From: an uncultured Oscillospiraceae bacterium
Lineage (GTDB): Bacteria > Bacillota > Clostridia > Oscillospirales > Ruminococcaceae
Assembly: GCA_934446455.1 (NCBI GenBank)
Contig: CAKSEE010000006.1
Coordinates: forward strand, 1-64,000
Reading direction: 5' to 3'
Length of the DNA stretch: 64,000 bases
Made by a program: the position numbers and the translations under genes. A model generated the notes under the pieces. That model was not told the origin of the DNA, searched no databases, and worked only from the letters and a program-made list of their open reading frames with translations. This document shows positions 1 to 64,000 of this stretch, one piece after another; positions within the stretch are counted from its first letter, which is position 1, and each line of letters starts with the position of its first letter.

Positions 1-1
1 C

Positions 2-1096
2 TCCAGGTGCGAGTCCCTCACGAGCGTGTTTATCCCCAACAAGATAAAGACCATCAAGACCGAGGCTTTCTCGTTCTGCCACTCCCTCAGGGACGTTTAC
101 ATCTCCCCCTCTATCTCCGTTATCAACACGGGTATCTTCCAGGGCTGCGAGGACATTGAGAAGGTAGTTTTCGGCGGCGAGTACGTCACCCTGTCCAAGG
201 TATTCGACCTTGCGGCGCACCCCACGGTATACTACCCCGCAAAGTACGCCCCCAGCTGGAAGAACTATGTTGACGTTGCAACCAAGTCCTACACCAACAC
301 CACAAGCATAAAGGTTTCGGGCAGCAGCACCATGACCCCCGGCGACAAGGATAAGCTCAAGATAGTGTGCAACCCCTCCTCGGGCAGCTTCAGCGACGTT
401 TACTCTATAGTATCGTCTGACAGCAGCGTTGCCACCGTAGCAACCGACGGCACCGTTACCGCAAAGCAGGCGGGCAAGACCACTATCACCGTTACGGACG
501 TAAGCGGCACTACAGGCACGTTCACGATAACCGTAAAGCCCGCAAAGCCCACCGAGCTTACCGCGACCCCCCGCTCCACAAGCTCCGTTGACCTTAAGTG
601 GAAGAGCACGGGCGCTACGGGTTACTACGTATACCGCTCCGCCAAGAAGAACGGCACCTTCAAGAAGATAGACACCGTTCTCACCAACTCCTACACCGAC
701 AAGGGCCTCACCAAGGGCAAGACCTACTACTACAAGGTAGTGGGCTACACCAACGCGGGCGGCAGCGTTGTCACCTCCGACAAGAGCAAGGCCGTTTCCA
801 TAAAGGTATCCGCTCCCGCGCCGTCCACGGTTTCCGCAAAGAAGGCGAAGGCCGGCGTTGCAACCGTTACATGGGGCAAGTCCAACGGCGCTACGGGCTA
901 CGAGGTTTACATGGCGACAAAGAAGTCGGGCAAATACACCAAGGTTGCCACGATAACCAACGTGTCCACGCTTTCCTACAAGAAAACGGGACTTACCGCG
1001 AAAAAGACCTACTACTTCAAGGTTCGCTCCTACGTCACCGTGAACGGCACAAAGGTTTACAGCCCGTTCACAAAGATTGTAAGAGTTAAGGTATAA
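2..1096 (+). CDS. C-terminal part of a cell-surface LRR/Ig-like/FN3 protein (5' truncated)
   Basis: The reading frame is open from base 2, so the true start lies left of the window. The first ~65 visible residues look like BspA-type leucine-rich repeats (LTSVFIPNKIKTI, LRDVYISPSISVI). A bacterial Ig-like domain of the Big_2 type follows (about residues 95-180, with VSSDSSVATVATDGTVTAKQ). Two fibronectin type III domains finish the protein (about 185-265 and 275-360; GYYVYRSAKKNGTF and GYEVYMATKKSGKY). Such proteins are secreted or wall-displayed and bind host or plant surfaces; the ligand cannot be told here. There is no LPXTG or dockerin at the C-terminus. The codons favour AAG, TAC and ACC, which would fit strong expression. 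A strong hairpin terminator follows 19 bases after the stop. Confidence 0.85.
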   Translation, partial: SRCESLTSVFIPNKIKTIKTEAFSFCHSLRDVYISPSISVINTGIFQGCEDIEKVVFGGEYVTLSKVFDLAAHPTVYYPAKYAPSWKNYVDVATKSYTNTTSIKVSGSSTMTPGDKDKLKIVCNPSSGSFSDVYSIVSSDSSVATVATDGTVTAKQAGKTTITVTDVSGTTGTFTITVKPAKPTELTATPRSTSSVDLKWKSTGATGYYVYRSAKKNGTFKKIDTVLTNSYTDKGLTKGKTYYYKVVGYTNAGGSVVTSDKSKAVSIKVSAPAPSTVSAKKAKAGVATVTWGKSNGATGYEVYMATKKSGKYTKVATITNVSTLSYKKTGLTAKKTYYFKVRSYVTVNGTKVYSPFTKIVRVKV

Positions 1097-1114
1097 GTTT
1101 CAAGGCACATCTTT

Positions 1115-1144
1115 GGGGAGCGGCTTCTGCTGCTCCCCTTTTTT
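1115..1144 (+). terminator. Rho-independent terminator of the LRR/FN3 gene
   Basis: GGGGAGC at 1115-1121 pairs with GCTCCCC at 1132-1138. The stem extends inward by GGC/GCT around a TTCT loop and is followed by six T. Confidence 0.85.
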
Positions 1145-1218
1145 GCGCGGCTGCTCCCTTTTTCCATGGCGCTCTCCATTTTACGCGCGACTGTTCCCCT
1201 TTTTTTGCAGACTTGCCC

Positions 1219-1247
1219 TTGACAAGGCGGCGGGGGTGTGCTATAAT
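1219..1247 (+). promoter_or_regulatory. Consensus sigma-A promoter of proS
   Basis: TTGACA at 1219-1224 and TATAAT at 1242-1247 are separated by exactly 17 bases. A TG one base upstream of the -10 makes it an extended -10. The start point should be near 1254, which places the whole T-box leader in the transcript. Confidence 0.9.
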
Positions 1248-1253
1248 AAGAAA

Positions 1254-1505
1254 CAGGGTGCTTGCCCTTATACAGTAAAGCGTTGATAAGAAACAGTAGC
1301 AGTTTTCCGCTCCCCAGAGAAGCGGCGGTCGGTGCGAGCCGCAGGAGCGTATGCTGCGAACCCGTCTTTGAGCGCGCCGCCCAACCCTTGTGCATTAAGC
1401 GGCGACGTTTCCCGCGTTAAGGGACATGAGTGCGGCGTTTCACGCCGAATTCGGGTGGTATCACGGACAAAAGTCCGCCCCGTGCCTTTGGTGCGGGGCT
1501 TTTTT
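1254..1505 (+). promoter_or_regulatory. T-box riboswitch, probably tRNA-Pro responsive, upstream of proS
   Basis: The roughly 280-base leader has the parts of a T-box. A Stem I apical region (GCGGC and GCCGC around a GGTG loop, about 1321-1342) comes first. A candidate specifier loop GAACCCG follows, with CCC (Pro) at 1361-1363. The T-box bulge GGGTGGTATCACGG lies at 1453-1466 (family consensus GGGTGGNACCGCG). A terminator runs from 1477 to 1499 (GCCCCGTGCC, TTT loop, GGTGCGGGGC) and then a T run. Uncharged tRNA should pair with specifier and bulge and block the terminator, switching on prolyl-tRNA synthetase. The specifier assignment is inferred from position and from the gene controlled. 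Confidence 0.88.
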
Positions 1506-1531
1506 ATTTTATATCGAAAGGAAAAGGAACA

Positions 1532-3253
1532 ATGAAACTTGAAAAACTCGTCGGCGACCGCTTTAAGGAGCGCCCCTCGGACTGCCAGATAGACTCGCAC
1601 GCGCTTATGGTGCGCGGCGGCTACATGAAGTACATGGCAAACGGCATTTTCTCAAGCTATATGCCGCTCAAGCGCATAACAAAGAAAATCGAGCAGATAA
1701 TCCGCGAGGAGATGGACGCCATAGACGGGCAGGAGGTGTCCTTCCCCGTTGTTATGCCCGCAACGCTCTGGCAGGAGAGCGGCCGCTACGACAAGATAGG
1801 CAGCGAGCTTCTGCGCTTTACCGACCGCAACAAGCAGCAGATGGTACTCGGCATGACCCATGAGGAAGCCGCAGTACACCTTGTGCGCGAGTATGCCAAC
1901 AGCTACTCCAAATACCCGTTCATGATATACCAGATACAGACAAAGTTCCGCGACGAAGCGCGCCCGCGCGGCGGTCTTATCCGCGTGCGCGAGTTCACGA
2001 TGAAGGACGCTTACTCGTTCCACACCTCGCAGGAGGACTTAGAGGAATACTACTACCGCTGCCACAAGGCGTACGAGCGCATTTACGCGCGCGCAGGCAT
2101 ACCCGAGGTAATATCCGTAGCTTCTGACAGCGGCATGATGGGCGGCAGCGTGTCGCACGAGTTCATGCTGCTTACGCCCATAGGCGAGGACAGCATAGCC
2201 ATATGCAAAAAGTGCGGCTACCGCGCGAACATGGAAGCGGCTCAGAGCATTACCGAGCATCTGCGCGACGAGCAGTCCGCGCCGCTTACCGAGGTTGCAA
2301 CGCCCGAGTGCAAGACCATTGAGGACGTGTGCGCGTTCCTTAAGTCCGACCCGCTCAAGTCCTGCAAGGCGGTGGTTTACCAGCGCAACATGGACGACAC
2401 GTACGTAGTGGTATTTGTTCGCGGTGACCTTGACGTAAACGAAACAAAGGTAACAAACTTCCTCGGCTGCGACATTCACCCTGCGGAGATAACTGCGGAA
2501 TGCGGGCTGTGCGCGGGCTTCATAGGGCCTGTGGGACTGCCCGAAAACATAACGGTGCTGCTTGACAGCTCACTTGAAAACGCAAACAACATCGTTGCGG
2601 GCGCTAACAGGGAGGGCTACCACTTTACGGGGCTCGACATGGCGCGCGACGTTAAGGACGCGCAGTTCCGCGACTTTGCAAAGATAGCCGAGGGCGGAAT
2701 CTGCCCCGAATGCGGCGAAAAGGACATCACCATTTCCCGCGGAATCGAGGTCGGCAACATCTTCCAGCTTGGCACAAAGTACACAAAATCCATGAACATG
2801 ACCTACCTTGACAAGGACGGCAGCGTGCAGACCCCGATAATGGGCTGCTACGGCATAGGCGTGGGACGCCTTGCGGCTTCCGTATGCGAGGCGCACCACG
2901 ACGACTACGGTCCTATATGGCCCATGGCTATAGCGCCCTGGCAGGTTCACCTGTGCGCCGTCCGCCCCGACGATGAGCGCGTAAGGGCGGCTGCGGACAA
3001 GCTCTACAACGACTTACAGGCGGCGGGCGTAGAGGTCATCTACGACGACAGGAACGTCCGCGCGGGCGTTATGTTCTCCGACGCGGACCTGCTCGGCGTT
3101 CCGCTGCGCGTGGTAATCAGCCCGAGAAACCTTGACGAGGGCGTGTTCGAGCTTTCAAGCCGCGACAAGAAGCTCAGCGAGAAATTGGCGCCTGCTGAGG
3201 CGGTGGACAGGCTTAAGTGGCTTATATCCGAACAGCTGAAGTTTGAAATGTGA
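1532..3253 (+). CDS. proS: Prolyl-tRNA synthetase, bacterial type with editing domain
   Basis: It charges tRNA-Pro with proline in the cytoplasm. At 573 residues it is the usual length of the bacterial (ProS type 1) enzyme with an inserted editing domain between class II motifs 2 and 3. Visible signatures are motif 2 (FRDEARPRGGLIRVREFTMK, then DAYSF) and motif 3 (MGCYGIGVGRL), with a C-terminal anticodon-binding domain from about residue 470. The ATG at 1532 is chosen because GAAAGGAAAAGG lies just upstream; an upstream in-frame extension would run through the T-box terminator. Expression should be controlled by the T-box leader. Its neighbours are unrelated, so it is probably monocistronic. 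Confidence 0.97.
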   Translation: MKLEKLVGDRFKERPSDCQIDSHALMVRGGYMKYMANGIFSSYMPLKRITKKIEQIIREEMDAIDGQEVSFPVVMPATLWQESGRYDKIGSELLRFTDRNKQQMVLGMTHEEAAVHLVREYANSYSKYPFMIYQIQTKFRDEARPRGGLIRVREFTMKDAYSFHTSQEDLEEYYYRCHKAYERIYARAGIPEVISVASDSGMMGGSVSHEFMLLTPIGEDSIAICKKCGYRANMEAAQSITEHLRDEQSAPLTEVATPECKTIEDVCAFLKSDPLKSCKAVVYQRNMDDTYVVVFVRGDLDVNETKVTNFLGCDIHPAEITAECGLCAGFIGPVGLPENITVLLDSSLENANNIVAGANREGYHFTGLDMARDVKDAQFRDFAKIAEGGICPECGEKDITISRGIEVGNIFQLGTKYTKSMNMTYLDKDGSVQTPIMGCYGIGVGRLAASVCEAHHDDYGPIWPMAIAPWQVHLCAVRPDDERVRAAADKLYNDLQAAGVEVIYDDRNVRAGVMFSDADLLGVPLRVVISPRNLDEGVFELSSRDKKLSEKLAPAEAVDRLKWLISEQLKFEM

Positions 3254-3318
3254 TAATGCACCGACGTAATTGTCGGTAGGGAATTTTTCGTGTTGTCACA
3301 CGGGTAAGTGCGAGGACC

Positions 3319-3440
3319 AAACCCTTCGGGCGAGGGGGGAACAACAAAATCCGAACAAAAATCGGCATTTCCCCCCTCTCCCTACGGGTTTCTCCTCGCG
3401 CTCCTAATCCCCTCTCCCTCTCCCCTCTTTGCCGATTTTT
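3319..3440. repeat. Nested inverted repeats
   Basis: AAACCC (3319-3324) and GAGGGGGGAA (3332-3341) are mirrored by TTCCCCCCTC (3369-3378) and GGGTTT (3386-3391). A separate pair, AAAAATCGGCA (3357-3367) and TGCCGATTTTT (3430-3440), overlaps them. The two pairings compete, so the RNA could switch between two folds, or this may be a MITE-like remnant. Confidence 0.6.
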
Positions 3441-3480
3441 CACGCGCCGTGAAATTTAAGGAATTCAGGCAACGTTATAC

Positions 3481-3552
3481 TGTCGGTGGTTGGCACGGGT
3501 TCTCCTGCTTGGCGGGGACTTATCGCACGATGTATTGCGGGGCTTGGAATTT
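3481..3552 (+). repeat. Intergenic direct repeat, copy 1
   Basis: It shares GATGTATTGCGGGGCTTGG and the preceding GGCGGGGACTT with copy 2 at 3632-3702. The copies start 151 bp apart and diverge at their 5' ends. Confidence 0.7.
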
Positions 3553-3631
3553 TTGCTTTTTGTGACTACCTTTTCCTTTCTCTCCATGTTTTACTAGTCG
3601 TGAATTTTTGGGCTTTTGCAGCATTGCCTGC

Positions 3632-3702
3632 TGTCGTTTGGCGGGCGTACTCCTGCCCGGCGGGGACTTTTTGCATGATGTATTGCGGGGCTTGGAATCT
3701 TT
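3632..3702 (+). repeat. Intergenic direct repeat, copy 2
   Basis: Imperfect copy of 3481-3552. It ends about 70 bases before the MFS start codon. Confidence 0.7.
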
Positions 3703-3773
3703 TCGGCTGAATTATATCTTAATCGCGCGGCGGGAAAAGTTGCGCGGTTTTGGTTTCTTACGAGGTAACGGTA

Positions 3774-4973
3774 ATGCAACTCACATACAAACACACTATC
3801 ACCGCGTGCTTTGCGGGATATATTGTTCAGGCGATAGTGAACAACTTTGCGCCGCTGCTTTTTCTCACGTTTCAGGAATCCTACGGCATACCGCTTTCGC
3901 AGATAACGCTGCTTATAACGGTGAACTTTGTGGTACAGCTTGCGGTGGACCTGCTTGCAGCGGGTCTTGCGGACAGGATAGGCGCGCGCAACTGCCTTGT
4001 ATCGGCGCACCTGTTCTGCGCAGCGGGGCTGGGGCTTATGGCGATACTGCCCGATGTGCTCCCCAACGCGTTTGCGGGGCTGCTTGTATGTGTAATTCTG
4101 TACGCTGTGGGCGGCGGTCTGCTTGAGGTTATGGTAAGCCCCGTTGTTGAAGCGTGCCCCACGGACAACAAGGAGGGCACAATGAGCCTGCTGCACTCGT
4201 TCTACTGCTGGGGTCAGGTGGGAGTAGTGCTGCTCTCAACGCTTTTCTTCGCGCTGTTCGGAACGCACAGCTGGCGGATTCCGGCGCTGATATGGGCGGC
4301 AGTTCCGTTCGTGAACATGATAGTGTTCATATTCGTGCCGATAAGGCAGCTCAACGAAAACGGCGGCGGAATGAAGCTCGGCGGGCTGCTGCGCTCGGGA
4401 CTGTTCCGAACGCTGTTTGCGATGATGTTCTGCGCGGGAGCGTCGGAGCTTGCGGTTAGCCAGTGGGCTTCCACCTTTGCGGAGCGCTCGCTCGGGGTCA
4501 GCAAGACCGTGGGCGACCTTGCAGGGCCGATGATGTTCGCAGTTTTCATGGGGACGGCGCGTGCAATCTACGGCAGAATTGCGCACAAAATAGACACGCA
4601 GCGCTTCATGCTTGCGACCTCGCTTCTGTGTGCGGGCTCGTACCTTTGCATAGCGCTTGTGCCTCTGCCTGCGGTGGGTCTTATCGGCTGCGGAATCTGC
4701 GGCTTTTCGGTGGGAATCATGTGGCCGGGGACGTTCAGCCGCGCGGCTGCGGCGCTCCCTGCGGGCGGCACAATGATGTTCGCGCTGCTGGCGCTTGCAG
4801 GCGACCTTGGCTGCTCGGGCGGTCCCACATTTGCGGGGCTTGTGGCTTCCGCCTCCGGCGACGACCTCAGAAAGGGCATACTCGCTGCGGTAATATTCCC
4901 GCTCATCATGGCGGGGCTATCCGCATATGCGCTTATCAAGCGCAGGAAAACGCCGCACGACGGTAGTCGGTAA
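3774..4973 (+). CDS. Major facilitator superfamily transporter
   Basis: A 399-residue, very hydrophobic protein with about 12 predicted membrane helices and an internal two-fold pattern, as expected for MFS secondary transporters in the inner membrane. The loop after helix 2 (GLADRIGARN) matches the MFS motif A region (GxLaDrxGrr). There is a short polar central loop (IRQLNENGGG) and a basic C-terminal tail (IKRRKTPHD). The ATG at 3774 is chosen because GAGGT sits seven bases upstream; an in-frame TTG at 3750 has no Shine-Dalgarno. The substrate cannot be read from sequence; sugar or drug export are both possible. It stands alone between two repeat-bearing intergenic regions and no clear promoter is visible. 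Confidence 0.88.
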   Translation: MQLTYKHTITACFAGYIVQAIVNNFAPLLFLTFQESYGIPLSQITLLITVNFVVQLAVDLLAAGLADRIGARNCLVSAHLFCAAGLGLMAILPDVLPNAFAGLLVCVILYAVGGGLLEVMVSPVVEACPTDNKEGTMSLLHSFYCWGQVGVVLLSTLFFALFGTHSWRIPALIWAAVPFVNMIVFIFVPIRQLNENGGGMKLGGLLRSGLFRTLFAMMFCAGASELAVSQWASTFAERSLGVSKTVGDLAGPMMFAVFMGTARAIYGRIAHKIDTQRFMLATSLLCAGSYLCIALVPLPAVGLIGCGICGFSVGIMWPGTFSRAAAALPAGGTMMFALLALAGDLGCSGGPTFAGLVASASGDDLRKGILAAVIFPLIMAGLSAYALIKRRKTPHDGSR

Positions 4974-5458
4974 CCGCCCTGTCGGGCTGCCGAACACCGG
5001 TTTTTGTCGGAAAAGTTACGACAAAGCTCCTGCAAAAGGCGATATATCGGAAAAAACGCCATAAAGAAAAGTAAAGCAATCGGCAGCGCACCGTGAGCGC
5101 ATATGGGCGCTTCGGGGCAGAATAAACGGGCGTTATTTCAGATAATGGCGATCGGTCGCAGAAAAAGTGCATAAAAAACAAGCTTCCGCGCCCCGAGTGA
5201 GCGCGATTTTTTTGTCACATCTGCGTCACAATGTGACGTGATGTGACAAAAAAAGTGACGTCACACTGTGACAAAAATGTGACGCCAGATATAGAGTAAG
5301 AAAAAGATAAAGAAATAGAAACAGACACCCCCTTACCCCCTCGGGGGAAGAGAGTGCCCGTGTGGTATTAGTGCAGAAAAATGCAGTAAGCCCTGCGGTA
5401 GTATAACAGCAAGCGTTGGAATCGGGGGATTATGCGGGAATGCGCGTATGGTCACGCG
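4974..5458. other. 485-bp intergenic region between convergent MFS and GH43 genes
   Basis: No gene is supported. The distinctive content is the GTGAC/GTCAC array at 5214-5283, followed by a purine-rich run and a small CCCC-CTCG-GGGG hairpin near 5335. I find no strong terminator for either flanking gene. Confidence 0.6.
5214..5283. repeat. Array of eight GTGAC/GTCAC pentamers
   Basis: GTCAC starts at 5214, 5225 and 5260; GTGAC starts at 5233, 5243, 5255, 5268 and 5279. The pair at 5255-5264 forms the perfect palindrome GTGACGTCAC. Spacing is mostly 8-12 bases, close to one helical turn, as in a multi-site protein-binding region. Confidence 0.75.
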
Positions 5459-6943
5459 TTATTCGCCGAGGTCGTAGGAGAAGTCGGTGAACTGCGCCTG
5501 AGCGCCCACTGCATACAGCCCGAGGACTACGCCTGTAAAGCCGCCCGACACCTCGCTTGTGAGGTACTTTGAAGCGCCCGCGCCAAGCTCGGCTGCTCCG
5601 TCGGGCGTTTCAAGCGCAAAGGTGTAGGCGTAGTTGTTCATGCCAAGGCGAAGCACGGCTTCTCCCGCAGGCACCGCGTGAACTGCCTGAACGTGCTTTA
5701 TGCCGCCGATGTTGAGCCGCTCTATCACCTCGAAGCCGCCTTCAGTCCTGCGAAGCGCCACTTCGTAATGCTCGTCCTCGCACATATATGCCGTAACGCC
5801 CGCTTCACCGCAGTCCTCGCCGAGAAGCGTTACGCGCACACGCAGCGTGCCGCAGAAATCCCGCTGGCGAATGCCCACGAACGTGGGGCTGTCCACGTCG
5901 TCGAGCGTTACCGCCGTGCCGCGAAGCACCGCCTTATCCGCCGTGAGCGTGTAATTCTCCGCCGCGGGGTGGCGCAGGAAGCACCACTCCCTGTCCCACG
6001 CGGTGTTTGCGAACGTGAAGCTCTTTTGTCTGCGCTGAACATGGTCGCCCTGCATTTCGTAGCTCTCCGCACAGGTGCCGTCCGCGCCCGCGTAAAACCA
6101 CCCGTCGGGCGTGAACGTCACGGGAACCATATACACCTCGCGCCCGAGGTTATGATAGGGCATCCAGATACCTATCTGCCTGAACCCGAGACAGAGAATA
6201 TGCCAGTCGCCGAATTTGTCGCATACAAGATCGCCGTGGCCTATGCCCTGAATGATGAACGGCGCTTTATTGCGGTTAGTTATCACGGGGTTATGCGGGT
6301 TGCTCTCAAACGGGCCCCACACGTTCTGCGACCGCGCAAGCGTTATCATGTGGCCGTACTCGGTGCCGCCCTCGGCAGCCATAAGGTAGTATGTGCCGTT
6401 TATTTTGTAGAGGTGCGGGCTTTCAAGGTAGCGTCCGCCCGAACCCTGCCAGATGCAGCGGCTTGGCGAGAGCTTCTCGCCCGTTTCAATGTTAATCTCG
6501 CACTGAACGACGCCGCCCCTGCCCTCGTCGTCCGCGCCGTTGCTCATGAAATAAACGCGGTCGTCCTCAAAGTAAAGCGAGGGGTCGATACCGCCCTGGT
6601 CTACATACACAGGCTCACTCCACTCTCCGTAAATGTCGTCGGTGTAGACGTAGAAGTTCTGGTGAGTGGTGTCGTTGGTAGTAACCATGTAGAAGCGCCC
6701 GTTATTGAAGCGGATGGTCGGCGCAAAAACGCCGCCGGAGCTGTTAATCTTCTCAAGCATAACCTGACCCTTACGCGTAAGCACGTGACCTATCTGCTTC
6801 CAGTTCACAAGGTCGTCGCTCTCAAACAGCGGCACGCCCGGGAAATACTGAAACGAGCTGCACACAAGGTAATACCTGCCGTTCGCCGCGCAAACGCTGG
6901 GGTCCGGGTAAAAACCGCTGATAATCGGGTTTTTATATTGCAT
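5459..6943 (-). CDS. Glycoside hydrolase family 43 (beta-xylosidase/arabinofuranosidase type)
   Basis: A 494-residue inverting hydrolase that releases xylose or arabinose from xylo-oligosaccharides or arabinoxylan. The GH43 five-blade propeller has its three acidic residues in the expected contexts: base D14 (YPDPS), pKa modulator D120 (GGIDPSLYF) and acid E174 (RYLESPHLYK). Residues from about 300 form a C-terminal beta-sandwich as in beta-xylosidase-type GH43. No signal peptide is seen, so it probably acts in the cytoplasm on imported oligosaccharides. AGGAG lies 10 bases before the ATG and a good promoter precedes it, so it is its own transcript. The exact substrate is inferred only from the family. 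Confidence 0.93.
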   Translation of the reverse strand: MQYKNPIISGFYPDPSVCAANGRYYLVCSSFQYFPGVPLFESDDLVNWKQIGHVLTRKGQVMLEKINSSGGVFAPTIRFNNGRFYMVTTNDTTHQNFYVYTDDIYGEWSEPVYVDQGGIDPSLYFEDDRVYFMSNGADDEGRGGVVQCEINIETGEKLSPSRCIWQGSGGRYLESPHLYKINGTYYLMAAEGGTEYGHMITLARSQNVWGPFESNPHNPVITNRNKAPFIIQGIGHGDLVCDKFGDWHILCLGFRQIGIWMPYHNLGREVYMVPVTFTPDGWFYAGADGTCAESYEMQGDHVQRRQKSFTFANTAWDREWCFLRHPAAENYTLTADKAVLRGTAVTLDDVDSPTFVGIRQRDFCGTLRVRVTLLGEDCGEAGVTAYMCEDEHYEVALRRTEGGFEVIERLNIGGIKHVQAVHAVPAGEAVLRLGMNNYAYTFALETPDGAAELGAGASKYLTSEVSGGFTGVVLGLYAVGAQAQFTDFSYDLGE

Positions 6944-6984
6944 ATCCTAAATCTCCTGTTCTTTCAATAAATGTTGCTCTTTTA

Positions 6985-7013
6985 ATTATAGCACTCGTGC
7001 GGGGGAATAACAA
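6985..7013 (-). promoter_or_regulatory. Promoter of the GH43 gene
   Basis: Leftward TTGTTA (7013-7008), a 17-base spacer and TATAAT (6990-6985), with an extended TGC before the -10. Confidence 0.8.
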
Positions 7014-7131
7014 GCGGCAATATGCGCATGAATTGCTGTATATGGTGCAGCGAGCCGTTGCCGACAAATTGTCGGTGAATAGGCTCGCTAGCGCCTATAG
7101 CCCCCCGACACCCTGTCGGACAAAAGCGCCA

Positions 7132-7259
7132 CGCCGCCCGCGTGCGACAGCGCTCGCCACCGCGGCTCATTCAGCCGTAACCGCCCGTCGGGCGACCGAC
7201 CCGCGTGTGACAACCGCCGCTAATGCGGCTCAATCAGCCGTAACCGCCCGTCGAGGCTC
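7132..7259 (-). repeat. Dispersed 71-bp repeat, locus A (one full and one partial unit)
   Basis: Two units lie in the gap between the GT4 stop and the GH43 promoter. The core GCGGCTCAWTCAGCCGTAAC (extended to 29 bp) occurs at 7162-7190 and 7225-7253 with 28 of 29 bases identical. The full unit (7132-7202), read leftward, aligns along its length with the 71-bp units at 16689-16846, and the following bases align too (7113-7129 against 16851-16867, 16 of 17 identical). The remaining gap (6944-7273) holds only the GH43 promoter and a short GACAA/TTGTC hairpin near 7061. Confidence 0.75.
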
Positions 7260-7273
7260 TCAACTGCCCAGCT

Positions 7274-8632
7274 TTAGTCGCCCTTTTTAAGAGTCCCGGT
7301 TATCTTGTGCCAGATATGCTTGAACTTGTCGCGCGTGTCGCGCATTTCCTCGCGGAAGCCTACGTTAATGCTGCGGAAGCGCTGAATGTTGTCGGTGATG
7401 GAGCTCATGGCGCTGAAGAACTCCTCTTGCAGCATGCTCTCATGGCGCTGCGTGGGGACGTGGTTGTCCACGTTCTCCTTTATCACCTTGTAGCGCTCGT
7501 AGGCGCGCTTTACGGAAGTTTCCCACGAGATGTAGACCTCGTCCATTGCATGAGCGCCTATCCGGCGCACCTCGTCGCGGTGGGCGCAGGCGAATCGCAG
7601 CTCCTCGGCTATGCTCTGCGGGTCGGGCTTGCAGAGAATGCCCGTCCTGCCGTGGGTTATGCCCTCTGCGGCGCAGCTGCCTTCAATAAGCAGCGAGCCT
7701 ACCCCGCACGCCGCCGCCTCGCGCACCACTATGCCGTTGGTGTCGTACTCCGACGGGAACAGGAACAGGTCCGCAGCGGTGTAGTACACGCGCAGCTCCT
7801 CGCGGTCGCTTATCGCCCCTGCGAACACGCACAGGTCAGACAGCCCCAGCTCCTGCGCGTATTCCTCTATCTCCGCCTTGTCCGCGCCGTCGCCCACAAA
7901 CATCATGCGGAAGCTGCGGTCGCTCTCGCTTAAGAGCTTAAGCGCGTCAAGGATAAGCCTTATGCCCTTGTACCACATAAGCCTTCCCACAAAAAGGAAG
8001 AGCGGGGCGTCCTGCGATATGCCGTATGCGTCGCGCAGCATTGCCGCAAAGTCGTTGTTGGCGCGCCCGCAGGGGAAGTCAACGCCGTTCTCCATGACGA
8101 TGTAGTCGCCCTGATAGCCGAGCGAGCGCAGGTTCTCGCCCGCGCCGCGGCTTACCGTCCACACCTCGTCGCACGCGGAAATGTTGGTGACGACAAGCTT
8201 TATCGCCTGCTTTACCATAAGCTCGTTGGGAAGCGCGCGCCTGATGTCCACGTCAAATTTTGTGTGGTAGGTGAGCACAAGCGGCACTTCCGTCTTTTCG
8301 CGCAGAACGCGCGCCATGAGCGTTGAGGCGAACGGACAGTGGCTGTGGATAATGTCAAAGCGCTTTTCCCGCAGGCTCTCAAGGTTTCTGCTGCTGAACG
8401 GGTAGCCCGCACGGTAGCCGCATATCTTCTCAATGTTAATGCTCTTGTAGCGCACCACGTCAAAGTCGTAGTTGTCCACCGCGCCCGGATAGGCGGGCGT
8501 TACTACCGTAGCGCTGCCAAGCTCGGAGTTTATCACCTGCGCATAGTTGGTTACGGCGTTGGCAACGCCGTCTATCACAGGCGGAAAGGAGTCGTTCATA
8601 AGGCAGATGTTGAGTTTTTCGTTGATATTCAT
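7274..8632 (-). CDS. GT4-family glycosyltransferase
   Basis: A 452-residue GT-B fold retaining glycosyltransferase. The N-terminus (ICLMNDSFPPVIDGVANAV) is typical of GT4 enzymes such as bacterial diglucosyl-diacylglycerol synthases. The C-terminal half carries the donor-binding region with FVGRLMWYKGIRLILDAL and the E-x7-E motif (EYDTNGIVVREA). A long helical, partly charged tail (about 400-452) follows and could hold the enzyme at the membrane. The start at 8632 is chosen because GGAGGTG lies nine bases upstream; an ATG six codons earlier sits on the Shine-Dalgarno itself. It lies 49 bases after a GH5 gene and is probably the last gene of the flavodiiron-GH5-GH5 transcript. Glycolipid or surface glycan synthesis is inferred. 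Confidence 0.88.
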   Translation of the reverse strand: MNINEKLNICLMNDSFPPVIDGVANAVTNYAQVINSELGSATVVTPAYPGAVDNYDFDVVRYKSINIEKICGYRAGYPFSSRNLESLREKRFDIIHSHCPFASTLMARVLREKTEVPLVLTYHTKFDVDIRRALPNELMVKQAIKLVVTNISACDEVWTVSRGAGENLRSLGYQGDYIVMENGVDFPCGRANNDFAAMLRDAYGISQDAPLFLFVGRLMWYKGIRLILDALKLLSESDRSFRMMFVGDGADKAEIEEYAQELGLSDLCVFAGAISDREELRVYYTAADLFLFPSEYDTNGIVVREAAACGVGSLLIEGSCAAEGITHGRTGILCKPDPQSIAEELRFACAHRDEVRRIGAHAMDEVYISWETSVKRAYERYKVIKENVDNHVPTQRHESMLQEEFFSAMSSITDNIQRFRSINVGFREEMRDTRDKFKHIWHKITGTLKKGD

Positions 8633-8681
8633 TCCGAAATGCACCTCCATTGTTCCGCAGAAGCCGCCACATAGCCCTGCG

Positions 8682-9827
8682 TCAGCCGTTCATTGCCTTA
8701 ACGGCGGATTTTACAAATGTTTTTATATACTCAGGGTACTCCCACGAGAGCGTATCCCTGTGGATAAGCCCGTATTTCTCGCTGCCCGTACCATATCCAT
8801 TATTGTCCCACAGGAAAACGGGTATACCGTACTGCCCGAAAACTGCGGGGAAATACTCAGCCCAGCGTTTTCTGTCCGCAGAGTTGTCCTTGTTGGTAGC
8901 GCCGCACTCGCCGATTATAACGCCGTAGCCGCGGCTTACAAAGCGCTCGTAAAGCGTCTGCGAAAGCCACTTAAGCTCGCGCGTGCTGTTATCGTCGTCG
9001 GCAGAGAAGCTTGTCGTGCCGGGGGTCTGCATGGCGAAGGAGTAGGGCGTGTAGGCGTGTATCGATACGATAAGTCGCTCGTCGTCGGGCAGTTCAAACC
9101 CGTCCAGCCCGCTTGCGGAAGCCGCGTAGGTCGGCACCATAAGGAAGCGCGTTTTGTTGTTTCCGCCCGAAGCGCGCACGGTCTTTACAAAGTCGGCGTT
9201 GAGCCTGTTCACTACCTCTCTGCCCTCTGCGTCGCCGCCGTTCCACTCAACGTTCGTGCCCCTCTTGCGCGGCTCGTTCATGCCCTCGAAGATAAGGCGC
9301 GCGTCATAGCTCTTAAAGCGCTCCGCAACCTGCTTCCAGATAGCGCAAAGCTCCTTTGAGGCTGCCTTGTAGGTGTCGTTGTACGGGTCGTTGAAGTCCT
9401 CGTGGTGGGCGTTAAGTATAACGTACATATCCTCGTCGTAGGCGTAATCCACAACCTCCTGCACCCTGTCGAGCCACTCCTCGTCAATGGTGTAATTATT
9501 CCCCGAAACGTGCTTGTACCACGTTGTGGGAACGCGCACCGCATTGAAGCCCGCGTCCTTTACCGCGAGGATAAGCTCCTTTGTGGTTTTGGGGTTGCCC
9601 CAGCTCGTTTCGGTGGAAAGCCCGCTGCCGCCCGTCGCGTCAAGCGCGTTGCCGAGATTCCAGCCCACGTCTATCCCCTTGCAGAACTCCGCCGCCGTCA
9701 TTTCCTCATAGGCGGGCGCCGCAGGCTCGGGAAGCTGCTTTACCGCGTCCGCAAGGTCCTTTGCGGAAGCCGCGTTAAGTGTGGAAAGCGCGGTAACTAC
9801 CGCGAGGATCTTTGATAAAATGCTCAT
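8682..9827 (-). CDS. GH5 endoglucanase (cellulase-like), second of a tandem pair
   Basis: A 381-residue TIM-barrel retaining hydrolase. VGWNLGNALDA near residue 54 and FEGMNEPR place it near GH5 subfamily 4, which acts on beta-glucan, xyloglucan or cellulose. The acid/base is E185 (GMNEPR) and the nucleophile E307 (IIGECGA). A hydrophobic N-terminus (residues 5-20, then AASA) looks like a signal peptide. No dockerin or CBM is attached. Its ATG overlaps the stop of the upstream GH5 gene (ATGA), so the two are translationally coupled; they are paralogues, sharing most barrel motifs. Export and glucan cleavage outside the cell are inferred from family and signal. Confidence 0.93.
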   Translation of the reverse strand: MSILSKILAVVTALSTLNAASAKDLADAVKQLPEPAAPAYEEMTAAEFCKGIDVGWNLGNALDATGGSGLSTETSWGNPKTTKELILAVKDAGFNAVRVPTTWYKHVSGNNYTIDEEWLDRVQEVVDYAYDEDMYVILNAHHEDFNDPYNDTYKAASKELCAIWKQVAERFKSYDARLIFEGMNEPRKRGTNVEWNGGDAEGREVVNRLNADFVKTVRASGGNNKTRFLMVPTYAASASGLDGFELPDDERLIVSIHAYTPYSFAMQTPGTTSFSADDDNSTRELKWLSQTLYERFVSRGYGVIIGECGATNKDNSADRKRWAEYFPAVFGQYGIPVFLWDNNGYGTGSEKYGLIHRDTLSWEYPEYIKTFVKSAVKAMNG

Positions 9828-11035
9828 TGCTGCTCCGCTCCTTTAACAAGCCCCGCAGTATAGTCGGGGAATCTGCACTCGCCCGTGGTTCTGTCGAATA
9901 TGCCGAACGTTTCGCCGCTGTAAATGGCGTTGTTATCCCACACAAAGCAGGGAATGCCGTGCTGCTTCATGGTTCCGGTGTAATACTCCGCCCACTGCGC
10001 GCGGTACTCCTCGTTGGGGAGGGTCTGCCCCTCGTCGTTTTCGTAGTAGCGGTTCATGGCGCCCATTTCACCGATTATTACCGCCTGCCCCCTGCTTATA
10101 AACAGCCTGTCCAGAAGCTCCGCAAGGCCGTCTATCTCGCGCGTGCAGGGAGTGCGCTCCGCAAGCCACTTTGCGGTGCCGTCCTTTTGCAGCGCAAACG
10201 AGTACGGGATATACGCGTGAACCGACACGATGAGTCTGTCCTGCGCGCTGTCCTCGGGGATAACGAGCGCGGAGAGCGCCTCCTCGCCCGAGTTTGCCGC
10301 GTACGGGCATACCATGAGAAAGCGGTTTGCGTTATTGCCGCCCGTTGCGCGCACGGCGTCCACGAATACCTTGTCAAAGTAGTTTACAACGCTCCTGCCC
10401 TCGTCGTTGCCGCCGTTCCACTCCTGTTCGGTGCCGACCCAGCGCGGCTCGTTCATGCCCTCGAATATAAGGCGCTCGCCGTACTTTGCAAAGCGCTCTG
10501 CTATCTGCGTCCACGCTTTGGTCAGTATCTGCGCGCCCTGCTCCTTATTGGACTCGTAGGGGTAATTCCACTCCTCGTGGTGCATATTGAGGATAACGTA
10601 CATATCGTTGTTGTAGGCGTAGTCCACAACCTCGTTTACGCGCGCCATCCACTCCTCGTCTATGTTGTACTGCTCGTCCATGTGGAGTCCCCACGACGTT
10701 GGAACGCGCACGGCGTTAAAGCCCGCGTCCTTTACCGCGAGAATGAGCGCCTCTGTGGTTTTTGGCGCGCCCCAGCTCATCTCGCTTGCAACGCCCGTGC
10801 CGCCTGTGGCGTCAAGCGTGTTGCCGAGATTCCACCCCACCTTTATCTGCGTGGTGAACTCAAGCGAGCCCATGCTCTCGTCCATGGGATCGTCCACCTG
10901 CGAGGTGTAAAACGCCGTCTGCTCAGTAAGCGAGGTTTCTGCGGAGTCTGTGGATTCCGCCTTCTTGGCGCAGCCCGCAAGCGAAAGCGCGCATAACGCC
11001 GCCGCAAGAAGCGCTGCCGTTCTTTTTATGTTCAT
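9824..11035 (-). CDS. GH5 endoglucanase lipoprotein, first of a tandem pair
   Basis: A 403-residue secreted hydrolase. The N-terminus is a lipoprotein signal (LSLAGC, lipid-modified C22), so it should be anchored to the outer face of the membrane after a ~40-residue Ser/Thr/Glu linker. The catalytic module has VGWNLGNTLDA, acid/base E196 (GMNEPR) and nucleophile E323 (IIGEMGA). GGAGG lies before the ATG and the gene begins 10 bases after the flavodiiron stop. Compared with its downstream paralogue it keeps a lipid anchor where the other has a plain signal-like segment, so the pair may split work between cell surface and medium. Confidence 0.93.
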   Translation of the reverse strand: MNIKRTAALLAAALCALSLAGCAKKAESTDSAETSLTEQTAFYTSQVDDPMDESMGSLEFTTQIKVGWNLGNTLDATGGTGVASEMSWGAPKTTEALILAVKDAGFNAVRVPTSWGLHMDEQYNIDEEWMARVNEVVDYAYNNDMYVILNMHHEEWNYPYESNKEQGAQILTKAWTQIAERFAKYGERLIFEGMNEPRWVGTEQEWNGGNDEGRSVVNYFDKVFVDAVRATGGNNANRFLMVCPYAANSGEEALSALVIPEDSAQDRLIVSVHAYIPYSFALQKDGTAKWLAERTPCTREIDGLAELLDRLFISRGQAVIIGEMGAMNRYYENDEGQTLPNEEYRAQWAEYYTGTMKQHGIPCFVWDNNAIYSGETFGIFDRTTGECRFPDYTAGLVKGAEQQ

Positions 11036-11045
11036 ACGCCCTCCG

Positions 11046-12191
11046 TCACTTCATCTCTTCCGCAAGAGCCATAAGCTGCGCGGTGCTGTTCTCGTCAAGC
11101 GCGCTGCGGATAGTCACGGTCTGCGCGTAGGTTATGTCGCGGCTCTTTTCAAGCATTGCCTTTATCACCTTTGCAGCCATGGGCGCCCACGTGCCGTTCT
11201 CGATAATGCCGACTTTGCGCGCCTGATAGCCGCGCTCGGCGAGGTGCTCCACAAACTCCCGCATGAACGGGAAGATGTCGGTGTTGTATGTGGTAGTCGC
11301 AAGCACCAGCCTGTCGTAGCGGAACGCGTCCTCAACCGCCTCCGCCATGTCGCTGCGGGCAAGGTCGGTAAGGACTGCCTTGCAGCCCTTTTCTTCAAGC
11401 GTTTTTGCGAGAAGCTCCGCAGCCTTTTTTGTGTTGCCGTAAACGCTCGTGTAGGCTATCACCACGCCCTCGCTTTCGGGGCGGTAAGCGGACCATGTGT
11501 CGTACAGCCCGATGTAATAGCCGAGGTTCTCGCTCAGCACGGGGCCGTGCAGCGGGCAGATACGCTCAATGTCGAGCGCCGCCGCCTTTTTGAGCACCGC
11601 CTGCACCTGCGCGCCGTACTTACCCACGATTCCGAAGTAGTAGCGCCTTGCCTCGCACGCCCAGTCCTCGTCTGCGTCAAGCGCGCCGAACTTGCCGAAG
11701 CCGTCCGCGGAGAAAAGCGTTTTGTCCGCGCTGTCGTAGGACATCACGACCTCGGGCCAGTGAACCATGGGCGCTGCGACAAAGCTCAGCGTATGCTTAC
11801 CGAGCGAAAGCGTGCTCCCCTCGCCGACTACCACCTGTCTGTCCGCAAAGTCAGTGCCGAAAAACTGCTTCATCATCACAAACGCCTGCTTTGACGACAC
11901 GATTTTCGCCTGTGGGTACTTCTGCGCGAAAAGCGCTATATTAGCGGAATGGTCCGGCTCCATGTGGTGAACCACAAGGTAGTCCGCGCTCCTGCCGCCG
12001 AGCGCCGCAGCGAGCTTGTCAAGCCACTCCCCGCCGAAGCGCGCGTCCACCGTATCCATAACGGCGGTCTGTTCATCAAGTATAACGTAGGAATTGTACG
12101 CCATGCCGTTCGGCACGGTATACTGCCCCTCGAACAGGTCTATGTCGCGGTCGTTCACGCCAATATAGCGTATATCTTCTGTAATATTCAT
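11046..12191 (-). CDS. Flavodiiron protein (A-type flavoprotein, O2/NO reductase)
   Basis: It reduces oxygen to water, or nitric oxide, protecting an anaerobe. The 381 residues hold a metallo-beta-lactamase-like diiron domain with the H-x-E-x-D-H ligand set (HHMEPDHS, residues 75-82) and later ligands in APMVHWPEV, FSADGFG and CPLHGPV. A flavodoxin domain follows from about residue 250 (AYTSVYGNTKKAAE binds the FMN phosphate). There is no rubredoxin extension, so an outside electron donor is needed. It is first in a transcript that continues into two GH5 genes. GGAGG lies nine bases before the ATG and a strong promoter precedes it. Confidence 0.94.
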   Translation of the reverse strand: MNITEDIRYIGVNDRDIDLFEGQYTVPNGMAYNSYVILDEQTAVMDTVDARFGGEWLDKLAAALGGRSADYLVVHHMEPDHSANIALFAQKYPQAKIVSSKQAFVMMKQFFGTDFADRQVVVGEGSTLSLGKHTLSFVAAPMVHWPEVVMSYDSADKTLFSADGFGKFGALDADEDWACEARRYYFGIVGKYGAQVQAVLKKAAALDIERICPLHGPVLSENLGYYIGLYDTWSAYRPESEGVVIAYTSVYGNTKKAAELLAKTLEEKGCKAVLTDLARSDMAEAVEDAFRYDRLVLATTTYNTDIFPFMREFVEHLAERGYQARKVGIIENGTWAPMAAKVIKAMLEKSRDITYAQTVTIRSALDENSTAQLMALAEEMK

Positions 12192-12237
12192 ATTTGTTGT
12201 CCTCCGTTCCCCTGCCGCAGCGACAGGCTCTCAATTT

Positions 12238-12266
12238 ATTATACAGCATATTGCGCCTTTAGTCAA
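12238..12266 (-). promoter_or_regulatory. Promoter of the flavodiiron-GH5-GH5 transcript
   Basis: Leftward TTGACT (12266-12261), 17 bases, TATAAT (12243-12238). About 15 bases further upstream, TGTAACCGTTTTTTCA (12293-12278) resembles, imperfectly, a LacI-type operator. Confidence 0.85.
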
Positions 12267-12305
12267 GGAAAATACGGTGAAAAAACGGTTACAAAATGCG
12301 GGCGC

Positions 12306-12334
12306 AAAAACGCCCCCGTGCTAAGGCGGGGGCG
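12306..12334 (-). terminator. Terminator after the sugar-binding lipoprotein genes
   Basis: Read leftward: CGCCCCCG, an 8-base loop, CGGGGGCG and five T. It separates the binding-protein transcript from the flavodiiron promoter. Confidence 0.85.
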
Positions 12335-12371
12335 CTCGTTATTGCTGTGCTGTTGTGACCGCGCGCGGTTA

Positions 12372-13895
12372 TCAGAACGCGAAGTCAGAGAATGTGCTTT
12401 CAACCACGGGTGCGAACTCTGCGCTCTTCTGAGCCCAGCTCTCGCCCTCGAATGCAACGTTGGTTACCAGTCCGAACAGGCCGTCCTCAAAGTCCTTGGT
12501 GAAGCCGTAGCCGCCCTCGAAGAGGAACGTGAACTTTTCGGGGTCCATCATGTCCATCCACAGGTCGTACTGCTTCTCGTCCCATGTGATTACCCATCTG
12601 CGCTCGCCGGGGTACTTCTTGTGGTCAGCCTTGAAGTAGATAGGCTTGGGGTTGATGTGGTCTTCCTTTACCTTTGCAATGATCTCGGGGTCGGTCTCAT
12701 ATACGCGGAAGCAGTTGATGAAGTCGATAGCGCCCGTGATGTTCTTAGCGCCCTTGGGGATAAGGAAGCCGTAGGTGTCAAGCTCCTGATAGTAAGCGTC
12801 ATCGTTGGGGTCTCTGGGCAGCGGAACGAATGCGTAGTCGCTGGGCGTGTCGAAGATATCGTCCTTAACGCCTTCCTTGTTCTGGGTCTTTTCGGAAAGC
12901 GAGGTGTAGGACCACTCGGGCTCCATGAGGTAGAACAGGATCTTGTCGCTGTAGGTGGGGTAGTCGGACGGGTCTATCCAGTCGCCGCCTATCTTGTTGA
13001 GCTGGTAGGGCAGACCCTCGCGGTAGAGCTCCTCAAAGAAGCCCATGGCTCTCGTTACGTTCTCGTTGTTGAGGTTGTTGCTCATAGTGCCGTCGGACTT
13101 TACATCAATAAAGGGCGTGCCCGTTGTGCCGACGATAGCGGAAGCGGTGGTGTTGGTTGCGAAGTAGCCGATGTTGCCGTCAGCCTTGTCGCAGAACGTT
13201 ACCATCATCTCCCTGAACTTGTCCCATGTCCACTCGTTGTTCATGTACAGCTCGTAGGGGTCATCAAGGTTGTTCTCTGCAATGGTGGTCTTGCTGTAGT
13301 TTACCGCAAAGGACGTTGTAAGCTTGTGGGGGTAGTAATAGTGCTTGCCCTTGTACTCGTAGCCCTCGATAACGTCCTTCATGCCTGCCCAGAGCGCGGA
13401 GTTCATGTCGATGTAGTCGTCAAGCGGCTCAAACATATTCTTGGAAACCGTGCCGGGGTAAAGGAACGCGTCCTTAAGGCAGATGTCGGGGGATTCATCG
13501 CTTGCAATGAGCGTGCCGAGCTTCTCGTAATACGCAGAGCCCGAGTTGCCCTGAATATGTTCGATCTGACCGCCGTACTGCTCGCCCTGAAATACCAGGC
13601 ACTGCTCCGTGCCCTTCTGGTCGTTTGCAACCTGATAGTGGCTGAAAACCTTCACAAGACCTGCGTTTCCGCTGGGCTTATAGTTGTCGGTACCTACAAC
13701 GTCTGCCGCCTTGTCGGTCTGGTCGAGCGCCATATCGGGGTCTGCCGTCGTTGCAGCGGTCTGGATCTCCGAAGAGGTAGCGGGAGTGCTTCCGCCCGCG
13801 TTGGGGTTGGCGCCCTCCTCCTCGCAGGCCGTAAGACCCGCAGCCATGCCTGCGATAAGCGCACAGGCAACGATTCTTTTAAGCGTGCTGTTCAT
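12372..13895 (-). CDS. ABC-type sugar-binding lipoprotein (family 1 solute-binding protein), second of tandem pair
   Basis: A 507-residue extracellular solute-binding protein. The signal ends in a lipobox (GLTAC, then EEEG), so it is anchored on the outer membrane face and captures an oligosaccharide. An acidic/Ser-Thr linker of about 50 residues precedes the two-lobed binding fold (ESPDICLKDAFLYPG, YYYPHKLTTSFAVNYSKT). The ATG at 13895 is chosen because AAGGAGG lies 12 bases upstream and it starts directly at the signal peptide; an upstream ATG at 13937 adds unrelated residues. It is clearly homologous to the gene just upstream (shared PLDDYIDMN, TYGFLIPKGAKNI and RRWVITW). No permease or ATPase gene is near. 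Confidence 0.92.
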   Translation of the reverse strand: MNSTLKRIVACALIAGMAAGLTACEEEGANPNAGGSTPATSSEIQTAATTADPDMALDQTDKAADVVGTDNYKPSGNAGLVKVFSHYQVANDQKGTEQCLVFQGEQYGGQIEHIQGNSGSAYYEKLGTLIASDESPDICLKDAFLYPGTVSKNMFEPLDDYIDMNSALWAGMKDVIEGYEYKGKHYYYPHKLTTSFAVNYSKTTIAENNLDDPYELYMNNEWTWDKFREMMVTFCDKADGNIGYFATNTTASAIVGTTGTPFIDVKSDGTMSNNLNNENVTRAMGFFEELYREGLPYQLNKIGGDWIDPSDYPTYSDKILFYLMEPEWSYTSLSEKTQNKEGVKDDIFDTPSDYAFVPLPRDPNDDAYYQELDTYGFLIPKGAKNITGAIDFINCFRVYETDPEIIAKVKEDHINPKPIYFKADHKKYPGERRWVITWDEKQYDLWMDMMDPEKFTFLFEGGYGFTKDFEDGLFGLVTNVAFEGESWAQKSAEFAPVVESTFSDFAF

Positions 13896-13991
13896 TTTGG
13901 TGATGTTCCTCCTTGATTGCTTTGAATAATCCCGCAAGCGGGTTTAATCCTTAAAGTGACTTGCGCGGCGTTATGCGCGCTATATCGGAAA

Positions 13992-15488
13992 TCAGCTTAC
14001 CTCGCTGATAGCCGCGTCCATTACGGGCATGAACTCCTCGCAGGTCTTTGTCCAGCTTTCGCCCCGTTCGACAACGCCCATGAGAAGCGTGCCCACCTCG
14101 TCCGTGAGCTTTGTGCTGAAGCCCTCGACCTTTTCGCTTACATACGTGAATTTCTGCGATTCGCACATCTCGCGCCACAGGTCGTACTCGCGCTCGCCCC
14201 ACGTGATGACCCACCTGCGGTGACCCTTGTAGTCGCCCTTGGTGTAGTATACGGGCTCGGGGTGTATGTGCTCCTCGCGCACCTTTTCCTGTATCTCGGG
14301 GTCGGTTCTGTAAACTCTGTGGAGATTTATGTATTCGACAGCGCCGTTAATGTTCTTAGCGCCCTTGGGTATAAGGAAGCCGTAGGTGTCAAACTCGGTG
14401 TAATACGCGTCAGCGCTGGGATCCCGCGGGAACGGCACGAACGAGAAGTCCGAGGGCGTGTCAAGAATATCGTCCTCCCAGCCCTTCTTATCCTGCGTAG
14501 CGGTCGATTCGGAGATGTACGACCACTCGGGCTCTGTGCAGGTGAAAAGCAGCTTGTCGCTGTAAAGCGGGTACTGCCCGGGGTCTATCCAGTTGCCGAA
14601 CTCCTTGCCGTAGGTAAGCCCCTCCCTGCACAGCTGCTCGAGGAAGCTCATAGCGCGCGTTACCTCGGGCGACTGGAAGTTGTTGCTTAGACCCTCGCTG
14701 GTCGCGCTTACAAGCGGTACGCCCGTAGTTGCAATAAAGCTCGTTATCGTGTGGTTTGTCGTGAAAAAGCCGACGTTGTCCTCGCTCTTGTTGCAGAACT
14801 CCGTCATAAGCTCGCGCCATGCGTCCCACGTCCACTCGTTCTTGAGGTAGAGCTCGTACGGGTCGGTAAGGTTGTTTTCCTCAAAGGTCTTTTTGTTGTA
14901 GTTAAGCGCGTACATGGTGGTAGTCATATGCGGGTAGTAGAAATGCTGCCCCTTGTAGCTGTAGCTTTCGATTATATCCGCCATGCCCTCCCACAGCGGG
15001 CTGTTCATGTCTATGTAGTCGTCGAGCGGCTCAAACAGGTTCTTGCCGACGTTGCCGGGGTACAAAAGCGCGTCCTTTGTCACAAGGTCGGGCGACTCGT
15101 CCGAAGCCACGAGCGTTGCGAGCTTGTTGTAAAACGCGTCGCCGAACGAAACGCGCTGCACCTCGATATCGCCGCCGTAAACTTCTGACCTGAATATGAG
15201 GGTCTGTTCGGTCGCTTTCTGGTCGGTGGTTATGTCGTAAAACCCTAAAAACTTGACTACGCCCGCGTTCCCGCTCGGCTTATACTCGATGGTGGATAGG
15301 TCCTTCGCCTCTTTGTCGGTGTTTTCAAGCTTGTCGTTTTCGTCCATTGAGCTCTGCGGAGTGGTTGCAGATGTAGTCGAAGCAACGCCGCCCGCGCTGC
15401 CCGAAACCGCGCCCTCTTCCTCGCATGCGGTAAGCCCCATGGCTACTGCCGCGCACAGAATACACGCCGCAAGTCTTTTGCAGTTCAT
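13992..15488 (-). CDS. ABC-type sugar-binding lipoprotein (family 1 solute-binding protein), first of tandem pair
   Basis: A 498-residue paralogue of the following gene with the same lipoprotein start (GLTACEEEG) and binding domain (ESPDLVTKDALLYPG, DTYGFLIPKGAKNI, RRWVITWGEREYDL). AAGGAG lies 12 bases before the ATG, the same long spacing as in its paralogue. It is led by a promoter with a cre-like operator over the start point and is divergent from an AraC regulator, so sugar-dependent control is likely. The sugar is unknown; the surrounding GH5 and GH43 genes suggest cello- or xylo-oligosaccharides. Because no permease follows, the pair must share membrane components encoded elsewhere, or work as sensors. 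Confidence 0.92.
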   Translation of the reverse strand: MNCKRLAACILCAAVAMGLTACEEEGAVSGSAGGVASTTSATTPQSSMDENDKLENTDKEAKDLSTIEYKPSGNAGVVKFLGFYDITTDQKATEQTLIFRSEVYGGDIEVQRVSFGDAFYNKLATLVASDESPDLVTKDALLYPGNVGKNLFEPLDDYIDMNSPLWEGMADIIESYSYKGQHFYYPHMTTTMYALNYNKKTFEENNLTDPYELYLKNEWTWDAWRELMTEFCNKSEDNVGFFTTNHTITSFIATTGVPLVSATSEGLSNNFQSPEVTRAMSFLEQLCREGLTYGKEFGNWIDPGQYPLYSDKLLFTCTEPEWSYISESTATQDKKGWEDDILDTPSDFSFVPFPRDPSADAYYTEFDTYGFLIPKGAKNINGAVEYINLHRVYRTDPEIQEKVREEHIHPEPVYYTKGDYKGHRRWVITWGEREYDLWREMCESQKFTYVSEKVEGFSTKLTDEVGTLLMGVVERGESWTKTCEEFMPVMDAAISEVS

Positions 15489-15570
15489 TGGTATTACACG
15501 CTCCTTTCGTTGTATGAGCTTGTCAGAAATCGCGCCACACTTTGCATTATTATGTGTGATTTTTGACAGA

Positions 15571-15584
15571 TGTATTCGTTTTCA
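15571..15584 (-). promoter_or_regulatory. cre-like operator over the start point of the sugar-binding lipoprotein transcript
   Basis: Read leftward it is TGAAAACGAATACA, fitting every position of the B. subtilis cre consensus TGNAARCGNWWWCA. It begins five bases downstream of the -10 box, so a bound CcpA/LacI-family protein would block transcription. Confidence 0.65.
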
Positions 15585-15589
15585 GTATT

Positions 15590-15618
15590 ATTATATTCTC
15601 TTTTTTTTACAAGAACAA
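15590..15618 (-). promoter_or_regulatory. Promoter of the sugar-binding lipoprotein pair
   Basis: Leftward TTGTTC (15618-15613, weak), 17 bases, TATAAT (15595-15590). Its -35 lies directly back to back with the -35 of the divergent araC-type promoter. Confidence 0.65.
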
Positions 15619-15647
15619 TTGACAATTTTCCCGATTTATATTATAAT
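15619..15647 (+). promoter_or_regulatory. Promoter of the AraC-family regulator
   Basis: TTGACA (15619-15624), 17 bases, TATAAT (15642-15647): a full consensus sigma-A promoter. The leader is about 85 bases long. Confidence 0.88.
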
Positions 15648-15674
15648 ATTCCCAAAGGAATACCTGCGGCGATG

Positions 15675-15704
15675 ATTTAGCTGCATTTAACTTGAAATTT
15701 AGCT
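15675..15704. promoter_or_regulatory. Candidate AraC-type direct-repeat operator
   Basis: ATTTAGCT occurs at 15675-15682 and again at 15697-15704, 22 bp start to start, the two-turn spacing common for AraC-family sites. The second copy lies inside the palindrome TTTAGCTAAA. Its place downstream of the promoter suggests self-repression. Confidence 0.4.
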
Positions 15705-15738
15705 AAAAGGTCTGACTAAATTAAGGAGATGTAATTTT

Positions 15739-16704
15739 ATGGATATGTCCACCGCAATGCAGCGCCGCTCTGATATGCAGGAGCTGGCGCGCCACGGGAG
15801 TGACGAATTCCCCATACAATATTATGTAAACCGACTTACGCCCGAGAGCGGCGAGGAAGTCCCGCTGCACTGGCACCCGCGCCCCGAGATATTCACGGTG
15901 CACCGCGGCACGGTGCGGGTGCGCGCGGGCAGCAGCGAACTTACGCTGAAAAGCGGCGAGGCGCTTTTCTTAAACTCAAACACGCTGCACAGCTACGCCT
16001 GCGGCGGCGCGGAGGTCTGCCTGTGCCCCGACATCGTGTTTTCCGAGGAGCTGATAGCGCCGCTTAACAGCGCGATAAACCGCTTTTACATCACGCCCGT
16101 GATAATGAACGAGAAGCTCCCCTATATCCACATGACCGAGCAGGTGAACTGGCAGGCGGAAGTGCTGTACCGCCTTGACGAGGTGTTCTCCCTGCTCAGC
16201 CGCTACGGCAAAACGGGCGTTTACGGCGAGCCGGAGCTTATCCACTTCCGCCACACGGGCATGAAGAGCGCCTGCTTTGAGATGGAGGTGCAGCGCTCGA
16301 TAAACGCCATCTGGCAGAGCGTTTTCACGCATATGGAGGAGTGCGAGATAGCCTCTGTAATAAAGAACGAGCACGCGCTCCAGATTCGTATGCAGAAAAT
16401 GCTCGCGTTCATCAACGAGAGCTACTCGAAGGACATAACCCTCAGCAGCATTGCGGGCGCTGCAAGCATAAGCAAAAGCGAAGCGTCGCGCTGCTTCCAG
16501 AGCTACCTCGGCACCTCGCCCGTAAACTACCTGCTCAACTTTCGCATACAAAAGGCAATGCAGCTACTGCGCTCCACCGAAATGACCGTAGAAGCCGTCA
16601 GCATGGAATGCTGCTTCGGCAGCTCAGCCTACTTCTGCAAGCTCTTCCGCTCCCGCACGGGCATGACCCCGCGCCAATACCGCTCCAGCGGTCAGGTGCC
16701 CTGA
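15739..16704 (+). CDS. AraC-family transcriptional regulator with N-terminal cupin
   Basis: A 321-residue regulator. The N-terminal half is a cupin sugar-sensing domain (PLHWHPRPEIFTVHRGTVRV, GEALFLNSNTLHSYA), followed by a helical linker. The C-terminal ~100 residues hold two helix-turn-helix motifs of the AraC type (DITLSSIAGAASISKSEASR and VEAVSMECCFGSSAYFCKLF, RTGMTPRQYR). AAGGAG lies 10 bases before the ATG. It is divergent from the two sugar-binding lipoproteins and probably controls them or the nearby glycoside hydrolases. The last codons (SGQVP and the stop) lie inside a 71-bp dispersed repeat, so the C-terminus was probably reset by repeat insertion. Confidence 0.92.
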   Translation: MDMSTAMQRRSDMQELARHGSDEFPIQYYVNRLTPESGEEVPLHWHPRPEIFTVHRGTVRVRAGSSELTLKSGEALFLNSNTLHSYACGGAEVCLCPDIVFSEELIAPLNSAINRFYITPVIMNEKLPYIHMTEQVNWQAEVLYRLDEVFSLLSRYGKTGVYGEPELIHFRHTGMKSACFEMEVQRSINAIWQSVFTHMEECEIASVIKNEHALQIRMQKMLAFINESYSKDITLSSIAGAASISKSEASRCFQSYLGTSPVNYLLNFRIQKAMQLLRSTEMTVEAVSMECCFGSSAYFCKLFRSRTGMTPRQYRSSGQVP

Positions 16705-16846
16705 CAGGCGGTTCCGGCTGAACGGGCACGTTGGCGTGCGCTGTCACACGCGGGAAGTGCGCCTGCCTGCGCGGTCGGTCAGGTGCCCTGACAGGCGGTT
16801 CCGGCTGAACGGGCACATTGGCATGCGCTGTCACACGCGGGAAGTG
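16689..16846 (+). repeat. Dispersed 71-bp repeat, locus B (two units, period 87 bp)
   Basis: Units at 16689-16759 and 16776-16846 are identical at 69 of 71 bases. Each contains GTGCCC...GGGCAC able to form a hairpin and GGCGGTTCCGGCTGAACGGG. Locus A at 7132-7259 carries diverged copies in the opposite orientation. In both loci the repeat starts at or just after the stop codon of the preceding gene and is read in the same direction as that gene. Confidence 0.8.
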
Positions 16847-17062
16847 TGGCGCGCTTTTATCCGACAGCGCATCGGCGGGCGGCGTGATGTGCTTTCTATA
16901 AAATATTATAACACCCGTACAGGGGATTTTCAAGCGATAATTCGCGCAGCAAATGCAGCAAATTGTGCAGTCGTAGCACAACATGGCTGTTACGGCTATA
17001 CGAGCCGCGACAGCGGCGGTGGGCGCACTCGACCGCCCATCGGACTTCCGACTAAAAACCCC
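16847..17062. other. Rest of the araC-fabV intergenic region
   Basis: It begins with a 17-bp tail (16851-16867) shared with locus A, then a leftward promoter, then CG-rich sequence without a recognisable gene. No terminator for the regulator gene is evident unless the repeat hairpins serve as one. Confidence 0.5.
16905..16933 (-). promoter_or_regulatory. Leftward promoter reading through repeat locus B
   Basis: Leftward TTTCAA (16933-16928), 17 bases, TATAAT (16910-16905) with an extended TGT. No gene with a ribosome binding site follows, so the product would be a non-coding RNA from the repeats, antisense to the 3' end of the AraC gene. Confidence 0.5.
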
Positions 17063-17091
17063 TTGTAATGTGCGGGAAAATGTGGTATAAT
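17063..17091 (+). promoter_or_regulatory. Promoter of fabV
   Basis: TTGTAA (17063-17068), 17 bases, TATAAT (17086-17091), in the extended -10 context TGTGGTATAAT that recurs in this window. Confidence 0.85.
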
Positions 17092-17139
17092 ATATAGTGT
17101 GCGCATATTCGCGAAATATCCCACAGGAGGAACAATATA

Positions 17140-18297
17140 ATGATAGTTAAGCCAAAGGTAAGAGGGTTTATCTGTACGACCGCGCACCCCGTCGGGTGCG
17201 ACGCCGAGGTCAGGTCGCAGATAGACTACGTTAAGGCGCAGCCGCGCGTGAACGGCGCGAAAAAGGTGCTGGTTATAGGCGCTTCTATGGGCTACGGGCT
17301 GTCCTCGCGCATTTCTGCGGCGTTCGGCTGCGGCGCGGCGACGCTCGGGGTTATTTTCGACCGCCCCGCAAGCGGAAACCGCACCGCCACAAGCGGGTGG
17401 TATAACACAAAGGCGTTTGAGAAATACGCCGCCGCAGACGGGCTTTATGCAAAGACCGTGAACGGCGACGCGTATTCCGACGAGTGCAAGAAGCAGGTGA
17501 TCGACCTTATCAAGTCCGACCTCGGCAAGGTGGATATGGTGATATATTCCCTTGCAGCGCCGCGCCGCGCAGCAGGCGACACGGTGTATCAGAGCGTGCT
17601 GAAAACGACGGGCGCGCCCTACACCAACAAAACCATTGACCTTAAGACCAACACCATTACCGAAATCACGATTCCCCCAGCTACCGACGAGGAGATCGCC
17701 GCTACAGTAAAGGTTATGGGCGGCGAGGACTGGGAGGCGTGGCTCGACGCGCTGACCGCCGCGGACGCAATTGAGGACGGCGCTGTAACGCTCGCTTATT
17801 CCTACATCGGACCTGAGATCACGCACCCGATGTATTTCGAGGGCTCTATCGGCATGGCGAAGGCGCACCTCTACCGCACCGCAAAGGCTATCACGGAAAA
17901 GTACGCGGCGCGCAATATCCGCGCGTACATCTCCGTAAACAAGGCGCTTGTAACGCAGTCGAGCGCCGCTATCCCGATCGTTCCGCTCTATATCTCCATT
18001 CTTTTCAAGGTGATGAAGGCGCACGGCTGCCACGAGGGCTGCATTGAGCAGATGTACCGTCTGTTCGCGCAGAAGCTTTTCGGGGGCGCGGTTCTCACCG
18101 ACTGCGAGGGCATGATACGCCTTGACGACCTTGAAATGCAACCCGAAATTCAGGACGAGGTAACGGAGCTCTGGAACAGAATTTCGCAGGAGAACCTCGC
18201 GGAATGCACCGACCTTGACGGCTACTGGAAGGACTTCTACGCGCTCTTCGGCTTTGGCATTGACGGCGTTGACTACGACGCGGACGTTGAAGTCTGA
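17140..18297 (+). CDS. fabV: Trans-2-enoyl-CoA/ACP reductase, FabV/Ter family
   Basis: It reduces the trans-2 double bond of enoyl-ACP or enoyl-CoA with NAD(P)H, either in fatty acid synthesis or in butyrate-type fermentation. The 385 residues are near the family's ~400. Visible features are the nucleotide-binding motif GASMGYG (47-53), the adjacent SRISAAFGCGAATLGVIFDR, and the family's Tyr-x8-Lys catalytic pair Y232 and K241 (YFEGSIGMAK). AGGAGG lies nine bases before the ATG. It is a single gene with its own promoter and a downstream hairpin. FabV is insensitive to triclosan in other bacteria; whether this one serves synthesis or fermentation is not decided by sequence. Confidence 0.94.
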   Translation: MIVKPKVRGFICTTAHPVGCDAEVRSQIDYVKAQPRVNGAKKVLVIGASMGYGLSSRISAAFGCGAATLGVIFDRPASGNRTATSGWYNTKAFEKYAAADGLYAKTVNGDAYSDECKKQVIDLIKSDLGKVDMVIYSLAAPRRAAGDTVYQSVLKTTGAPYTNKTIDLKTNTITEITIPPATDEEIAATVKVMGGEDWEAWLDALTAADAIEDGAVTLAYSYIGPEITHPMYFEGSIGMAKAHLYRTAKAITEKYAARNIRAYISVNKALVTQSSAAIPIVPLYISILFKVMKAHGCHEGCIEQMYRLFAQKLFGGAVLTDCEGMIRLDDLEMQPEIQDEVTELWNRISQENLAECTDLDGYWKDFYALFGFGIDGVDYDADVEV

Positions 18298-18337
18298 AGC
18301 GTGGTCCGAGCGAAAATCATCACAACAAAACAAAATA

Positions 18338-18362
18338 CCGCCCCCGTGATTTTCGGGGGCGG
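18338..18362 (-). terminator. Terminator between convergent fabV and pnp
   Basis: CCGCCCCCG (18338-18346), 7-base loop, CGGGGGCGG (18354-18362). The leftward reading is followed by TATTTTGTTTTG, so it best serves pnp; it may also stop fabV. Confidence 0.8.
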
Positions 18363-18381
18363 CTCCTGTTATTCGGTTTTA

Positions 18382-20511
18382 TCAGCCGTTGTTCTGAGCG
18401 GCTCTCTTCTTTGCCTCAATGTCTGCAAGTGCGTCCTTGCGGGAGAGGTTGATTCTGCCCTGGTTGTCTATCTCCATTACCTTGACGATTATCTCGTCGC
18501 CGATGGAAACGACGTCCTCGACCTTTTCAACGCGCCTGTTCTCAAGCTTGGAGATGTGCACCATACCGTCCTTGCCGGGCGCTATCTCAACAAACGCGCC
18601 GAACGGCATTATGCGTACTACCTTGCCCTTGTAGATAGCGCCTATCTCGGGCGGGTTTACGATGGTGGAAATCACCTGAACGCATGCCTTCGCCTTTTCC
18701 ATGTCAACGCCGCAGATGAATACGTTGCCCTCGTCGTCGATGTCGATCTTGACGTCGAAGTCGGCGCAGAGCTTCTGGATAACCTTTCCGCCCGTGCCGA
18801 TAACGTCACGGATCTTGTCCTGCGGAACCTTGGTGGTGAGCATCTTGGGCGCGTACTTGCCGACCTCTGCACGCGGCGCGGGGATAGCCTTGAGCATGAT
18901 CTCGTCAAGGATATAGTCGCGCGCCTTGTGGGTCTTTTCAAACGCGGTCTTTATTATCTCGGGCGTAAGACCGTCGATCTTAAGGTCCATCTGAATTGCG
19001 GTGATACCGTCGTGCGTACCCGCAACCTTGAAGTCCATGTCGCCGAAGAAGTCCTCAACGCCCTGGATATCTACCATTGTATCCCATCTGTCGCCCTCGG
19101 TGATAAGACCGCAGGAAATACCTGCAACGGGCTTCTTTATCGGAACGCCCGCGTCCATAAGCGCAAGCGTGGAGCCGCATACGGAACCCTGCGAGGTAGA
19201 GCCGTTGGAGGACAGGACCTCGGATACAAGGCGGATAGCGTAGGGGAACTCCTCAACGGAGGGGATAACGGGCAGAAGCGCTCTTTCAGCAAGCGCGCCG
19301 TGGCCTATCTCACGTCTGCCGGGGCCGCGCGACGCCTTTGTTTCGCCAACGGAGTAGGACGGGAAGTTGTAGTGGTGCATATAGCGCTTGCCCTCTTCCT
19401 CGTCAAGACCCTCGAGCTTCTGACTGTCGCTTACGGGACCGAGCGTGCAGATAGTCATTACCTGCGTCTGACCTCTCGTGAATATGCCCGAGCCATGAAC
19501 TCTGGGAAGCACTGCGACCTCTGCGGCAAGCGGACGGATCTCGTCCATCTTTCTGCCGTCAACGCGCTTGTTGTCGTCAAGCAGCCAGCGGCGTACAACA
19601 AACTTCTGCAGCTTGTATATAGCCTCGTCTATCATCGCTGTCTGATCGGGGTAAATCTCGTCAAACTTCGCGTGGATATCGTCAACAATGGGCTTTAAGC
19701 GCTCCTCGCGTATATTCTTGTCGTCGGTATCGAGCGCGTAGCGTATCCTCTCGATAGCGAACCCGGAGATAGCGTCGAACATATCGTGGTCTACCTCGCG
19801 GCTCTCAAACGCGAACTTGGGCTTGCCTATCTGCGCCTGAATGTCCTTTATGAACGGAATGAGGGACTTGGTTATCTCCTCATGACCTGCCATGATAGCC
19901 TTGAACATGGTGTCGTCGTCAACCTCGTTCGCGCCCGCCTCTATCATGACTACCTTCTTCTCGGAGGAAGCCACTGTAAGGTTAAGGTCGGAAGCCTTGC
20001 GCTGCTCAAGGTTCGGCATGAGAACTATCTCGCCGTCTACAAGGCCTACGCTTATGCCGCCTATAGGACCGTTCCACGGAATATCGGAAATGGATACCGC
20101 AATGGACGCGCCTATCATGCCCAGTATCTCGGGCGAGCAGTCAGGGTCAACCGCAAGCACGGTCATGGTTATCGCAACGTCGTTCCTCATGTCCTTGGGG
20201 AACAGCGGGCGCATGGGACGGTCTACCACGCGGGAGGTCAGTATCGCCTTTTCGGAGGGTCTGCCCTCTCTCTTAAGGAAGCCGCCGGGAATCTTGCCGA
20301 CGGAGTACAGCTTCTCCTCGTAGTCAACGGAAAGCGGGAAGAAATCCACGCCGTCGCGCGGCTTTGCCGAAGCGGTGACGTTTACCATTACAACCGTTTC
20401 GCCGTAGCGAACCCAGCACGAGCCGTTCGCAAGACCGCAAACCTTGCCCGTTTCTACGGAAAGCTCTCTGCCTGCGAACATGGTCTTGAATACTCTGTAG
20501 TTTTCAAACAT
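18382..20511 (-). CDS. pnp: Polyribonucleotide nucleotidyltransferase (PNPase)
   Basis: A phosphorolytic 3'-5' exoribonuclease in RNA turnover. The 709 residues match the standard length: two RNase PH domains (about 1-230 and 310-545) separated by an all-helical linker, then a KH domain (VPQDKIRDVIGTGGKVIQKL) and an S1 RNA-binding domain (YKGKVVRIMPFGAFVEIAPG). The second RNase PH core shows GSGIFTRGQTQVM and the DIQGVEDFFGDMDFKVAGT region. It follows rpsO on the same strand with a hairpin between them, the arrangement known in many bacteria, where partial readthrough sets pnp levels. The start is supported by AAGGA upstream. Confidence 0.98.
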   Translation of the reverse strand: MFENYRVFKTMFAGRELSVETGKVCGLANGSCWVRYGETVVMVNVTASAKPRDGVDFFPLSVDYEEKLYSVGKIPGGFLKREGRPSEKAILTSRVVDRPMRPLFPKDMRNDVAITMTVLAVDPDCSPEILGMIGASIAVSISDIPWNGPIGGISVGLVDGEIVLMPNLEQRKASDLNLTVASSEKKVVMIEAGANEVDDDTMFKAIMAGHEEITKSLIPFIKDIQAQIGKPKFAFESREVDHDMFDAISGFAIERIRYALDTDDKNIREERLKPIVDDIHAKFDEIYPDQTAMIDEAIYKLQKFVVRRWLLDDNKRVDGRKMDEIRPLAAEVAVLPRVHGSGIFTRGQTQVMTICTLGPVSDSQKLEGLDEEEGKRYMHHYNFPSYSVGETKASRGPGRREIGHGALAERALLPVIPSVEEFPYAIRLVSEVLSSNGSTSQGSVCGSTLALMDAGVPIKKPVAGISCGLITEGDRWDTMVDIQGVEDFFGDMDFKVAGTHDGITAIQMDLKIDGLTPEIIKTAFEKTHKARDYILDEIMLKAIPAPRAEVGKYAPKMLTTKVPQDKIRDVIGTGGKVIQKLCADFDVKIDIDDEGNVFICGVDMEKAKACVQVISTIVNPPEIGAIYKGKVVRIMPFGAFVEIAPGKDGMVHISKLENRRVEKVEDVVSIGDEIIVKVMEIDNQGRINLSRKDALADIEAKKRAAQNNG

Positions 20512-20646
20512 ATTTCATATTCCTTTCAATTCGTTCAAGGGTCACAGACAGTCTGCAATAAAGTCAGCCGCCGCTAAGCGGGAGCTCAGTTTAATGCGGA
20601 ACGCTGCGCCCTTGAATAGCCTTTGCTCTTTTGTCTTCAGCAGATA

Positions 20647-20687
20647 AAGAAAAGGGCAGCATACGTCAATTCTGCGCAATACTGCCC
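20647..20687 (-). terminator. rpsO-pnp intergenic terminator
   Basis: Read leftward: GGGCAGTAT (20687-20679) pairs with ATGCTGCCC (20662-20654), one G-U pair, then TTTTCTTT. A moderate terminator that could allow readthrough into pnp. Confidence 0.75.
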
Positions 20688-20702
20688 CTCTTTGTCAGCC
20701 GA

Positions 20703-20969
20703 TTACTTACGGATACCCAGCTTGGCAATGATTGCGCGGTAGCGTTCGATATCCTTCTTCTGCAGGTAGTTGAGAAGGTTTCTTCTGTGACCTACCATCT
20801 TGAGCAGGCCGCGTCTGGAGTGGTGATCCTTCTGGTGTACCTTGATGTGTTCGGTAAGCTCGTTGATCCTCTTGGTGAGAATAGCGATCTGTACCTCGGG
20901 CGAACCCGTGTCCTTTTCGTTCAGGCGGTTAGCCTCGATAACGGCGGTTTTCTCTTCTTTTCTAAGCAT
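20703..20969 (-). CDS. rpsO: 30S ribosomal protein S15
   Basis: An 88-residue helical protein, the standard length, that binds the 16S rRNA central domain early in small-subunit assembly. The conserved segments [37 protein letters not shown] and [13 protein letters not shown] are present. GAGGTG lies five bases before the ATG. A structured leader of about 115 bases and a strong promoter precede it, consistent with autogenous control as known for S15. Confidence 0.98.
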
Positions 20970-21085
20970 TGTTACACCTCATTGAATTTTATTCCGCACT
21001 CATAGTGAAGGGACGTGGTGCTTCTCCGTTACGGAGCGGTATCCGCAGCCCATGAAGCGGTACTCTGTGCAAAAGCTGCACAACA
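20970..21085 (-). promoter_or_regulatory. Structured rpsO mRNA leader, candidate S15 autoregulatory site
   Basis: The transcript leader can form GTGCA/TGCAC, CCGC/GCGG and CTCCGTAACGGAG hairpins before the ribosome binding site. S15 represses its own translation in several phyla through unrelated leader folds; whether this one binds S15 is inference. The whole gap 20970-21316 otherwise holds only promoters. Confidence 0.4.
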
Positions 21086-21090
21086 AGGTT

Positions 21091-21119
21091 ATTATACCAC
21101 ATTAAAAACGTTTTGTAAA
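21091..21119 (-). promoter_or_regulatory. Promoter of rpsO-pnp
   Basis: Leftward TTTACA (21119-21114), 17 bases, TATAAT (21096-21091) in the context TGTGGTATAAT. Confidence 0.85.
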
Positions 21120-21233
21120 TAGGTTTTTTACGTTTTTACAAAAAAAATTTTACAATAACGCTTTTCGGGTATGCTGCGGCGTTCCGTCAACCTGCCCAAA
21201 ACGCGCGCTTGTTTATTTGTGAAATATTACCCT

Positions 21234-21261
21234 TTGTTTTATAAACATTTTGTGGTATAAT
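21234..21261 (+). promoter_or_regulatory. Promoter of carD
   Basis: TTGTTT (21234-21239), 16 bases, TATAAT (21256-21261), again in the context TGTGGTATAAT. Confidence 0.75.
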
Positions 21262-21316
21262 GTATATAGGGCTCTGCCGTATGTGGCGGGAGCCTTTGTG
21301 TGAAACGGAGGCAGAC

Positions 21317-21829
21317 ATGGATATCTCCATTGGCAAGTACGTGGTGTACCGCGCTGCGGAAATATGCCGCGTGACGGCACTTGAGCAGAAGAACCTTGAC
21401 GGCAGGAACACCCGCGAATACTGGGTGCTCTCTCCCGTGGGAGCAGGGCGCGCGACATACTACGTCCCCGCCGACTGCGCGCAGGACAAGCTGCGCGAGG
21501 TGCTCACGCGCGAACAGGTGCTGGAGCTTATAGACGGCATGGCAGGCTATGAAACGCCGGGCGGCGGCGCAACCGACCGCGAGAGAAAAGCGGCGCAGGA
21601 AGCCGTCCTCGCCGAGGGCGACCACGGCAAGGTAATGCGCATGACGCGCGCCCTGCACACCGAGCAGGAAAGGCGCCTCAGAAGCGGAAAGAAGCTCTCC
21701 GCCTCAGACGAAAAGGCAATGAAAGCCGCCGAGGCGCTCATCAGCCGCGAGTTCGGCTTTGTGCTCGGCATAGACGAATCCGAGGTCGCAGGGTTTATCC
21801 GCGACAGGCTCTCCCGCGCGGACGGCTGA
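21317..21829 (+). CDS. CarD/CdnL-family RNA polymerase-binding transcription factor
   Basis: A 170-residue protein with an N-terminal CarD/TRCF-type Tudor-like RNA polymerase interaction domain (MDISIGKYVVYRAAEICRV, YYVPAD) and a C-terminal helical DNA-contacting domain (RMTRALHTEQERRLRSGKKL, SASDEKAMKAAEALI). The family stabilises the promoter open complex at rRNA and other promoters. The start is set at 21317 because GGAGG lies five bases upstream and the family begins there; an in-frame ATG at 21260 would fall inside the -10 box. It has its own promoter and stands next to rpsO, divergently. Confidence 0.87.
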   Translation: MDISIGKYVVYRAAEICRVTALEQKNLDGRNTREYWVLSPVGAGRATYYVPADCAQDKLREVLTREQVLELIDGMAGYETPGGGATDRERKAAQEAVLAEGDHGKVMRMTRALHTEQERRLRSGKKLSASDEKAMKAAEALISREFGFVLGIDESEVAGFIRDRLSRADG

Positions 21830-21904
21830 GCGCGCGTTACCCCTCCCCCCTTCGCGCAGACATTTCCCGCATATTACGGCAGTAATTCTGCCATATATTT
21901 TGCA

Positions 21905-21933
21905 TTGCAGCTCACCGCCTTATCGTGTATAAT
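21905..21933 (+). promoter_or_regulatory. Promoter of the four-cysteine micro-gene
   Basis: TTGCAG (21905-21910, weak), 17 bases, TATAAT (21928-21933). The RNA would start near 21940 and fold at once into CCCC-GCAA-GGGG (21943-21954), a GNRA-capped 5' hairpin that could stabilise the message. Confidence 0.65.
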
Positions 21934-21977
21934 TAGACCATACCCCGCAAGGGGGAAACGCAAAGGAGGTGAACGGT

Positions 21978-22049
21978 ATGTGCAGCTTCTTCTCTTCTCT
22001 GTGCGAGTGGATAAAGTCTTGCGGAATCAACTTCCCGTTCTGCGGCTAA
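21978..22049 (+). CDS. 23-residue four-cysteine peptide, unknown function
   Basis: The frame encodes 23 residues: it begins MCSFFSSLCEW and ends INFPFCG, with cysteines at 2, 9, 15 and 22. AAAGGAGGTGA, a near-perfect anti-16S match, lies seven bases upstream, better than most ribosome sites in the window. A promoter with a 5' hairpin precedes it and a strong terminator follows 58 bases after the stop, so it is a complete single-gene transcript. The peptide is amphipathic with aromatic residues and no signal sequence. No modification enzyme or transporter gene is adjacent. It might be a metal-binding or membrane-active regulatory peptide, a sporulation micro-protein like its neighbour spoVM, or a leader peptide. 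The function is not recognised. Confidence 0.6.
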   Translation: MCSFFSSLCEWIKSCGINFPFCG

Positions 22050-22107
22050 TGCGTAGTTACGCGACATAATCTGTGCGCATTCGTGACATAAGTGCGCGTA
22101 CATCTGA

Positions 22108-22150
22108 CCGCCTGCGGCAGGGGGCTTCCCCGCTGCGGGCGGTGTTTTTT
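22108..22150 (+). terminator. Strong terminator after the four-cysteine micro-gene
   Basis: CCGCCTGCGGCAGGGG pairs with CCCCGCTGCGGGCGG around GCTT, and TGTTTTTT follows. Confidence 0.85.
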
Positions 22151-22238
22151 CTGCCCGAAAGCGTTTGTAACAAAATCCCGCCGCGCGAATAATATGTAGC
22201 AGTCCCAAAATGACAGCGGGTATTGCGGAGGTGATGTT

Positions 22239-22406
22239 ATGCGCGGACCGAAAAGGCGCGGGAAAGGCTGCACGACGGGCGTTCTGCTGGCGCTTGCGGC
22301 GTTCCTTGGCGCTGTTATGTGCATTTCGTTCTTCTCGGTAAAGGTGCTGCTCGTCACGGTCGCGGTGCTGCTTATCGTTCTGGGAATATTCCTGCTGAAG
22401 CTATAG
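22239..22406 (+). CDS. 55-residue two-helix membrane protein upstream of spoVM
   Basis: A basic N-terminus (MRGPKRRGKG) is followed by two hydrophobic helices (TTGVLLALAAFLGAVMCISF and VKVLLVTVAVLLIVLGIFLL), predicting a hairpin membrane protein. GGAGGTGA lies upstream at good distance. The spoVM ATG begins 15 bases after its stop, so the two are almost certainly co-transcribed. I do not recognise a named family. Because SpoVM marks the forespore surface, a role in spore envelope formation is an inference from location only. Confidence 0.65.
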   Translation: MRGPKRRGKGCTTGVLLALAAFLGAVMCISFFSVKVLLVTVAVLLIVLGIFLLKL

Positions 22407-22421
22407 CGAAAGGGGTACATA

Positions 22422-22511
22422 ATGAAAATTGTTGTTCTTAAAAGTCCGCGAATGTTTGCGGGTCTGCTGCGGCTGATGTTCGGCATAAAAAAGCAGCCTG
22501 CGGAGGAATAG
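22422..22511 (+). CDS. spoVM: Stage V sporulation protein M (SpoVM)
   Basis: The 29-residue frame begins MKIVVLKSPRMFAGLLRLMF and then GIKK. It follows B. subtilis SpoVM (26 residues, beginning MKFYTIKLPKFLGGIVRAML) closely: same start, a Ser/Leu-Pro at positions 8-9, one amphipathic helix and a basic tail. SpoVM lies flat on the positively curved forespore membrane and recruits SpoIVA to start coat assembly. AAAGGGG is six bases before the ATG. In Bacillus spoVM sits after thiN; here thiN is 26 kb away, so the gene has moved. A terminator follows 31 bases after the stop. Confidence 0.85.
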   Translation: MKIVVLKSPRMFAGLLRLMFGIKKQPAEE

Positions 22512-22542
22512 GCGCGCGTTTTTGAAGGCGCGCAGCACGAAC

Positions 22543-22580
22543 GGGCGCAGAGCCGTCAAAGCCCTGCGCCCGATTTTTTT
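22543..22580 (+). terminator. Terminator after spoVM
   Basis: GGGCGCAG (22543-22550), loop, CTGCGCCC (22564-22571), then seven T. Confidence 0.88.
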
Positions 22581-22605
22581 GTTGTATTGGTGCGCCGCAG
22601 CGCGT

Positions 22606-24612
22606 TCAGGCTGCCTGCGCCGAGCCGTCCGCGCTTGTCTGAGAGTCCGTTCCCTGCGGGGACTGCGAACCCTGCGAGTCCTGCGGGGGCTGCGAACCCT
22701 GTCCGACCTGTGGGGGCTGTGGCTGCTCCCCGTCAAAGCTGAAGCCGTCGGGGATATTTGCCGGGTCGAAGCCCTCGGGGATATTGTCCGAGCCGTCGGG
22801 GCGTTCCCCGCGCGGTCTGTCGAGGCGGTCGCCGAAACCGCCGAAACCGCCAAAGCCGTTCGCTCCGCTGCCGCTTACGCCGTCGGTCGCAGTGACCGTG
22901 TAAACGCTCACGCCGTCAACGTAAAGTGCGTACTCCTCCCCCGACTTAAAGTCCTCAGTCGAGAATATGAGCGACTCGCACTTCTTGAGCGCGTCCACGG
23001 ACAGCACAACGTTGTCCGCGCTGTCGCGTATCTCAATAAAGCTGCCCTCCGCCACGCTGTAGTTTATCGCAAGGCAGGGCTGCGAAAGGGTGGTGGGGGT
23101 CTGCGCCATGCCCGACGAGCCGAGCGCCACGAGCGTGCCGCCGCTCACCGCAAACGAGTCGTCGAAATCGAGCGCGCCGTTGCCGTTGTCCGTGGGACCG
23201 TTTATTACCACCGTACCGCCGCTCATGGCTATCGTGCCGTTGCTGTCAAGCCCGTCGCCGTCAGCGTTTATCGTAAGACTTCCGCCCGAAATGCTGATGT
23301 AGTATTCGCCGCTCGACTCGCTGTAGCCGAAGAAGCCCGCATTGTCGCCGCCTGCGGCATTAACGCCGTCGTTGTGCGCGTTAAGCTCGATAACGCCGCC
23401 GCTCACCTCGACGCTCTTGCCCTCAAGTCCCTCGTAGCTCTTGCCGATGTATATATCGCCGCCGCTTATCACAAGCGCCTCGTCCGCGTGTACGCCGTCG
23501 TCGCCCGAGGACAGCTTAAGCGTGCCGCCGCTTATTTCCGCAGTGCCGTTCGAGTGAATCGCGTCGTCAGACGAATCTATGTCGAGCGTGCCGCCGCTTA
23601 TCGTTATCGCCGTGCCCGCCTTTAGACCCTTGGCGCTGTCTGTAATTTCGTCGGTCGTGTTGTCGCGATCGAACGGATTGCCGAAGCTCTCGGTCCTGAG
23701 CACCGCGTCCGCGCTGCCGCCGCCCGATACCACGGTTATAGCGCCGCCGTCCACCGCAAGCGCGGTTTCCGCCTGAATGCCGTCCTTGCCCGCATTTACG
23801 CTTATCGTGCCGCCGCTTATCGTGATTTTGCCGACAGACATATCGCCGTTGTCGGAGGCTGTGGTCTTTATGCCGTCGTCGCCGCTTGTTACGTTAAGCG
23901 TGCCGCCGTAGAGCTTTACATAGTCCCTGCCCTTTACGCCGTCGCCGGCCGCCGTTACGGTAACGCTGCCGCTGCACAGCTTGAAGCCGTCCTTGCTCTT
24001 TATGCCGTCGGAGTACGCGCCTTTTACCGCAAGGCTGCCCGCGCCGTTTATCACAAGCGTGCACTTGCTGAATACCGCCGCGTCGGGCTCGTCCTCGCCC
24101 TCCTCGAACACATAGTCCGCGCTGTCTGACAGGCTGTTCTCCGTGCCCTCTTCAAGGGTCAGCACCAGCTTGTTAGCCTTTTTGCAGAGGATAACGCTGC
24201 CCTGCGCGGAGGAGAGGTCTGCGCCCGCCAGGATAAGGTACACGTCCGCTTCCTTGCCGGCGTCGATAACGATGTTCACGCCCGAAGCCGTGCCCGTTAC
24301 GCGGTACACGCCCGCCCTGCCTATCGTGACTGTCCCGCCCGAAACCGTGACCGCGCCGTTTGAATCAGCGGCGGTCGCGCTGCTGTTGCTGAACGCTATC
24401 TCGCAGCTGTTCTCTGCCGAAGGCTCCTCCTCGGGAACGTCCGCAGCCTTTGAAGCCGTGGCTGCCGCCGATGAAGCGGTCTGCGCCGTGCCGGTGTTCA
24501 TAAGCGGGGTGGAGCTTGCCGTGCCGTCCGATGAAGCGCCGTCCGTGCAGCCTGTGTTCAGCGCAAGCGCCAGCGAACAGAACGCCGCAAGCGTCTTAAA
24601 CGAAGTTTTCAT
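22606..24612 (-). CDS. Cthe_2159-like carbohydrate-binding beta-helix lipoprotein
   Basis: A 668-residue lipoprotein (signal ending LNTGC). After a Ser/Ala/Glu linker, residues ~90-560 are a long run of short repeats with ISGGT, GGDAxxG and GIxxxGxxxISGG patterns (TISGGTLDIDSSDDAIHSNG, KLSSGDDGVHADEALVISGG), typical of the right-handed beta-helix of Clostridium thermocellum Cthe_2159, which binds cellulose and pectin-like polymers with calcium. A beta-sandwich-like segment follows and then a ~70-residue Gln/Pro/Gly/Ser tail of low complexity. It is the last gene of an operon with DUF4956 and VTC-domain proteins, a known partnership. Binding rather than cleavage is expected. Confidence 0.85.
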   Translation of the reverse strand: MKTSFKTLAAFCSLALALNTGCTDGASSDGTASSTPLMNTGTAQTASSAAATASKAADVPEEEPSAENSCEIAFSNSSATAADSNGAVTVSGGTVTIGRAGVYRVTGTASGVNIVIDAGKEADVYLILAGADLSSAQGSVILCKKANKLVLTLEEGTENSLSDSADYVFEEGEDEPDAAVFSKCTLVINGAGSLAVKGAYSDGIKSKDGFKLCSGSVTVTAAGDGVKGRDYVKLYGGTLNVTSGDDGIKTTASDNGDMSVGKITISGGTISVNAGKDGIQAETALAVDGGAITVVSGGGSADAVLRTESFGNPFDRDNTTDEITDSAKGLKAGTAITISGGTLDIDSSDDAIHSNGTAEISGGTLKLSSGDDGVHADEALVISGGDIYIGKSYEGLEGKSVEVSGGVIELNAHNDGVNAAGGDNAGFFGYSESSGEYYISISGGSLTINADGDGLDSNGTIAMSGGTVVINGPTDNGNGALDFDDSFAVSGGTLVALGSSGMAQTPTTLSQPCLAINYSVAEGSFIEIRDSADNVVLSVDALKKCESLIFSTEDFKSGEEYALYVDGVSVYTVTATDGVSGSGANGFGGFGGFGDRLDRPRGERPDGSDNIPEGFDPANIPDGFSFDGEQPQPPQVGQGSQPPQDSQGSQSPQGTDSQTSADGSAQAA

Positions 24613-24640
24613 ACTATACCGGTCCTTTCGGAATAAAGGT

Positions 24641-25312
24641 TTACAGCTCGTCGCGGTCTGCGGGGAGTATTCCGCAGCACACCGTAAGATTGCCGTTCCT
24701 TACGCGTATCTTGTCAATGAACTCTTTCTCGCGCGATGCGTCCTTCAGGACTACCTCGTATCTCAGGTCAAACAGCGTGCCCATGCTCGTGGTCTTTGCC
24801 TGCGTAAGCTTCCACGAGGAGAGGTACTCCGCGAAGATATCGTCGAAGCAGTCCATGTAGTTCAGGTCCTCTGGAATCATTATGCGCAGCTGCTTTGCGC
24901 CGCCGCCTGCGCTGAACGCGGGCACGAACGTGAGCACCGCAAGCACCGCGCCTACTACCACCGCAAGCATTACCGCAAAGCCAACGTAGCCCATGCCCGT
25001 TGCAAGACCTATGCCCATGGCGTAGAAGATGAAGCATATATCGCGCGAGCTGCCCGGCGTTGAGCGGAAGCGCACGAGGTTGAACGCGCCCATGACCGCA
25101 ATGCCCGCGCCCACAGAGCCGTTTACGAGCATTATTACCGCCTGCACGAGGGTGGGAAGCACCACCATCGACACCATGAGATTCTTTGAGGCGCGCTGAT
25201 TCTTAAGTCTGTAAAGCATTGCCGCCGCAAAGCCAAGCACAAGCGAGGCAAGCGTGCATATAAGCGCAGTCTGTACCGTTAATCCCGTTTCGTCTATGAT
25301 ACTTCCGAACAT
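24641..25312 (-). CDS. DUF4956 membrane protein
   Basis: A 223-residue protein with four or five hydrophobic helices (ALICTLASLVLGFAAAMLY, LVQAVIMLVNGSVGAGIAVM, GYVGFAVMLAVVVGAVLAVL) and a soluble C-terminal domain of about 80 residues. The central motif FNLVRFRSTPGSSRDICFIF is the DUF4956 hallmark. The family commonly sits beside VTC-domain and CotH genes. Its start overlaps the end of the VTC gene by 19 bases, so they are coupled. The biochemical function is unknown; a membrane partner of the VTC polymerase is a reasonable guess. Confidence 0.85.
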   Translation of the reverse strand: MFGSIIDETGLTVQTALICTLASLVLGFAAAMLYRLKNQRASKNLMVSMVVLPTLVQAVIMLVNGSVGAGIAVMGAFNLVRFRSTPGSSRDICFIFYAMGIGLATGMGYVGFAVMLAVVVGAVLAVLTFVPAFSAGGGAKQLRIMIPEDLNYMDCFDDIFAEYLSSWKLTQAKTTSMGTLFDLRYEVVLKDASREKEFIDKIRVRNGNLTVCCGILPADRDEL

Positions 25313-26022
25313 TGTTCCGCTCCTGTTCTGTCGTTAGTGTTATGTTCCGCAGCGTAAATGCTGCCGTATTTTGAGAATGGCCGCTGATATATCCCGAGCC
25401 CGGACAGCATATGCGCCGCCCACAGCGGCATTGCGCCAGCCGCCTTTATCTCCATCACGCAGAACGGCTGCCCCTCGAGAAGCGCGCCGCCGTCGCCCGC
25501 GCGCAGGTCAAGCGCCGTGCGGCGGTAGCGTATGCGGCTGTCAAAGCTCACTCGGAACTCCCTGTCCTGCGCGCCGTAAAACGCCCTGCGGTCGTAGCAT
25601 ATCACTATCCGCGGCACGAGCCTGCGGCTGTCGCGCATATAGGCTATCTCGTCAAGCTGCTGCGTGTGAAGCGGCGGCTCCCCGCCGTTTACAAGAAAGC
25701 TGTACGCCTGCGCGTAGGTAAGCTCTTCCCTGCGCTTGTAAACCACGCCCATGAACTTCTTCTTTATCTCAACGAACGCCGCGGAGTCGCCGCGCGGTAC
25801 GCCGTATGTGCGCAGCCGCAGCTTCTCCTTGTAAACGGGCTTGTCAAGCGAAGTGCGGATAAGCTCGTCGTTTTCGTTGTCAAAGTAGATGTTGCATATG
25901 CTCTGCAGCCCGTAGCTGTCCTCGGTGAGCATTCCCGCAGCGGCGCCGCGCACTGCCGCGTACTGCTCCGCGGTAAGCGGGAATTTCATCTCGCAGCGCC
26001 TGAACGTGTTCTTGTAAGCCAT
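25294..26022 (-). CDS. VTC-domain protein (polyphosphate polymerase-like)
   Basis: A 242-residue soluble protein with the VTC/tunnel-type fold. Basic and acidic strands carry the expected residues: RRCEMKFPL near the start, YFDNENDELI, YKEKLRLRTYG, FVEIKKKFMGVVYKRR, and IRYRRTALDLR, with MEIKA near the end. In yeast Vtc4 this tunnel makes polyphosphate from ATP; the bacterial versions beside DUF4956 and CotH have no proven product. GGGAG lies seven bases before the ATG. It is the first gene of the operon with DUF4956 and the Cthe_2159-like lipoprotein. Confidence 0.87.
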   Translation of the reverse strand: MAYKNTFRRCEMKFPLTAEQYAAVRGAAAGMLTEDSYGLQSICNIYFDNENDELIRTSLDKPVYKEKLRLRTYGVPRGDSAAFVEIKKKFMGVVYKRREELTYAQAYSFLVNGGEPPLHTQQLDEIAYMRDSRRLVPRIVICYDRRAFYGAQDREFRVSFDSRIRYRRTALDLRAGDGGALLEGQPFCVMEIKAAGAMPLWAAHMLSGLGIYQRPFSKYGSIYAAEHNTNDRTGAEQCSEVS

Positions 26023-26177
26023 CTGCGCTCTCCCTTCCTGTCATGGCTTTATTATAGGGGGCTAATGTGACAGTTTTATGTTAAATACAAAATAATTTTC
26101 GGGAACAATAAGGAAGATATATGTGAAAAAATGCGCAATCTGTGAAGAAATTGCGTTAAACCCTCATATACGGCAAA

Positions 26178-26210
26178 GGGCGGAAAATGCTCCGCAAAGC
26201 GCCCCCGCCC
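26178..26210 (-). terminator. Possible weak terminator after recN
   Basis: Leftward GGGCGG (26210-26205) and CCGCCC (26183-26178) with an inner stem; only three T follow. Confidence 0.4.
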
Positions 26211-26216
26211 GTAATA

Positions 26217-27884
26217 TCAGCCGTTGTTCTGCGCGGCTTTAAGCATTTCCTCCGCCGCCTTAAGGCTGCTTTCGCTCATGCCGCTGCCGTCTATAATCCT
26301 TGCAAGCTCGCGCGTTCTGCCGTCGTGGTCGAGCTGCTCTATGTGCGTATAGGTGCGCCCGCCCGCCGTCTGCTTTTCTATAAGCAGGTGGCAGTCCGCG
26401 CGGGAGGCTATCTGCGCCAGGTGAGTTATGCACAGCACCTGCCGCCTGCGCGCGGTCTGCTGCAGCTTTATGCCGACTTTCTGCGCAGCCCTGCCGCTTA
26501 TGCCCGCGTCTATCTCGTCGAATATGAGCGTCGGTATATCGTCGCACTCCGCGAGAACGCTCTTTATCGCAAGCATAACGCGCGACAGCTCGCCGCCGCT
26601 CGCCGTTTTGCCAAGCGGCTTCGGCTCCTCGCCCGCGTTCGCTGAAATGAGTATCTCAACCGCGTCCATGCCGTTCACCGTTATCTTTTCGGGCGTGACT
26701 GAGATGATTATGCGCACGTTCGGCATATCGAGAAAGCGCAGCTCCTCGCAAATCTGCGCGGAAAGCTTCTGCGCCGCCTCGCTTCTCCTGCGGCTTATGT
26801 CCGCCGCAGCCGCCTTTACCTGCTCTGCAAGCGCGTGCCGCTGCGCGGAAAGCTCTTCCAACTCGTCGTCCGCGCCGTCAAGCTCCTGCAGCTCCCCGCG
26901 GCACTTGTCAAGGTAATCCACAAGCTCATCGGACTCCATGCCGTACCTGCGCCGCGCAGACTTAAGCGCGGACACCCTGTCCGCAAGCGCTTCCTCGCGC
27001 TGCTCGCTGTCCTCGCCGCCCATAAGCGAAGCCACCTCCGCCGCGATGTCCTCCGCCTCGGGGATAAGCTCCTCAAGCCGCAGCGCAAGCTCCTGCGCGG
27101 CAGGCTCCGCTGCTGAAATACCCTGCAGCTGCCCCTGTGCAAGCCGCAGAAGCTCCAGCGCGCCCGGCGCGTCCTCGGGGTCGAGGCAGGCATACGCCCC
27201 GAAAAGCCCCTGCCGCACCTTTGCAGCGCTGCGCAGCCGCTCAAGCTCCGCCTCGAGCCTGTCGCCGTCGCCCTTTTCAAGGTCGAGCGCGGAAAGCTCC
27301 TCTATCACCGACGCGAGGTGCTCCATGCGCAGCGCGCGCGTTTCGTCCTGCGCCTTAAGCTGCTTTACCCTGCGCGATACGGCGGAAAACGCGCGGAAGC
27401 TCGTTCTGTACTCCTCAAGCTCCGCGCCGAGCCCAGCGTAGCTGTCGAGTATCTCGCGCTGCGCGTCGTTGGACATGAGAATGCGGTTTTCGTGCTGACC
27501 GTGCACGTCCACAAGCAGGCAGCCTATTTCGCGCAGCATTGCGGCAGTCGCCGTCCTGCCGTTTATGCGCGCGGTGCTCTTGCCGTCCGCGGTTATCTCG
27601 CGCGAGAGCAGCAGCTCGCCGTCGGGCGCCTCTATCCCGAGCTCCGCGAGCTTTGCGGCGGCTGCGGCGGGGATATCGTCAAACAGCGCCGTGACGGAGG
27701 CGCGCTGCGTGCCCGTGCGCACTATGTCCTTTGTGGTGCGCTGCCCGAGTATCGCGTTTATCCCGCCGATAAGCACGGATTTGCCCGCGCCCGTTTCGCC
27801 CGTAAACACGTTGAAGCTGCCGCCGAAATGCGCCTGCGCCTTTTCGATGACCGCCAGATTTTCTATCGTAAGTTCCCGCAGCAC
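26217..27884 (-). CDS. recN: DNA repair protein RecN
   Basis: An SMC-like ATPase of 555 residues acting early in double-strand break repair. Walker A is FTGETGAGKSVLIGG (residues ~31-45), the coiled-coil arms fill the centre (about 150-380), and the C-terminal ATPase lobe has the signature TASGGELSRVMLAIK and Walker B TLIFDEIDAGISG. GTG is the start, nine bases after AAAGGGG. It closes the leftward housekeeping operon that starts with asp23, directly after argR as in many Firmicutes. Confidence 0.97.
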   Translation of the reverse strand: MLRELTIENLAVIEKAQAHFGGSFNVFTGETGAGKSVLIGGINAILGQRTTKDIVRTGTQRASVTALFDDIPAAAAAKLAELGIEAPDGELLLSREITADGKSTARINGRTATAAMLREIGCLLVDVHGQHENRILMSNDAQREILDSYAGLGAELEEYRTSFRAFSAVSRRVKQLKAQDETRALRMEHLASVIEELSALDLEKGDGDRLEAELERLRSAAKVRQGLFGAYACLDPEDAPGALELLRLAQGQLQGISAAEPAAQELALRLEELIPEAEDIAAEVASLMGGEDSEQREEALADRVSALKSARRRYGMESDELVDYLDKCRGELQELDGADDELEELSAQRHALAEQVKAAAADISRRRSEAAQKLSAQICEELRFLDMPNVRIIISVTPEKITVNGMDAVEILISANAGEEPKPLGKTASGGELSRVMLAIKSVLAECDDIPTLIFDEIDAGISGRAAQKVGIKLQQTARRRQVLCITHLAQIASRADCHLLIEKQTAGGRTYTHIEQLDHDGRTRELARIIDGSGMSESSLKAAEEMLKAAQNNG

Positions 27885-27901
27885 GCGAAAACACCCCTTT
27901 C

Positions 27902-28348
27902 CTAGTTCGACTTAAGCTCCCGCAGCTGCTCTGCAAGCTGCACGGCGTGGCTCTCAGAGCGGGTAAGCACGAACACGGTGTCATCCCCCGCTATCGTTCC
28001 CACAACAAAGCCGAGCTTCAGCTCGTCCACCACCTTGCACGCGGGCTGCGCCATGCCGGCGTGGCAGTGCAGCACCACGGTGTTCATCGCGTAGTCCACA
28101 GACGTCACCGAGCGTGCGAAAAGGTCGTTGTAAGACGGCTTCTGCCCCGCGCCCTCCGCGAAGTAGCAGTTCACGCCGTTTGCGTTTATGCCCTTGCTTA
28201 TCTTAAGCTCCCGCATATCGCGCGACACCGTTGCCTGCGCCGCGTCAAAGCCCTCCGCGCGGAGAAGCGCGCAGAGCTCGTCCTGCGTTTCCACCTCGCC
28301 GCGGGACACTATCCTCAAAAGCGCCGCGTGGCGCTTCTTTTTCTCCAT
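27902..28348 (-). CDS. argR: Arginine repressor ArgR
   Basis: A 148-residue hexameric regulator that represses arginine biosynthesis genes when arginine is bound. The N-terminal winged helix (ATVSRDMRELKISKGIN) binds DNA and the C-terminal domain (VVGTIAGDDTVFVLTRS) binds arginine and forms trimers. AGGAGG lies upstream of the ATG. Its place between nadK and recN is typical of Firmicutes. No ARG-box is obvious at its own start; it is transcribed from the upstream operon. Confidence 0.96.
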   Translation of the reverse strand: MEKKKRHAALLRIVSRGEVETQDELCALLRAEGFDAAQATVSRDMRELKISKGINANGVNCYFAEGAGQKPSYNDLFARSVTSVDYAMNTVVLHCHAGMAQPACKVVDELKLGFVVGTIAGDDTVFVLTRSESHAVQLAEQLRELKSN

Positions 28349-28361
28349 ATGCCGAAACCTC

Positions 28362-29195
28362 CTACTTAAGCGGCGTCATAAGCTTGTTGTGAACCGCGCC
28401 GAAGAAGCCCTCGCCCGCCTCGATAAGGTCGAGCGTGCAGGCGGACTTTTTCAGCCGCAGCTCGTCGCCCTCCATAAGCGGCGCGGCGCTCCCGCCGTCA
28501 AAGCTTACAGTAACGCTGCTGCCCTGGTAGAACCTGCACCGAACGCTCACCGTCTGCTGCGCGGAAAGTATCATCGGGCGGTTGAACAGCGAGTGCGGGC
28601 AGAGCGCGGTGAACTCTATGCACTCAAGATCGGGCGCGAGAATAGGTCCCCCCGCGGAGAGCGAATACGCCGTGGAGCCGGTGGGCGTGCTCAGTATCAC
28701 GCCGTCCGCGCGCAGGCGCGAAACCTCTTTCTCGGGGTTTTCCCCGCTGCGGCAGAACACGCTGAACTCGGGCAGCTTTGAAGCGCTCCCGCGCGACAGC
28801 ACCGCGTCGTTCAGCACAAGCCCCGACATCACCGTCTGCCCCGCGCGGCGCACCTCGCAGTCCATAAGCATACGGCGGCTGAGCCTGCCGCGTTCGGTGA
28901 GAAGCTCGGGTATCCTTGAAAGCTCGGCGCGCTCAAGCGTCGCCATGAAGCCGAGCCTGCCCATGTTCACGCCAAGCACGGGAATGCCGCGCTGCGCGGC
29001 CGCCTTTCCCCAGCGGATTATCGTGCCGTCACCGCCGACAGTCACGGCATGGGTGCAGCCCTCCAGCGCCTGCGGGTCGTCCCCGCCGCACAGCACGCAC
29101 TCAAAGCCCGCGCGCGAAAGCAGCGCGTCTATCTCCCGCGAAGCCTGCACCGCCCGCGCAGCCGCGCCGTTATAGCCTATAAGCGCCTTTTTCAT
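28362..29195 (-). CDS. nadK: NAD kinase
   Basis: It phosphorylates NAD to NADP. The 277 residues include the GGDGT motif (VTVGGDGTIIRWGKAA), the NMGRLGFMA segment, and the glycine-rich GVILSTPTGSTAYSLSAGGP motif of the family. GGAGGT lies before the ATG, overlapping the tail of tlyA. Part of the asp23-recN operon. Confidence 0.96.
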   Translation of the reverse strand: MKKALIGYNGAAARAVQASREIDALLSRAGFECVLCGGDDPQALEGCTHAVTVGGDGTIIRWGKAAAQRGIPVLGVNMGRLGFMATLERAELSRIPELLTERGRLSRRMLMDCEVRRAGQTVMSGLVLNDAVLSRGSASKLPEFSVFCRSGENPEKEVSRLRADGVILSTPTGSTAYSLSAGGPILAPDLECIEFTALCPHSLFNRPMILSAQQTVSVRCRFYQGSSVTVSFDGGSAAPLMEGDELRLKKSACTLDLIEAGEGFFGAVHNKLMTPLK

Positions 29196-29198
29196 GCT

Positions 29199-29960
29199 CT
29201 ACCTCCTGCAAAGGCTCAGCAGGTACTCGCGGTTGCCGTCGCCGCCCGTTATCGGCGAGTCCTGCCGTAATATCACCTCAAAGCCGCACTCCTGCGCAAA
29301 CTGCGTTATCTGCGCCGCAGTGCGCTCGCGCACCCCCGGATCGGTTACAACGCCCTTTTTCCCCAGAGCGCTCCGCCCCGCCTCAAACTGCGGCTTTATG
29401 AGCGCCACCGCCTCGCCGCCCGCGCGCAGCAGCCTGTACATATGCGGCAGGATAAGCCTGAGCGAAATGAACGATACGTCCGTGCACACAAAATCCGCCC
29501 CGCAGAACCCCTCGGGAAGCCGCGCGCGCAGCTCCTGCGGCAGCTCTTCAAACGAAAAGCCGCGGATATCCGTCTTTTCAAGCGATACCACCCTGCCGTC
29601 CGCGCGCAGACCCTCGTCAAGCTGCCCCGTGCCCACGTCCACCGCGAAAACGAGCGCCGCGCCGTGCTGCAACAGGCAGTCCGTAAAGCCGCCCGTGCTC
29701 GCGCCTATATCTACGCACACCGCGCCGTGCACATCGTGGCGCGGCTCGCCCTCGAGCGCCGCCTCCAGTTTGAACCCGCCGCGCCCCACATAGCGCGCGG
29801 GCGCTGCGGTAAGCGTTATCCCGTCGCCCTGCGCGGTCTGCGCGGACGGCTTTGTGCAGGGCGCGCCGTTTACGGACACTCCGCCCGCCTTTATGAGCTC
29901 CTGCGCCGCCGTGCGGCTTTTGCAAAGCCCGTTTTCGGTGAGATATACGTCCAGCCGCAC
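29199..29960 (-). CDS. tlyA: TlyA-family rRNA 2'-O-methyltransferase
   Basis: About 253 residues: an N-terminal S4 RNA-binding domain (RLDVYLTENGLCKSRTAAQE) and an FtsJ/RrmJ methyltransferase domain (VCVDIGASTGGFTDCLLQHG binds SAM; FVCTDVSFISLRLILP). In mycobacteria TlyA methylates 16S and 23S rRNA. AAGGAG abuts the ATG at 29969 with no spacing, but is nine bases from the GTG at 29960, so I set the start there; the ATG start would add three residues. Same operon as nadK and dxs. Confidence 0.92.
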   Translation of the reverse strand: MRLDVYLTENGLCKSRTAAQELIKAGGVSVNGAPCTKPSAQTAQGDGITLTAAPARYVGRGGFKLEAALEGEPRHDVHGAVCVDIGASTGGFTDCLLQHGAALVFAVDVGTGQLDEGLRADGRVVSLEKTDIRGFSFEELPQELRARLPEGFCGADFVCTDVSFISLRLILPHMYRLLRAGGEAVALIKPQFEAGRSALGKKGVVTDPGVRERTAAQITQFAQECGFEVILRQDSPITGGDGNREYLLSLCRR

Positions 29961-29978
29961 CGTTTTCATCTCCTTGGT

Positions 29979-31787
29979 TTATTGTGAATCCCTGAGCCTG
30001 CGCTCCATGCTCCGTCTGTCAAGTCCGAACATCTCGAGCTGCTCCTCCACAGCCGCCGCAGGCACGAACTGCCCGCGCACGCCCGCCATCTCAAAGCCGC
30101 CCCTGAACCTGCGCTCGCACAGCGCCGCGCCGAAGCCCTCCGCAGCGCCGCCGCAGAGCGACCCCTCCTCGAAGAACACCACGCGCTTATAGCCCATTGC
30201 AAGCTCAACAGCCGCCGCGGGTATGGGAGATACCCTTACAAGCCTCAGCATATCCGCGCCCGCCGCAGCCGCAGCCTTCGCAAGCTCCGCGCATATCCTG
30301 CCGTAGCCTACCGCAAGCACGTCGGAGCGCCTGCCGGTGTATGCAAACTCCCGCGCGGGGGGAAGCGCGGCGCCCTGCGCACCCTTGGGATAGCGCACGC
30401 AGACAACGCCCTTTTCCTCGTAAAGCGCGCGGTAAAGGCAGCTTCTCAGCTCCTCGTAGCCTGCGGGGGCGTACACTGCGGCGTCAGGCACGGCGCGGAA
30501 CATCGGCACGTCGAATATGCCCTGGTGCGTTTCGCCGTCCTCGCCCACAAAACCCGCGCGGTCCACCGCGAACACAACGTGCGTCCTCTCGATAGCACAG
30601 TCGTGCATTATCTGGTCGAACCCGCGCTGCAGAAACGTTGAATATACCGCGAAAACAGGCAGCATTCCCTGCGCGGCAAGTCCCGCGGCAAAGGTAACGG
30701 AGTGCTGCTCTGCGATGCCCGTGTCAAAAAAGCGCGCGGGGCAGGCGTTCTTGAAGAAGTTCAGCCCCGTGGCGTATTTCATCGCCGCCGTTATCGCGCA
30801 TACCCTGCCGTCAGCCTTTCCAAGGCGCTCAAGCTCCCGCCCGAACACCTCGGAGTAGCTGTCCTGCGCCGCCTGCGCGCCCGCGGGCGCCACCGCGTGG
30901 TATTCGCCGGGGTTCTCCTCGGCGCGGCGCAGCCCTCTTCCCTTTGAGGTGTAAACGTGCACCACGCACGGGCGCGAAAGGATCTTCGCCACAGACAGCG
31001 CCTCGGTGAGGTCCTGCACGTTATGCCCGTTTACGGGACCTATATAGGTAAAGCCGAGGTTCTCGAACAGGTTGCTGCTGTCGTAAAGCGCGTCCTTAAG
31101 CACGTTCTTTGCGCTGCGCGCCGCGCGCTCTAGCCGCCTGCCCACAAGCGGCACCGAGGACAGCACCGCCTTGAAGCGCTCCTTGGCGCAGTAGTATTTC
31201 CTTGTGGAACGTATCTGCGCGAGATACCGCGCGAGCGCTCCCGTACTCTTGCTTATGGACATGGCATTGTCGTTAAGCACCAGTATAAGCGGAACGTCGG
31301 ACTTGCCCGCATTGTTGAGCCCCTCGTAAATCATGCCGCCCGTGAACGCGCCGTCGCCCACTACCGCCGCAGTGCAGCCGCGCTCGCCCTTTATGTGCTT
31401 CGCCATGGCTATGCCGTAAGCCGCGGAAACCGACGTTGAGCTGTGCCCCGAGATGAACGCGTCGCACTCCGATTCCGAGCGGCGCGTAAAGCCCGAAATG
31501 CCGCCCTTTTTCCTCAGCGTGCCGAATGCGGAGCAGCGCCCCGTAAGCAGCTTGTGCGCGTACGCCTGATGTCCCACGTCCCAGAGTATGCTGTCGCCGC
31601 CGCGCACGTCAAACACGCGGTGAAGCGCCACTGTAAGCTCCACCGTGCCGAGGTTTGAGGACAGGTGGCCGCCGTTTTCGCCGACCGTGCGTATTATCTG
31701 CGCGCGCAGCTCCCTGCAGAGAGTCCTAAGCTGCTCGTCCGTCATGGCGGCTATTTCGCGGTGCGTTATGCTGTCGTTAAGGTACAT
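29979..31787 (-). CDS. dxs: 1-deoxy-D-xylulose-5-phosphate synthase
   Basis: It condenses pyruvate and glyceraldehyde-3-phosphate, the first step of the MEP isoprenoid pathway, using thiamine diphosphate. About 602 residues. Visible signatures are GGHLSSNLGTVELTVALH, the ThDP motif VVGDGAFTGGMIYEGLNNAG through NDN, and the transketolase pyrimidine domain (FFDTGIAEQHSVTFAAGLAA). A C-terminal transketolase domain completes it. The ATG at 31787 is preferred; an in-frame GTG at 31805 overlaps the upstream stop (GTGA) and is a possible coupled start. It is followed by tlyA and preceded by the DUF212 gene; ispA, a downstream user of its product, is in the same operon. Confidence 0.95.
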   Translation of the reverse strand: MYLNDSITHREIAAMTDEQLRTLCRELRAQIIRTVGENGGHLSSNLGTVELTVALHRVFDVRGGDSILWDVGHQAYAHKLLTGRCSAFGTLRKKGGISGFTRRSESECDAFISGHSSTSVSAAYGIAMAKHIKGERGCTAAVVGDGAFTGGMIYEGLNNAGKSDVPLILVLNDNAMSISKSTGALARYLAQIRSTRKYYCAKERFKAVLSSVPLVGRRLERAARSAKNVLKDALYDSSNLFENLGFTYIGPVNGHNVQDLTEALSVAKILSRPCVVHVYTSKGRGLRRAEENPGEYHAVAPAGAQAAQDSYSEVFGRELERLGKADGRVCAITAAMKYATGLNFFKNACPARFFDTGIAEQHSVTFAAGLAAQGMLPVFAVYSTFLQRGFDQIMHDCAIERTHVVFAVDRAGFVGEDGETHQGIFDVPMFRAVPDAAVYAPAGYEELRSCLYRALYEEKGVVCVRYPKGAQGAALPPAREFAYTGRRSDVLAVGYGRICAELAKAAAAAGADMLRLVRVSPIPAAAVELAMGYKRVVFFEEGSLCGGAAEGFGAALCERRFRGGFEMAGVRGQFVPAAAVEEQLEMFGLDRRSMERRLRDSQ

Positions 31788-31801
31788 TTCAGCCCCCGCT
31801 T

Positions 31802-32302
31802 TCACGCCGCCAGCGGAAACGCCATAGCAATGATTATGCCCAGCAGCGAACCCGCAAGCACCTCGAGCGGGGTGTGCCCCAGAAACTCCTTGAAATCCTT
31901 GCGCTCGGATATTTTTTCGGTTATCTCGTCGCCGTCCGCAGTGCCGTTTTTCTGCGCTATCTCGTCGTCTATCTCGTCGATAACCCTGCGCAGGCGGTTA
32001 AGCTCCTTTGCGTGCAGCCCCGCGTTGTAGCGCACGCTCATCGCGTCGTAGATGACTACGCCCGCAAGGATCATTGCAAGCGCAAACGACGGGCTCGACA
32101 CGCCCTGAGAGCGCAGCGTGTAAATCGCCACGGACACCACGAGCGACGAATGGGACGAGGGCATTCCACCCGCGCCGGTAATGCGCTCGGGGTTGAACGT
32201 CTTGAACTTTATCGCATAGTGTATCGTCTTTAGTATCTGCGCCAGCAGCCACGAAATCACGCCGACTGTCAGTATGGGATTCGCCATCAGAATTTTCGTC
32301 AA
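31802..32302 (-). CDS. Divergent PAP2-family (DUF212) membrane protein
   Basis: A 166-residue protein with a hydrophobic N-terminus, the motif ITGAGGMPSSHSSLVVSVAI and a charged helical insert (HAKELNRLRRVIDEIDDEIA). GMPSSHS corresponds to a core phosphatase motif of PAP2/haloperoxidase relatives, so lipid or isoprenyl phosphate hydrolysis is plausible; its place between ispA and dxs favours isoprenyl phosphate. The start is TTG at 32302, nine bases after GGAGG. Confidence 0.88.
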   Translation of the reverse strand: MTKILMANPILTVGVISWLLAQILKTIHYAIKFKTFNPERITGAGGMPSSHSSLVVSVAIYTLRSQGVSSPSFALAMILAGVVIYDAMSVRYNAGLHAKELNRLRRVIDEIDDEIAQKNGTADGDEITEKISERKDFKEFLGHTPLEVLAGSLLGIIIAMAFPLAA

Positions 32303-32340
32303 AACAATTACCTCCGCTGCAAAGCGATTTTGCGCCGCGT

Positions 32341-33225
32341 TCAGCGCCTGCGCGTGAGAAGGCTTTCCGTAAGTTCCATGAGAAAGCCGTTGTCATCGAA
32401 CGCCTCAAGGCAGCCTTTTGCCTTTTCAGTGAGGCGCGCCGCCTCCTCGTGCGCCGCGTCAAGCCCCATTATGGTGACACAGGTGCACTTTCCGCTCTGC
32501 GCGTCGCTGCCTGTGGGCTTGCCAAGCTCCTTTTCGTCCGCCGTTACGTCAAGTATATCGTCCACTATCTGGAACGCCTCGCCCAAAAGCTGCCCGTACG
32601 TTCCCGCGGCAAGCTGCCTTTGCGCGTCCGCGCCTGCGGCTATGCACCCTGCGCGGCAGCAGAACTCCAGCAGCGCGCCCGTTTTCATGCGGTACATTTC
32701 AAGCAGCTCCGCAAGCGGCAGCTGCCCGCCCTCGTTTTCCGTGTCAATGGTCTGCCCGCCTATCATGCCGAACACGCCCGCGCGCTCGCCGAGAAGCGCA
32801 ATGATTTTAAGCGCCGCCTCCTGCGAAAGCGCGCCTCTGAGCGCCGCCTGCGCTATTATCTGCGCGGGCATTATCGCAAGCGCGTCGCCCGCAAGCAGCG
32901 CAGTGGTTTCACCGAATGCCTTGTGGCAGCTGGGCTTGCCGCGCCGCATATCGTCGTTGTCCATGCAGGGCAGGTCGTCGTGTATAAGTGAAAACGTGTG
33001 CATCATCTCGATAGCGCACGCCACGGGCAGCGCCGTTTCGGGCAGCCCCCCGCACACGCGGCAGAACTCCATCGCAAGCGCGGGACGAATGCGCTTTCCG
33101 CCCGCGCTCAGGCTGTAGCGCGCAGCGTTTATCACATTTTCCTGCAGGCACTTTGTTTCGGGCAGGTACCGCCCGAGAGCGCGCTCGGTCATCTCGGCGT
33201 AGTCGGAAAGCCTTTCGTTTACCAT
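32341..33225 (-). CDS. ispA: Polyprenyl (farnesyl/geranyl) diphosphate synthase
   Basis: About 294 residues of the all-helical trans-prenyltransferase fold. The first aspartate-rich motif is LIHDDLPCMDNDDMRRGKPS and the second is VDDILDVTADEKELGK; substrate-binding GGKRIRPAL lies near residue 45. It chains IPP onto allylic diphosphates to give FPP for undecaprenol and quinone-like lipids. The ATG at 33225 has GGGAG eight bases upstream; a GTG two codons earlier sits too close. It follows xseB with overlap, as is usual in Firmicutes. Confidence 0.94.
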   Translation of the reverse strand: MVNERLSDYAEMTERALGRYLPETKCLQENVINAARYSLSAGGKRIRPALAMEFCRVCGGLPETALPVACAIEMMHTFSLIHDDLPCMDNDDMRRGKPSCHKAFGETTALLAGDALAIMPAQIIAQAALRGALSQEAALKIIALLGERAGVFGMIGGQTIDTENEGGQLPLAELLEMYRMKTGALLEFCCRAGCIAAGADAQRQLAAGTYGQLLGEAFQIVDDILDVTADEKELGKPTGSDAQSGKCTCVTIMGLDAAHEEAARLTEKAKGCLEAFDDNGFLMELTESLLTRRR

Positions 33226-33227
33226 GC

Positions 33228-33410
33228 TCACTTCTCCCCCGCTTCAAGCTGCTCCACGCGCAGCTTTGCCTGCTCTATATACTCCTTGCAGCCCTTGACA
33301 AGCTCCGCCGCCTCCGCGTAGAGCTTTACGGACTCCTCCAGCGGCACGTCCTGCGCGCTCATGCGCTCGGATATCTCGTTAAGCCGCTTCATCGACTGTT
33401 CAAAATCCAT
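33228..33410 (-). CDS. xseB: Exodeoxyribonuclease VII small subunit
   Basis: A 60-residue coiled protein (FEQSMKRLNEISERM, VPLEESVKLYAEAAELVKGC) that pairs with XseA to degrade single-stranded DNA. AAAGGA lies seven bases before the ATG, which begins three bases after xseA ends. Confidence 0.95.
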   Translation of the reverse strand: MDFEQSMKRLNEISERMSAQDVPLEESVKLYAEAAELVKGCKEYIEQAKLRVEQLEAGEK

Positions 33411-33413
33411 GTT

Positions 33414-34625
33414 CTAGTCCTTTATTTCGGTTATCGTCGCCGCAGCGCTGCCGCGGCTGAATCTTATCTCAACGCAGTCCCCCGCGCAAAGCTCGCCCGA
33501 GGACGTTATCACCCTGCCCGCGCGCTGCGTTACGGAAAAGCCGCGCGCCAGCACCCCGAGCGGGTCGAGCGCGGAAATGACCCCCGCGCGCTGCGCAAGC
33601 GCCCTCTCGGCGCCCTCAAGCCGCGCGCGCATTCTGAGCGCTATGGCGTCCCTCGCCGAAATCAGCCGCTGCTCCTTTGCAAGTATAAGGCTTTTCGGGG
33701 AGCGCGCGCGGATAAGCTCTGCACGCGCGGAAAGCTCGCGCTCGCGCAAGGCTATGTGCCTGCGGGCGCAGTCCGCCATGTATTCAAGCGCGCCGTCAAG
33801 CCTTGAAATAAGCTCCGCGCCGTCGGGTACGGCAAGCTCCGCCGCAGCGGAGGGCGTGGGCGCGCGCAGATCCGCGGCATAGTCGCACAGGGTCGTGTCG
33901 GTTTCGTGGCCTACCGCGCTTATCGTCGGTATGCGGCTTTCGTAAACGGCGCGCGCCACCTGCTCGGTGTTAAACGCCGACAGATCCTCCGCTGAGCCGC
34001 CGCCGCGCCCTACGATAATAACGTCCGCGCCCGTGCCCTGCGCCGCCCTGAGACTCTGCGAAACGCTCTGCGCGGCGCCCGTGCCCTGCACGAGCGCAGG
34101 CACTACCACAAGCGTTACAAGCGGGTAACGCCTGCTTATAATGTTGATGATATCCTGTAGCGCCGCGCCGCCCGGCGCCGTAACCACGGCTATCTTTTTC
34201 GGGCAGGGCGGAATCGGGCGCTTCTGCGAAAAAACGCCCTCGGCAAGCAGCCGCCTTTTAAGCTCCTCGAGCGCCGCAGCCTGCTCGCCCGCGCCGTCGG
34301 GCTTCATCGCGGCGCAGTTTATCTGATACACGCCCGACGGCTCGTATACTGTTATCTGCCCCCTGCACACAACGGTGTCGCCGTCCTCGGGCGCAAAATC
34401 AAGCCGCGCGGCGTTCCCCGCGAACATTACCGCCTTAAGCTGCGTCTGCCCGTCCGTAAGCGTGAAATAGAGGTGTCCCGTCTTTCTGTGGCACACAAAG
34501 TTCGACACCTCGCCGCGCACTGCAACGTCGTTAAGCCGCCTGTCGCCCTTTATGAGCATGGACACCACCCTGTTCACCTGCGAAACGGTGACAACGGGCG
34601 GCTCACTTTGCGTCTGATACGGCAT
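33414..34625 (-). CDS. xseA: Exodeoxyribonuclease VII large subunit
   Basis: A 403-residue nuclease subunit. An N-terminal OB fold (DVAVRGEVSNFVCHRKTGHL, YFTLTD) is followed by the catalytic domain (KIAVVTAPGGAALQDIINII, DVIIVGRGGGSAEDLSAFN, VGHETDTTLCDYAADLRAPT) and a helical C-terminus. It cuts single-stranded DNA from both ends with XseB. The start overlaps the end of nusB by 23 bases, indicating coupling. Confidence 0.96.
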   Translation of the reverse strand: MPYQTQSEPPVVTVSQVNRVVSMLIKGDRRLNDVAVRGEVSNFVCHRKTGHLYFTLTDGQTQLKAVMFAGNAARLDFAPEDGDTVVCRGQITVYEPSGVYQINCAAMKPDGAGEQAAALEELKRRLLAEGVFSQKRPIPPCPKKIAVVTAPGGAALQDIINIISRRYPLVTLVVVPALVQGTGAAQSVSQSLRAAQGTGADVIIVGRGGGSAEDLSAFNTEQVARAVYESRIPTISAVGHETDTTLCDYAADLRAPTPSAAAELAVPDGAELISRLDGALEYMADCARRHIALRERELSARAELIRARSPKSLILAKEQRLISARDAIALRMRARLEGAERALAQRAGVISALDPLGVLARGFSVTQRAGRVITSSGELCAGDCVEIRFSRGSAAATITEIKD

Positions 34626-35025
34626 TGAGTTCTCCCATGTAAGAGTTCAGTATTCCGTTGATAAAGCCGCTGTCCGCCTTCATGGAATACTTCTTGGCAA
34701 GCTCCACCGCTTCGTTTATCGCTGCCGCGCAGGGAACCCTGTCGCAATACTTCATCTCGTAAATGGCGATTTTCAGAATCACCATGTTCACCTTTGCAAT
34801 GCGGGACACCGCGCGCGTTTTGGAATACTTCGCGACTACCGCGCAAAGCTCCTCGTCGTGCTCCATAACGCCGCGCACTATCTCGTCCGTTTCCTCGTTC
34901 TTCGCCATGTCGAACGCCTCGGGATTCAGCTCGTCTATCTCCTCGGGCGTCGTGCCGAACTGAAGCTGGTATAATATGAGGAACGCGCCCTCGCGAACCT
35001 CGGGTCTTGTAAGCTTGTTTTCCAT
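34603..35025 (-). CDS. nusB: Transcription antitermination factor NusB
   Basis: A 140-residue all-helical RNA-binding protein that joins NusE (S10) at boxA in rRNA antitermination. Conserved REGAFLILYQLQFG at the N-terminus and EMKYCDRVPCAAAINEAVEL, AKKYS and GFINGIL at the C-terminus. AAGGAG lies before the ATG. It sits after asp23, as usual. Confidence 0.95.
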   Translation of the reverse strand: MENKLTRPEVREGAFLILYQLQFGTTPEEIDELNPEAFDMAKNEETDEIVRGVMEHDEELCAVVAKYSKTRAVSRIAKVNMVILKIAIYEMKYCDRVPCAAAINEAVELAKKYSMKADSGFINGILNSYMGELNAVSDAK

Positions 35026-35029
35026 GTAT

Positions 35030-35371
35030 TTACTCCTTGAACTGCACTCCTGCGATGTCTACGTCTACCTTTGTTACGGTAAAGCCCGTCATGCCCTGCA
35101 CTGCCGCCTTGACGCTCTTCTGCACCTGCTCGGACACGTTTACGGCGTTGTAGCCCTCAAGCACCACAAGCTCGAGCTTCACTGCCGCCGTTTCCCCCGA
35201 AAGGCGGACGCGCACCGCGCCCATGAGCTTCGACCTTGCGCTTGAGCGCACAAGGCGTCCTGCCTCGCTTGCAACGCCCTCTATCTCGCACGCGGCGGTT
35301 TCCGCAATTTTAAGGATAACGTCTGCCGACACCTTTATGCTGCCAACGGTCTTGCTGCTGTTTGCTTCCAT
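35030..35371 (-). CDS. Asp23/Gls24 family envelope stress protein
   Basis: A 113-residue Asp23-domain protein (SADVILKIAETAACEIEGVA, YNAVNVSEQVQKSVKAAVQG, GFTVTKVDVDIAGV). The family is abundant at the membrane and linked to cell envelope homeostasis. The ATG at 35371 is chosen because GGGAGG lies eight bases upstream; a longer frame from 35422 would begin inside the promoter. It is the first gene of an 11-gene leftward operon ending with recN. Confidence 0.92.
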   Translation of the reverse strand: MEANSSKTVGSIKVSADVILKIAETAACEIEGVASEAGRLVRSSARSKLMGAVRVRLSGETAAVKLELVVLEGYNAVNVSEQVQKSVKAAVQGMTGFTVTKVDVDIAGVQFKE

Positions 35372-35412
35372 AATTGTTCCTCCCATATTCATGCGTACAA
35401 TTATACCAGTAT

Positions 35413-35441
35413 AGTATATCACACTTTTTGAATTTGTACAA
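35413..35441 (-). promoter_or_regulatory. Promoter of the asp23-recN operon
   Basis: Leftward TTGTAC (35441-35436), 17 bases, TATACT (35418-35413). A second TATAAT 10 bases downstream has no good -35. Confidence 0.75.
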
Positions 35442-35469
35442 GTGGTTTTTTCAAATTAGCACGCCCAAA

Positions 35470-35481
35470 AGACACGTGTCT
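35470..35481. promoter_or_regulatory. 12-bp perfect palindrome AGACACGTGTCT
   Basis: It lies between the divergent promoters of the asp23 operon and the unknown gene pair, about 45-55 bases from each. A dimeric regulator site is possible. Confidence 0.4.
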
Positions 35482-35524
35482 GATGTCCCAAGCAAAAAAA
35501 TTTCATAAAATATCCTTAAACCCC

Positions 35525-35553
35525 TTTATTTATTCGGAAGAATATGCTATAAT
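35525..35553 (+). promoter_or_regulatory. Promoter of the unknown gene pair
   Basis: TTTATT (35525-35530), 17 bases, TATAAT (35548-35553) with an extended TGC. Confidence 0.7.
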
Positions 35554-35644
35554 AAGATATTGAACAATATTAAACGCCGTTTCCCATTAACGGCACGCGA
35601 TAATTCTCCGCAGGACTGCTGCGGATATTTTGAGGTGAAACTGC

Positions 35645-36514
35645 ATGGCATTCTGCGACCTTAAGCCCGTGCGCGTCCTTGACGAGGCGCTGGGCCGCAC
35701 ATATATCGTGGGTGAAACGTTCGCGGTATACACCGTCGGAGAGGACACGCCCGTCGTTTACAGCTGGGACATGATAGACTCCGCCTACGCCGACAGCAGG
35801 GGCATCGTCATCACCGCGCAGGAGCAGGACTGGGTGCTGCCCATGAAGCTCTTTGCCGCAGCAGACGAGTATTTCAGGTGCGTTGCCCTTATAGAATGCG
35901 CCCGGAAAAAGCACGGATTTACATACGCGCACGGAAAGCGCCTGCTTCCGCTTAAAAACCTCTATGCCGAAACCGACGCGGGCAAGGACGCCTACAGCGG
36001 CGAAAGCGAGATCGACGAAAACGACGCCGCGGCGACCTTTGTAATGCTGATGAATTTCAAGCTTATAAAGATACTGTGGCTTATAGCGGTGCTTGTCATG
36101 CTGCTTATCTTCGGCGCGCTGCACCTGTTTATCGGCGCTGACCGCGACAACCTGCTGTATTTCCTTCCGATATCCATTGCGGGCGGCGGCATTGTGGCGC
36201 TCATTATCTACATGATATGCCACGCCGCGGCGCGCAGCCGTTTTCATGCAATAGAAACAGCGGACCCTGCGGCAAGCGAGACCGTGACATACGTTGTAAG
36301 CAAGGCGGGCTTTGCCGCGTGCGAGTCCTGCACCTACGGCAGCGGCGGAGAGCTTGTGCCGTGGAGCGTTATCGACTACTTTATAGAATCGGACAGAATG
36401 TTCATTCTCTACATAGGCAAGGAGCCTGTGGCGTTTATCCCCAAAAGGGCGTTTGAAAAGAAATACATCGGCGGCATTGCCGATATAATCGCGCTCAATC
36501 TTGAGCAGAAATAA
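35645..36514 (+). CDS. Membrane protein with YcxB-like C-terminal segment, unknown function
   Basis: A 289-residue protein. Residues 1-130 look like a soluble beta-rich domain (VVYSWDMIDSAYADSRGIVI). Two hydrophobic helices follow (LIKILWLIAVLVMLLIFGAL and FLPISIAGGGIVALIIYMIC), then a C-terminal domain that resembles YcxB-like/PH-like modules (LVPWSVIDYFIESDRMFILY, IGKEPVAFIPKRAFEKK). Both soluble parts share the pattern W-x-x-I-D, so the protein may be a tandem PH-like repeat around a membrane hairpin. GAGGTG lies before the ATG. It begins its own rightward transcript with the next gene 17 bases downstream. No enzyme motif is seen. Confidence 0.75.
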   Translation: MAFCDLKPVRVLDEALGRTYIVGETFAVYTVGEDTPVVYSWDMIDSAYADSRGIVITAQEQDWVLPMKLFAAADEYFRCVALIECARKKHGFTYAHGKRLLPLKNLYAETDAGKDAYSGESEIDENDAAATFVMLMNFKLIKILWLIAVLVMLLIFGALHLFIGADRDNLLYFLPISIAGGGIVALIIYMICHAAARSRFHAIETADPAASETVTYVVSKAGFAACESCTYGSGGELVPWSVIDYFIESDRMFILYIGKEPVAFIPKRAFEKKYIGGIADIIALNLEQK

Positions 36515-36531
36515 CAAGGGCGGTGAGCTTT

Positions 36532-37917
36532 GTGGCGGTTGAGGTAAAAACCGAAAGCATTGACATAAACGGGCAGGACGTGCTTCTCGTGTGCGTCAGC
36601 GGCGGCTCGTGCGCTATCGGCACGTGCTCTGCGGGACATCTTTCGCGCGACAGGGACGCCTCCTCGCTCACGCGTATATTCTACATGGGAAACGAGCCTG
36701 TGATAAGCCTTGTCTGCCCGAATAACGGCAGCGTTCATTCGGACAAGCTGCTGTCCTTTTCCCCGGGGTTTCAGGGGGTGGAGCTGCCGTTCCGCGACGC
36801 GCTGATGGAGGGCTTTATGCGGCTCAACCGCGGCGATTCTGCCGAGGCGGCGCTGCGCGATATGTTCGCTATGCTCTCTGACGGAGTATATGCGGTCTAC
36901 ACAAGCGAATACTACCCGACCGACGGCAGCGGGGCGCTCTTCTGGGGCGCGTACAACATCTCGCACGAGGTGCATGGCACAGCGGAGCATAACCACGTTA
37001 TCGGCGACTACCGCACCTACCGCCCGTGCTTTCTCGTGCCGAGCGAGCCGCTCGACCGCTATACCACAAAGACGAAGTCCATGACGGACGAGGCGGTGAA
37101 GTCGCGGCGCATTCAGGGTATAGTATACCACCTGTCGGGGTTCCACTCAGTGCTTCTTAAGGGGCATCACGGCGCGGTGTCCTGCGTTGACTGCGGCATT
37201 CCGTTCAGGTGCGCGGTTATCGAGAAGATAAACGAGCCGTACACCGACCTGCCCGCACCCATAGCGCCTCCCCCCGCCGAGGGCGAGACCGGGCAGGAAG
37301 CGCAGCCCGCTCCTCCCGTTCAGGAACAGCGCGGCATAACGGGCTTCCGCAGCGCCTCGGTAAAGGTGCCGCTTGCGATATTCCCCAAGGAAATGCTGCG
37401 CCACCTGCTTGAAACGCGCTTTGAGTACAAGCCCGAGCAGTACCGCACGCTGATATCAAAGCTCAACACCGTGCGCAGGAAATCCGTGAGCAACGCGGTA
37501 GTGGCGCACAGCATTCTTGAAAAATGCGATAGGCTGCCCGACTGCGAAATGGTCGAGAGCGCAAACGCGCTTGACGGGCTGACGGACGAGCAGCTCAACT
37601 GCCTGCTTGCGGGCGACGTTGAGTGCGACGGAAGGCTCATCATCTCCCCGAACTACTACACAAGCGTTGTTACAGCGTGCAATTACCTGCACTTCCACGA
37701 CAAGGAGCGCTTTATAGATTTCGCCGTTGCGATTATGAACAACCCCGCGCTCTCAGCAACGCACGAGTACATTGCGCGGCGCGTGTCCAGACTCGAGCAT
37801 AACGCAAAGGTCTACGGCTTCTTCAAATCCGCGCTTAAAAGCGGCAGCGACGCATACGAAAAAATCATCGTCCCCGCAGGCGAATACGTCCGCGAGTACG
37901 AGCAGCAGGACGAATAA
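36532..37917 (+). CDS. Unrecognised soluble protein, 461 residues
   Basis: No family is recognised. The N-terminal ~230 residues carry a cysteine-containing segment (VCVSGGSCAIGTCSAGH) and long stretches of mixed alpha/beta character, including YHLSGFHSVLLKGHHGAVSC and VDCG. A proline/glutamate-rich linker (about 240-268) leads to a helical C-terminal half (ALDGLTDEQLNCLLAGDVEC, EYIARRVSRLEHNAKVYGFF). It has no signal peptide or membrane helix, so it is cytoplasmic. The start is set at the GTG at 36532, five bases after GGCGGTGA; a GTG at 36523 lies inside that site. It is co-transcribed with the YcxB-like membrane protein, and a terminator follows. Confidence 0.75.
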   Translation: MAVEVKTESIDINGQDVLLVCVSGGSCAIGTCSAGHLSRDRDASSLTRIFYMGNEPVISLVCPNNGSVHSDKLLSFSPGFQGVELPFRDALMEGFMRLNRGDSAEAALRDMFAMLSDGVYAVYTSEYYPTDGSGALFWGAYNISHEVHGTAEHNHVIGDYRTYRPCFLVPSEPLDRYTTKTKSMTDEAVKSRRIQGIVYHLSGFHSVLLKGHHGAVSCVDCGIPFRCAVIEKINEPYTDLPAPIAPPPAEGETGQEAQPAPPVQEQRGITGFRSASVKVPLAIFPKEMLRHLLETRFEYKPEQYRTLISKLNTVRRKSVSNAVVAHSILEKCDRLPDCEMVESANALDGLTDEQLNCLLAGDVECDGRLIISPNYYTSVVTACNYLHFHDKERFIDFAVAIMNNPALSATHEYIARRVSRLEHNAKVYGFFKSALKSGSDAYEKIIVPAGEYVREYEQQDE

Positions 37918-37932
37918 ACAAAATACATGAAA

Positions 37933-37962
37933 GCCCCGCAGCGCTTGCTGCGGGGCATTTTT
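37933..37962 (+). terminator. Terminator after the unknown gene pair
   Basis: GCCCCGCAGC, GCTT loop, GCTGCGGGGC, then ATTTTT. It lies between convergent genes and may also limit leftward cotH transcripts. Confidence 0.9.
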
Positions 37963-37963
37963 G

Positions 37964-40324
37964 TTATCTTATTGTGTATTTACCGCTGTCAAGGCGGACG
38001 TACGTCCTGCCTGCGGGTATTTCGGGTATCGGCACGCTTTGCAGTATCTGCCCGTTCTTGTCGGAGAGAATGAGCGTTTCGCCCGCCTTGAGCGAGAACG
38101 AAGCCTGCACCTGCATGAGCGCGTCCTCGGTCTTGTTGTTCTTCATTACAATAAGCAGCTCGGAGTTCGGCTCTATCTTGACGTCGGGCAGCGCCCAGCG
38201 CGTAAGGTCATCCTCGCCGTCGGTAAGGTACAGCCCCGCTGTTGAAGCCGCCTCCTCGTTCGGGTTGTAAAGCCTTATCCAGCCCGCGCCCTTTTCGGTG
38301 CATAGGGCGCTCACGCGGAGCGGCTCGCCGTGCAGCTCCCTGCGCTCCACAACAAGCTTTGCGGTTACCCTGCCGTCCTGCGCCATGTCCGCGGTTATAC
38401 GCACCTCGGGCGTTTCGTAGTCCGCGCCGTTTATCTCCCACTTAACAAAAGCGTAGTCGTCAAACGGCTGCGCGCTTATCGTAACGCCGCACTGCGTAAA
38501 GTAAGATCCGCTCACAATGCCGCCCACGGTTTTCTGCGTGCCGAGCGCAGCCTGCGCGCCGCGCGTTCCCGTTACGGATATGTCGTAATACTCCGCCTCG
38601 TACCCGAAGTTTCTGCAAAGGTCCTTAAGCACCACCCTTGCGCGCTTCTCCGCAAAGTCGCGTATCTGCTGCCTGCTGTCCGCAAACGTCCACTCGTTCG
38701 CCCATTCGCTTGTTATGCCGTGATTGAGCGCGTACATCTGCTCGCTGTCGCTCTTTTCGCACAGCTCGTCAAGCGTTTCAAGTATATTTTCGGTGCTGAA
38801 CGCTCCCGCCATAAGGTCGCACAGCGTGTCAGACAGCTTCTCGCACATATCCTCGCGCGTGAGCAGCGCCTTGAGCATTGCGCTCTCGCCGCTCATGTGC
38901 GCGCCCGAAAGCAGGTCGGACAGCGTGCGCAGCGTGTGACCCTCGCCGTAAAGCCCCCACGCGTACTCCGCGTCAAAAAACAGAAAGCGCCATCTGCCGT
39001 CCATTTTCTCGCTTGTAAGCTCCTCGCCCTCCTCGGGGTAGTAGCGGTACGCCTTGTAGTTGTTGCCGGGCCAGTCCTTGTTGGATATGAAAATCTGCAT
39101 TGCATAGTATTGCATGAGGTCCTCTATATCAACAAGCCCGCAGAACTCCTCAAAGGTTTTGTCGTCGGTGAGGTCGCGGTTGTATATGTAGTCCGTAACC
39201 ACCGCGAAGTCCGCAAGGGCGCGTTCGCTGCCCTCCTCGGGATTTTCGGTGTTGGCTACTATCTCGTACCGGTCCTTATTGCCGCCGTACTGCGTTGCAA
39301 GGTAGTCCTCGTTGTAGTTTTCGTGCAGCCACGCAAAGCCGTAGTATTCGCCGTTCAGGAACACCGCCGCAGGGGTTGTGTGCTGCGTTGAGGAATAGCC
39401 GTAGTCGCGCGCAAGCTGCTGCGACAGCTCGTCGCGCACGCCCGCAAACTCGCGGTCGTTGGCGCCGTTGCGAAGCACAATGCGGTCGTACTCCGAAATG
39501 GGAACGCCCGCCTCCGTTACGGCGTCGGGGAAGAACGCGTACTTGAACTTGCCGTTTTTGGGGTCGTATTCCTTTCGCGCTATAAGCTTCAGCGATTTCT
39601 GGCTCACCACGCGCGAGTATCCGCCGACTATGCGCACTCCCGCCGCCTGCGAAATAACGTTGTCGCCGCCGCTCTCAAATACCTCGACGTATATGTCGCG
39701 CTCGGCTTCCCTGCCCGACATATAGTAGTTGCCCGGCGCGTTGTAGGGTATCTCCTCGCCCCGGTGTTCCTTTACATAGTCGTCGTAAATCTTTCCGGGA
39801 ACGGCTATGCCGTACTCGTAGTCGTAGAGGTTGTACGGGTCAGTTGACAGCACGAAAACAAGCGTGTCCTCGCCGAAGCGCTCCGCGACGCCGCGCCCCG
39901 TAACAAAGCTGCGCGTGTATATATCCGAGCGTCCGCCGTCGTTTACGCACAGCGCCTTTATCGTGGTCGCGCGCACCTCGCCGCCCGCGTTTATCTCAAT
40001 GGGCGCGGTGTAAAGCGCGTCGCTCTCGTCGGGGTCTGAGCCGTCGGTCGTGAAGTATATCTGCGCGCCCTTTTCCGCGGTAAGCTCAACGGCTATATTC
40101 TCCGCGTAGAACCCCGCCCTGTGCGAAAACTCAACGCCCTTTATGTGCTTTTCCTCGGGCGCGCTCTCGTCCTCGGGCGCAGAAGTCACCTGCACGAGCG
40201 AAAGACTGCCGTCCTCGTCCTCCTCAAACGACACCGTGACCTCGTCCTGCGGCTGCATGGCATAGATTATCGCCGCCGCAGCGCCCATAAGCACCAAAAC
40301 CGCCAGAATTATGTAACGCTTCAT
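37964..40324 (-). CDS. CotH kinase family protein with chitobiase-like and lamin-tail domains
   Basis: A 786-residue exported protein with an N-terminal membrane anchor (YIILAVLVLMGAAAAIIYAM). A chitobiase/FN3-like domain follows (about 50-140, QIYFTTDGSDPDESDALYTA). The CotH atypical protein kinase domain spans about 170-560 (SRVVSQKSLKLIARKEYD, DRIVLRNGANDREFAGVRDE, HENYNEDYLATQYGGNKDRY, WRFLFFDAEYAWGLYG). A C-terminal lamin-tail-like sandwich ends it (about 660-786). CotH phosphorylates spore coat proteins in Bacillus, while clostridial CotH proteins often accompany cellulosomes or VTC/DUF4956 genes; that cluster is 12 kb away here. It is the last gene of the esterase-GH5 operon, 25 bases after GH5. 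Confidence 0.9.
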   Translation of the reverse strand: MKRYIILAVLVLMGAAAAIIYAMQPQDEVTVSFEEDEDGSLSLVQVTSAPEDESAPEEKHIKGVEFSHRAGFYAENIAVELTAEKGAQIYFTTDGSDPDESDALYTAPIEINAGGEVRATTIKALCVNDGGRSDIYTRSFVTGRGVAERFGEDTLVFVLSTDPYNLYDYEYGIAVPGKIYDDYVKEHRGEEIPYNAPGNYYMSGREAERDIYVEVFESGGDNVISQAAGVRIVGGYSRVVSQKSLKLIARKEYDPKNGKFKYAFFPDAVTEAGVPISEYDRIVLRNGANDREFAGVRDELSQQLARDYGYSSTQHTTPAAVFLNGEYYGFAWLHENYNEDYLATQYGGNKDRYEIVANTENPEEGSERALADFAVVTDYIYNRDLTDDKTFEEFCGLVDIEDLMQYYAMQIFISNKDWPGNNYKAYRYYPEEGEELTSEKMDGRWRFLFFDAEYAWGLYGEGHTLRTLSDLLSGAHMSGESAMLKALLTREDMCEKLSDTLCDLMAGAFSTENILETLDELCEKSDSEQMYALNHGITSEWANEWTFADSRQQIRDFAEKRARVVLKDLCRNFGYEAEYYDISVTGTRGAQAALGTQKTVGGIVSGSYFTQCGVTISAQPFDDYAFVKWEINGADYETPEVRITADMAQDGRVTAKLVVERRELHGEPLRVSALCTEKGAGWIRLYNPNEEAASTAGLYLTDGEDDLTRWALPDVKIEPNSELLIVMKNNKTEDALMQVQASFSLKAGETLILSDKNGQILQSVPIPEIPAGRTYVRLDSGKYTIR

Positions 40325-40349
40325 AAATGTGTTCTCCCAAAATCATGCG

Positions 40350-41960
40350 TTATTCAGCCAGCAGCTTCTGCCTGAATACGTCCGCGAGAAGCTCGCGCCT
40401 GCCCGTTAAATACTCGTAGTCGCCGCCGTTCGGGTAAAGCCCGAACATCGGCTCATGATATGCGTGGTAGCTGAAGCTTACGCCGTTCTCGTCAAGCCAG
40501 TCCAGAACGTCCGCAGCCCACCGCTCGCCGCCGGGCGCGCCCGCCGAGGCGTTGTCCGCGCCGAACTCCCCGAGATAAAGCGGGACGTTGTGGCTGCGCG
40601 CAAACTCCGCGCAGCTGTCGAGCCGCTCAAATATGTAGTCCCTGTTTACCGTATAAAAGCTGCGTGCAAGCGCAAGGTCCGCGTTTATGTAAGCGCTGCC
40701 GTCCTGCGCCTCCTTAAGCACATAGCCGCTGAGCGTATAGGTGCAGCCCTCAGACATGGGCACGTTTGCAAAAGCAGCCGAAAAGCTGCCGGAGTTTCCG
40801 CTTATCTTAAGGCAGCCGAGCGCCGTGCGCCCGTGCGCCGCGTCATACTCCGCCGTGCCGCTGCCGTCCGCAGACCATGTGGACGCAGGCTTTTTTTCCT
40901 CGGAAAAGTCCTCGCTCCACACAACGCGCGCGCTGCCGTCCGCAGCCGTTTCGGTGAGCTTAAGGTCGTCGTAATACGCGGCTCCGTCCCCGAGATTCCA
41001 GGCGCCCGGTGCGGGGGTAAGAACGTTCGCCGCCTCGTCTGCGGAAAGCGCCGCGCTCTCAAAGTAATGCCAACCGCCGCCCGCGTCGCTGCTTTCAAGC
41101 CCCTCGCTCCTGACATACCAGCTTATATAGTCCTCCGCGCGCAGGGTCGGGTCGGGGTAAACCACGTTGTCGCCCGCGCTCTGGTGCGTAAAGAAAAACG
41201 GCTCGTAGAAATGCGACTCGTACACCGCAAGCGGGTCGTCCACAAGAGCGCGCAGCTCGCAGGGTACTTCCCATTCGGTCTTGCCCGTCGTCATGTCCCT
41301 GACGGCGCACACGCCCTCTATAAAAAGCAGGTGGCGGCTGTCGTAGCGCCGTATCTCGTCGGTTATGCGCTGCATAAGCTCGTCGCACTGCGCAACCGTT
41401 TTTTCCATTGTGGAAAGCTTGGGCACGACAGGCTCGTTTATCAGCCCGTAGCCTATAACGGCGGTTTCGTCCGCACAGCGCTTTGCAATTTCGCCCCAGA
41501 GCGCCGTAAGCCGCTTCTTGTTCTCCTCGTCCGTCCAGAGCGCCATGCCGTTTCCCTGCGACTGGTAGCCGCCCTGCGGGTAGTGCATATTGAGTATAAG
41601 CCCTATGCCGTACTTTTCAGCCCACGCTATGTTCTGCGCGAGCATTTCAAAGCCCTCGTCCATGTAGGTATAGGGAGCGTCGTCGCTCTCAAACCAGCGG
41701 TAGTTCAGAAAAAAACGCACCGAGTTGAACCCCAGCTCCGACAGCTCCCTGTAGCTGTCCTCGCTGTGGTGGCGGTAGACCTCGTTTATGTCGTTAGTCC
41801 ACACGCTGTTGCCAAAGCATATCCCCTTAAACACCGCCTTTTCGCCCTGCGAATCGACAATGTCCTGCCCGCGCACGCTGTAAAAGCCCTCCTGCGCAGG
41901 CGCGCCGCAGGTCGCCGCCGCTGTGAGCGTCAGCAGCAGCGCAAGCAATTTCTTTATCAT
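40350..41960 (-). CDS. GH5 hydrolase with a domain inserted in its catalytic barrel
   Basis: A 536-residue secreted enzyme with a signal peptide (LLALLLTLTAAATCGA). The barrel starts with GFNSVRFFLNYRWF and carries acid/base E176 (YGLINEPVV) and nucleophile E465 (LYLGEFGAD). The two glutamates are 289 residues apart, far more than the ~120-130 of the other GH5 enzymes here. Residues about 290-435 (NLGDGAAYYDDLKLTETAAD, GCTYTLSGYVLKEAQDGSAY) look like a carbohydrate-binding beta-sandwich placed inside the barrel. The substrate is not known; a beta-glucan or beta-mannan is likely from the family. Its ATG overlaps the stop of the thioesterase gene (ATGA). Confidence 0.87.
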   Translation of the reverse strand: MIKKLLALLLTLTAAATCGAPAQEGFYSVRGQDIVDSQGEKAVFKGICFGNSVWTNDINEVYRHHSEDSYRELSELGFNSVRFFLNYRWFESDDAPYTYMDEGFEMLAQNIAWAEKYGIGLILNMHYPQGGYQSQGNGMALWTDEENKKRLTALWGEIAKRCADETAVIGYGLINEPVVPKLSTMEKTVAQCDELMQRITDEIRRYDSRHLLFIEGVCAVRDMTTGKTEWEVPCELRALVDDPLAVYESHFYEPFFFTHQSAGDNVVYPDPTLRAEDYISWYVRSEGLESSDAGGGWHYFESAALSADEAANVLTPAPGAWNLGDGAAYYDDLKLTETAADGSARVVWSEDFSEEKKPASTWSADGSGTAEYDAAHGRTALGCLKISGNSGSFSAAFANVPMSEGCTYTLSGYVLKEAQDGSAYINADLALARSFYTVNRDYIFERLDSCAEFARSHNVPLYLGEFGADNASAGAPGGERWAADVLDWLDENGVSFSYHAYHEPMFGLYPNGGDYEYLTGRRELLADVFRQKLLAE

Positions 41961-42391
41961 GCGTCCTCCTCGTCAAGCCGGGCGTTTTCAGCCATCGTGC
42001 GGTAAAGCACGGGCATTTTCTTCGCCATGTTAAGTGGGCGGAAGGTCTGCGCGTCCACAAAGCCGTGGCTGCTTGTACCCGTGCATAAAAGCGCGCCGCT
42101 TTTCGCGTTCACCGCCTCGTAGGAAAACTCTATGCGCGCAGGCGTAAGTCGCGTTATTTTCGAGGTTATCGCAATAACGTCGTCATATTTGGCGGGGGCG
42201 CGGTAGCGGCAGCTTATGCCCGTTACGGGCAGCATTACCCCGCCCTTTTCCATGTCGGAATAGCTCATGCCCGCCGCCTTGATGTAATCGGTGCGCGCAA
42301 TCTCAAACCACACGGGGTAAACCGCATGGTGAACAACGCCCATGCAGTCCGTTTCGGCGTAGCGTACTGTTACCTCGGTCTTATGCGCCAT
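41957..42391 (-). CDS. YbgC/FadM-type acyl-CoA thioesterase
   Basis: A 144-residue hotdog-fold thioesterase (VTVRYAETDCMGVVHHAVYP with the catalytic-type Asp, VWFEIARTDYIKAAG). It hydrolyses short or aromatic acyl-CoA. GAGAGAGG lies before the ATG. It is sandwiched between an SDR and a GH5 gene in one operon, with tight coupling to both; why a thioesterase is there is not clear. Confidence 0.88.
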   Translation of the reverse strand: MAHKTEVTVRYAETDCMGVVHHAVYPVWFEIARTDYIKAAGMSYSDMEKGGVMLPVTGISCRYRAPAKYDDVIAITSKITRLTPARIEFSYEAVNAKSGALLCTGTSSHGFVDAQTFRPLNMAKKMPVLYRTMAENARLDEEDA

Positions 42392-42393
42392 GG

Positions 42394-43161
42394 TCAGAAC
42401 CTCTCTCTCGACGACTGGAAAAGCCTTGTGAAGTATGCAAGCACACCCTCGGGAACAAGCCTTAAGAGCGCTATTCCCACGCGCTCAACTGGGTCCGTCG
42501 TTATAAGCAGCCTCCCCGCGAACATCTCGCACACCGCCTTTTCCGCAACCTGCGCGCTCGGCATGGGCTGCACGGCAAAGCGCACCCTCGCCGTGTCGAT
42601 AAACTCCGTTGCAACGGGCCCCGGGCAGAGCATGGAAAGGTGAACGTCGCTGTGTTCCGCGCGCATCTCCTCTGCAACCGCCTGCGTCATGCGCACAACG
42701 TAAGCCTTGCTTGCATAGTACGACGAAAAGCACGGTCCCGCCATAAATCCTGCAAGGCTCGCGGTGTTGAGGATATAGCCGTAGTTGCGCTTTCTGAAAT
42801 CCCGCAAAAACAGCTTGAAAAGAATGTGGAACGCCACAACGTTCACGTCGAGCATAGAAAGCTCGCGGTCGAGGTCGGTGTCGCAAAGCTCCCCGAAAAC
42901 GCCGAAGCCCGCGTTGTTCACGAATATGTCTATGTCGTATTTCTTAACGCGGCGGTAAAGCTCGATACACTGCTTTCTGTCCGAAAGGTCGGCTGCAATG
43001 TACATCGCCTTTACGCCGTATTTTTCCGTAAGCTCCTCCTTAAGCTCGCGCAGCCTGTCCACGCGCCTTGCGGTGAGTATAACGTTTATCCCGTGCTTCG
43101 CGAGCGAGCGCGCCATGTCACGCCCGAGCCCCGAGCTTGCACCTGTTACCAAAGCTATCAT
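42394..43161 (-). CDS. Short-chain dehydrogenase/reductase
   Basis: A 255-residue classical SDR. The cofactor motif is VTGASSGLGRDMARSLAKHG, followed by NNAGFGVFG and the catalytic set S...YYASKAYV. The C-terminal extension (RLVPEGVLAYFTRLFQSSR) is hydrophobic, as in the DltE/YqjQ-like group. NAD(P) is used, with a C14 or lipid-like substrate only guessed. GGAGG precedes the ATG. Confidence 0.9.
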   Translation of the reverse strand: MIALVTGASSGLGRDMARSLAKHGINVILTARRVDRLRELKEELTEKYGVKAMYIAADLSDRKQCIELYRRVKKYDIDIFVNNAGFGVFGELCDTDLDRELSMLDVNVVAFHILFKLFLRDFRKRNYGYILNTASLAGFMAGPCFSSYYASKAYVVRMTQAVAEEMRAEHSDVHLSMLCPGPVATEFIDTARVRFAVQPMPSAQVAEKAVCEMFAGRLLITTDPVERVGIALLRLVPEGVLAYFTRLFQSSRERF

Positions 43162-43202
43162 TTTATCTGTTCCTCCGTCGGATAATGCAATTATTGTCTT
43201 AA

Positions 43203-44705
43203 TCAGAACGCCGTCATCCTGAACGGCGCGAGCGGCAGCCCATAGCGCCCGTAAACAGGCACCTCGCCATAGTTCGTCCAGAGATATCTTACCCCGCGCG
43301 GCTGCGTGATATTCTGCGCGAAAACGCGTATCTTCGCGCCCTCAAGCTCAAACTGCGCAGGAACGTACTTCCCGTCCTCGCCGCATATCTCGAAGCACGG
43401 CGCCTCGCACTTGAGCACAAAGCCGCCGCCCGCGTGCCTGAACGAGATAACAACGTCGTTCCCGCGCCACAGCGCCCTGTCCGCCACGGGCGCGTTCGCC
43501 CCGTCGCAACCGCCGTAGAACCGCGCAAGCGCCTGTAACGCAAAGCGGTGTCCCACGGGCTTTTTGTTCTTCGGGTGTATCTCGTTGAACTCGCCGCAGT
43601 CGATAAGCACGGCGATTCCCATGTTCTTTACGGTGTTGAACGCCCTCATCTGCGCCTCGCGGATAAGGCACCAGTTCTTCCTGTCCTCGTCGGCGCTCCA
43701 GCGGTGCATGGGAAGCTGCGCGCAGATAAACGGCAGCCTGTCGTCGTGCCAGTCCTCGCGCCAGTTGCGTATAAGCTGCGTAAAGAGCGTGTAGTACATC
43801 TCGGGACGGTGGTCGTCGCTCTCCCCCTGATAGTAGATGAAGCCCTTAATCGTGTACGGGCATACGCGCTCTATCATGCTCTCATGCAGAACGCCGGGCG
43901 ACATGGGGTTCACGGGGGCGGCGGGACCGGGATAGAGGTTAGGCCCGCAGTATTCAAGGCAGCCGTCCCATGTGGGGTCGGGCGTGTTGGCGTAGTATTC
44001 CGCGCTCTTCTTCTCCCACGCGGAGTGGTACTGCTGATACTCGCGGTACGCCTTTACAAGCTCCTCGCGCGTCTTTCCCGCTACCGCCCTGTCGTATTCC
44101 CCGAAATAGACCGCCGTTTCGCCGCGGGCGTATTCGCGCTTCATCCACGCGCTTGCGGAAGTGCCGCCCCAGTTGCAGCCGATTATGCCGACCGTAACGC
44201 CAAGGCGCTGCGAGAGCTCCTTTGCGAAAAAGTAGCCCACAGCGCTCCACGCGCGTGCGCTCTGCTTGTCAGAGAACGGCCGCCATGCGCTGTTTCGCTC
44301 GCACTCCTCAAAATCGTCGTCGCCGAGGGCGCGCTTCGGCGTGTAGTAAAAGCGCACGTTCACATCGCCGTCGTGTTCGATTGCGTCCATGCCGCCCGTG
44401 CAGTTCTGAAGCTCGTACTCCATGTTGCTCTGCCCGCCCGCAAGCCACACCTCGCCTATAGCAACGTTTGTGAACGTAAGCGTCTGCGCGCCGCACGTCA
44501 CGGTCATTTCCACGCCCGTGCGCTCAGACATCGGCGGGAGCACCGCAAGCCACCTGCCGCCGCGCACAGTGCAGCTCGCCGTGCTGCCGCAAAGGCTTAC
44601 AGTAACAACGCTGCCATCCTCGCCCGTGCCGAATACGTTTATGTTCTTGCCGCGCTGTAACACCATGTCGTTGCTGAACACCGCAGCCGTTCTGAATCCG
44701 CTCAT
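43203..44705 (-). CDS. SGNH-type sialate/xylan O-acetylesterase
   Basis: A 500-residue esterase of the sialate O-acetylesterase (DUF303) family. The N-terminal ~85 residues are a beta-sandwich (FSNDMVLQRGKNINVFGTGE). The SGNH core shows the nucleophile block LAGGQSNMEYEL (Ser93), the later IYYQGESDD and the Asp-His-type block EIHPKNKKPVGHRFA. Enzymes of this family remove acetyl groups from xylan side chains or sialic acids; with GH5 and GH43 nearby, hemicellulose de-acetylation is more likely. No signal peptide is seen, so it may act on imported oligosaccharides. It heads the operon and carries a cre-like operator at its promoter. Confidence 0.88.
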   Translation of the reverse strand: MSGFRTAAVFSNDMVLQRGKNINVFGTGEDGSVVTVSLCGSTASCTVRGGRWLAVLPPMSERTGVEMTVTCGAQTLTFTNVAIGEVWLAGGQSNMEYELQNCTGGMDAIEHDGDVNVRFYYTPKRALGDDDFEECERNSAWRPFSDKQSARAWSAVGYFFAKELSQRLGVTVGIIGCNWGGTSASAWMKREYARGETAVYFGEYDRAVAGKTREELVKAYREYQQYHSAWEKKSAEYYANTPDPTWDGCLEYCGPNLYPGPAAPVNPMSPGVLHESMIERVCPYTIKGFIYYQGESDDHRPEMYYTLFTQLIRNWREDWHDDRLPFICAQLPMHRWSADEDRKNWCLIREAQMRAFNTVKNMGIAVLIDCGEFNEIHPKNKKPVGHRFALQALARFYGGCDGANAPVADRALWRGNDVVISFRHAGGGFVLKCEAPCFEICGEDGKYVPAQFELEGAKIRVFAQNITQPRGVRYLWTNYGEVPVYGRYGLPLAPFRMTAF

Positions 44706-44744
44706 ATCTCAAATGTCCTTTCGCCTGCTTTTGTGGGAGTTTTC

Positions 44745-44758
44745 TGAAAACGTTCCCA
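44745..44758 (-). promoter_or_regulatory. cre-like operator over the start point of the esterase operon
   Basis: Read leftward it is TGGGAACGTTTTCA, one mismatch from the cre consensus TGNAARCGNWWWCA and centred on AACGTT. It starts five bases downstream of the -10 box. Confidence 0.65.
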
Positions 44759-44763
44759 TTCTT

Positions 44764-44792
44764 ATTTTACAGCTTTATCTCACGAATGTCAA
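44764..44792 (-). promoter_or_regulatory. Promoter of the esterase-SDR-thioesterase-GH5-CotH operon
   Basis: Leftward TTGACA (44792-44787), 17 bases, TAAAAT (44769-44764). Confidence 0.85.
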
Positions 44793-44912
44793 GGCATATT
44801 TATAAGCTGCTGCGAAAAACCCCCCGATGTGGGTTTTCCGCCGAAACATCTCAGCTGCGAGCGGACATTTTTCAAAAAAACGTTATATTCCAGAAAAATT
44901 TGCGAAAAGGGC

Positions 44913-44941
44913 TTGAAAACCTACTAAACCTATGGTAGAAT
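44913..44941 (+). promoter_or_regulatory. Promoter of rrf2-mnmA with overlapping operator
   Basis: TTGAAA (44913-44918), 17 bases, TAGAAT (44936-44941). The spacer and -10 contain an 18-bp dyad, CTACTAAACCTATGGTAG (44921-44938), with matching ends CTAC/GTAG, similar in style to Rrf2/IscR operators. Confidence 0.7.
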
Positions 44942-44984
44942 AGTAAATAGAGGCTTACGGAAGCCTGCAAAGGAGCGAATGAAC

Positions 44985-45416
44985 ATGAAAATATCTACCA
45001 AGGGGCGCTATGCCCTGCGTATGCTTTTAGACCTTGCCCAGCATTCCTCAGAGGGATACATCGCCCTCAGGGATATAGCCGAGCGGCAGGGAATATCCAA
45101 AAAATACCTTGAGCAGATAGTGCCGCTGCTCAACAAAGCGGAGCTTCTGCGCACCAACCGCGGCTATCAGGGCGGCTATGCGCTTTCAAAGGACCCGTCG
45201 AAATACACCGTGGGCGAGATACTGCGCGTGACGGAGGGCAGCCTGTGCCCAGTGTCCTGCTTGCAGGTAGAGCCAAACGACTGCCCGCGCCGCGCCGACT
45301 GCCCCACGCTTCCCATATGGGAGGGGCTGTACAGAGTGGTAACCGAGTATCTTGACGGCATAACGCTTGCGGACATTATGGACAGCACAATGGCAGGCAA
45401 CGACTTCTGCATCTGA
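44985..45416 (+). CDS. Rrf2/IscR-family transcriptional regulator
   Basis: A 143-residue winged-helix regulator. The N-terminal motif KISTKGRYALRMLLDLAQH and the recognition region AERQGISKKYLEQIVPLLNK are typical, followed by RTNRGYQGGYALSKDPSKYT. Cysteines in CPVSCLQVEPNDCPRRADC suit an Fe-S or redox cluster, as in IscR. The ATG at 44985 has the correct nine-base spacing after AGGAG; an ATG at 44979 is too close. It is co-transcribed with mnmA, whose chemistry needs sulfur, and the dyad in its promoter suggests autorepression. Confidence 0.92.
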   Translation: MKISTKGRYALRMLLDLAQHSSEGYIALRDIAERQGISKKYLEQIVPLLNKAELLRTNRGYQGGYALSKDPSKYTVGEILRVTEGSLCPVSCLQVEPNDCPRRADCPTLPIWEGLYRVVTEYLDGITLADIMDSTMAGNDFCI

Positions 45417-45426
45417 GGGGGCTGCT

Positions 45427-46515
45427 ATGGAAAAGGCACTTATCGCAATGAGCGGCGGCGTGGACAGCTCCGTGTCCGCAGCGCTCATGAAAAGGGCGGG
45501 ATACGAGTGCATAGGCGTTACTATGAAGCTTCACACCGAAAGCGACGCCGTATGCACCGAAAAATCCTGCTGCACCGCAAAGGACGCTGAGGACGCGCGG
45601 AGCGTATGCGCAAGGCTCGGCATGAAATACTATGTGTTCAACTTTACAGACGACTTTGAGCGGCAGGTCATAGGGCGGTTTATCTCCGCCTATGAAAACG
45701 GCTTTACGCCAAACCCCTGTATAGACTGCAACCGCTATATGAAGTTCGACAAGCTGTTCCGCCGTGCGGAGGAGCTTGGCTGCGGCTTTATCGTGACGGG
45801 GCACTACGCGCGCACCCGGTACGACCCGCAGAGCGGCAGGTGGCTGCTTAAGCGCAGCAAAAACCCGGCAAAGGACCAGACCTACGTTCTCTATGCGCTC
45901 ACGCAAAGGCAGCTTGCGCACACAAAATTCCCGCTCGGGGAGTTTTCCGACAAGGAGCAGGTGCGCGCCCTCGCCGCAGAAATGAACCTGCTCAACGCCG
46001 ACAAGCGCGACAGTCAGGACATATGCTTCGTGCCCGACGGCGACTACGCCGCGTTCATCTGCCGCCACACGGGGCGCGAGTACCCCTGCGGCAGTTTTAT
46101 TGACTCCGCGGGGAACGTCCTCGGACAGCACCGCGGCATTATCCGCTACACAATAGGACAGCGCAGGGGTCTGGGGCTGTCCTTTCCGCAGCCCATGTAC
46201 GTGTGCGCAAAGGACATTGCCCGCAATACCATAACCCTGGCGCCCGAAAGCGAGCTTTATTGCAGCGCGCTTTTCGCTGAGGACTTCAACTGGATTTCGC
46301 TCCCCGAGCCCCCGCGCGAGCCGCTGCGCGTTACCGCCATGACGCGCTATCACGCAAAGGAAGCCGCTGCGTTCGTCTGCGCGGACGAAAACGGCAGAGT
46401 GCGCGTGACGTTCGACTCCCCGCAGCGCGCCGTGTGCGCAGGACAGGCGGTGGTGCTTTACAGCGGGGATACCGTTGTGGGCGGCGGCACGATTACAGCC
46501 GTGCAGAAGGCATGA
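45427..46515 (+). CDS. mnmA: tRNA-specific 2-thiouridylase MnmA
   Basis: It thiolates U34 of tRNA-Glu, Gln and Lys. The 362 residues hold the PP-loop (AMSGGVDSSVSAALMKRAG), the catalytic cysteine block NPCIDCNRYMKFDKL, the second cysteine in DSQDICFVPDGDYA, and RYTIGQRRGLGLSF. The ATG at 45427 has GAGGGG five bases upstream. It follows rrf2 by 10 bases and is the last gene of that unit. Confidence 0.96.
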   Translation: MEKALIAMSGGVDSSVSAALMKRAGYECIGVTMKLHTESDAVCTEKSCCTAKDAEDARSVCARLGMKYYVFNFTDDFERQVIGRFISAYENGFTPNPCIDCNRYMKFDKLFRRAEELGCGFIVTGHYARTRYDPQSGRWLLKRSKNPAKDQTYVLYALTQRQLAHTKFPLGEFSDKEQVRALAAEMNLLNADKRDSQDICFVPDGDYAAFICRHTGREYPCGSFIDSAGNVLGQHRGIIRYTIGQRRGLGLSFPQPMYVCAKDIARNTITLAPESELYCSALFAEDFNWISLPEPPREPLRVTAMTRYHAKEAAAFVCADENGRVRVTFDSPQRAVCAGQAVVLYSGDTVVGGGTITAVQKA

Positions 46516-46530
46516 TACACGAAACAGCTA

Positions 46531-46560
46531 TGCGGCGCTTCCGTTTGTGGGAGCGCCGCA
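46531..46560. terminator. Hairpin between convergent mnmA and the DUF378 gene
   Basis: TGCGGCGCTTCC and GGGAGCGCCGCA form an 11-12 bp stem with no strong T run; probably a bidirectional or weak terminator. Confidence 0.55.
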
Positions 46561-46566
46561 GCCGTG

Positions 46567-46767
46567 TTATTCCGTAATTGCGGAATTCTTTCTGAAAAGC
46601 AGCGATATGCACCACGCGGCGGAAAGCGCCACGAGGATATATACAATGCGGCTTATTATAGACGCAGGACCTCCGAACGCCCATGCTACAAGGTCAAACC
46701 GGAAAATACCGACAAGCCCCCAGTTAAGCCCGCCTATTATCAGCACGATAAGTGCGGCAATATCCAT
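46567..46767 (-). CDS. DUF378 membrane protein
   Basis: A 66-residue protein with two membrane helices (IAALIVLIIGGLNWGLVGIF and ISRIVYILVALSAAWCISLL). GGLNWGLVG is the DUF378 (YuzA-type) signature. AAGGAGG lies seven bases before the ATG at 46767, so the longer frame from 46809 is not used. The function is unknown. Confidence 0.87.
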   Translation of the reverse strand: MDIAALIVLIIGGLNWGLVGIFRFDLVAWAFGGPASIISRIVYILVALSAAWCISLLFRKNSAITE

Positions 46768-46922
46768 TTTCGTTCCTCCTTTCGCGCAATAACGCGTTTT
46801 GCGGGACATAATGATATGTCCTCATGCTTATTGTGCGCGCGCCGCAGCTCATTATTTCGGGGAGTTTATGGGCGGTCGTTCGGAATTTTTTGAAAAAATT
46901 TTTGAGAATTTGAAAAAAGCCC

Positions 46923-46951
46923 TTGACAAATCGGGGAGAATGGTGTAAAAT
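46923..46951 (+). promoter_or_regulatory. Promoter of the three-tRNA unit
   Basis: TTGACA (46923-46928), 17 bases, TAAAAT (46946-46951). The sequence between it and 46768 holds only a GGACATA/TATGTCC hairpin. Confidence 0.82.
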
Positions 46952-47005
46952 ATAAAAGTCGTTAAGCGAGAGCATCGAAAGCGGTGGTATCGCCGGTGAT
47001 AACAC

Positions 47006-47081
47006 GGAAGTTTAGCTCAGCTGGGAGAGCATCTGCCTTACAAGCAGAGGGTCATAGGTTCGAGCCCTATAACTTCCACCA
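47006..47081 (+). tRNA. tRNA-Val (anticodon TAC)
   Basis: A complete 76-base cloverleaf: acceptor GGAAGTT with AACTTCC, D-loop AGCTCAGCTGGGAGAGC, anticodon stem TCTGC/GCAGA around CTTACAA, T-loop GGTTCGAGCC, and encoded CCA. Confidence 0.96.
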
Positions 47082-47083
47082 AT

Positions 47084-47160
47084 GGCCTGGTAGTTCAGTT
47101 GGTTAGAACGCCGCCCTGTCACGGCGGAGGTCGTGGGTTCGAGTCCCATCCAGGTCGCCA
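47084..47160 (+). tRNA. tRNA-Asp (anticodon GTC)
   Basis: A 77-base cloverleaf with anticodon loop CTGTCAC between CCGCC and GGCGG, T-arm GTGGGTTCGAGTCCCAT, and encoded CCA. It starts two bases after tRNA-Val ends. Confidence 0.96.
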
Positions 47161-47164
47161 TTAT

Positions 47165-47240
47165 GCGGATTTAGCTCATCTGGTAGAGCGCCACCTTGCC
47201 AAGGTGGAGGTAGCGAGTTCGAGCCTCGTAATCCGCTCCA
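47165..47240 (+). tRNA. tRNA-Gly (anticodon GCC)
   Basis: A 76-base cloverleaf: acceptor GCGGATT with AATCCGC, anticodon loop TTGCCAA between CCACC and GGTGG, T-loop AGTTCGAGCC, and encoded CCA. Confidence 0.96.
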
Positions 47241-47254
47241 TAGATATATAATGA

Positions 47255-47278
47255 AAGCCCCGATGTTCGTCGGGGCTT
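47255..47278 (+). terminator. Hairpin just after the tRNA cluster
   Basis: AAGCCCCGA and TCGGGGCTT around TGTTCG, with a poor T run. Confidence 0.6.
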
Positions 47279-47363
47279 CGGTTTATTGAAAACGCCGGAA
47301 TTGCAAAGCGAATTGACCACAGTCAATCGGAGAGTCAAAAAACAAAAGAATATTCAGGTCTGA

Positions 47364-47394
47364 CCCGCCCTGCCGTTCAGCAGGGCGGGTTTTT
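47364..47394 (+). terminator. Strong terminator downstream of the tRNA cluster
   Basis: CCCGCCCTGC, CGTTCA loop, GCAGGGCGGG, then five T. No further gene lies between 47241 and it. Confidence 0.85.
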
Positions 47395-47455
47395 CGACAA
47401 TCTGACATCGAGAAAAGCTCAGAGCTTCACTCGGTGTTTCTCCTGCAATAACGCT

Positions 47456-48736
47456 TTACTTAAGTGCCGCCAGCGCTCTCGCGCCGATATCCGTGCGGTG
47501 GTGTTCCTTTTCAAAAGAAATGCCGCTTACAGCCCTGTACGCCTTTTCGAGCGCCTCGCTTAGCGTATCCGCCGCTGCGGTAACGCCAAGGACCCTGCCG
47601 CCCGCCGTCACGAACACTCCGCCCTCGAGCTTAGTGCCTGCGTGGTAGACATACGCCCCGTCCGTCTGACCGTTTTCATCAAGGCCGCTTATGGGTTTGC
47701 CCGTTTCGTATTTTTCGGGGTAGCCGCCGCTCGCCATAACAATGCACGCGCAGCTCTTTTCACTCCACTTTATGTCGAGGTCTGCGAGCTTCTCCTCGCG
47801 TACCGCGTCCATGATGTCCACAAGGTCCGTTTCAAGCAGGGGCAGCACCACCTGCGTTTCGGGGTCGCCAAAGCGGCAGTTGTACTCGATTACGCGCGCG
47901 CCGTTGGGAGTAAGCATAAGCCCGAAGTACAGGCAGCCCTTGAACGGCCTGCCCTCAGCCTGCATTGCGGCAATGGTAGGCTTGAATATCTTCTCCTCGC
48001 ACTCACGCTGAAACTCCTTTGTATAGCAGGGGTTGGGCGCTACCGTGCCCATGCCGCCCGTGTTGAGCCCATTGTCGCCGTCGAGAGCGCGCTTGTGGTC
48101 CATGGAGGACACCATGGGCTTTACCGTCCTGCCGTCCGTAAACGCAAGCACCGTTACCTCGGGGCCCGTCATAAACTCCTCTACTACTATCTCGCTGCCG
48201 CTCTTGCCGAACTTGCCGTCAAGCAGCATGGAGCGCACCGCAGCCTCCGCCTCGGCAAAGTCCTTTGCAATAATAACGCCCTTGCCGAGCGCCAGCCCGT
48301 CGCACTTTATTACGGTGGGGTAGCTGTTCTGCGCCTTTATGTAGGCTATCGCCCTGTCGGCGTCCGTAAACGTTTCGTAAGCCGCGGTAGGTATGCCGTA
48401 CTTCTTCATCAGCGCCTTTGAGAACACCTTGCTGCCCTCGAGCATCGCGGCGTTGGCGCGCGGGCCGAACGTCTTAAAGCCGCGCTCCTCCAGCCTGTCC
48501 ACCATGCCCATTACAAGCGGGTCATCGGGCGCTACGAATACATAGTCGGGGCGAAGCTTCTCCGCAAGCCCGATTATGCCGTCAATGTCCGTAGCCTTTA
48601 CGGGAAAGCACTCCGCAAGGCGCGAAATGCCGCCGTTGCCGGGCGCGCAGTAAAGCTTCCCCACACGCTCTGAGCGCGAGAGAGCCTTTATTATCGCGTG
48701 TTCGCGTCCGCCGCCGCCTACTACCAGAATATCCAT
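47456..48736 (-). CDS. purD: Phosphoribosylamine-glycine ligase
   Basis: The 426-residue ATP-grasp enzyme of purine synthesis joins phosphoribosylamine and glycine. The N-terminus MDILVVGGGGREHAIIKALS is characteristic, with the ATP-grasp parts (VIKCDGLALGKGVIIAKDFA, VEEFMTGPEVTVLAFTDG) and GGMGTVAPNPCYT. It follows thiN closely and is probably the last gene of the prkC transcript; other pur genes are not in the window. Confidence 0.97.
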   Translation of the reverse strand: MDILVVGGGGREHAIIKALSRSERVGKLYCAPGNGGISRLAECFPVKATDIDGIIGLAEKLRPDYVFVAPDDPLVMGMVDRLEERGFKTFGPRANAAMLEGSKVFSKALMKKYGIPTAAYETFTDADRAIAYIKAQNSYPTVIKCDGLALGKGVIIAKDFAEAEAAVRSMLLDGKFGKSGSEIVVEEFMTGPEVTVLAFTDGRTVKPMVSSMDHKRALDGDNGLNTGGMGTVAPNPCYTKEFQRECEEKIFKPTIAAMQAEGRPFKGCLYFGLMLTPNGARVIEYNCRFGDPETQVVLPLLETDLVDIMDAVREEKLADLDIKWSEKSCACIVMASGGYPEKYETGKPISGLDENGQTDGAYVYHAGTKLEGGVFVTAGGRVLGVTAAADTLSEALEKAYRAVSGISFEKEHHRTDIGARALAALK

Positions 48737-48761
48737 GTCGTCCTGTTCCTTTCGTCTGCCT

Positions 48762-49430
48762 TTATTTCTCCGCGCGCTCCCTGTCGGGGCGCTCGGTCAC
48801 AGTCATTACCATAAGAGTGCCGCTGTGCGCGGTTATTTCCGCTATGGGCGCGCTTACCTCGTTGCTGACGCCAAGCGGGTAGTACGGGAAAAGCTCGGCG
48901 CGGTCGAGCGGGTACTTTACGCCCGTTTCGCTCGCCACTGCATTCCCGCCGAACGCGAACACCGACAGATACCCGTCGAAGCGCTCTATCCACGCGGTTT
49001 CGTCCCGCAGTAAGAATATGCGCTCGCGCTCGCCGAAAATCTCCGCCCTTATGCCGCGCATCCGCAGGCTGTAAAGCATTTGCAGGTTCGCCGCGGAGTG
49101 GTCCGCGCGCCCGCCAAGCGCGCAGAAGAACCGCAGCTCCGTGCAGCCGCGCTCTATCGCTATCTCGGCTGCAAGCCATGCGTCCGTCACGTCCTTTTCA
49201 GCGGGAACGCGCACGCGCTCCATACCCTCGGGCGGCATTATGTGCGAGCTGTCAAAGTCCCCCGCCGCGATATCGGGCGTTATTCCCGCCGCAAGCGCAA
49301 ACTCCAGCCCCCTGTCGGCGGCTATCACAAGCCCGCGCACGTTCTCCGCGTCAAGCGCGGACGGCCCGCCGCAGATTATTGAAGCTGTGCGGCGCACGTT
49401 TTCGCCGCGTATGCCGTGACTGACTTTCAT
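48762..49430 (-). CDS. thiN: Thiamine pyrophosphokinase
   Basis: A 222-residue enzyme that makes thiamine diphosphate from thiamine and ATP. Motifs seen are AADRGLEFALAAGITPDIAA with GDFDS, EKDVTDAWLAAEIAIERGC and the GGRADHSAANLQML region. GGGAG precedes the ATG, inside the end of rsgA. In Bacillus thiN is followed by spoVM; here purD follows. Confidence 0.93.
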   Translation of the reverse strand: MKVSHGIRGENVRRTASIICGGPSALDAENVRGLVIAADRGLEFALAAGITPDIAAGDFDSSHIMPPEGMERVRVPAEKDVTDAWLAAEIAIERGCTELRFFCALGGRADHSAANLQMLYSLRMRGIRAEIFGERERIFLLRDETAWIERFDGYLSVFAFGGNAVASETGVKYPLDRAELFPYYPLGVSNEVSAPIAEITAHSGTLMVMTVTERPDRERAEK

Positions 49431-49434
49431 TGCG

Positions 49435-50391
49435 TTACTCCCAGTCCTTTATTTTGCTCGCTTCTTCGTACATTCTGAGATAGCTGTCGTAGCGCGAGCG
49501 CGCGATAAGCCCCTGCTCCACCGCCTCGCGCACGGCGCAGCCCTTCTCCCTGACGTGCGCGCAGTCCGCAAACATACACTTCTCCTTGTACTGCCGAAAC
49601 TCCCTGAACGCCTCGTCAAGCTCCTGCTTCGGTATGCGGCAGTAGCGCTCGGTGTCCACCGTGGAAAATCCCGGCGTGTCCGCGATATAGCCGCCCGCAA
49701 GCCTGTACATCTCCACCTGCCGCGTTGTGTGCCGCCCGCGCCCGAGCTTTTTGCTTATGTGCGCCGTTTCAAGCGCAAGCTCGGGGAACAGCACGTTCAG
49801 CAGGCTCGACTTGCCAACGCCCGAATTTCCGATAAACGCTGTAGTCCTGCCCTCGATAAAGCTGCGCACCTGCTGCGCGCCCTCGCCTGTGGTGTTGTCA
49901 ACGGTGCAGGTCTTTATGCCGAGCGAGCCGTATAGCTCAGGCAGCTCCCCCGCGCCGCAAAGGTCGGTTTTGGTGAACGCTATCATCGGCTCTATGCCCG
50001 CCCTGTCCGCTATGGCCGTAAGCTTGTCGAGAATAAAGCGGTTCGGCGCGGGCTGAGTGCAGGAGTTCACGAAAACCACGCCGTCAAGGTTGGCGAGCGG
50101 CGGGCGCACAAGATAGTTGCGCCTCGGATATATCCCGGTTATCACGGGCTCAGCGCCCTGCTGCACGCAAACGCGCACGTTGTCGCCCGCGCAGGGCGAA
50201 ATGCCGTCGCGGCGGAATATCCCGCGCGCAGCGCAGCGCAGCGGCTCCTCCGAGGGGTCGCCGTGGGCGTCCACATAATAAATGCCGCCAACGGCCCTGA
50301 TTATTTTCGCGTCAAACTCTTCCGCTGAGATAAGGGACACCTCCACAACAGTACGAACAGCCGCGCGGAACGTTCCCGCGCCGCGCGGCAT
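49435..50391 (-). CDS. rsgA: Ribosome small-subunit-dependent GTPase RsgA
   Basis: A circularly permuted GTPase for 30S maturation. An OB domain (ARGIFRRDGISPCAGDNVRV) comes first, then the GTPase with G4-like FTKTDLC, G1 IGNSGVGKSSLLNVL and G3 ADTPGFSTV, and a zinc-binding C-terminus (KCMFADCAHVREKGCAV). The start shown is the ATG at 50391, but it lacks a Shine-Dalgarno, and the first ~20 residues do not look like the family. GGAGGTG stands eight bases before an ATC codon at 50331, exactly where family proteins begin; GTG codons at 50346 and 50340 are alternatives. Confidence 0.93.
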   Translation of the reverse strand: MPRGAGTFRAAVRTVVEVSLISAEEFDAKIIRAVGGIYYVDAHGDPSEEPLRCAARGIFRRDGISPCAGDNVRVCVQQGAEPVITGIYPRRNYLVRPPLANLDGVVFVNSCTQPAPNRFILDKLTAIADRAGIEPMIAFTKTDLCGAGELPELYGSLGIKTCTVDNTTGEGAQQVRSFIEGRTTAFIGNSGVGKSSLLNVLFPELALETAHISKKLGRGRHTTRQVEMYRLAGGYIADTPGFSTVDTERYCRIPKQELDEAFREFRQYKEKCMFADCAHVREKGCAVREAVEQGLIARSRYDSYLRMYEEASKIKDWE

Positions 50392-50397
50392 ATCATC

Positions 50398-52626
50398 TTA
50401 TTCTACGGGAATTCCGCCCGGACGCTCCTCCGATGTGTCGGCGGTGCTGCCGGCGTTATCCTCCGTGCTCTCGGTCGTGTCAAAGCTTTCGCTCGTGTCG
50501 AAGCTCTCCTCCGTGGTGGACTCGTCAACAGGCGTTCCCTCGAGGAGCATATCGAATATCTTTGCATTCGAGCTTACGATAGAAGCGGGGTTCTTGTCGC
50601 CGTCAAACGTTACGTCAACCTCCGCATATGTGCCCGAAAGCCCCGTAAGGTCGGACGTTACAACGACTGCAAGCTGCTTTATCTCGTCCTTTACGCCCGT
50701 TACCTTGCACTTTATCGACTTGCTTGCAGACAGGCTGATGTCGCGCGTTTCGGTTGCGTCCTCAAGCAGCACGCCGTCGATGTAATACTCGAACGTGAAC
50801 TTGCCCGTCGCCTTCTTCGGTATCGTGAGCGTTACGGTTCTTGTAAGCTCGGGTATCTCGCCGCTGCTTACCTTGAGAATTACCTCGGTGTTGCGCTCTA
50901 CCTGCGTATTGGGCTCAATGTCCTGCTCAAGGACGATGCCCTTCTCCTCCTCGTCGGTGTCCACCCACTCGGGCTTTGCGATAAGGTGGTACTCGTTGCA
51001 GCGCTTAAGCACGTCCTCTATCGGCATTCCAACGAACTTTGGCATATACATTACCGTATCCATCGGCCCCATGCTTACAACAAGCACTACTGTCGAACCC
51101 TGCGGCGCCATTTCGTGCGCCTCGGGTATGGTGCGGATAACGTGGTCCTTGTCTATCGTGTCGTCCTCGACAAAGGTAGTGGATACCTTGAAGCCGTCCT
51201 TGCGAAGCTGCTTTTCCGCAGCGTCCGCGGTACGGTCCGTAAGGTCCTGTATCTCTATTTCCTTGATACCCTTGCTTACCTTAACCTTGACGGTAGCGCC
51301 TACCTTGAGCTTTCTGCCCTCAACAAAGTCCTGATAGAAAATCTCGTCCTTGGTAACGGTGCTCCACTCCTGCTCCGCCTCAAGATTGATGTACTGCGAA
51401 TAATTTGCGACAGCCTGGTTCCATGTAAGACCGATAAGGTTCGGCATAAGGAACTCGTCGTCGTCAGTAAGGCTAATCTGGCTCGAGCTGTCCGAAACGC
51501 CGAAGATGGACTCGATGTCGCTTGGCGTTTTATTGAGCTTTGTGGACACAAGCACAAGCACAAGGAACACCGTGGCGATAACGAACGCCGTTCCCACGGC
51601 AAAGAGTATCGGAATCAGCGGGGAGCGGCGTTCCTCATACTCGTCCTCGTCATCATCGTCCTCGTATTCGTCGTCCACATCGTAGTCGTCCTCGGGCTCG
51701 TATGCTTCCTTCCTGCGGCGGGGACGCTCCGCGGCGCTCTCGTCGGCGTACTTTGCAGTGCCGTCAGCGGAGCTGTACTTGTAGTCGAACACTATCCCGG
51801 GATTCTTCTTGAAGTCCTCAAGGTCCTTTATCATCTCGCCCGCCGTCTGGTAGCGGTGGGACGGCTCCTTTGCCATTGCGCGCAGAACTATCTGCTCAAG
51901 TCCCTCGGGTATGGTGCTGTTAAGCTCGCCGGGACGTCTGGGCACGCTCTGCATATGCTTAAGCACTATGGACATGGGGCTGTCGCCGTCAAACGGCTTC
52001 CTGCCCGTAAGCATTTCGTAAAGCACAACGCCCACGGAGTAGATGTCGCTGCGCTCGTCGGTGATGTCGCCGCGCGCCTGCTCGGGGCTTATATAATGCA
52101 CGGAGCCTATGGTCTTGTCGGACATGGTCTTGTTGTTTTCGCGGTTGAAGCGCGCAATGCCGAAGTCCATGACCTTGATAGTGCCGTCGCGCAGCAGCAT
52201 TACGTTGGAGCTCTTGACGTCGCGGTGGACTATGCCCCTGTCGTGCGCGTGCTGGAGCGCGCGGAGAATCTGCACGGTGAAATGCACCGCGTCCCTCCAC
52301 TTGAGAAGCCCCTGCTGCTCGATGTAGTCCGTGAGCGTTACGCCGTCAACGTACTCCATAACGATGAACTGCACCTTGTCAGTAAAGCCAACGTCGTATA
52401 TCTTTACGATATTCGGGTGCGAAAGCAGGGCGATGGCCTTGCTCTCGTTGCGGAAGCGCCGCAGGAACTCGTCGCTGCCCGCAAACTCGGTCTTGAGTAT
52501 CTTTACCGCAACAATGCGGTCCTCCTCAAGGTCCTTTGCGCGGTAGATATCCGCCATGCCGCCGACACCGATAAGCTCGAGAAGCTCATAGCGTCCGTCC
52601 AGCTTCTTTCCGATATTGCTGTCCAT
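50398..52626 (-). CDS. prkC: PASTA-domain serine/threonine protein kinase (PrkC/Stk)
   Basis: A 742-residue transmembrane kinase. Residues 1-270 are a Hanks-type kinase: LLELIGVGGMADIYRAKD, catalytic loop IVHRDVKSSNVMLL and KVMDFGIARF, with ISPEQARGD. An acidic/basic linker (about 290-330) precedes one membrane helix (PILFAVGTAFVIATVFLVLV), then several PASTA repeats (PKFVGMPIEDVLKRCNEYHL, VIRTIPEAHEMAPQGSTVVL) bind muropeptides, and a further beta domain and Ser/Thr/Glu tail lie outside. It controls growth and sporulation exit in Bacillus. The ATG at 52626 begins directly at the kinase; a longer frame from 52680 lacks support. It has its own promoter and its partner phosphatase lies just upstream. 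Confidence 0.95.
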   Translation of the reverse strand: MDSNIGKKLDGRYELLELIGVGGMADIYRAKDLEEDRIVAVKILKTEFAGSDEFLRRFRNESKAIALLSHPNIVKIYDVGFTDKVQFIVMEYVDGVTLTDYIEQQGLLKWRDAVHFTVQILRALQHAHDRGIVHRDVKSSNVMLLRDGTIKVMDFGIARFNRENNKTMSDKTIGSVHYISPEQARGDITDERSDIYSVGVVLYEMLTGRKPFDGDSPMSIVLKHMQSVPRRPGELNSTIPEGLEQIVLRAMAKEPSHRYQTAGEMIKDLEDFKKNPGIVFDYKYSSADGTAKYADESAAERPRRRKEAYEPEDDYDVDDEYEDDDDEDEYEERRSPLIPILFAVGTAFVIATVFLVLVLVSTKLNKTPSDIESIFGVSDSSSQISLTDDDEFLMPNLIGLTWNQAVANYSQYINLEAEQEWSTVTKDEIFYQDFVEGRKLKVGATVKVKVSKGIKEIEIQDLTDRTADAAEKQLRKDGFKVSTTFVEDDTIDKDHVIRTIPEAHEMAPQGSTVVLVVSMGPMDTVMYMPKFVGMPIEDVLKRCNEYHLIAKPEWVDTDEEEKGIVLEQDIEPNTQVERNTEVILKVSSGEIPELTRTVTLTIPKKATGKFTFEYYIDGVLLEDATETRDISLSASKSIKCKVTGVKDEIKQLAVVVTSDLTGLSGTYAEVDVTFDGDKNPASIVSSNAKIFDMLLEGTPVDESTTEESFDTSESFDTTESTEDNAGSTADTSEERPGGIPVE

Positions 52627-52756
52627 GTAATTTATCCGCCGTTTCTCCATACCGTGATATATAAGGCGATACGCGCACAATTTTCCCGCGGAACCGCCAT
52701 AACACGCCGCGCGCCGTATGGAAGCGCAGGGCGCAGAATTTCATGCTACACTGTAA

Positions 52757-52785
52757 ATAATAACACTAAATTGCGCAAATGTCAA
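52757..52785 (-). promoter_or_regulatory. Promoter of prkC-rsgA-thiN-purD
   Basis: Leftward TTGACA (52785-52780), 17 bases, TATTAT (52762-52757), followed by a leader of about 125 bases. Confidence 0.8.
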
Positions 52786-52830
52786 CAACATATCGTATTC
52801 TGTAATTAAATTGTAAATATTTGCACCCGC

Positions 52831-53571
52831 TCAGACCGTCACAAAAGCCACCGAAACGTTATCGTGACCTCCGTTTCCGTTCGCGTACTCAATAAGCTTG
52901 GGGCATACCTCCGCAGGCTTTGTGTAAATGCAGATATCCATGATGTCAAAGTCATCGCCGTAGGTTGAAAGCCCGTCCGAGCAGAGCAGCAGCTTCTGCC
53001 CCTCGGCAATGTCCGCCTCAAAGTAGTCGGGCGTTACGTCGCGGTCGACGCCCACAGCGCGGGTTATTATGTTGGTGTCGGGGTGGAACTTCGCCTCCTC
53101 GGGCATGATGTGCCCCCTGTCCACAAGCTCCTGCACGCGCGAGTGATCCTTTGTGAGCTGCCGTATGCAGTCGTCCGTATCGGTCGTAAACGCCATGTAC
53201 GCGCGGCTGTCGCCCACATTTATTATGTAAGCCGTCCCGCCGAAAACTATCGCTGCAACGCAGGTAGTCCCCATTACAGCGCGAACCGGGCGCTTAAGCG
53301 ACTCCTCGTAGACAATGCTGTTTGCGGCGATAACCGAGGTTATAAGCAGATTCCTTACGGAGTTTCTGTTCATATGCTCCGAAAAGCTCTCCTTAATGCG
53401 CTTTGACACGATATCTACAGCCATCGTGCTTGCAAGACCGCCGTCGCTTTCGCCGCCCATGCCGTCGCACAGCACCGCGGCGCACGCCGTGGGAGAGAGC
53501 ATTTCTCCCCACACGCAGTCCTGATTTTCCGTGCGCTCAATCCCTATATCCGTTTTAGTGTAAATCTCCAT
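52831..53571 (-). CDS. stp: PP2C-family protein phosphatase (Stp/PrpC)
   Basis: A 246-residue manganese-dependent phosphatase that reverses PrkC phosphorylation. Conserved PP2C motifs are IGIERTENQDCVWG, LCDGMGGESDGGLAS, TCVAAIVFGGTAYIINVGDS, LTKDHSRVQEL, LLLCSDGLSTYGDD and HDNVSVAFV. It begins immediately after rlmN and precedes prkC, the usual Firmicutes order, though a promoter lies between it and prkC. Confidence 0.95.
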   Translation of the reverse strand: MEIYTKTDIGIERTENQDCVWGEMLSPTACAAVLCDGMGGESDGGLASTMAVDIVSKRIKESFSEHMNRNSVRNLLITSVIAANSIVYEESLKRPVRAVMGTTCVAAIVFGGTAYIINVGDSRAYMAFTTDTDDCIRQLTKDHSRVQELVDRGHIMPEEAKFHPDTNIITRAVGVDRDVTPDYFEADIAEGQKLLLCSDGLSTYGDDFDIMDICIYTKPAEVCPKLIEYANGNGGHDNVSVAFVTV

Positions 53572-54615
53572 TCATACACCACCCTGCTCTGTAAGTCCCT
53601 CGTCGCGGCGGAGCTGCCCGCAGGCAGCGTTTATGTCCGCGCCGAGAGTGCGCCTTACCGTCGCGTTTATGCCCGCGTCCGTAAGCCGCTTCTGAAACCG
53701 CTCCACAAAGCGGCTTTTCTTGAATTCGCGCTCGCGTATCTCGTTTATCGGGATAAGGTTTACGTGGCACAGCATTCCTTCCAGAAGCCTTATCAGCTCC
53801 TGCGCGCTCTCCTCCGTGTCGTTCACGCCCTCGATAAGCGAATACTCAAAGCTTATCCTGCGCCCCGTGCGCCTGAAGTAGCTGCGGCAAGCCGTCATAA
53901 GCTCCTCCAGCCCGAAGCGGTTGTTTATCGGCATTATGGCGCTGCGCTTCCCGTCCGTCGCCGCGTGCAGCGAAATGGAGAGCGTAAGCCCCAGATCAAG
54001 CTCCGCAAGCTTGTATATCTTGTCTACCACCCCGCAGGTGGAAAGCGACAGGTGGCGCAGGCTCATGCCCTCGCCGCCGTCGTTGAGCAGCCGCAGGAAC
54101 TTCACCACGTTGTCGAAATTGTCGAGCGGCTCGCCTATTCCCATAAGCACTATGCTGTCCACGTGCCTGCCGCTGTCGCGCTCCGTTTCGTATATCTGTA
54201 ACAGCAGCTCGCTCGGCTCAAGGTTTCTCACAAACCCCGCAATGGTGCTTGCGCAGAAGCGGCAGCCCATCTTGCACCCGACCTGCGTTGAAATGCAAAG
54301 GCTGTTGCCGTGCTTATACTCCATAAGCACGGTTTCCACCGCCTCGCCGTCGGGCAAGCCATATAAGTATTTTACTGTATTATCAATATGAGATACAAGT
54401 CTTTTTTTGATTTTTAGTGACTTTATACAAAAATTTCTTTCGAGCTCCGCGCGCAGTAGTGCAGAAATATTGCTCATCTGCGAAAATTCCGTTGTCCTGC
54501 GGATATGCAGCCAGTCGTATATCTGCTTCGCCCTGAACGCCTTTTCGCCCATGCCGACAAGCGCTGCGGAAAGCTCCTCCCTTGAAAGGGAGAGAATGTC
54601 GATTTTTTCGCCCAT
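53572..54615 (-). CDS. rlmN: 23S rRNA (adenine-2503-C2)-methyltransferase RlmN
   Basis: A radical-SAM methyltransferase for 23S A2503 and tRNA A37. The cluster motif is CKMGCRFC (in CISTQVGCKMGCRFCAST) and the partner motif LMGIGEPLDNFDN is present; the resolving cysteine lies in INAACGQLR near the C-terminus. 347 residues is the usual size. The start is the ATG at 54615, with AGGAG 12 bases upstream inside the end of rsmB; a frame from 54714 would overlap rsmB needlessly. Confidence 0.95.
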   Translation of the reverse strand: MGEKIDILSLSREELSAALVGMGEKAFRAKQIYDWLHIRRTTEFSQMSNISALLRAELERNFCIKSLKIKKRLVSHIDNTVKYLYGLPDGEAVETVLMEYKHGNSLCISTQVGCKMGCRFCASTIAGFVRNLEPSELLLQIYETERDSGRHVDSIVLMGIGEPLDNFDNVVKFLRLLNDGGEGMSLRHLSLSTCGVVDKIYKLAELDLGLTLSISLHAATDGKRSAIMPINNRFGLEELMTACRSYFRRTGRRISFEYSLIEGVNDTEESAQELIRLLEGMLCHVNLIPINEIREREFKKSRFVERFQKRLTDAGINATVRRTLGADINAACGQLRRDEGLTEQGGV

Positions 54616-54617
54616 AA

Positions 54618-55937
54618 TTATCTGATTCTCCTGAATGACGCCGTAAAGAACCCGTCGCCCGCCCCGGGGTCGGGGAAATATGTCCGTTTGTAGCAGTTTT
54701 CCGCGCCCGCCCACGGCACGGGGCAGACTATCGGCGCAAACTCGGGGTGAGAGCGCGCGAAGTCCTCCGCCACCTCGTCGTTTTCCGCGCGCGAAAGCGT
54801 GCAGGTGGAATACACGAGAGTCCCCCCGACCTTAACATAGCGCGAGGACACCTCGAGTATACCGCGCTGAATCTTCGGCAGCGCGTCGAACTCGGCGGGG
54901 TCCTTGTACTTTATCTCGGGCTTTCTGCGGATAACGCCAAGCCCCGAGCAGGGTACGTCGCACAGCACCCTGTCTGCCTGCGGCAGCTGCGGGTCGAACA
55001 CGAGCGCGTTATTGTCGCGCGCTTCCACTATCTTAAGTCCGAGCCGCGCCGCGCCGTCCTCTATAAGCCCCACGCGCATATCGTGCATATCAAGGCTCAG
55101 CAGCCTGCCGCTGCCGCTCATAAGCTCAGCCATAGTAAAGCTCTTGCCGCCCGGGGCAGCGCACATATCGAGCACCGTTTCGTTTACCACGGGGCGCAGC
55201 GTCAGGCAGCAAAGCTGCGAGGAAATGTCCTGCACATGGAACAGCCCGCTCCTGAACGCGCGGCATTTCTCGATACCTCCCGTTTTTTCAAGCACAAGGC
55301 AGTTTTCAAGCGCGGGGTATTTACGCGCGGTTATCCCCTCGCGGCGCAGCGCCTTTATAAGGTCGTCCGCGTTTGTCTTAAGCGTGTTTACGCGCGCGTA
55401 CACGGGCGGTCTGCCAAGGGAGGCGGCAAGGGCGCGCAGCGCGTTTTCCGTGCCGTATTCCCGCGTGAGCTTCTCCGCGAGCCATTCGGGGCAGGAATAT
55501 TCCACCGCGATATGCTCCACGGGAGTCAGACCGCGGTAGTCTATGCGCTTGCCGCTGCGGATAAAGCCGCGCAGCATTCCGTTGACAAAGCCCTGCGCGC
55601 CGAACGCCTTCAGCTTCTTGCAAAGGCGCACGCTCTCGTTTACGGCGGCGCTTTCGGGGACGGACGGCATATAAAGCAGCTGATAGAGCCCCAGCCGCAG
55701 CACCGCGAGCGCTGCCGGCTCAAGCTTCTCAAACGGCAGCCTGCTGTTCTTTTTTATAATGTAGTCGAGGGTAAGGCGGCGCTCCGTAACGCCGTAAAAC
55801 AGCGCCGATGCGAACGCCCTGTCCCTGTCGGAAAGCTCTGCGGAGCTTAACACGCCGTCAAGCAGTATGTTGGAGTATGCGCCGCTCTCCTCGAGCTTTA
55901 TAAGCAGCTTTGCCGCCGTGAGCCTTGCGTCTGCCAT
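54618..55937 (-). CDS. rsmB: 16S rRNA (cytosine-967-C5)-methyltransferase RsmB
   Basis: A 439-residue enzyme with an N-terminal NusB-like helical domain (AFASALFYGVTERRLTLDYI) and a Rossmann methyltransferase domain: SAM motif LDMCAAPGGKSFTMAEL, catalytic PCSGLGVIRRKPEIKYKDP, and VYSTCTLSRAENDEVAEDF. It modifies C967 of 16S rRNA. AAAGG lies nine bases before the ATG. Operon order fmt - zinc peptidase - rsmB - rlmN is common in Clostridia. Confidence 0.95.
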   Translation of the reverse strand: MADARLTAAKLLIKLEESGAYSNILLDGVLSSAELSDRDRAFASALFYGVTERRLTLDYIIKKNSRLPFEKLEPAALAVLRLGLYQLLYMPSVPESAAVNESVRLCKKLKAFGAQGFVNGMLRGFIRSGKRIDYRGLTPVEHIAVEYSCPEWLAEKLTREYGTENALRALAASLGRPPVYARVNTLKTNADDLIKALRREGITARKYPALENCLVLEKTGGIEKCRAFRSGLFHVQDISSQLCCLTLRPVVNETVLDMCAAPGGKSFTMAELMSGSGRLLSLDMHDMRVGLIEDGAARLGLKIVEARDNNALVFDPQLPQADRVLCDVPCSGLGVIRRKPEIKYKDPAEFDALPKIQRGILEVSSRYVKVGGTLVYSTCTLSRAENDEVAEDFARSHPEFAPIVCPVPWAGAENCYKRTYFPDPGAGDGFFTASFRRIR

Positions 55938-55957
55938 TTATGTCAACCTTTCTGTCA

Positions 55958-56695
55958 TCAGCGCCGTCTGTTGGCGCTTGCAATAAGCCTCAAAAGCTGC
56001 GTGAACGACACGAGCAGGCTCGCGACATATGTCATTGCAGCCGCCGTGAGCGTCCTTCTCGCCGCGGGCAGCTCGTCCGCCGCAAGTATATCGTCTCTGC
56101 GAAGCACCTCCATTGCGCGTGCGCTCGCGTTGAACTCAACGGGCAGCGTTACAAGCTGGAATATCACGACAAGCCCGAAAAGCACTATGCCGAGGTTCAC
56201 GAGAAAGCCTACGTTGAGGATAAGCCCGAGCACGAAGCTTATAAGGTAAAACGACGAGCCTATGCGAACCGCGGGGAAGATAGCGCTGCGCACCTTTATC
56301 GGCACATAGCCGCGCGCGTGCTGCACCGCGTGGCCGCATTCGTGCGCAGCAACGCCTATCGCCGCAAGCGAGGTGCTGCCGAAAACGCTGTCCGAGAGCG
56401 ACACGACGTTCGTCGCGGGGTTGTAGTTGTCCGTGAGATTGCCGCTTATGTGCGTTACCTGTACGTTGTAAAGCCCGTTGGCGTCAAGGATAGCGCGCGC
56501 CACCTCGTGCGCCTGCAAGCCCTTTCGGTTAGTGGTGCGCGAGTATTTCGCGAACGTGGTTTTTACTCTTATCGAGCATATCGCCGCAAAAATAAACGCC
56601 GCAATGCAAAGAAAATACGCCGTTGCGTAGTCGAGCGTGAAGAGCGATTCCCGCCCGTGCCGAACCCCCGCCGAAAGCAGAGCCATAAGTTCCAT
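55958..56695 (-). CDS. YugP-type membrane zinc metallopeptidase
   Basis: A 245-residue protein of the neutral zinc peptidase family (PF04298). It has an N-terminal helix (YATAYFLCIAAFIFAAICSI), the HExxH motif in VAAHECGHAVQHARGY, and two C-terminal hydrophobic helices. The start is set at 56695 where GAGGAGG stands upstream. It sits between fmt and rsmB in a conserved order. The substrate is unknown. Confidence 0.9.
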   Translation of the reverse strand: MELMALLSAGVRHGRESLFTLDYATAYFLCIAAFIFAAICSIRVKTTFAKYSRTTNRKGLQAHEVARAILDANGLYNVQVTHISGNLTDNYNPATNVVSLSDSVFGSTSLAAIGVAAHECGHAVQHARGYVPIKVRSAIFPAVRIGSSFYLISFVLGLILNVGFLVNLGIVLFGLVVIFQLVTLPVEFNASARAMEVLRRDDILAADELPAARRTLTAAAMTYVASLLVSFTQLLRLIASANRRR

Positions 56696-56751
56696 AAAGC
56701 AGACCTCCTCTGAAGCCAAGATACCGTTATAATGCGCCCTTAGCTCCGCTT

Positions 56752-57684
56752 TTATCCGAGCGCCGCGCCCTTTTCAAGCTTCTTTCCGCGCAGGAAAGCC
56801 TCGAGCGGCATTCTTTTCGCGCCCTCGAGCTGTATGTCGCAGAGCTCCACGCACCGCCCGTCGCCGCATACCACGGCAAAGCGCGCGGGGTCGGCTATCG
56901 TGCCCGCCGCGCCCTGCGCCTGCCCGCCAAGCCGCGCGCCGTACACCTTAAGGCGCTTGCCGTCAAGCACCGTGTAAGCGCACGGCGCGCTCGACATGGC
57001 GCGGATAAAGTCATGCACGACATTCGCGGGCTTTGTGAAATCGAGCTTAAGCTCCTCCTTGCTTATCATAGAGGCGTAGCAGCTCTCGCCCTGCTGCGGG
57101 ACGCGCTGCGCCGTGCCGTTTTCAAGCGCTTCAAGCGTCTTTACGATAAGCTGCGCGCCCTGCGCCGCAAGGATATCGTGCAGCTCGCTGCCCGTCATTT
57201 CGGGGGTTATCGGGGTGACGCTCTTCATTATCATGTCGCCCGTGTCAAGCCCCTCCGCCATGTACATGGTGGTGATGCCCGTTTCGGTTTCGCCGTTCTG
57301 TATCGCGCGCTGAATGGGCGCTGCGCCCCTGTACCTCGGCAAAAGCGAGGCGTGGATATTTATGCAGCCGTATTTCGGCAGGTCAAGCACCTCTTTGGGC
57401 AGTATCTGCCCGTACGCCGCCACAACTATGCACTCGGGCGAAAGCTCCCGCAGGGTGGAAAGCGCCTGCTGCGCGTCCTCGCCGCGCCTGAGCGACTGCG
57501 GCTGATACACCGCTATCCCGTGGGACAGCGCGCACTCCTTTACGGGGGTCAGCTGCACCTGCTTGCCGCGGTTTTTTGGCTTGTCGGGCTGGGTGAATAC
57601 CGCGCACACCTCGTACCCTGAGGCTATGAGCGCCTCGAGCGCGCTGCTCGCAAACACGGGCGTTCCCATGAAAACTATCCTCAT
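56752..57684 (-). CDS. fmt: Methionyl-tRNA formyltransferase
   Basis: It formylates initiator Met-tRNA using 10-formyl-THF. About 310 residues with MRIVFMGTPVFASSALEALI, SLLPRYRGAAPIQRAIQNGE and the catalytic D in GITTMYMAEGLDTGDMI. The start at 57684 overlaps the def stop by ATGA and GGAGG stands seven bases upstream. Confidence 0.96.
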   Translation of the reverse strand: MRIVFMGTPVFASSALEALIASGYEVCAVFTQPDKPKNRGKQVQLTPVKECALSHGIAVYQPQSLRRGEDAQQALSTLRELSPECIVVAAYGQILPKEVLDLPKYGCINIHASLLPRYRGAAPIQRAIQNGETETGITTMYMAEGLDTGDMIMKSVTPITPEMTGSELHDILAAQGAQLIVKTLEALENGTAQRVPQQGESCYASMISKEELKLDFTKPANVVHDFIRAMSSAPCAYTVLDGKRLKVYGARLGGQAQGAAGTIADPARFAVVCGDGRCVELCDIQLEGAKRMPLEAFLRGKKLEKGAALG

Positions 57685-58148
57685 TCCTGCTCCTCCTCTA
57701 CCCACTCTATAACCTTGTCCTTGTAGAGTATGCCGTTAAGGTGGTCTATCTCGTGGCAGAACGCCCTTGCGAGAAGCCCGCTTCCCTTGTACTCAACGGG
57801 CTTTCCGTAGCGGTCGAGCGCCTTTACCTTAACGCGCGCGGGGCGCTTTACCCTGCCCATTCTGCCCGGGTAGGAAAGGCAGCCCTCAGGCTCTGCCTGC
57901 CTGCCGCGCATTGCCGTTATAACGGGGTTTACAAGCTCTATGCGCCCGTTGTCGTCGTCCACGTCTATCACCACAACGCGCCTTGACACGCCCAGCTGCG
58001 GCGCTGCAAGCCCCACGCCGTCCGCGTCGCACATCGTTTCGTACATATCATCGAGCAGCTGCCAGAGCTCCTCGTTAAACTGCGTTACAGGCTCGCAGTG
58101 GGCGCGCAGCCGCTCGTCCCCGAACCTCAGTATCTCTCTTACCGCCAT
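57681..58148 (-). CDS. def: Peptide deformylase, second of a tandem pair
   Basis: A 155-residue metal-dependent enzyme that removes the formyl group from new proteins. All three motifs are present: GVGLAAPQLG, EGCLSYPG (metal Cys) and FCHEIDHLNG (metal His and Glu). GGAGGTG lies before the ATG. It directly precedes and overlaps fmt, the usual partner, so this is probably the main deformylase. Confidence 0.96.
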   Translation of the reverse strand: MAVREILRFGDERLRAHCEPVTQFNEELWQLLDDMYETMCDADGVGLAAPQLGVSRRVVVIDVDDDNGRIELVNPVITAMRGRQAEPEGCLSYPGRMGRVKRPARVKVKALDRYGKPVEYKGSGLLARAFCHEIDHLNGILYKDKVIEWVEEEQE

Positions 58149-58160
58149 GCCGCACCTCCG

Positions 58161-58607
58161 TTAGTCGTCCGCCCTGTCCGTAAAAAGCACCCCGTCAAGG
58201 TGGTCCGTTTCATGGCAGAGAGCGCGCGCAAGCAGCCCCTCTCCCGTGAGCGTAAACTCGTTTCCGTTTCTGTCCTGCGCCTTTACCGTCACAACGTTGG
58301 GGCGCGTTACCCTACAGAATACCCCCGGGTCTGACAGACAGCCCTCCTCGCCCGTCTGCGAGCCTGACGAAGCGATTATCTCGGGGTTTACAAGCTCGAT
58401 AACGCCATGCTCGTCGCGCACGTCCACAATAACCACGCGGCGGACTATGCCCACCTGCGGCGCTGCAAGCCCCGCGCCCTGCTCCTTCGCGAGCGTTTCG
58501 CGCATATCGTCAATAAGCGTGTGAAGCTTCGCGTCAAATACCGTTACGGGTCTGCATTTCTTTCTGAGAACGTCGTCCCCGAATTTTACTATCTGTCTTA
58601 ATGCCAT
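58161..58607 (-). CDS. def: Peptide deformylase, first of a tandem pair
   Basis: A 148-residue paralogue of the next gene, 12 bases upstream of it. All three motifs are intact: GAGLAAPQVG, EGCLSDPG and LCHETDHLDG. It shares the same frame of motifs but differs through the body and lacks the WVEEEQE tail. Both copies appear functional. Differences next to the metal Cys (SYPG against SDPG) may alter substrate or inhibitor preference. Confidence 0.95.
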   Translation of the reverse strand: MALRQIVKFGDDVLRKKCRPVTVFDAKLHTLIDDMRETLAKEQGAGLAAPQVGIVRRVVIVDVRDEHGVIELVNPEIIASSGSQTGEEGCLSDPGVFCRVTRPNVVTVKAQDRNGNEFTLTGEGLLARALCHETDHLDGVLFTDRADD

Positions 58608-58626
58608 TGTTTATTCGTCCTTTCGG

Positions 58627-59709
58627 TCATTGTATTTCATTAAGCAGCTTTACGCCCGTTACCGTGGCGGGCAGCCTGTAGCTCGGCGGGAGATTTGACA
58701 GCACCACCGCCGCGGTCTGCGTTTCGGGGCATATGCCAAGCCAGCAGTTGTAGTCCCCCGTGCCGCCGTTGTGCCAGATAAAGCCGTTTTCGCGGTCGAT
58801 TATCCACGCCGCGCCCACCTCGTCAAGGTTTATGTCAAGCTTCCTGTTTTTCGCGTCAGAGGCGTTCACCACCGCCATGCTTTCGTGGCAGCGCGCGAAA
58901 ACGCCCTCGCCGTCAAGCTGAAGCAGCGCGTATTTCAGCATATCCTCTATGTCCGAAACAAGCGCGCCCGCAGACATATAGGTGTCGCCCGCAGTCCAGT
59001 CCCACAGCCTGCCAAGGTCGCCGCTGCCGTCGGAGATGTGCGTGTTTTCAAGCCCCAGCTCCTGCGTAAAGTCGTTCATAAGCCGCGTAAACTCCGTGCC
59101 GCTCGTCTTTTCAAGCACAAGCCCGAGCGCCGCGTAGCCGAAGTTGGAATACTCGAACCCGTGCTCCCCCGCGGGGATATCGGTCTTTGCAAGCGTGTCA
59201 AGCACCATGCTGTCGCCTATGCCGCAAAAGTCGTTGCGCCCCGCAAAAAAGTTGCCCGTCATGGGCGGGGCGAAATAGTACGCCCTGTAGCCCGACGTAT
59301 GCGTGAGAAGCTCCGACAGCGCGGGGTAATGCGGCTTTGGCGGCAGGTCAAGGTACTGCGAAAGCTCGCCCTCGGGCGAGAGCGCGCCGTCCTCAAAGCC
59401 CCTGCATACAAGCGCCGCCGTAAACGTCTTTGTAAGCGAGCCTATCTCGTAGACGTGCCGCTCGTGCGGCAGCACCTGCGCATCCTCGCCGTAAACGGTA
59501 TAGGAGCACACGCCGTCCTTTATCGTGCCTGCGGTTATAACCGCGTCCGCCCTGCCCTTTGTCGTATAGGCGAGCGTTTCAAGCGCAGTCATTGCGGGCA
59601 CCTTGTCAAGCTGCGCGCTCAGGTAGAGGGTCATTCCGCCCACAGCCGCGGCGGCTGCGGCGGCAAGCGCGCCGACGGTTAAAAGCGCCGTTTTTATTCG
59701 TTTGGTCAT
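58627..59709 (-). CDS. Class C beta-lactamase-like serine hydrolase
   Basis: A 360-residue membrane-anchored protein (helix ALLTVGALAAAAAAAVGGMT at the N-terminus). The active site has S-x-x-K in YEIGSLTKTFTAAL, Y-x-N in YSNFGYAALG and H-x-G in WHNGGTGDY, as in penicillin-binding-protein/beta-lactamase relatives acting as D-Ala carboxypeptidases or esterases. It lies between priA and def in an otherwise conserved core operon, where such a gene is not usual. AAAGGCGG precedes the ATG. Confidence 0.9.
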   Translation of the reverse strand: MTKRIKTALLTVGALAAAAAAAVGGMTLYLSAQLDKVPAMTALETLAYTTKGRADAVITAGTIKDGVCSYTVYGEDAQVLPHERHVYEIGSLTKTFTAALVCRGFEDGALSPEGELSQYLDLPPKPHYPALSELLTHTSGYRAYYFAPPMTGNFFAGRNDFCGIGDSMVLDTLAKTDIPAGEHGFEYSNFGYAALGLVLEKTSGTEFTRLMNDFTQELGLENTHISDGSGDLGRLWDWTAGDTYMSAGALVSDIEDMLKYALLQLDGEGVFARCHESMAVVNASDAKNRKLDINLDEVGAAWIIDRENGFIWHNGGTGDYNCWLGICPETQTAAVVLSNLPPSYRLPATVTGVKLLNEIQ

Positions 59710-59725
59710 ACTGCCGCCTTTCTTT

Positions 59726-62149
59726 TTACTCAGGGTCGCCGTTCATGTCGGCGAAAAAGCTTACGTTCGTAAACGCCTTGTCGGTGTACGCGCGTTTGAG
59801 CGTCTGCTCCATAAGCGCGCGCAGCCTGCGCGAGTTCCTGCACTTTATCATCAACCTGTAGCGAAAGCGCCCGTTAAGCCTGCCGATAGTGTAGGGCGCG
59901 GGTCCAAGCACCCGCAGCGGGATATCTCCCCCCGCCTCGGCGGCGGCGCGCAGCAGCATATCCGCAAACAGCCGCGCGGCGTTCTCGCAGGGCTTGTCGG
60001 TGAGAGATGAGAACCCCACGACGATTATGTCGCAGAACGGCGGGTAGAGCATCGCCTCGCGCAGGGCTATCTCCTGCTCGTAAAACGCGGGGTAGTCCTG
60101 CCGCGCGGCGAGGTTAAGCACATAGTGGTCGGGCGAAAAGGTCTGTATGAGCGCCCGCCCTCGCTTTCCGCCGCGCCCGGAGCGCCCCACTACCTGCGTT
60201 ATAAGCGAGAAGGTGCGCTCATACGCGCGGAAGTCCCCCGCGTAAAGCGAGTTGTCCGTTTTAAGCACGCCCACAAGCGTAACGTTCGGGAAATCCAGCC
60301 CCTTTGCTATCATCTGCGTGCCTACGATTATATCGTACTCGCCCTCTGCAAACGCCCTGAACTTCGTTTCAAACGCGTTCTTGGTCGAGGTGGTGTCCGC
60401 GTCCATGCGCAGCACCCTTGCCGTGGGAAACAGCGCGCTTATCTCGTCCTCTATGCGCTGCGTGCCCGTGCCCTTCATTGAAAAGAACCGCGCGCCGCAC
60501 TCGGGACACACCCTGTCCATCTCGCGGATATAGCCGCAGTAGTGGCATATTATGCTGCCGTTTACCTTGTGGTAGGTGAGCGGCAGGGAGCAGTTGGGGC
60601 ATTCCAGCGGCTTGCCGCACGCGGCGCACCGCACGCTTGTGTGATACCCGCGGCGGTTGAGCAGCAGTATGGACTGCTCGCCGCGCTCAAGGTTCGCCTC
60701 AAGCTCGCGCACTAGCGGCGCGCTGAACGCCGATACGTTGCCGTTCGCCGCCTCCTCGCGCATATCCACCATGTAAACGTCGGGCAGAACGGCGTTGTTG
60801 TAGCGCTCGTCAAGCTCAAACAGGCTGTAGCGCCCCTTTTTGGCAAAGTAGCAGCTCTCTATGGACGGCGTTGCCGAGGCCAGCAGCAGAAACGCACCGT
60901 GCGCGAAACAGCGCTGCTTTGCAACGTCCCTTGCGTGGTAGCGCGGGGCGTTTTCGGACTTGTACGTCCCCTCGCCCTCCTCGTCGATGACGATTATGCC
61001 AAGGTCGCTTACAGGCGCGAACACCGCGCTTCTCGTGCCGATGACGATACGCGCCCTGCCCTCCCTTATCCTGCGGTACTCGTCCGCACGCTCGCCAAGC
61101 GACAGGGAGCTGTGCATTACCGCGACGTTACCGCCGAAAAGCCTGCGGAACCTGCCCACCATCTGCGGGGTGAGCGATATCTCGGGGACGAGCATTACCG
61201 CGGTTTTCCCCTGCGACAGCGCGTGCTCTATAAGCTTTATGAACACAGAGGTCTTGCCGCTGCCCGTTACCCCGCGCAAAAGCGCGCATTTTGGCTCGGG
61301 CGCGTCCATAAGCGCCTCAAGGCCGTCGTAAACCTCCTGCTGCTTCGGCGAGAATATGATGTCCGCAGGGCTTTCCTGCGCTTCTTCCGCGGTTTCCGTG
61401 CGGAATACTATGTTCTCGTACTGCTCGAGCAGCCCCTTTTCCACAAGGCGCTTTATCACGGCGGGCGTTACCGTGCAGGCGTAGCACGCTTCTCTTACCG
61501 AAGCGCTCTCCGCCTCCTCCACAAATCGCAGCACCTGCCGCTGCTTCGGGGTGAGCTTCACGCCCTCCGTCTGCGGCAGCGCGCGCAGCATCTGCACCAT
61601 TTCGTCGCCGACGCGGCGCTTAAGCTCGCTGTCCTCGCTGAGCGCGCCCTTTTCAACAAGGGCGGCTATCACCCTCGCGCCGAAGCGCTGCTGCGCCGCT
61701 GCGGTCTCCGCGTCAAACGCGGCGCGGTCGGGCGCGGCTCTAAGCGCGCTTATAACGCGGCTCTCGTCCTCGGTAAGCTCGCCGCAAAAGTCCTTTTCAA
61801 GGCGGTATCGCGTTTTCAGCGAGTACCCGAGCCCCGGCGGCAGTATCGCGCGGAACGCGTCAAAGTAGGTGCAGAACGTGTTTTCCCGCAGCCATACGCA
61901 AAGCCGCAAAAGCTCGGGCGAAATAACGCGCTCGCTGTCCGCCGCGGCGCAAATCGGCTTAAGACGTTCGCCCTGCGCCGCCTGCCTTACCGCAAACACA
62001 AGCCCCACGCGTTTTTTGTTGCCCCTGCCGAACGGCACTACAACGCGCATTCCCTCCGTCACCGCGCTCTCGAGCGCGCCCGGTATCTCGTAGGAATAAA
62101 GCGCGTCGAACCCGTAAAGCGTACCCTCTACGCCTACGTCTGCAACCAT
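59726..62149 (-). CDS. priA: Primosomal protein N' (replication restart helicase)
   Basis: An 807-residue superfamily 2 helicase that restarts stalled replication forks. An N-terminal 3'-DNA-binding domain leads to Walker A LLRGVTGSGKTSVFIKL, motif II IIVIDEEGEGTYKSENAPRY, and paired zinc-binding cysteines (CAACGKPLECPNCSLPL, CHYCGY, CPECGARF). The helicase motif DIIVGTQMIAKGLDFPNV is present. It follows gmk with no gap, where rpoZ and coaBC are often found in other Firmicutes. Confidence 0.96.
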   Translation of the reverse strand: MVADVGVEGTLYGFDALYSYEIPGALESAVTEGMRVVVPFGRGNKKRVGLVFAVRQAAQGERLKPICAAADSERVISPELLRLCVWLRENTFCTYFDAFRAILPPGLGYSLKTRYRLEKDFCGELTEDESRVISALRAAPDRAAFDAETAAAQQRFGARVIAALVEKGALSEDSELKRRVGDEMVQMLRALPQTEGVKLTPKQRQVLRFVEEAESASVREACYACTVTPAVIKRLVEKGLLEQYENIVFRTETAEEAQESPADIIFSPKQQEVYDGLEALMDAPEPKCALLRGVTGSGKTSVFIKLIEHALSQGKTAVMLVPEISLTPQMVGRFRRLFGGNVAVMHSSLSLGERADEYRRIREGRARIVIGTRSAVFAPVSDLGIIVIDEEGEGTYKSENAPRYHARDVAKQRCFAHGAFLLLASATPSIESCYFAKKGRYSLFELDERYNNAVLPDVYMVDMREEAANGNVSAFSAPLVRELEANLERGEQSILLLNRRGYHTSVRCAACGKPLECPNCSLPLTYHKVNGSIICHYCGYIREMDRVCPECGARFFSMKGTGTQRIEDEISALFPTARVLRMDADTTSTKNAFETKFRAFAEGEYDIIVGTQMIAKGLDFPNVTLVGVLKTDNSLYAGDFRAYERTFSLITQVVGRSGRGGKRGRALIQTFSPDHYVLNLAARQDYPAFYEQEIALREAMLYPPFCDIIVVGFSSLTDKPCENAARLFADMLLRAAAEAGGDIPLRVLGPAPYTIGRLNGRFRYRLMIKCRNSRRLRALMEQTLKRAYTDKAFTNVSFFADMNGDPE

Positions 62150-62761
62150 TCAGCGCTCTCCCCGTATCTCTTTAAGAAGCCCGCCGCAGCGCGTCCTGCG
62201 CAGCTTTTCCGCGCGCAGCACCGCAAGCAGGTCGTCCACCGCCGCGGACAGCTCGCCGTTCACTATGAGATAGTCGTAGTTCTCTGCAAGCTCTATCTCG
62301 CGGCGCGCCTGCTCGGTGCGGGCGATTATCTTCTCCTCTGTTTCCGTGCCTCTCTTGCGCAGACGGCGCTCAAGCTCCGCAAGCGACGGCGGCAGGATAA
62401 ACACAAGGCAGCACTCGGGGAAAAGGCGCTTTATGTTCATCGCGCCCTCTACCTCTATCTTAAGGATAACGTCGCGCCCCTGCGCGGTAAGCTCCTCAAC
62501 GCCCTTTTTAGGCGTGCCGTAGTAGTTGCCGCAGTATTCGGTGTACTCAAGCACCTCGCCGTCGCGTATCATCTGCTCGAACTGCCCGCGCGTCTTAAAG
62601 TGATAGTGAACGCCGTCCACCTCGCCCTCGCGCGGCGCACGCGTTGTCGCCGAAACGGAGTAGCCCGCCGTATCCGTCCGCGCAAAAAGCTGTTCAAGGA
62701 TAGTATCCTTGCCGCACCCCGCAGGCGCGGAAACCACAAAAAGCAGTCCCTTACCGTTCAT
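62150..62761 (-). CDS. gmk: Guanylate kinase
   Basis: A 203-residue enzyme converting GMP to GDP. The P-loop is [18 protein letters not shown] and the GMP-binding region [20 protein letters not shown] with [12 protein letters not shown] follows. The ATG at 62761 has GGAGG nine bases upstream; a frame from 62824 is a leftward extension without support. It overlaps remA by 11 bases. Confidence 0.95.
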
Positions 62762-63002
62762 CGTCCGTATCCTCCGTTGTCTTGCCCGCAATGGTGTCAG
62801 GCTGAAGCGCGGACAGCACCACATGGCCGCTGTCGCATATCAGCACAGAGCGGGTCTTTCTGCCGCAGGTGGCGTCTATGGCGCTGCCGCTGTCCTTCGC
62901 CACCTGCACAATCCTTTTTATCGGCGCTGCCTCGGGGCTTACCACCGCAACCACCCTGTCAGCGTTCACAGTATTGCCAAAGCCTATGTTTATCAGCTTC
63001 AT
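62751..63002 (-). CDS. remA: DUF370/RemA-like extracellular matrix regulator
   Basis: An 83-residue protein ([39 protein letters not shown]) of the RemA/YlzA family. In Bacillus it is a DNA-binding activator of biofilm matrix operons. GGGAGG lies before the ATG at 63002. It is the first gene of the leftward core operon; in other Firmicutes it also sits just before gmk. Confidence 0.93.
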
Positions 63003-63060
63003 CGGCGCGCACCTCCCGTTATTCCCGCAGGTATTCCCGAGCCTGCGGATACATATATTC

Positions 63061-63089
63061 ATTATACCACATTTCAGCAAAAAAAGCAA
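63061..63089 (-). promoter_or_regulatory. Promoter of the remA-gmk-priA operon
   Basis: Leftward TTGCTT (63089-63084), 17 bases, TATAAT (63066-63061) in the extended context TGTGGTATAAT. Confidence 0.82.
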
Positions 63090-63156
63090 TACGTGAACAT
63101 CTCGTGCGCGTTGTGCATTCTGCCCTAATATTTTTGCGGCAGGCGCAGATTTTCTA

Positions 63157-63185
63157 TTGATTTTTTGCAGGAAATGTGTTATAAT
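63157..63185 (+). promoter_or_regulatory. Promoter of the isomerase/epimerase gene
   Basis: TTGATT (63157-63162), 17 bases, TATAAT (63180-63185) with an extended TGT. Confidence 0.75.
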
Positions 63186-63236
63186 TTTAACAACTTGCCA
63201 CGCCTGTGGACGGCTTATTCAAGGGAGGACTGCAAA

Positions 63237-64000
63237 ATGAAGGTCGGCGTATCTACGGCTTCGCTTTACCCGCTGCACGTTGAGGACGCGTTCGCTCAGC
63301 TGGCGGCGCTTGGCGTGAAAACGGCGGAGGTGTTCGCCAACAGCACCATAGAGGGGCAGGAGCCGATAATATCGCAGCTGCGCGCGCAGATGGAGCAAAA
63401 CGGGATATACGTGCCGTCGTTCCACCCGTTCTCGTCGCCGATGGAGAGCGTGTACCTTTTCTCGGGGTACGACCGCCGCATTGAGGAAATGCTGGCGCTA
63501 TACCGCGGCTTTTTTGGCAGTATGAACACGCTCGGCGCAAAGATTTTCGTGCTGCACGGCGCGATTTTAAGCAGCCGCTGCACGCCCTCGCACTATATAA
63601 AGCAGTTTGCGCTGCTAGCCGAAACGGCGCGCGGATACGGCGTGACCGTCGCGCAGGAGAACGTAAGCTACTGCATGAGCGGTAAGCTCGAGTTCCTTAA
63701 GATGATGAAGCGCGAACTCGGGCCGCTCGCAAATTTCGTGCTTGATCTCAAGCAGGCGCGCAGGAGCTGCGAAAATCCGCTCGACTACGTTGACGCGCTC
63801 GGCGGCAGCATTATTCACTGCCATGTGAGCGACGCGGACGGTTCGCACGACTGCCTGCCCGTTGGCGAGGGCTGTTTCGATTTCGCCGCGCTCGCCCGCA
63901 GAATGCGCGCAAACGGCTTCGACGGCGCGTTTATCGTGGAGCTTTACCGCGAAAACTACCGCGAATTTGCGCAGCTTAAGGAGTCTGTTGACAGGCTTTC
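63237..64000 (+). CDS. Sugar phosphate isomerase/epimerase-type TIM barrel (3' truncated)
   Basis: The frame is open to the window end (254 residues seen, no stop). It is of the xylose isomerase-like / AP endonuclease 2 TIM-barrel family: MKVGVSTASLYPLHVEDAFA, PSFHPFSSPMESVYLF, KIFVLHGAILSSRC, VAQENVSYC, LDLKQARRS, HCHVSDADGSHDCLPVGEG and FIVELYREN are spaced as the metal-binding strands of that fold. A sugar isomerisation or epimerisation is likely; the exact sugar is unknown. AAGGGAGG is nine bases before the ATG and a promoter lies upstream, divergent from remA. Confidence 0.85.
   Translation, partial: MKVGVSTASLYPLHVEDAFAQLAALGVKTAEVFANSTIEGQEPIISQLRAQMEQNGIYVPSFHPFSSPMESVYLFSGYDRRIEEMLALYRGFFGSMNTLGAKIFVLHGAILSSRCTPSHYIKQFALLAETARGYGVTVAQENVSYCMSGKLEFLKMMKRELGPLANFVLDLKQARRSCENPLDYVDALGGSIIHCHVSDADGSHDCLPVGEGCFDFAALARRMRANGFDGAFIVELYRENYREFAQLKESVDRL

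Follow-up and report, generated by a model that had tools for sequence, protein, structure and literature searches.

The 64-kb stretch of DNA analysed here (the window) contains, judging from its sequence, a real, tiny gene that stands on its own and encodes a cysteine-rich peptide some 20 residues long, which is a member of an undescribed family of peptides with 17–27 residues and a nearly invariable Met-Cys start. The microgene stands beyond chance because 22 further genomes carry the unit together with a homologous peptide (23 loci in all), and a chance ORF was ruled out by these homologues and by the codon counts in close relatives. That the gene is translated is highly probable. At the level of sequence comparison the family is real, its unit is mostly monocistronic and its peptide is under selection; the best reading is a family of putative amphipathic thiol microproteins that would be constitutively expressed.

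The microgene and its surroundings in the window

The earlier note had described a complete unit consisting of a promoter, a GNRA-capped hairpin, a ribosome-binding site (RBS), an ORF and a strong terminator; all of these elements were located (Table 1), and the description proved correct, if understated. The encoded peptide has its cysteines at positions 2, 9, 15 and 22, as read from the window sequence. The transcript is predicted to start at about 21940, leaving three nucleotides ahead of the 5' stem. The ribosome site was rightly placed among the best in the window: apart from being unique as an exact word, AAAGGAGGTGA had two matches with at most one mismatch versus 0.59 expected. An RBS-like word preceded three of the window's ATG ORFs of 15–45 residues with at least three Cys, the microgene included; in the ORF at 22234 it was placed only 2 nt from the ATG, and in the ORF at 58051 (minus strand) it was a GGAG distant from the start.

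Table 1. Elements of the microgene unit in the window
Feature	Position	Strand	Details
TTGCA box with -35, TTGCATTGCAG	21900..21910	+	hexamer TTGCAG 21905-21910
-10 box TATAAT	21928..21933	+	17 nt after -35
5' hairpin CCCC-GCAA-GGGG, GNRA loop	21943..21954	+	near predicted mRNA start
Shine-Dalgarno AAAGGAGGTGA	21962..21972	+	sole exact match in the 64-kb window
Micropeptide ORF MCSFFSSLCEWIKSCGINFPFCG	21978..22049	+	ATG 21978, stop ends 22049, 23 codons
3' UTR with two GACATAA elements	22063..22091	+	copies 22063-22069 and 22085-22091
Intrinsic terminator	22107..22151	+	stem 22107-22143, then T-run; -32.3 kcal/mol

The gene order proposed earlier, with carD upstream and spoVM downstream, was confirmed by profile matches. 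The upstream protein matched CarD_TRCF_RID with 35.8 bits, and its gene has a terminator-like hairpin of its own (21878–21892) upstream of the microgene. The spoVM gene at 22422, starting 373 nt 3' of the microgene stop codon, matched NF033436 with 38.6 bits (cut-off 31). Between the microgene and spoVM lies a hydrophobic ORF of 55 residues (22239–22406), preceded by a good RBS and lacking a family match in Pfam, NCBIfam or PHROGs. The Pfam scan of ten window neighbours identified a solute-binding protein, an AraC-type regulator, PNPase, ribosomal protein S15, a Cthe_2159-type carbohydrate-binding protein, a DUF4956 protein, a VTC-domain protein, a SMC/RecN-type ATPase, arginine repressor and NAD kinase. 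No peptide-modifying enzyme, of the sort expected near a RiPP precursor, was among these ten, in line with what the earlier note had stated. The genes for the Cthe_2159-type, DUF4956 and VTC-domain proteins are consecutive on the minus strand (22606–26022). The window also includes a T-box leader (1274–1485) and a three-tRNA cluster (47006–47237).

Distribution of the family

A scan with the CarD-like protein led to two Oscillospiraceae MAG contigs, one of which had a similar 23-residue ORF directly upstream of its carD-like gene. The genomes searched comprised 43 members of one Oscillospiraceae genus, family draws of 297 and 396 genomes, an order draw of 394 genomes and 80 chosen genomes. The unit was accepted in 9 of the 43 genus genomes (G001, G002, G303, G304, G305, G315, G316, G317, G318) and in 13 of the 396 family genomes (G002, shared with the genus, G119, G253, G192, G113, G196, G120, G409, G239, G169, G021, G265, G344), to which the order draw added one carrier, G787, with G002 and G021 recurring; these counts are lower bounds, because the peptide searches missed G318, G265 and G344 and most of the weak profile hits were left uninspected, and the loci are related, so that the counts are not independent. 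The distribution of the microgene is sparse.

The different searches contributed unequally. The peptide search of the genus gave matches in 10 of 43 genomes at E up to 10, and eight were accepted; the matches in G311 and G320 were inspected and not accepted as the microgene. The peptide profile gave hits in 133 of the 396 family genomes at E up to 1, and inspection of 30 loci plus two places resulted in eight accepted genomes. A family sequence pattern produced 12 matches in 10 of the 396 genomes and none when reversed; a match in G086 within a long glmS-like ORF was excluded from the count. A separate pattern matched G190 out of frame, and this match was discarded. The RNA model R1 matched 23 of the 394 order genomes at E up to 0.05, with G002, G021 and G787 accepted; among the other 20 matches, seven came with no listed ORF having an RBS and 13 resembled ordinary genes. 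Some searches demanded Cys or ATGTGY, which favours peptides starting with Met-Cys; the peptides of G318, G265 and G344, found from the promoter alone, nevertheless read MC..C.

Beyond the cellular genomes, the leader pattern occurred in 29 viral stretches, none with a microgene-like unit, the TTGCATTG box pattern had no hits in viral sequences, and tblastn with the G002 peptide found no match among phages or plasmids. The family peptides scanned had no match in Pfam, NCBIfam, PHROGs or PADLOC, and the two hits among PDB sequences (E 1.5 and 2.8) were at chance level. Rfam at the gathering score gave nothing for the window unit or for the microgene in 14 loci; low-threshold hits in the window unit, the best at E 0.14 with less than half the gathering score, were judged to be chance. 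Among the papers listed in literature searches, none dealt with the Cys-micropeptide family. The accessible text of PMC11364881 describes a catalogue with ORFs predicted down to 30 nt, which may contain the family without a name.

Conserved features of the unit and its peptide

A TTG -35 hexamer with 17-nt spacing to the -10 box was found in 22 of 23 loci, by construction in the three found by their promoter. The window hexamer TTGCAG is a weak match, absent from the output of the promoter scan; the relatives have TTGAAA, TTGAAC, TTGACA and similar hexamers at identical spacing. The -10 box was exactly TATAAT in 21/23 loci and TTGCATTG lay over the -35 in 17/23, again by construction in the three promoter-found loci. 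GGAGG was present no more than 20 nt from the ATG in 21/23, and the predicted transcript began with A-U in 18/23. Scanning 80 genomes for the TTGCATTG box at N19–21 gave 54 places in 34 genomes versus three with the reversed pattern: 15 were microgenes, and the other 39, some of which may not be promoters, included rpoB-, rsmH- and lipoprotein-like genes (N-termini read by eye). The idea of a regulon defined by the box was therefore ruled out, and the shared promoter pattern suggests recognition by the housekeeping sigma factor. Short ORFs behind TTGCATTG boxes in L169 (G344) and L177 (G098), with a common CCATACC..AAAGGAG leader and no Cys peptide, are possibly a second micro-gene family.

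The 5' stem starts at the predicted first base or a few bases from it, most commonly as AUCCC...GGGAAAUA, and encloses a loop of 3 to more than 100 nt; the GNRA loop of the window is not conserved among the relatives. A short stem, defined as at least four Watson-Crick pairs, three of them G-C, with a loop of up to 25, was present in 18/23 microgene leaders versus 1/39 control places (Fisher 3e-10), and in 15/19 leaders once the four members that a leader pattern or the RNA model had detected were dropped. The control places had the TTGCATTG box at equal spacing, though some may not be true promoters. G318, G787, G119, G192 and G253 failed this test; the last four fold other or longer stems, the first hairpin of G119 being larger. 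The leader of G192 (L066/L080) exceeds that of its near relative G113 by 94 nt, with the insert inside the 5' hairpin and the outer stem bases retained, and G253 is similar. Covariation in the 5' stem was not above shuffles in a MAFFT alignment, which was imperfect in that some rows were one base off; the CCC/GGG core of the stem was nearly invariant. In G409 (L053, C215:45353-45672) the hairpin-RBS-ORF block occurs three times as a 121-nt repeat behind a single promoter.

The 23 loci encode 21 distinct peptides, 20 of which start with Met-Cys (three members came from a pattern requiring C2) and which differ in length and C-terminus. Cysteine makes up 19% of residues across the 21 peptides, and its spacing is regular: a pair 7 apart was found in 17/21 peptides versus 7.2 in shuffled sequences, a level that no shuffle out of 2000 reached, and a pair 6 apart in 14/21 versus 7.4 expected. 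The rule is thus C-x6-C, replacing the 2-9-15-22 spacing that had been suggested from the window peptide. Pairs 2 apart (CxC), 3 apart (CxxC) and 4 apart, in 0/21, 3/21 and 0/21 peptides respectively, were all below shuffles. Non-Cys residues were conserved as well. With a predicted helix, the maximal hydrophobic moment exceeded composition shuffles (P<0.03) in 17 of 20 loci (G318, G344 and G265 excluded), being missed by G239 (0.059), G787 (0.060) and G169 (0.145). A stripe of Cys along one helical face was rejected as a general property, with P<0.03 in only 5/23 loci.

The substitution bias that the earlier note had proposed as a check was found in close relatives. Four disjoint close pairs had together 15 synonymous versus 5 nonsynonymous differences (pN/pS 0.074, binomial P 5e-8), a bias that was not uniform: differences were only synonymous in G001/G002 and G113/G192, 4 synonymous and 3 nonsynonymous in G304/G303, and 1 and 2 in G196/G120. 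The more distant pair G315/G317 had about 5 synonymous and about 14 nonsynonymous differences (pS 0.36, pN 0.23). Together with the Cys spacing, the codon counts suggest that the peptide itself is under selection.

The 3' UTR varied widely among loci. Over the 60 nt that follow the stop codon, 7/21 3' UTRs had GACATAA (shuffle mean 0.09) and 13/21 had ACATA (1.5 expected), counts inflated by relatedness of the loci. TACAT, which the accessible text of PMC3997798 gives as the EndoA/MazF site of B. subtilis, occurred in 7/21 versus 1.45 expected. A hairpin of -15 kcal/mol or stronger with a T-rich tail followed within 160 nt in 22/23 loci, counted without a shuffle control; the exception was G409, with its next repeat in this place.

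Putative function and alternative explanations

Our preferred explanation, offered tentatively, is an amphipathic thiol peptide made in quantity. The housekeeping sigma factor would drive strong and constitutive transcription, 5' decay would be slowed by a hairpin situated on or close to the first mRNA base, and heavy translation from a very good ribosome site would yield much peptide from a long-lived mRNA. In the window the stem is preceded by three bases, so that 5' protection is less sure there. Most likely the peptide would remain inside the cell, folded into a short amphipathic helix that lies against the inner membrane or a protein partner. Its C-x6-C thiols, two helical turns apart, may act between chains, as a reversible cross-link or a shared thiolate site, rather than as CxxC within one chain. 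The proposed behaviour of the mRNA has precedents in the accessible text of PMC3997798, according to which RppH of B. subtilis requires two or more unpaired nucleotides at the 5' end as well as G in the second position, and whole mRNAs gain stability from a strong Shine-Dalgarno or from occlusion of the 5' end. The leaders of the long-lived Bacillus mRNAs aprE and ermC, covered in the same text and its reference titles, resemble the microgene leader in combining a 5' stem-loop or occlusion with a strong Shine-Dalgarno; in contrast to them, the microgene hairpin recurs within one tiny gene with a variable loop, and the stability of its mRNA is a prediction.

The recurrence of leader and 3' UTR elements across loci, in a short transcript with a terminator, would also suit a dual-function or mainly structural sRNA, in which the ORF is secondary and the activity of a transcript of about 210 nt resides in the 5' hairpin and the 3' GACATAA. 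We consider this unlikely: the codon counts and the Cys spacing indicate selection on the peptide, the loop and the 3' UTR are widely variable, and the Rfam searches returned no family at the gathering score in the loci scanned. Still less probable is a combination of both views, a dedicated micro-mRNA of exceptional stability in which the 5' hairpin, the peptide and the 3' GACATAA cooperate to give an abundant membrane-surface peptide, whose paired Cys would sense or buffer redox or metals in strict anaerobes, with a possible second RNA function.

Secretion was weighed by comparison, made by description, with the phenol-soluble modulins, which are short amphipathic peptides without a signal sequence and sometimes occur in tandem copies. 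The family resembles them in its size, predicted amphipathicity and free-standing gene, in the tandem triplication in G409 and in that no signal sequence was obvious when the peptides were read by eye; it differs from them in being Cys-rich and in that no exporter was seen alongside the gene. A secreted peptide, whether a signal, a bacteriocin or a surfactant-like product made without a leader, is rather improbable, at about the level of the combined view. The absence of an obvious signal sequence counts against it, as do the net charge of -1 to +2 and the lack of any shared transporter, immunity or receptor gene among neighbouring ORFs of at least 70 residues (with profile annotation in the window only).

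Broadly, the family can be classed with other free-standing microproteins of bacteria. One of these is SpoVM, which in B. subtilis has 26 residues and forms an amphipathic helix on the membrane (PMC4307972, in its accessible part). The likeness extends to the predicted helix of the microgene peptides and, in the window, to a nearby spoVM, from which the earlier note had suggested a sporulation role. This suggestion gained no support, and a SpoVM-like sporulation protein is improbable. Across 19 stretches, no ORF cluster was shared by more than 4 (the window plus 18 others were compared; ORFs of at least 70 residues clustered by similarity, a limit at which another spoVM would escape listing), so that the link to spoVM was seen in the window only; most of the shared clusters reflected synteny between close relatives, and neighbours elsewhere were different. 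The peptides are Cys-rich, three of them had no match to NF033436, and the promoter, predicted to be of the housekeeping type, also precedes rpoB- and rsmH-like genes; the distribution, as described above, is sparse. The SpoIVA gene was present in 18/19 carriers tested, a link made uninformative by the equal frequency of the marker in the genus (41/43) and its presence in 153/177 genomes of the family sample.

As to other surroundings, five of the 14 loci scanned have a tRNA or tmRNA gene no more than about 700 nt away from the microgene: L064 and L066 a tmRNA upstream, and L010, L011 and L065 tRNAs. In L080 (G192; 8289–10614) a cysteine-desulfurase-like and then a ThiI-like ORF, named from their N-termini, directly follow the microgene; this pair was not seen as a general neighbour.

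A metal-binding or disulfide peptide had likewise been suggested from the window alone, and the cysteines are indeed conserved and abundant. A metallothionein-like or iron-sulphur redox protein is, however, as doubtful as the sporulation role, since the CxC and CxxC clusters that would mark it were rarer than in shuffles. A type I toxin would be compatible with a small amphipathic peptide and with the tandem copies in one genome (G409), and is very unlikely, considering that antisense promoter-like sites were found in only 2/23 units in a consensus scan and that the strong Shine-Dalgarno is unpaired in most leader folds. An attenuator leader peptide reading Cys-tRNA, to which Cys codons followed by a terminator might point, is the least credible: it calls for a regulated downstream gene on the same transcript, and the loci have no common downstream gene, a T-tailed hairpin in 22/23, three tandem units in G409 and conserved non-Cys residues. 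The sporulation-only, CxxC-metal, attenuator and type I toxin explanations are all weakened by these results.

The profile libraries searched are without a model for the Cys-micropeptide family, and the signature of 17-nt promoter spacing, 5' hairpin and MC..C-x6-C allows the gene to be found across the Oscillospirales. Its recurring 5' hairpin offers a natural test of mRNA 5'-end protection outside Bacillus, and the regular thiol spacing without CxxC represents unusual chemistry that a synthetic peptide some 20 residues long would suffice to test. If expressed as strongly as its signals suggest, the microgene would supply its hosts with a peptide in abundance.
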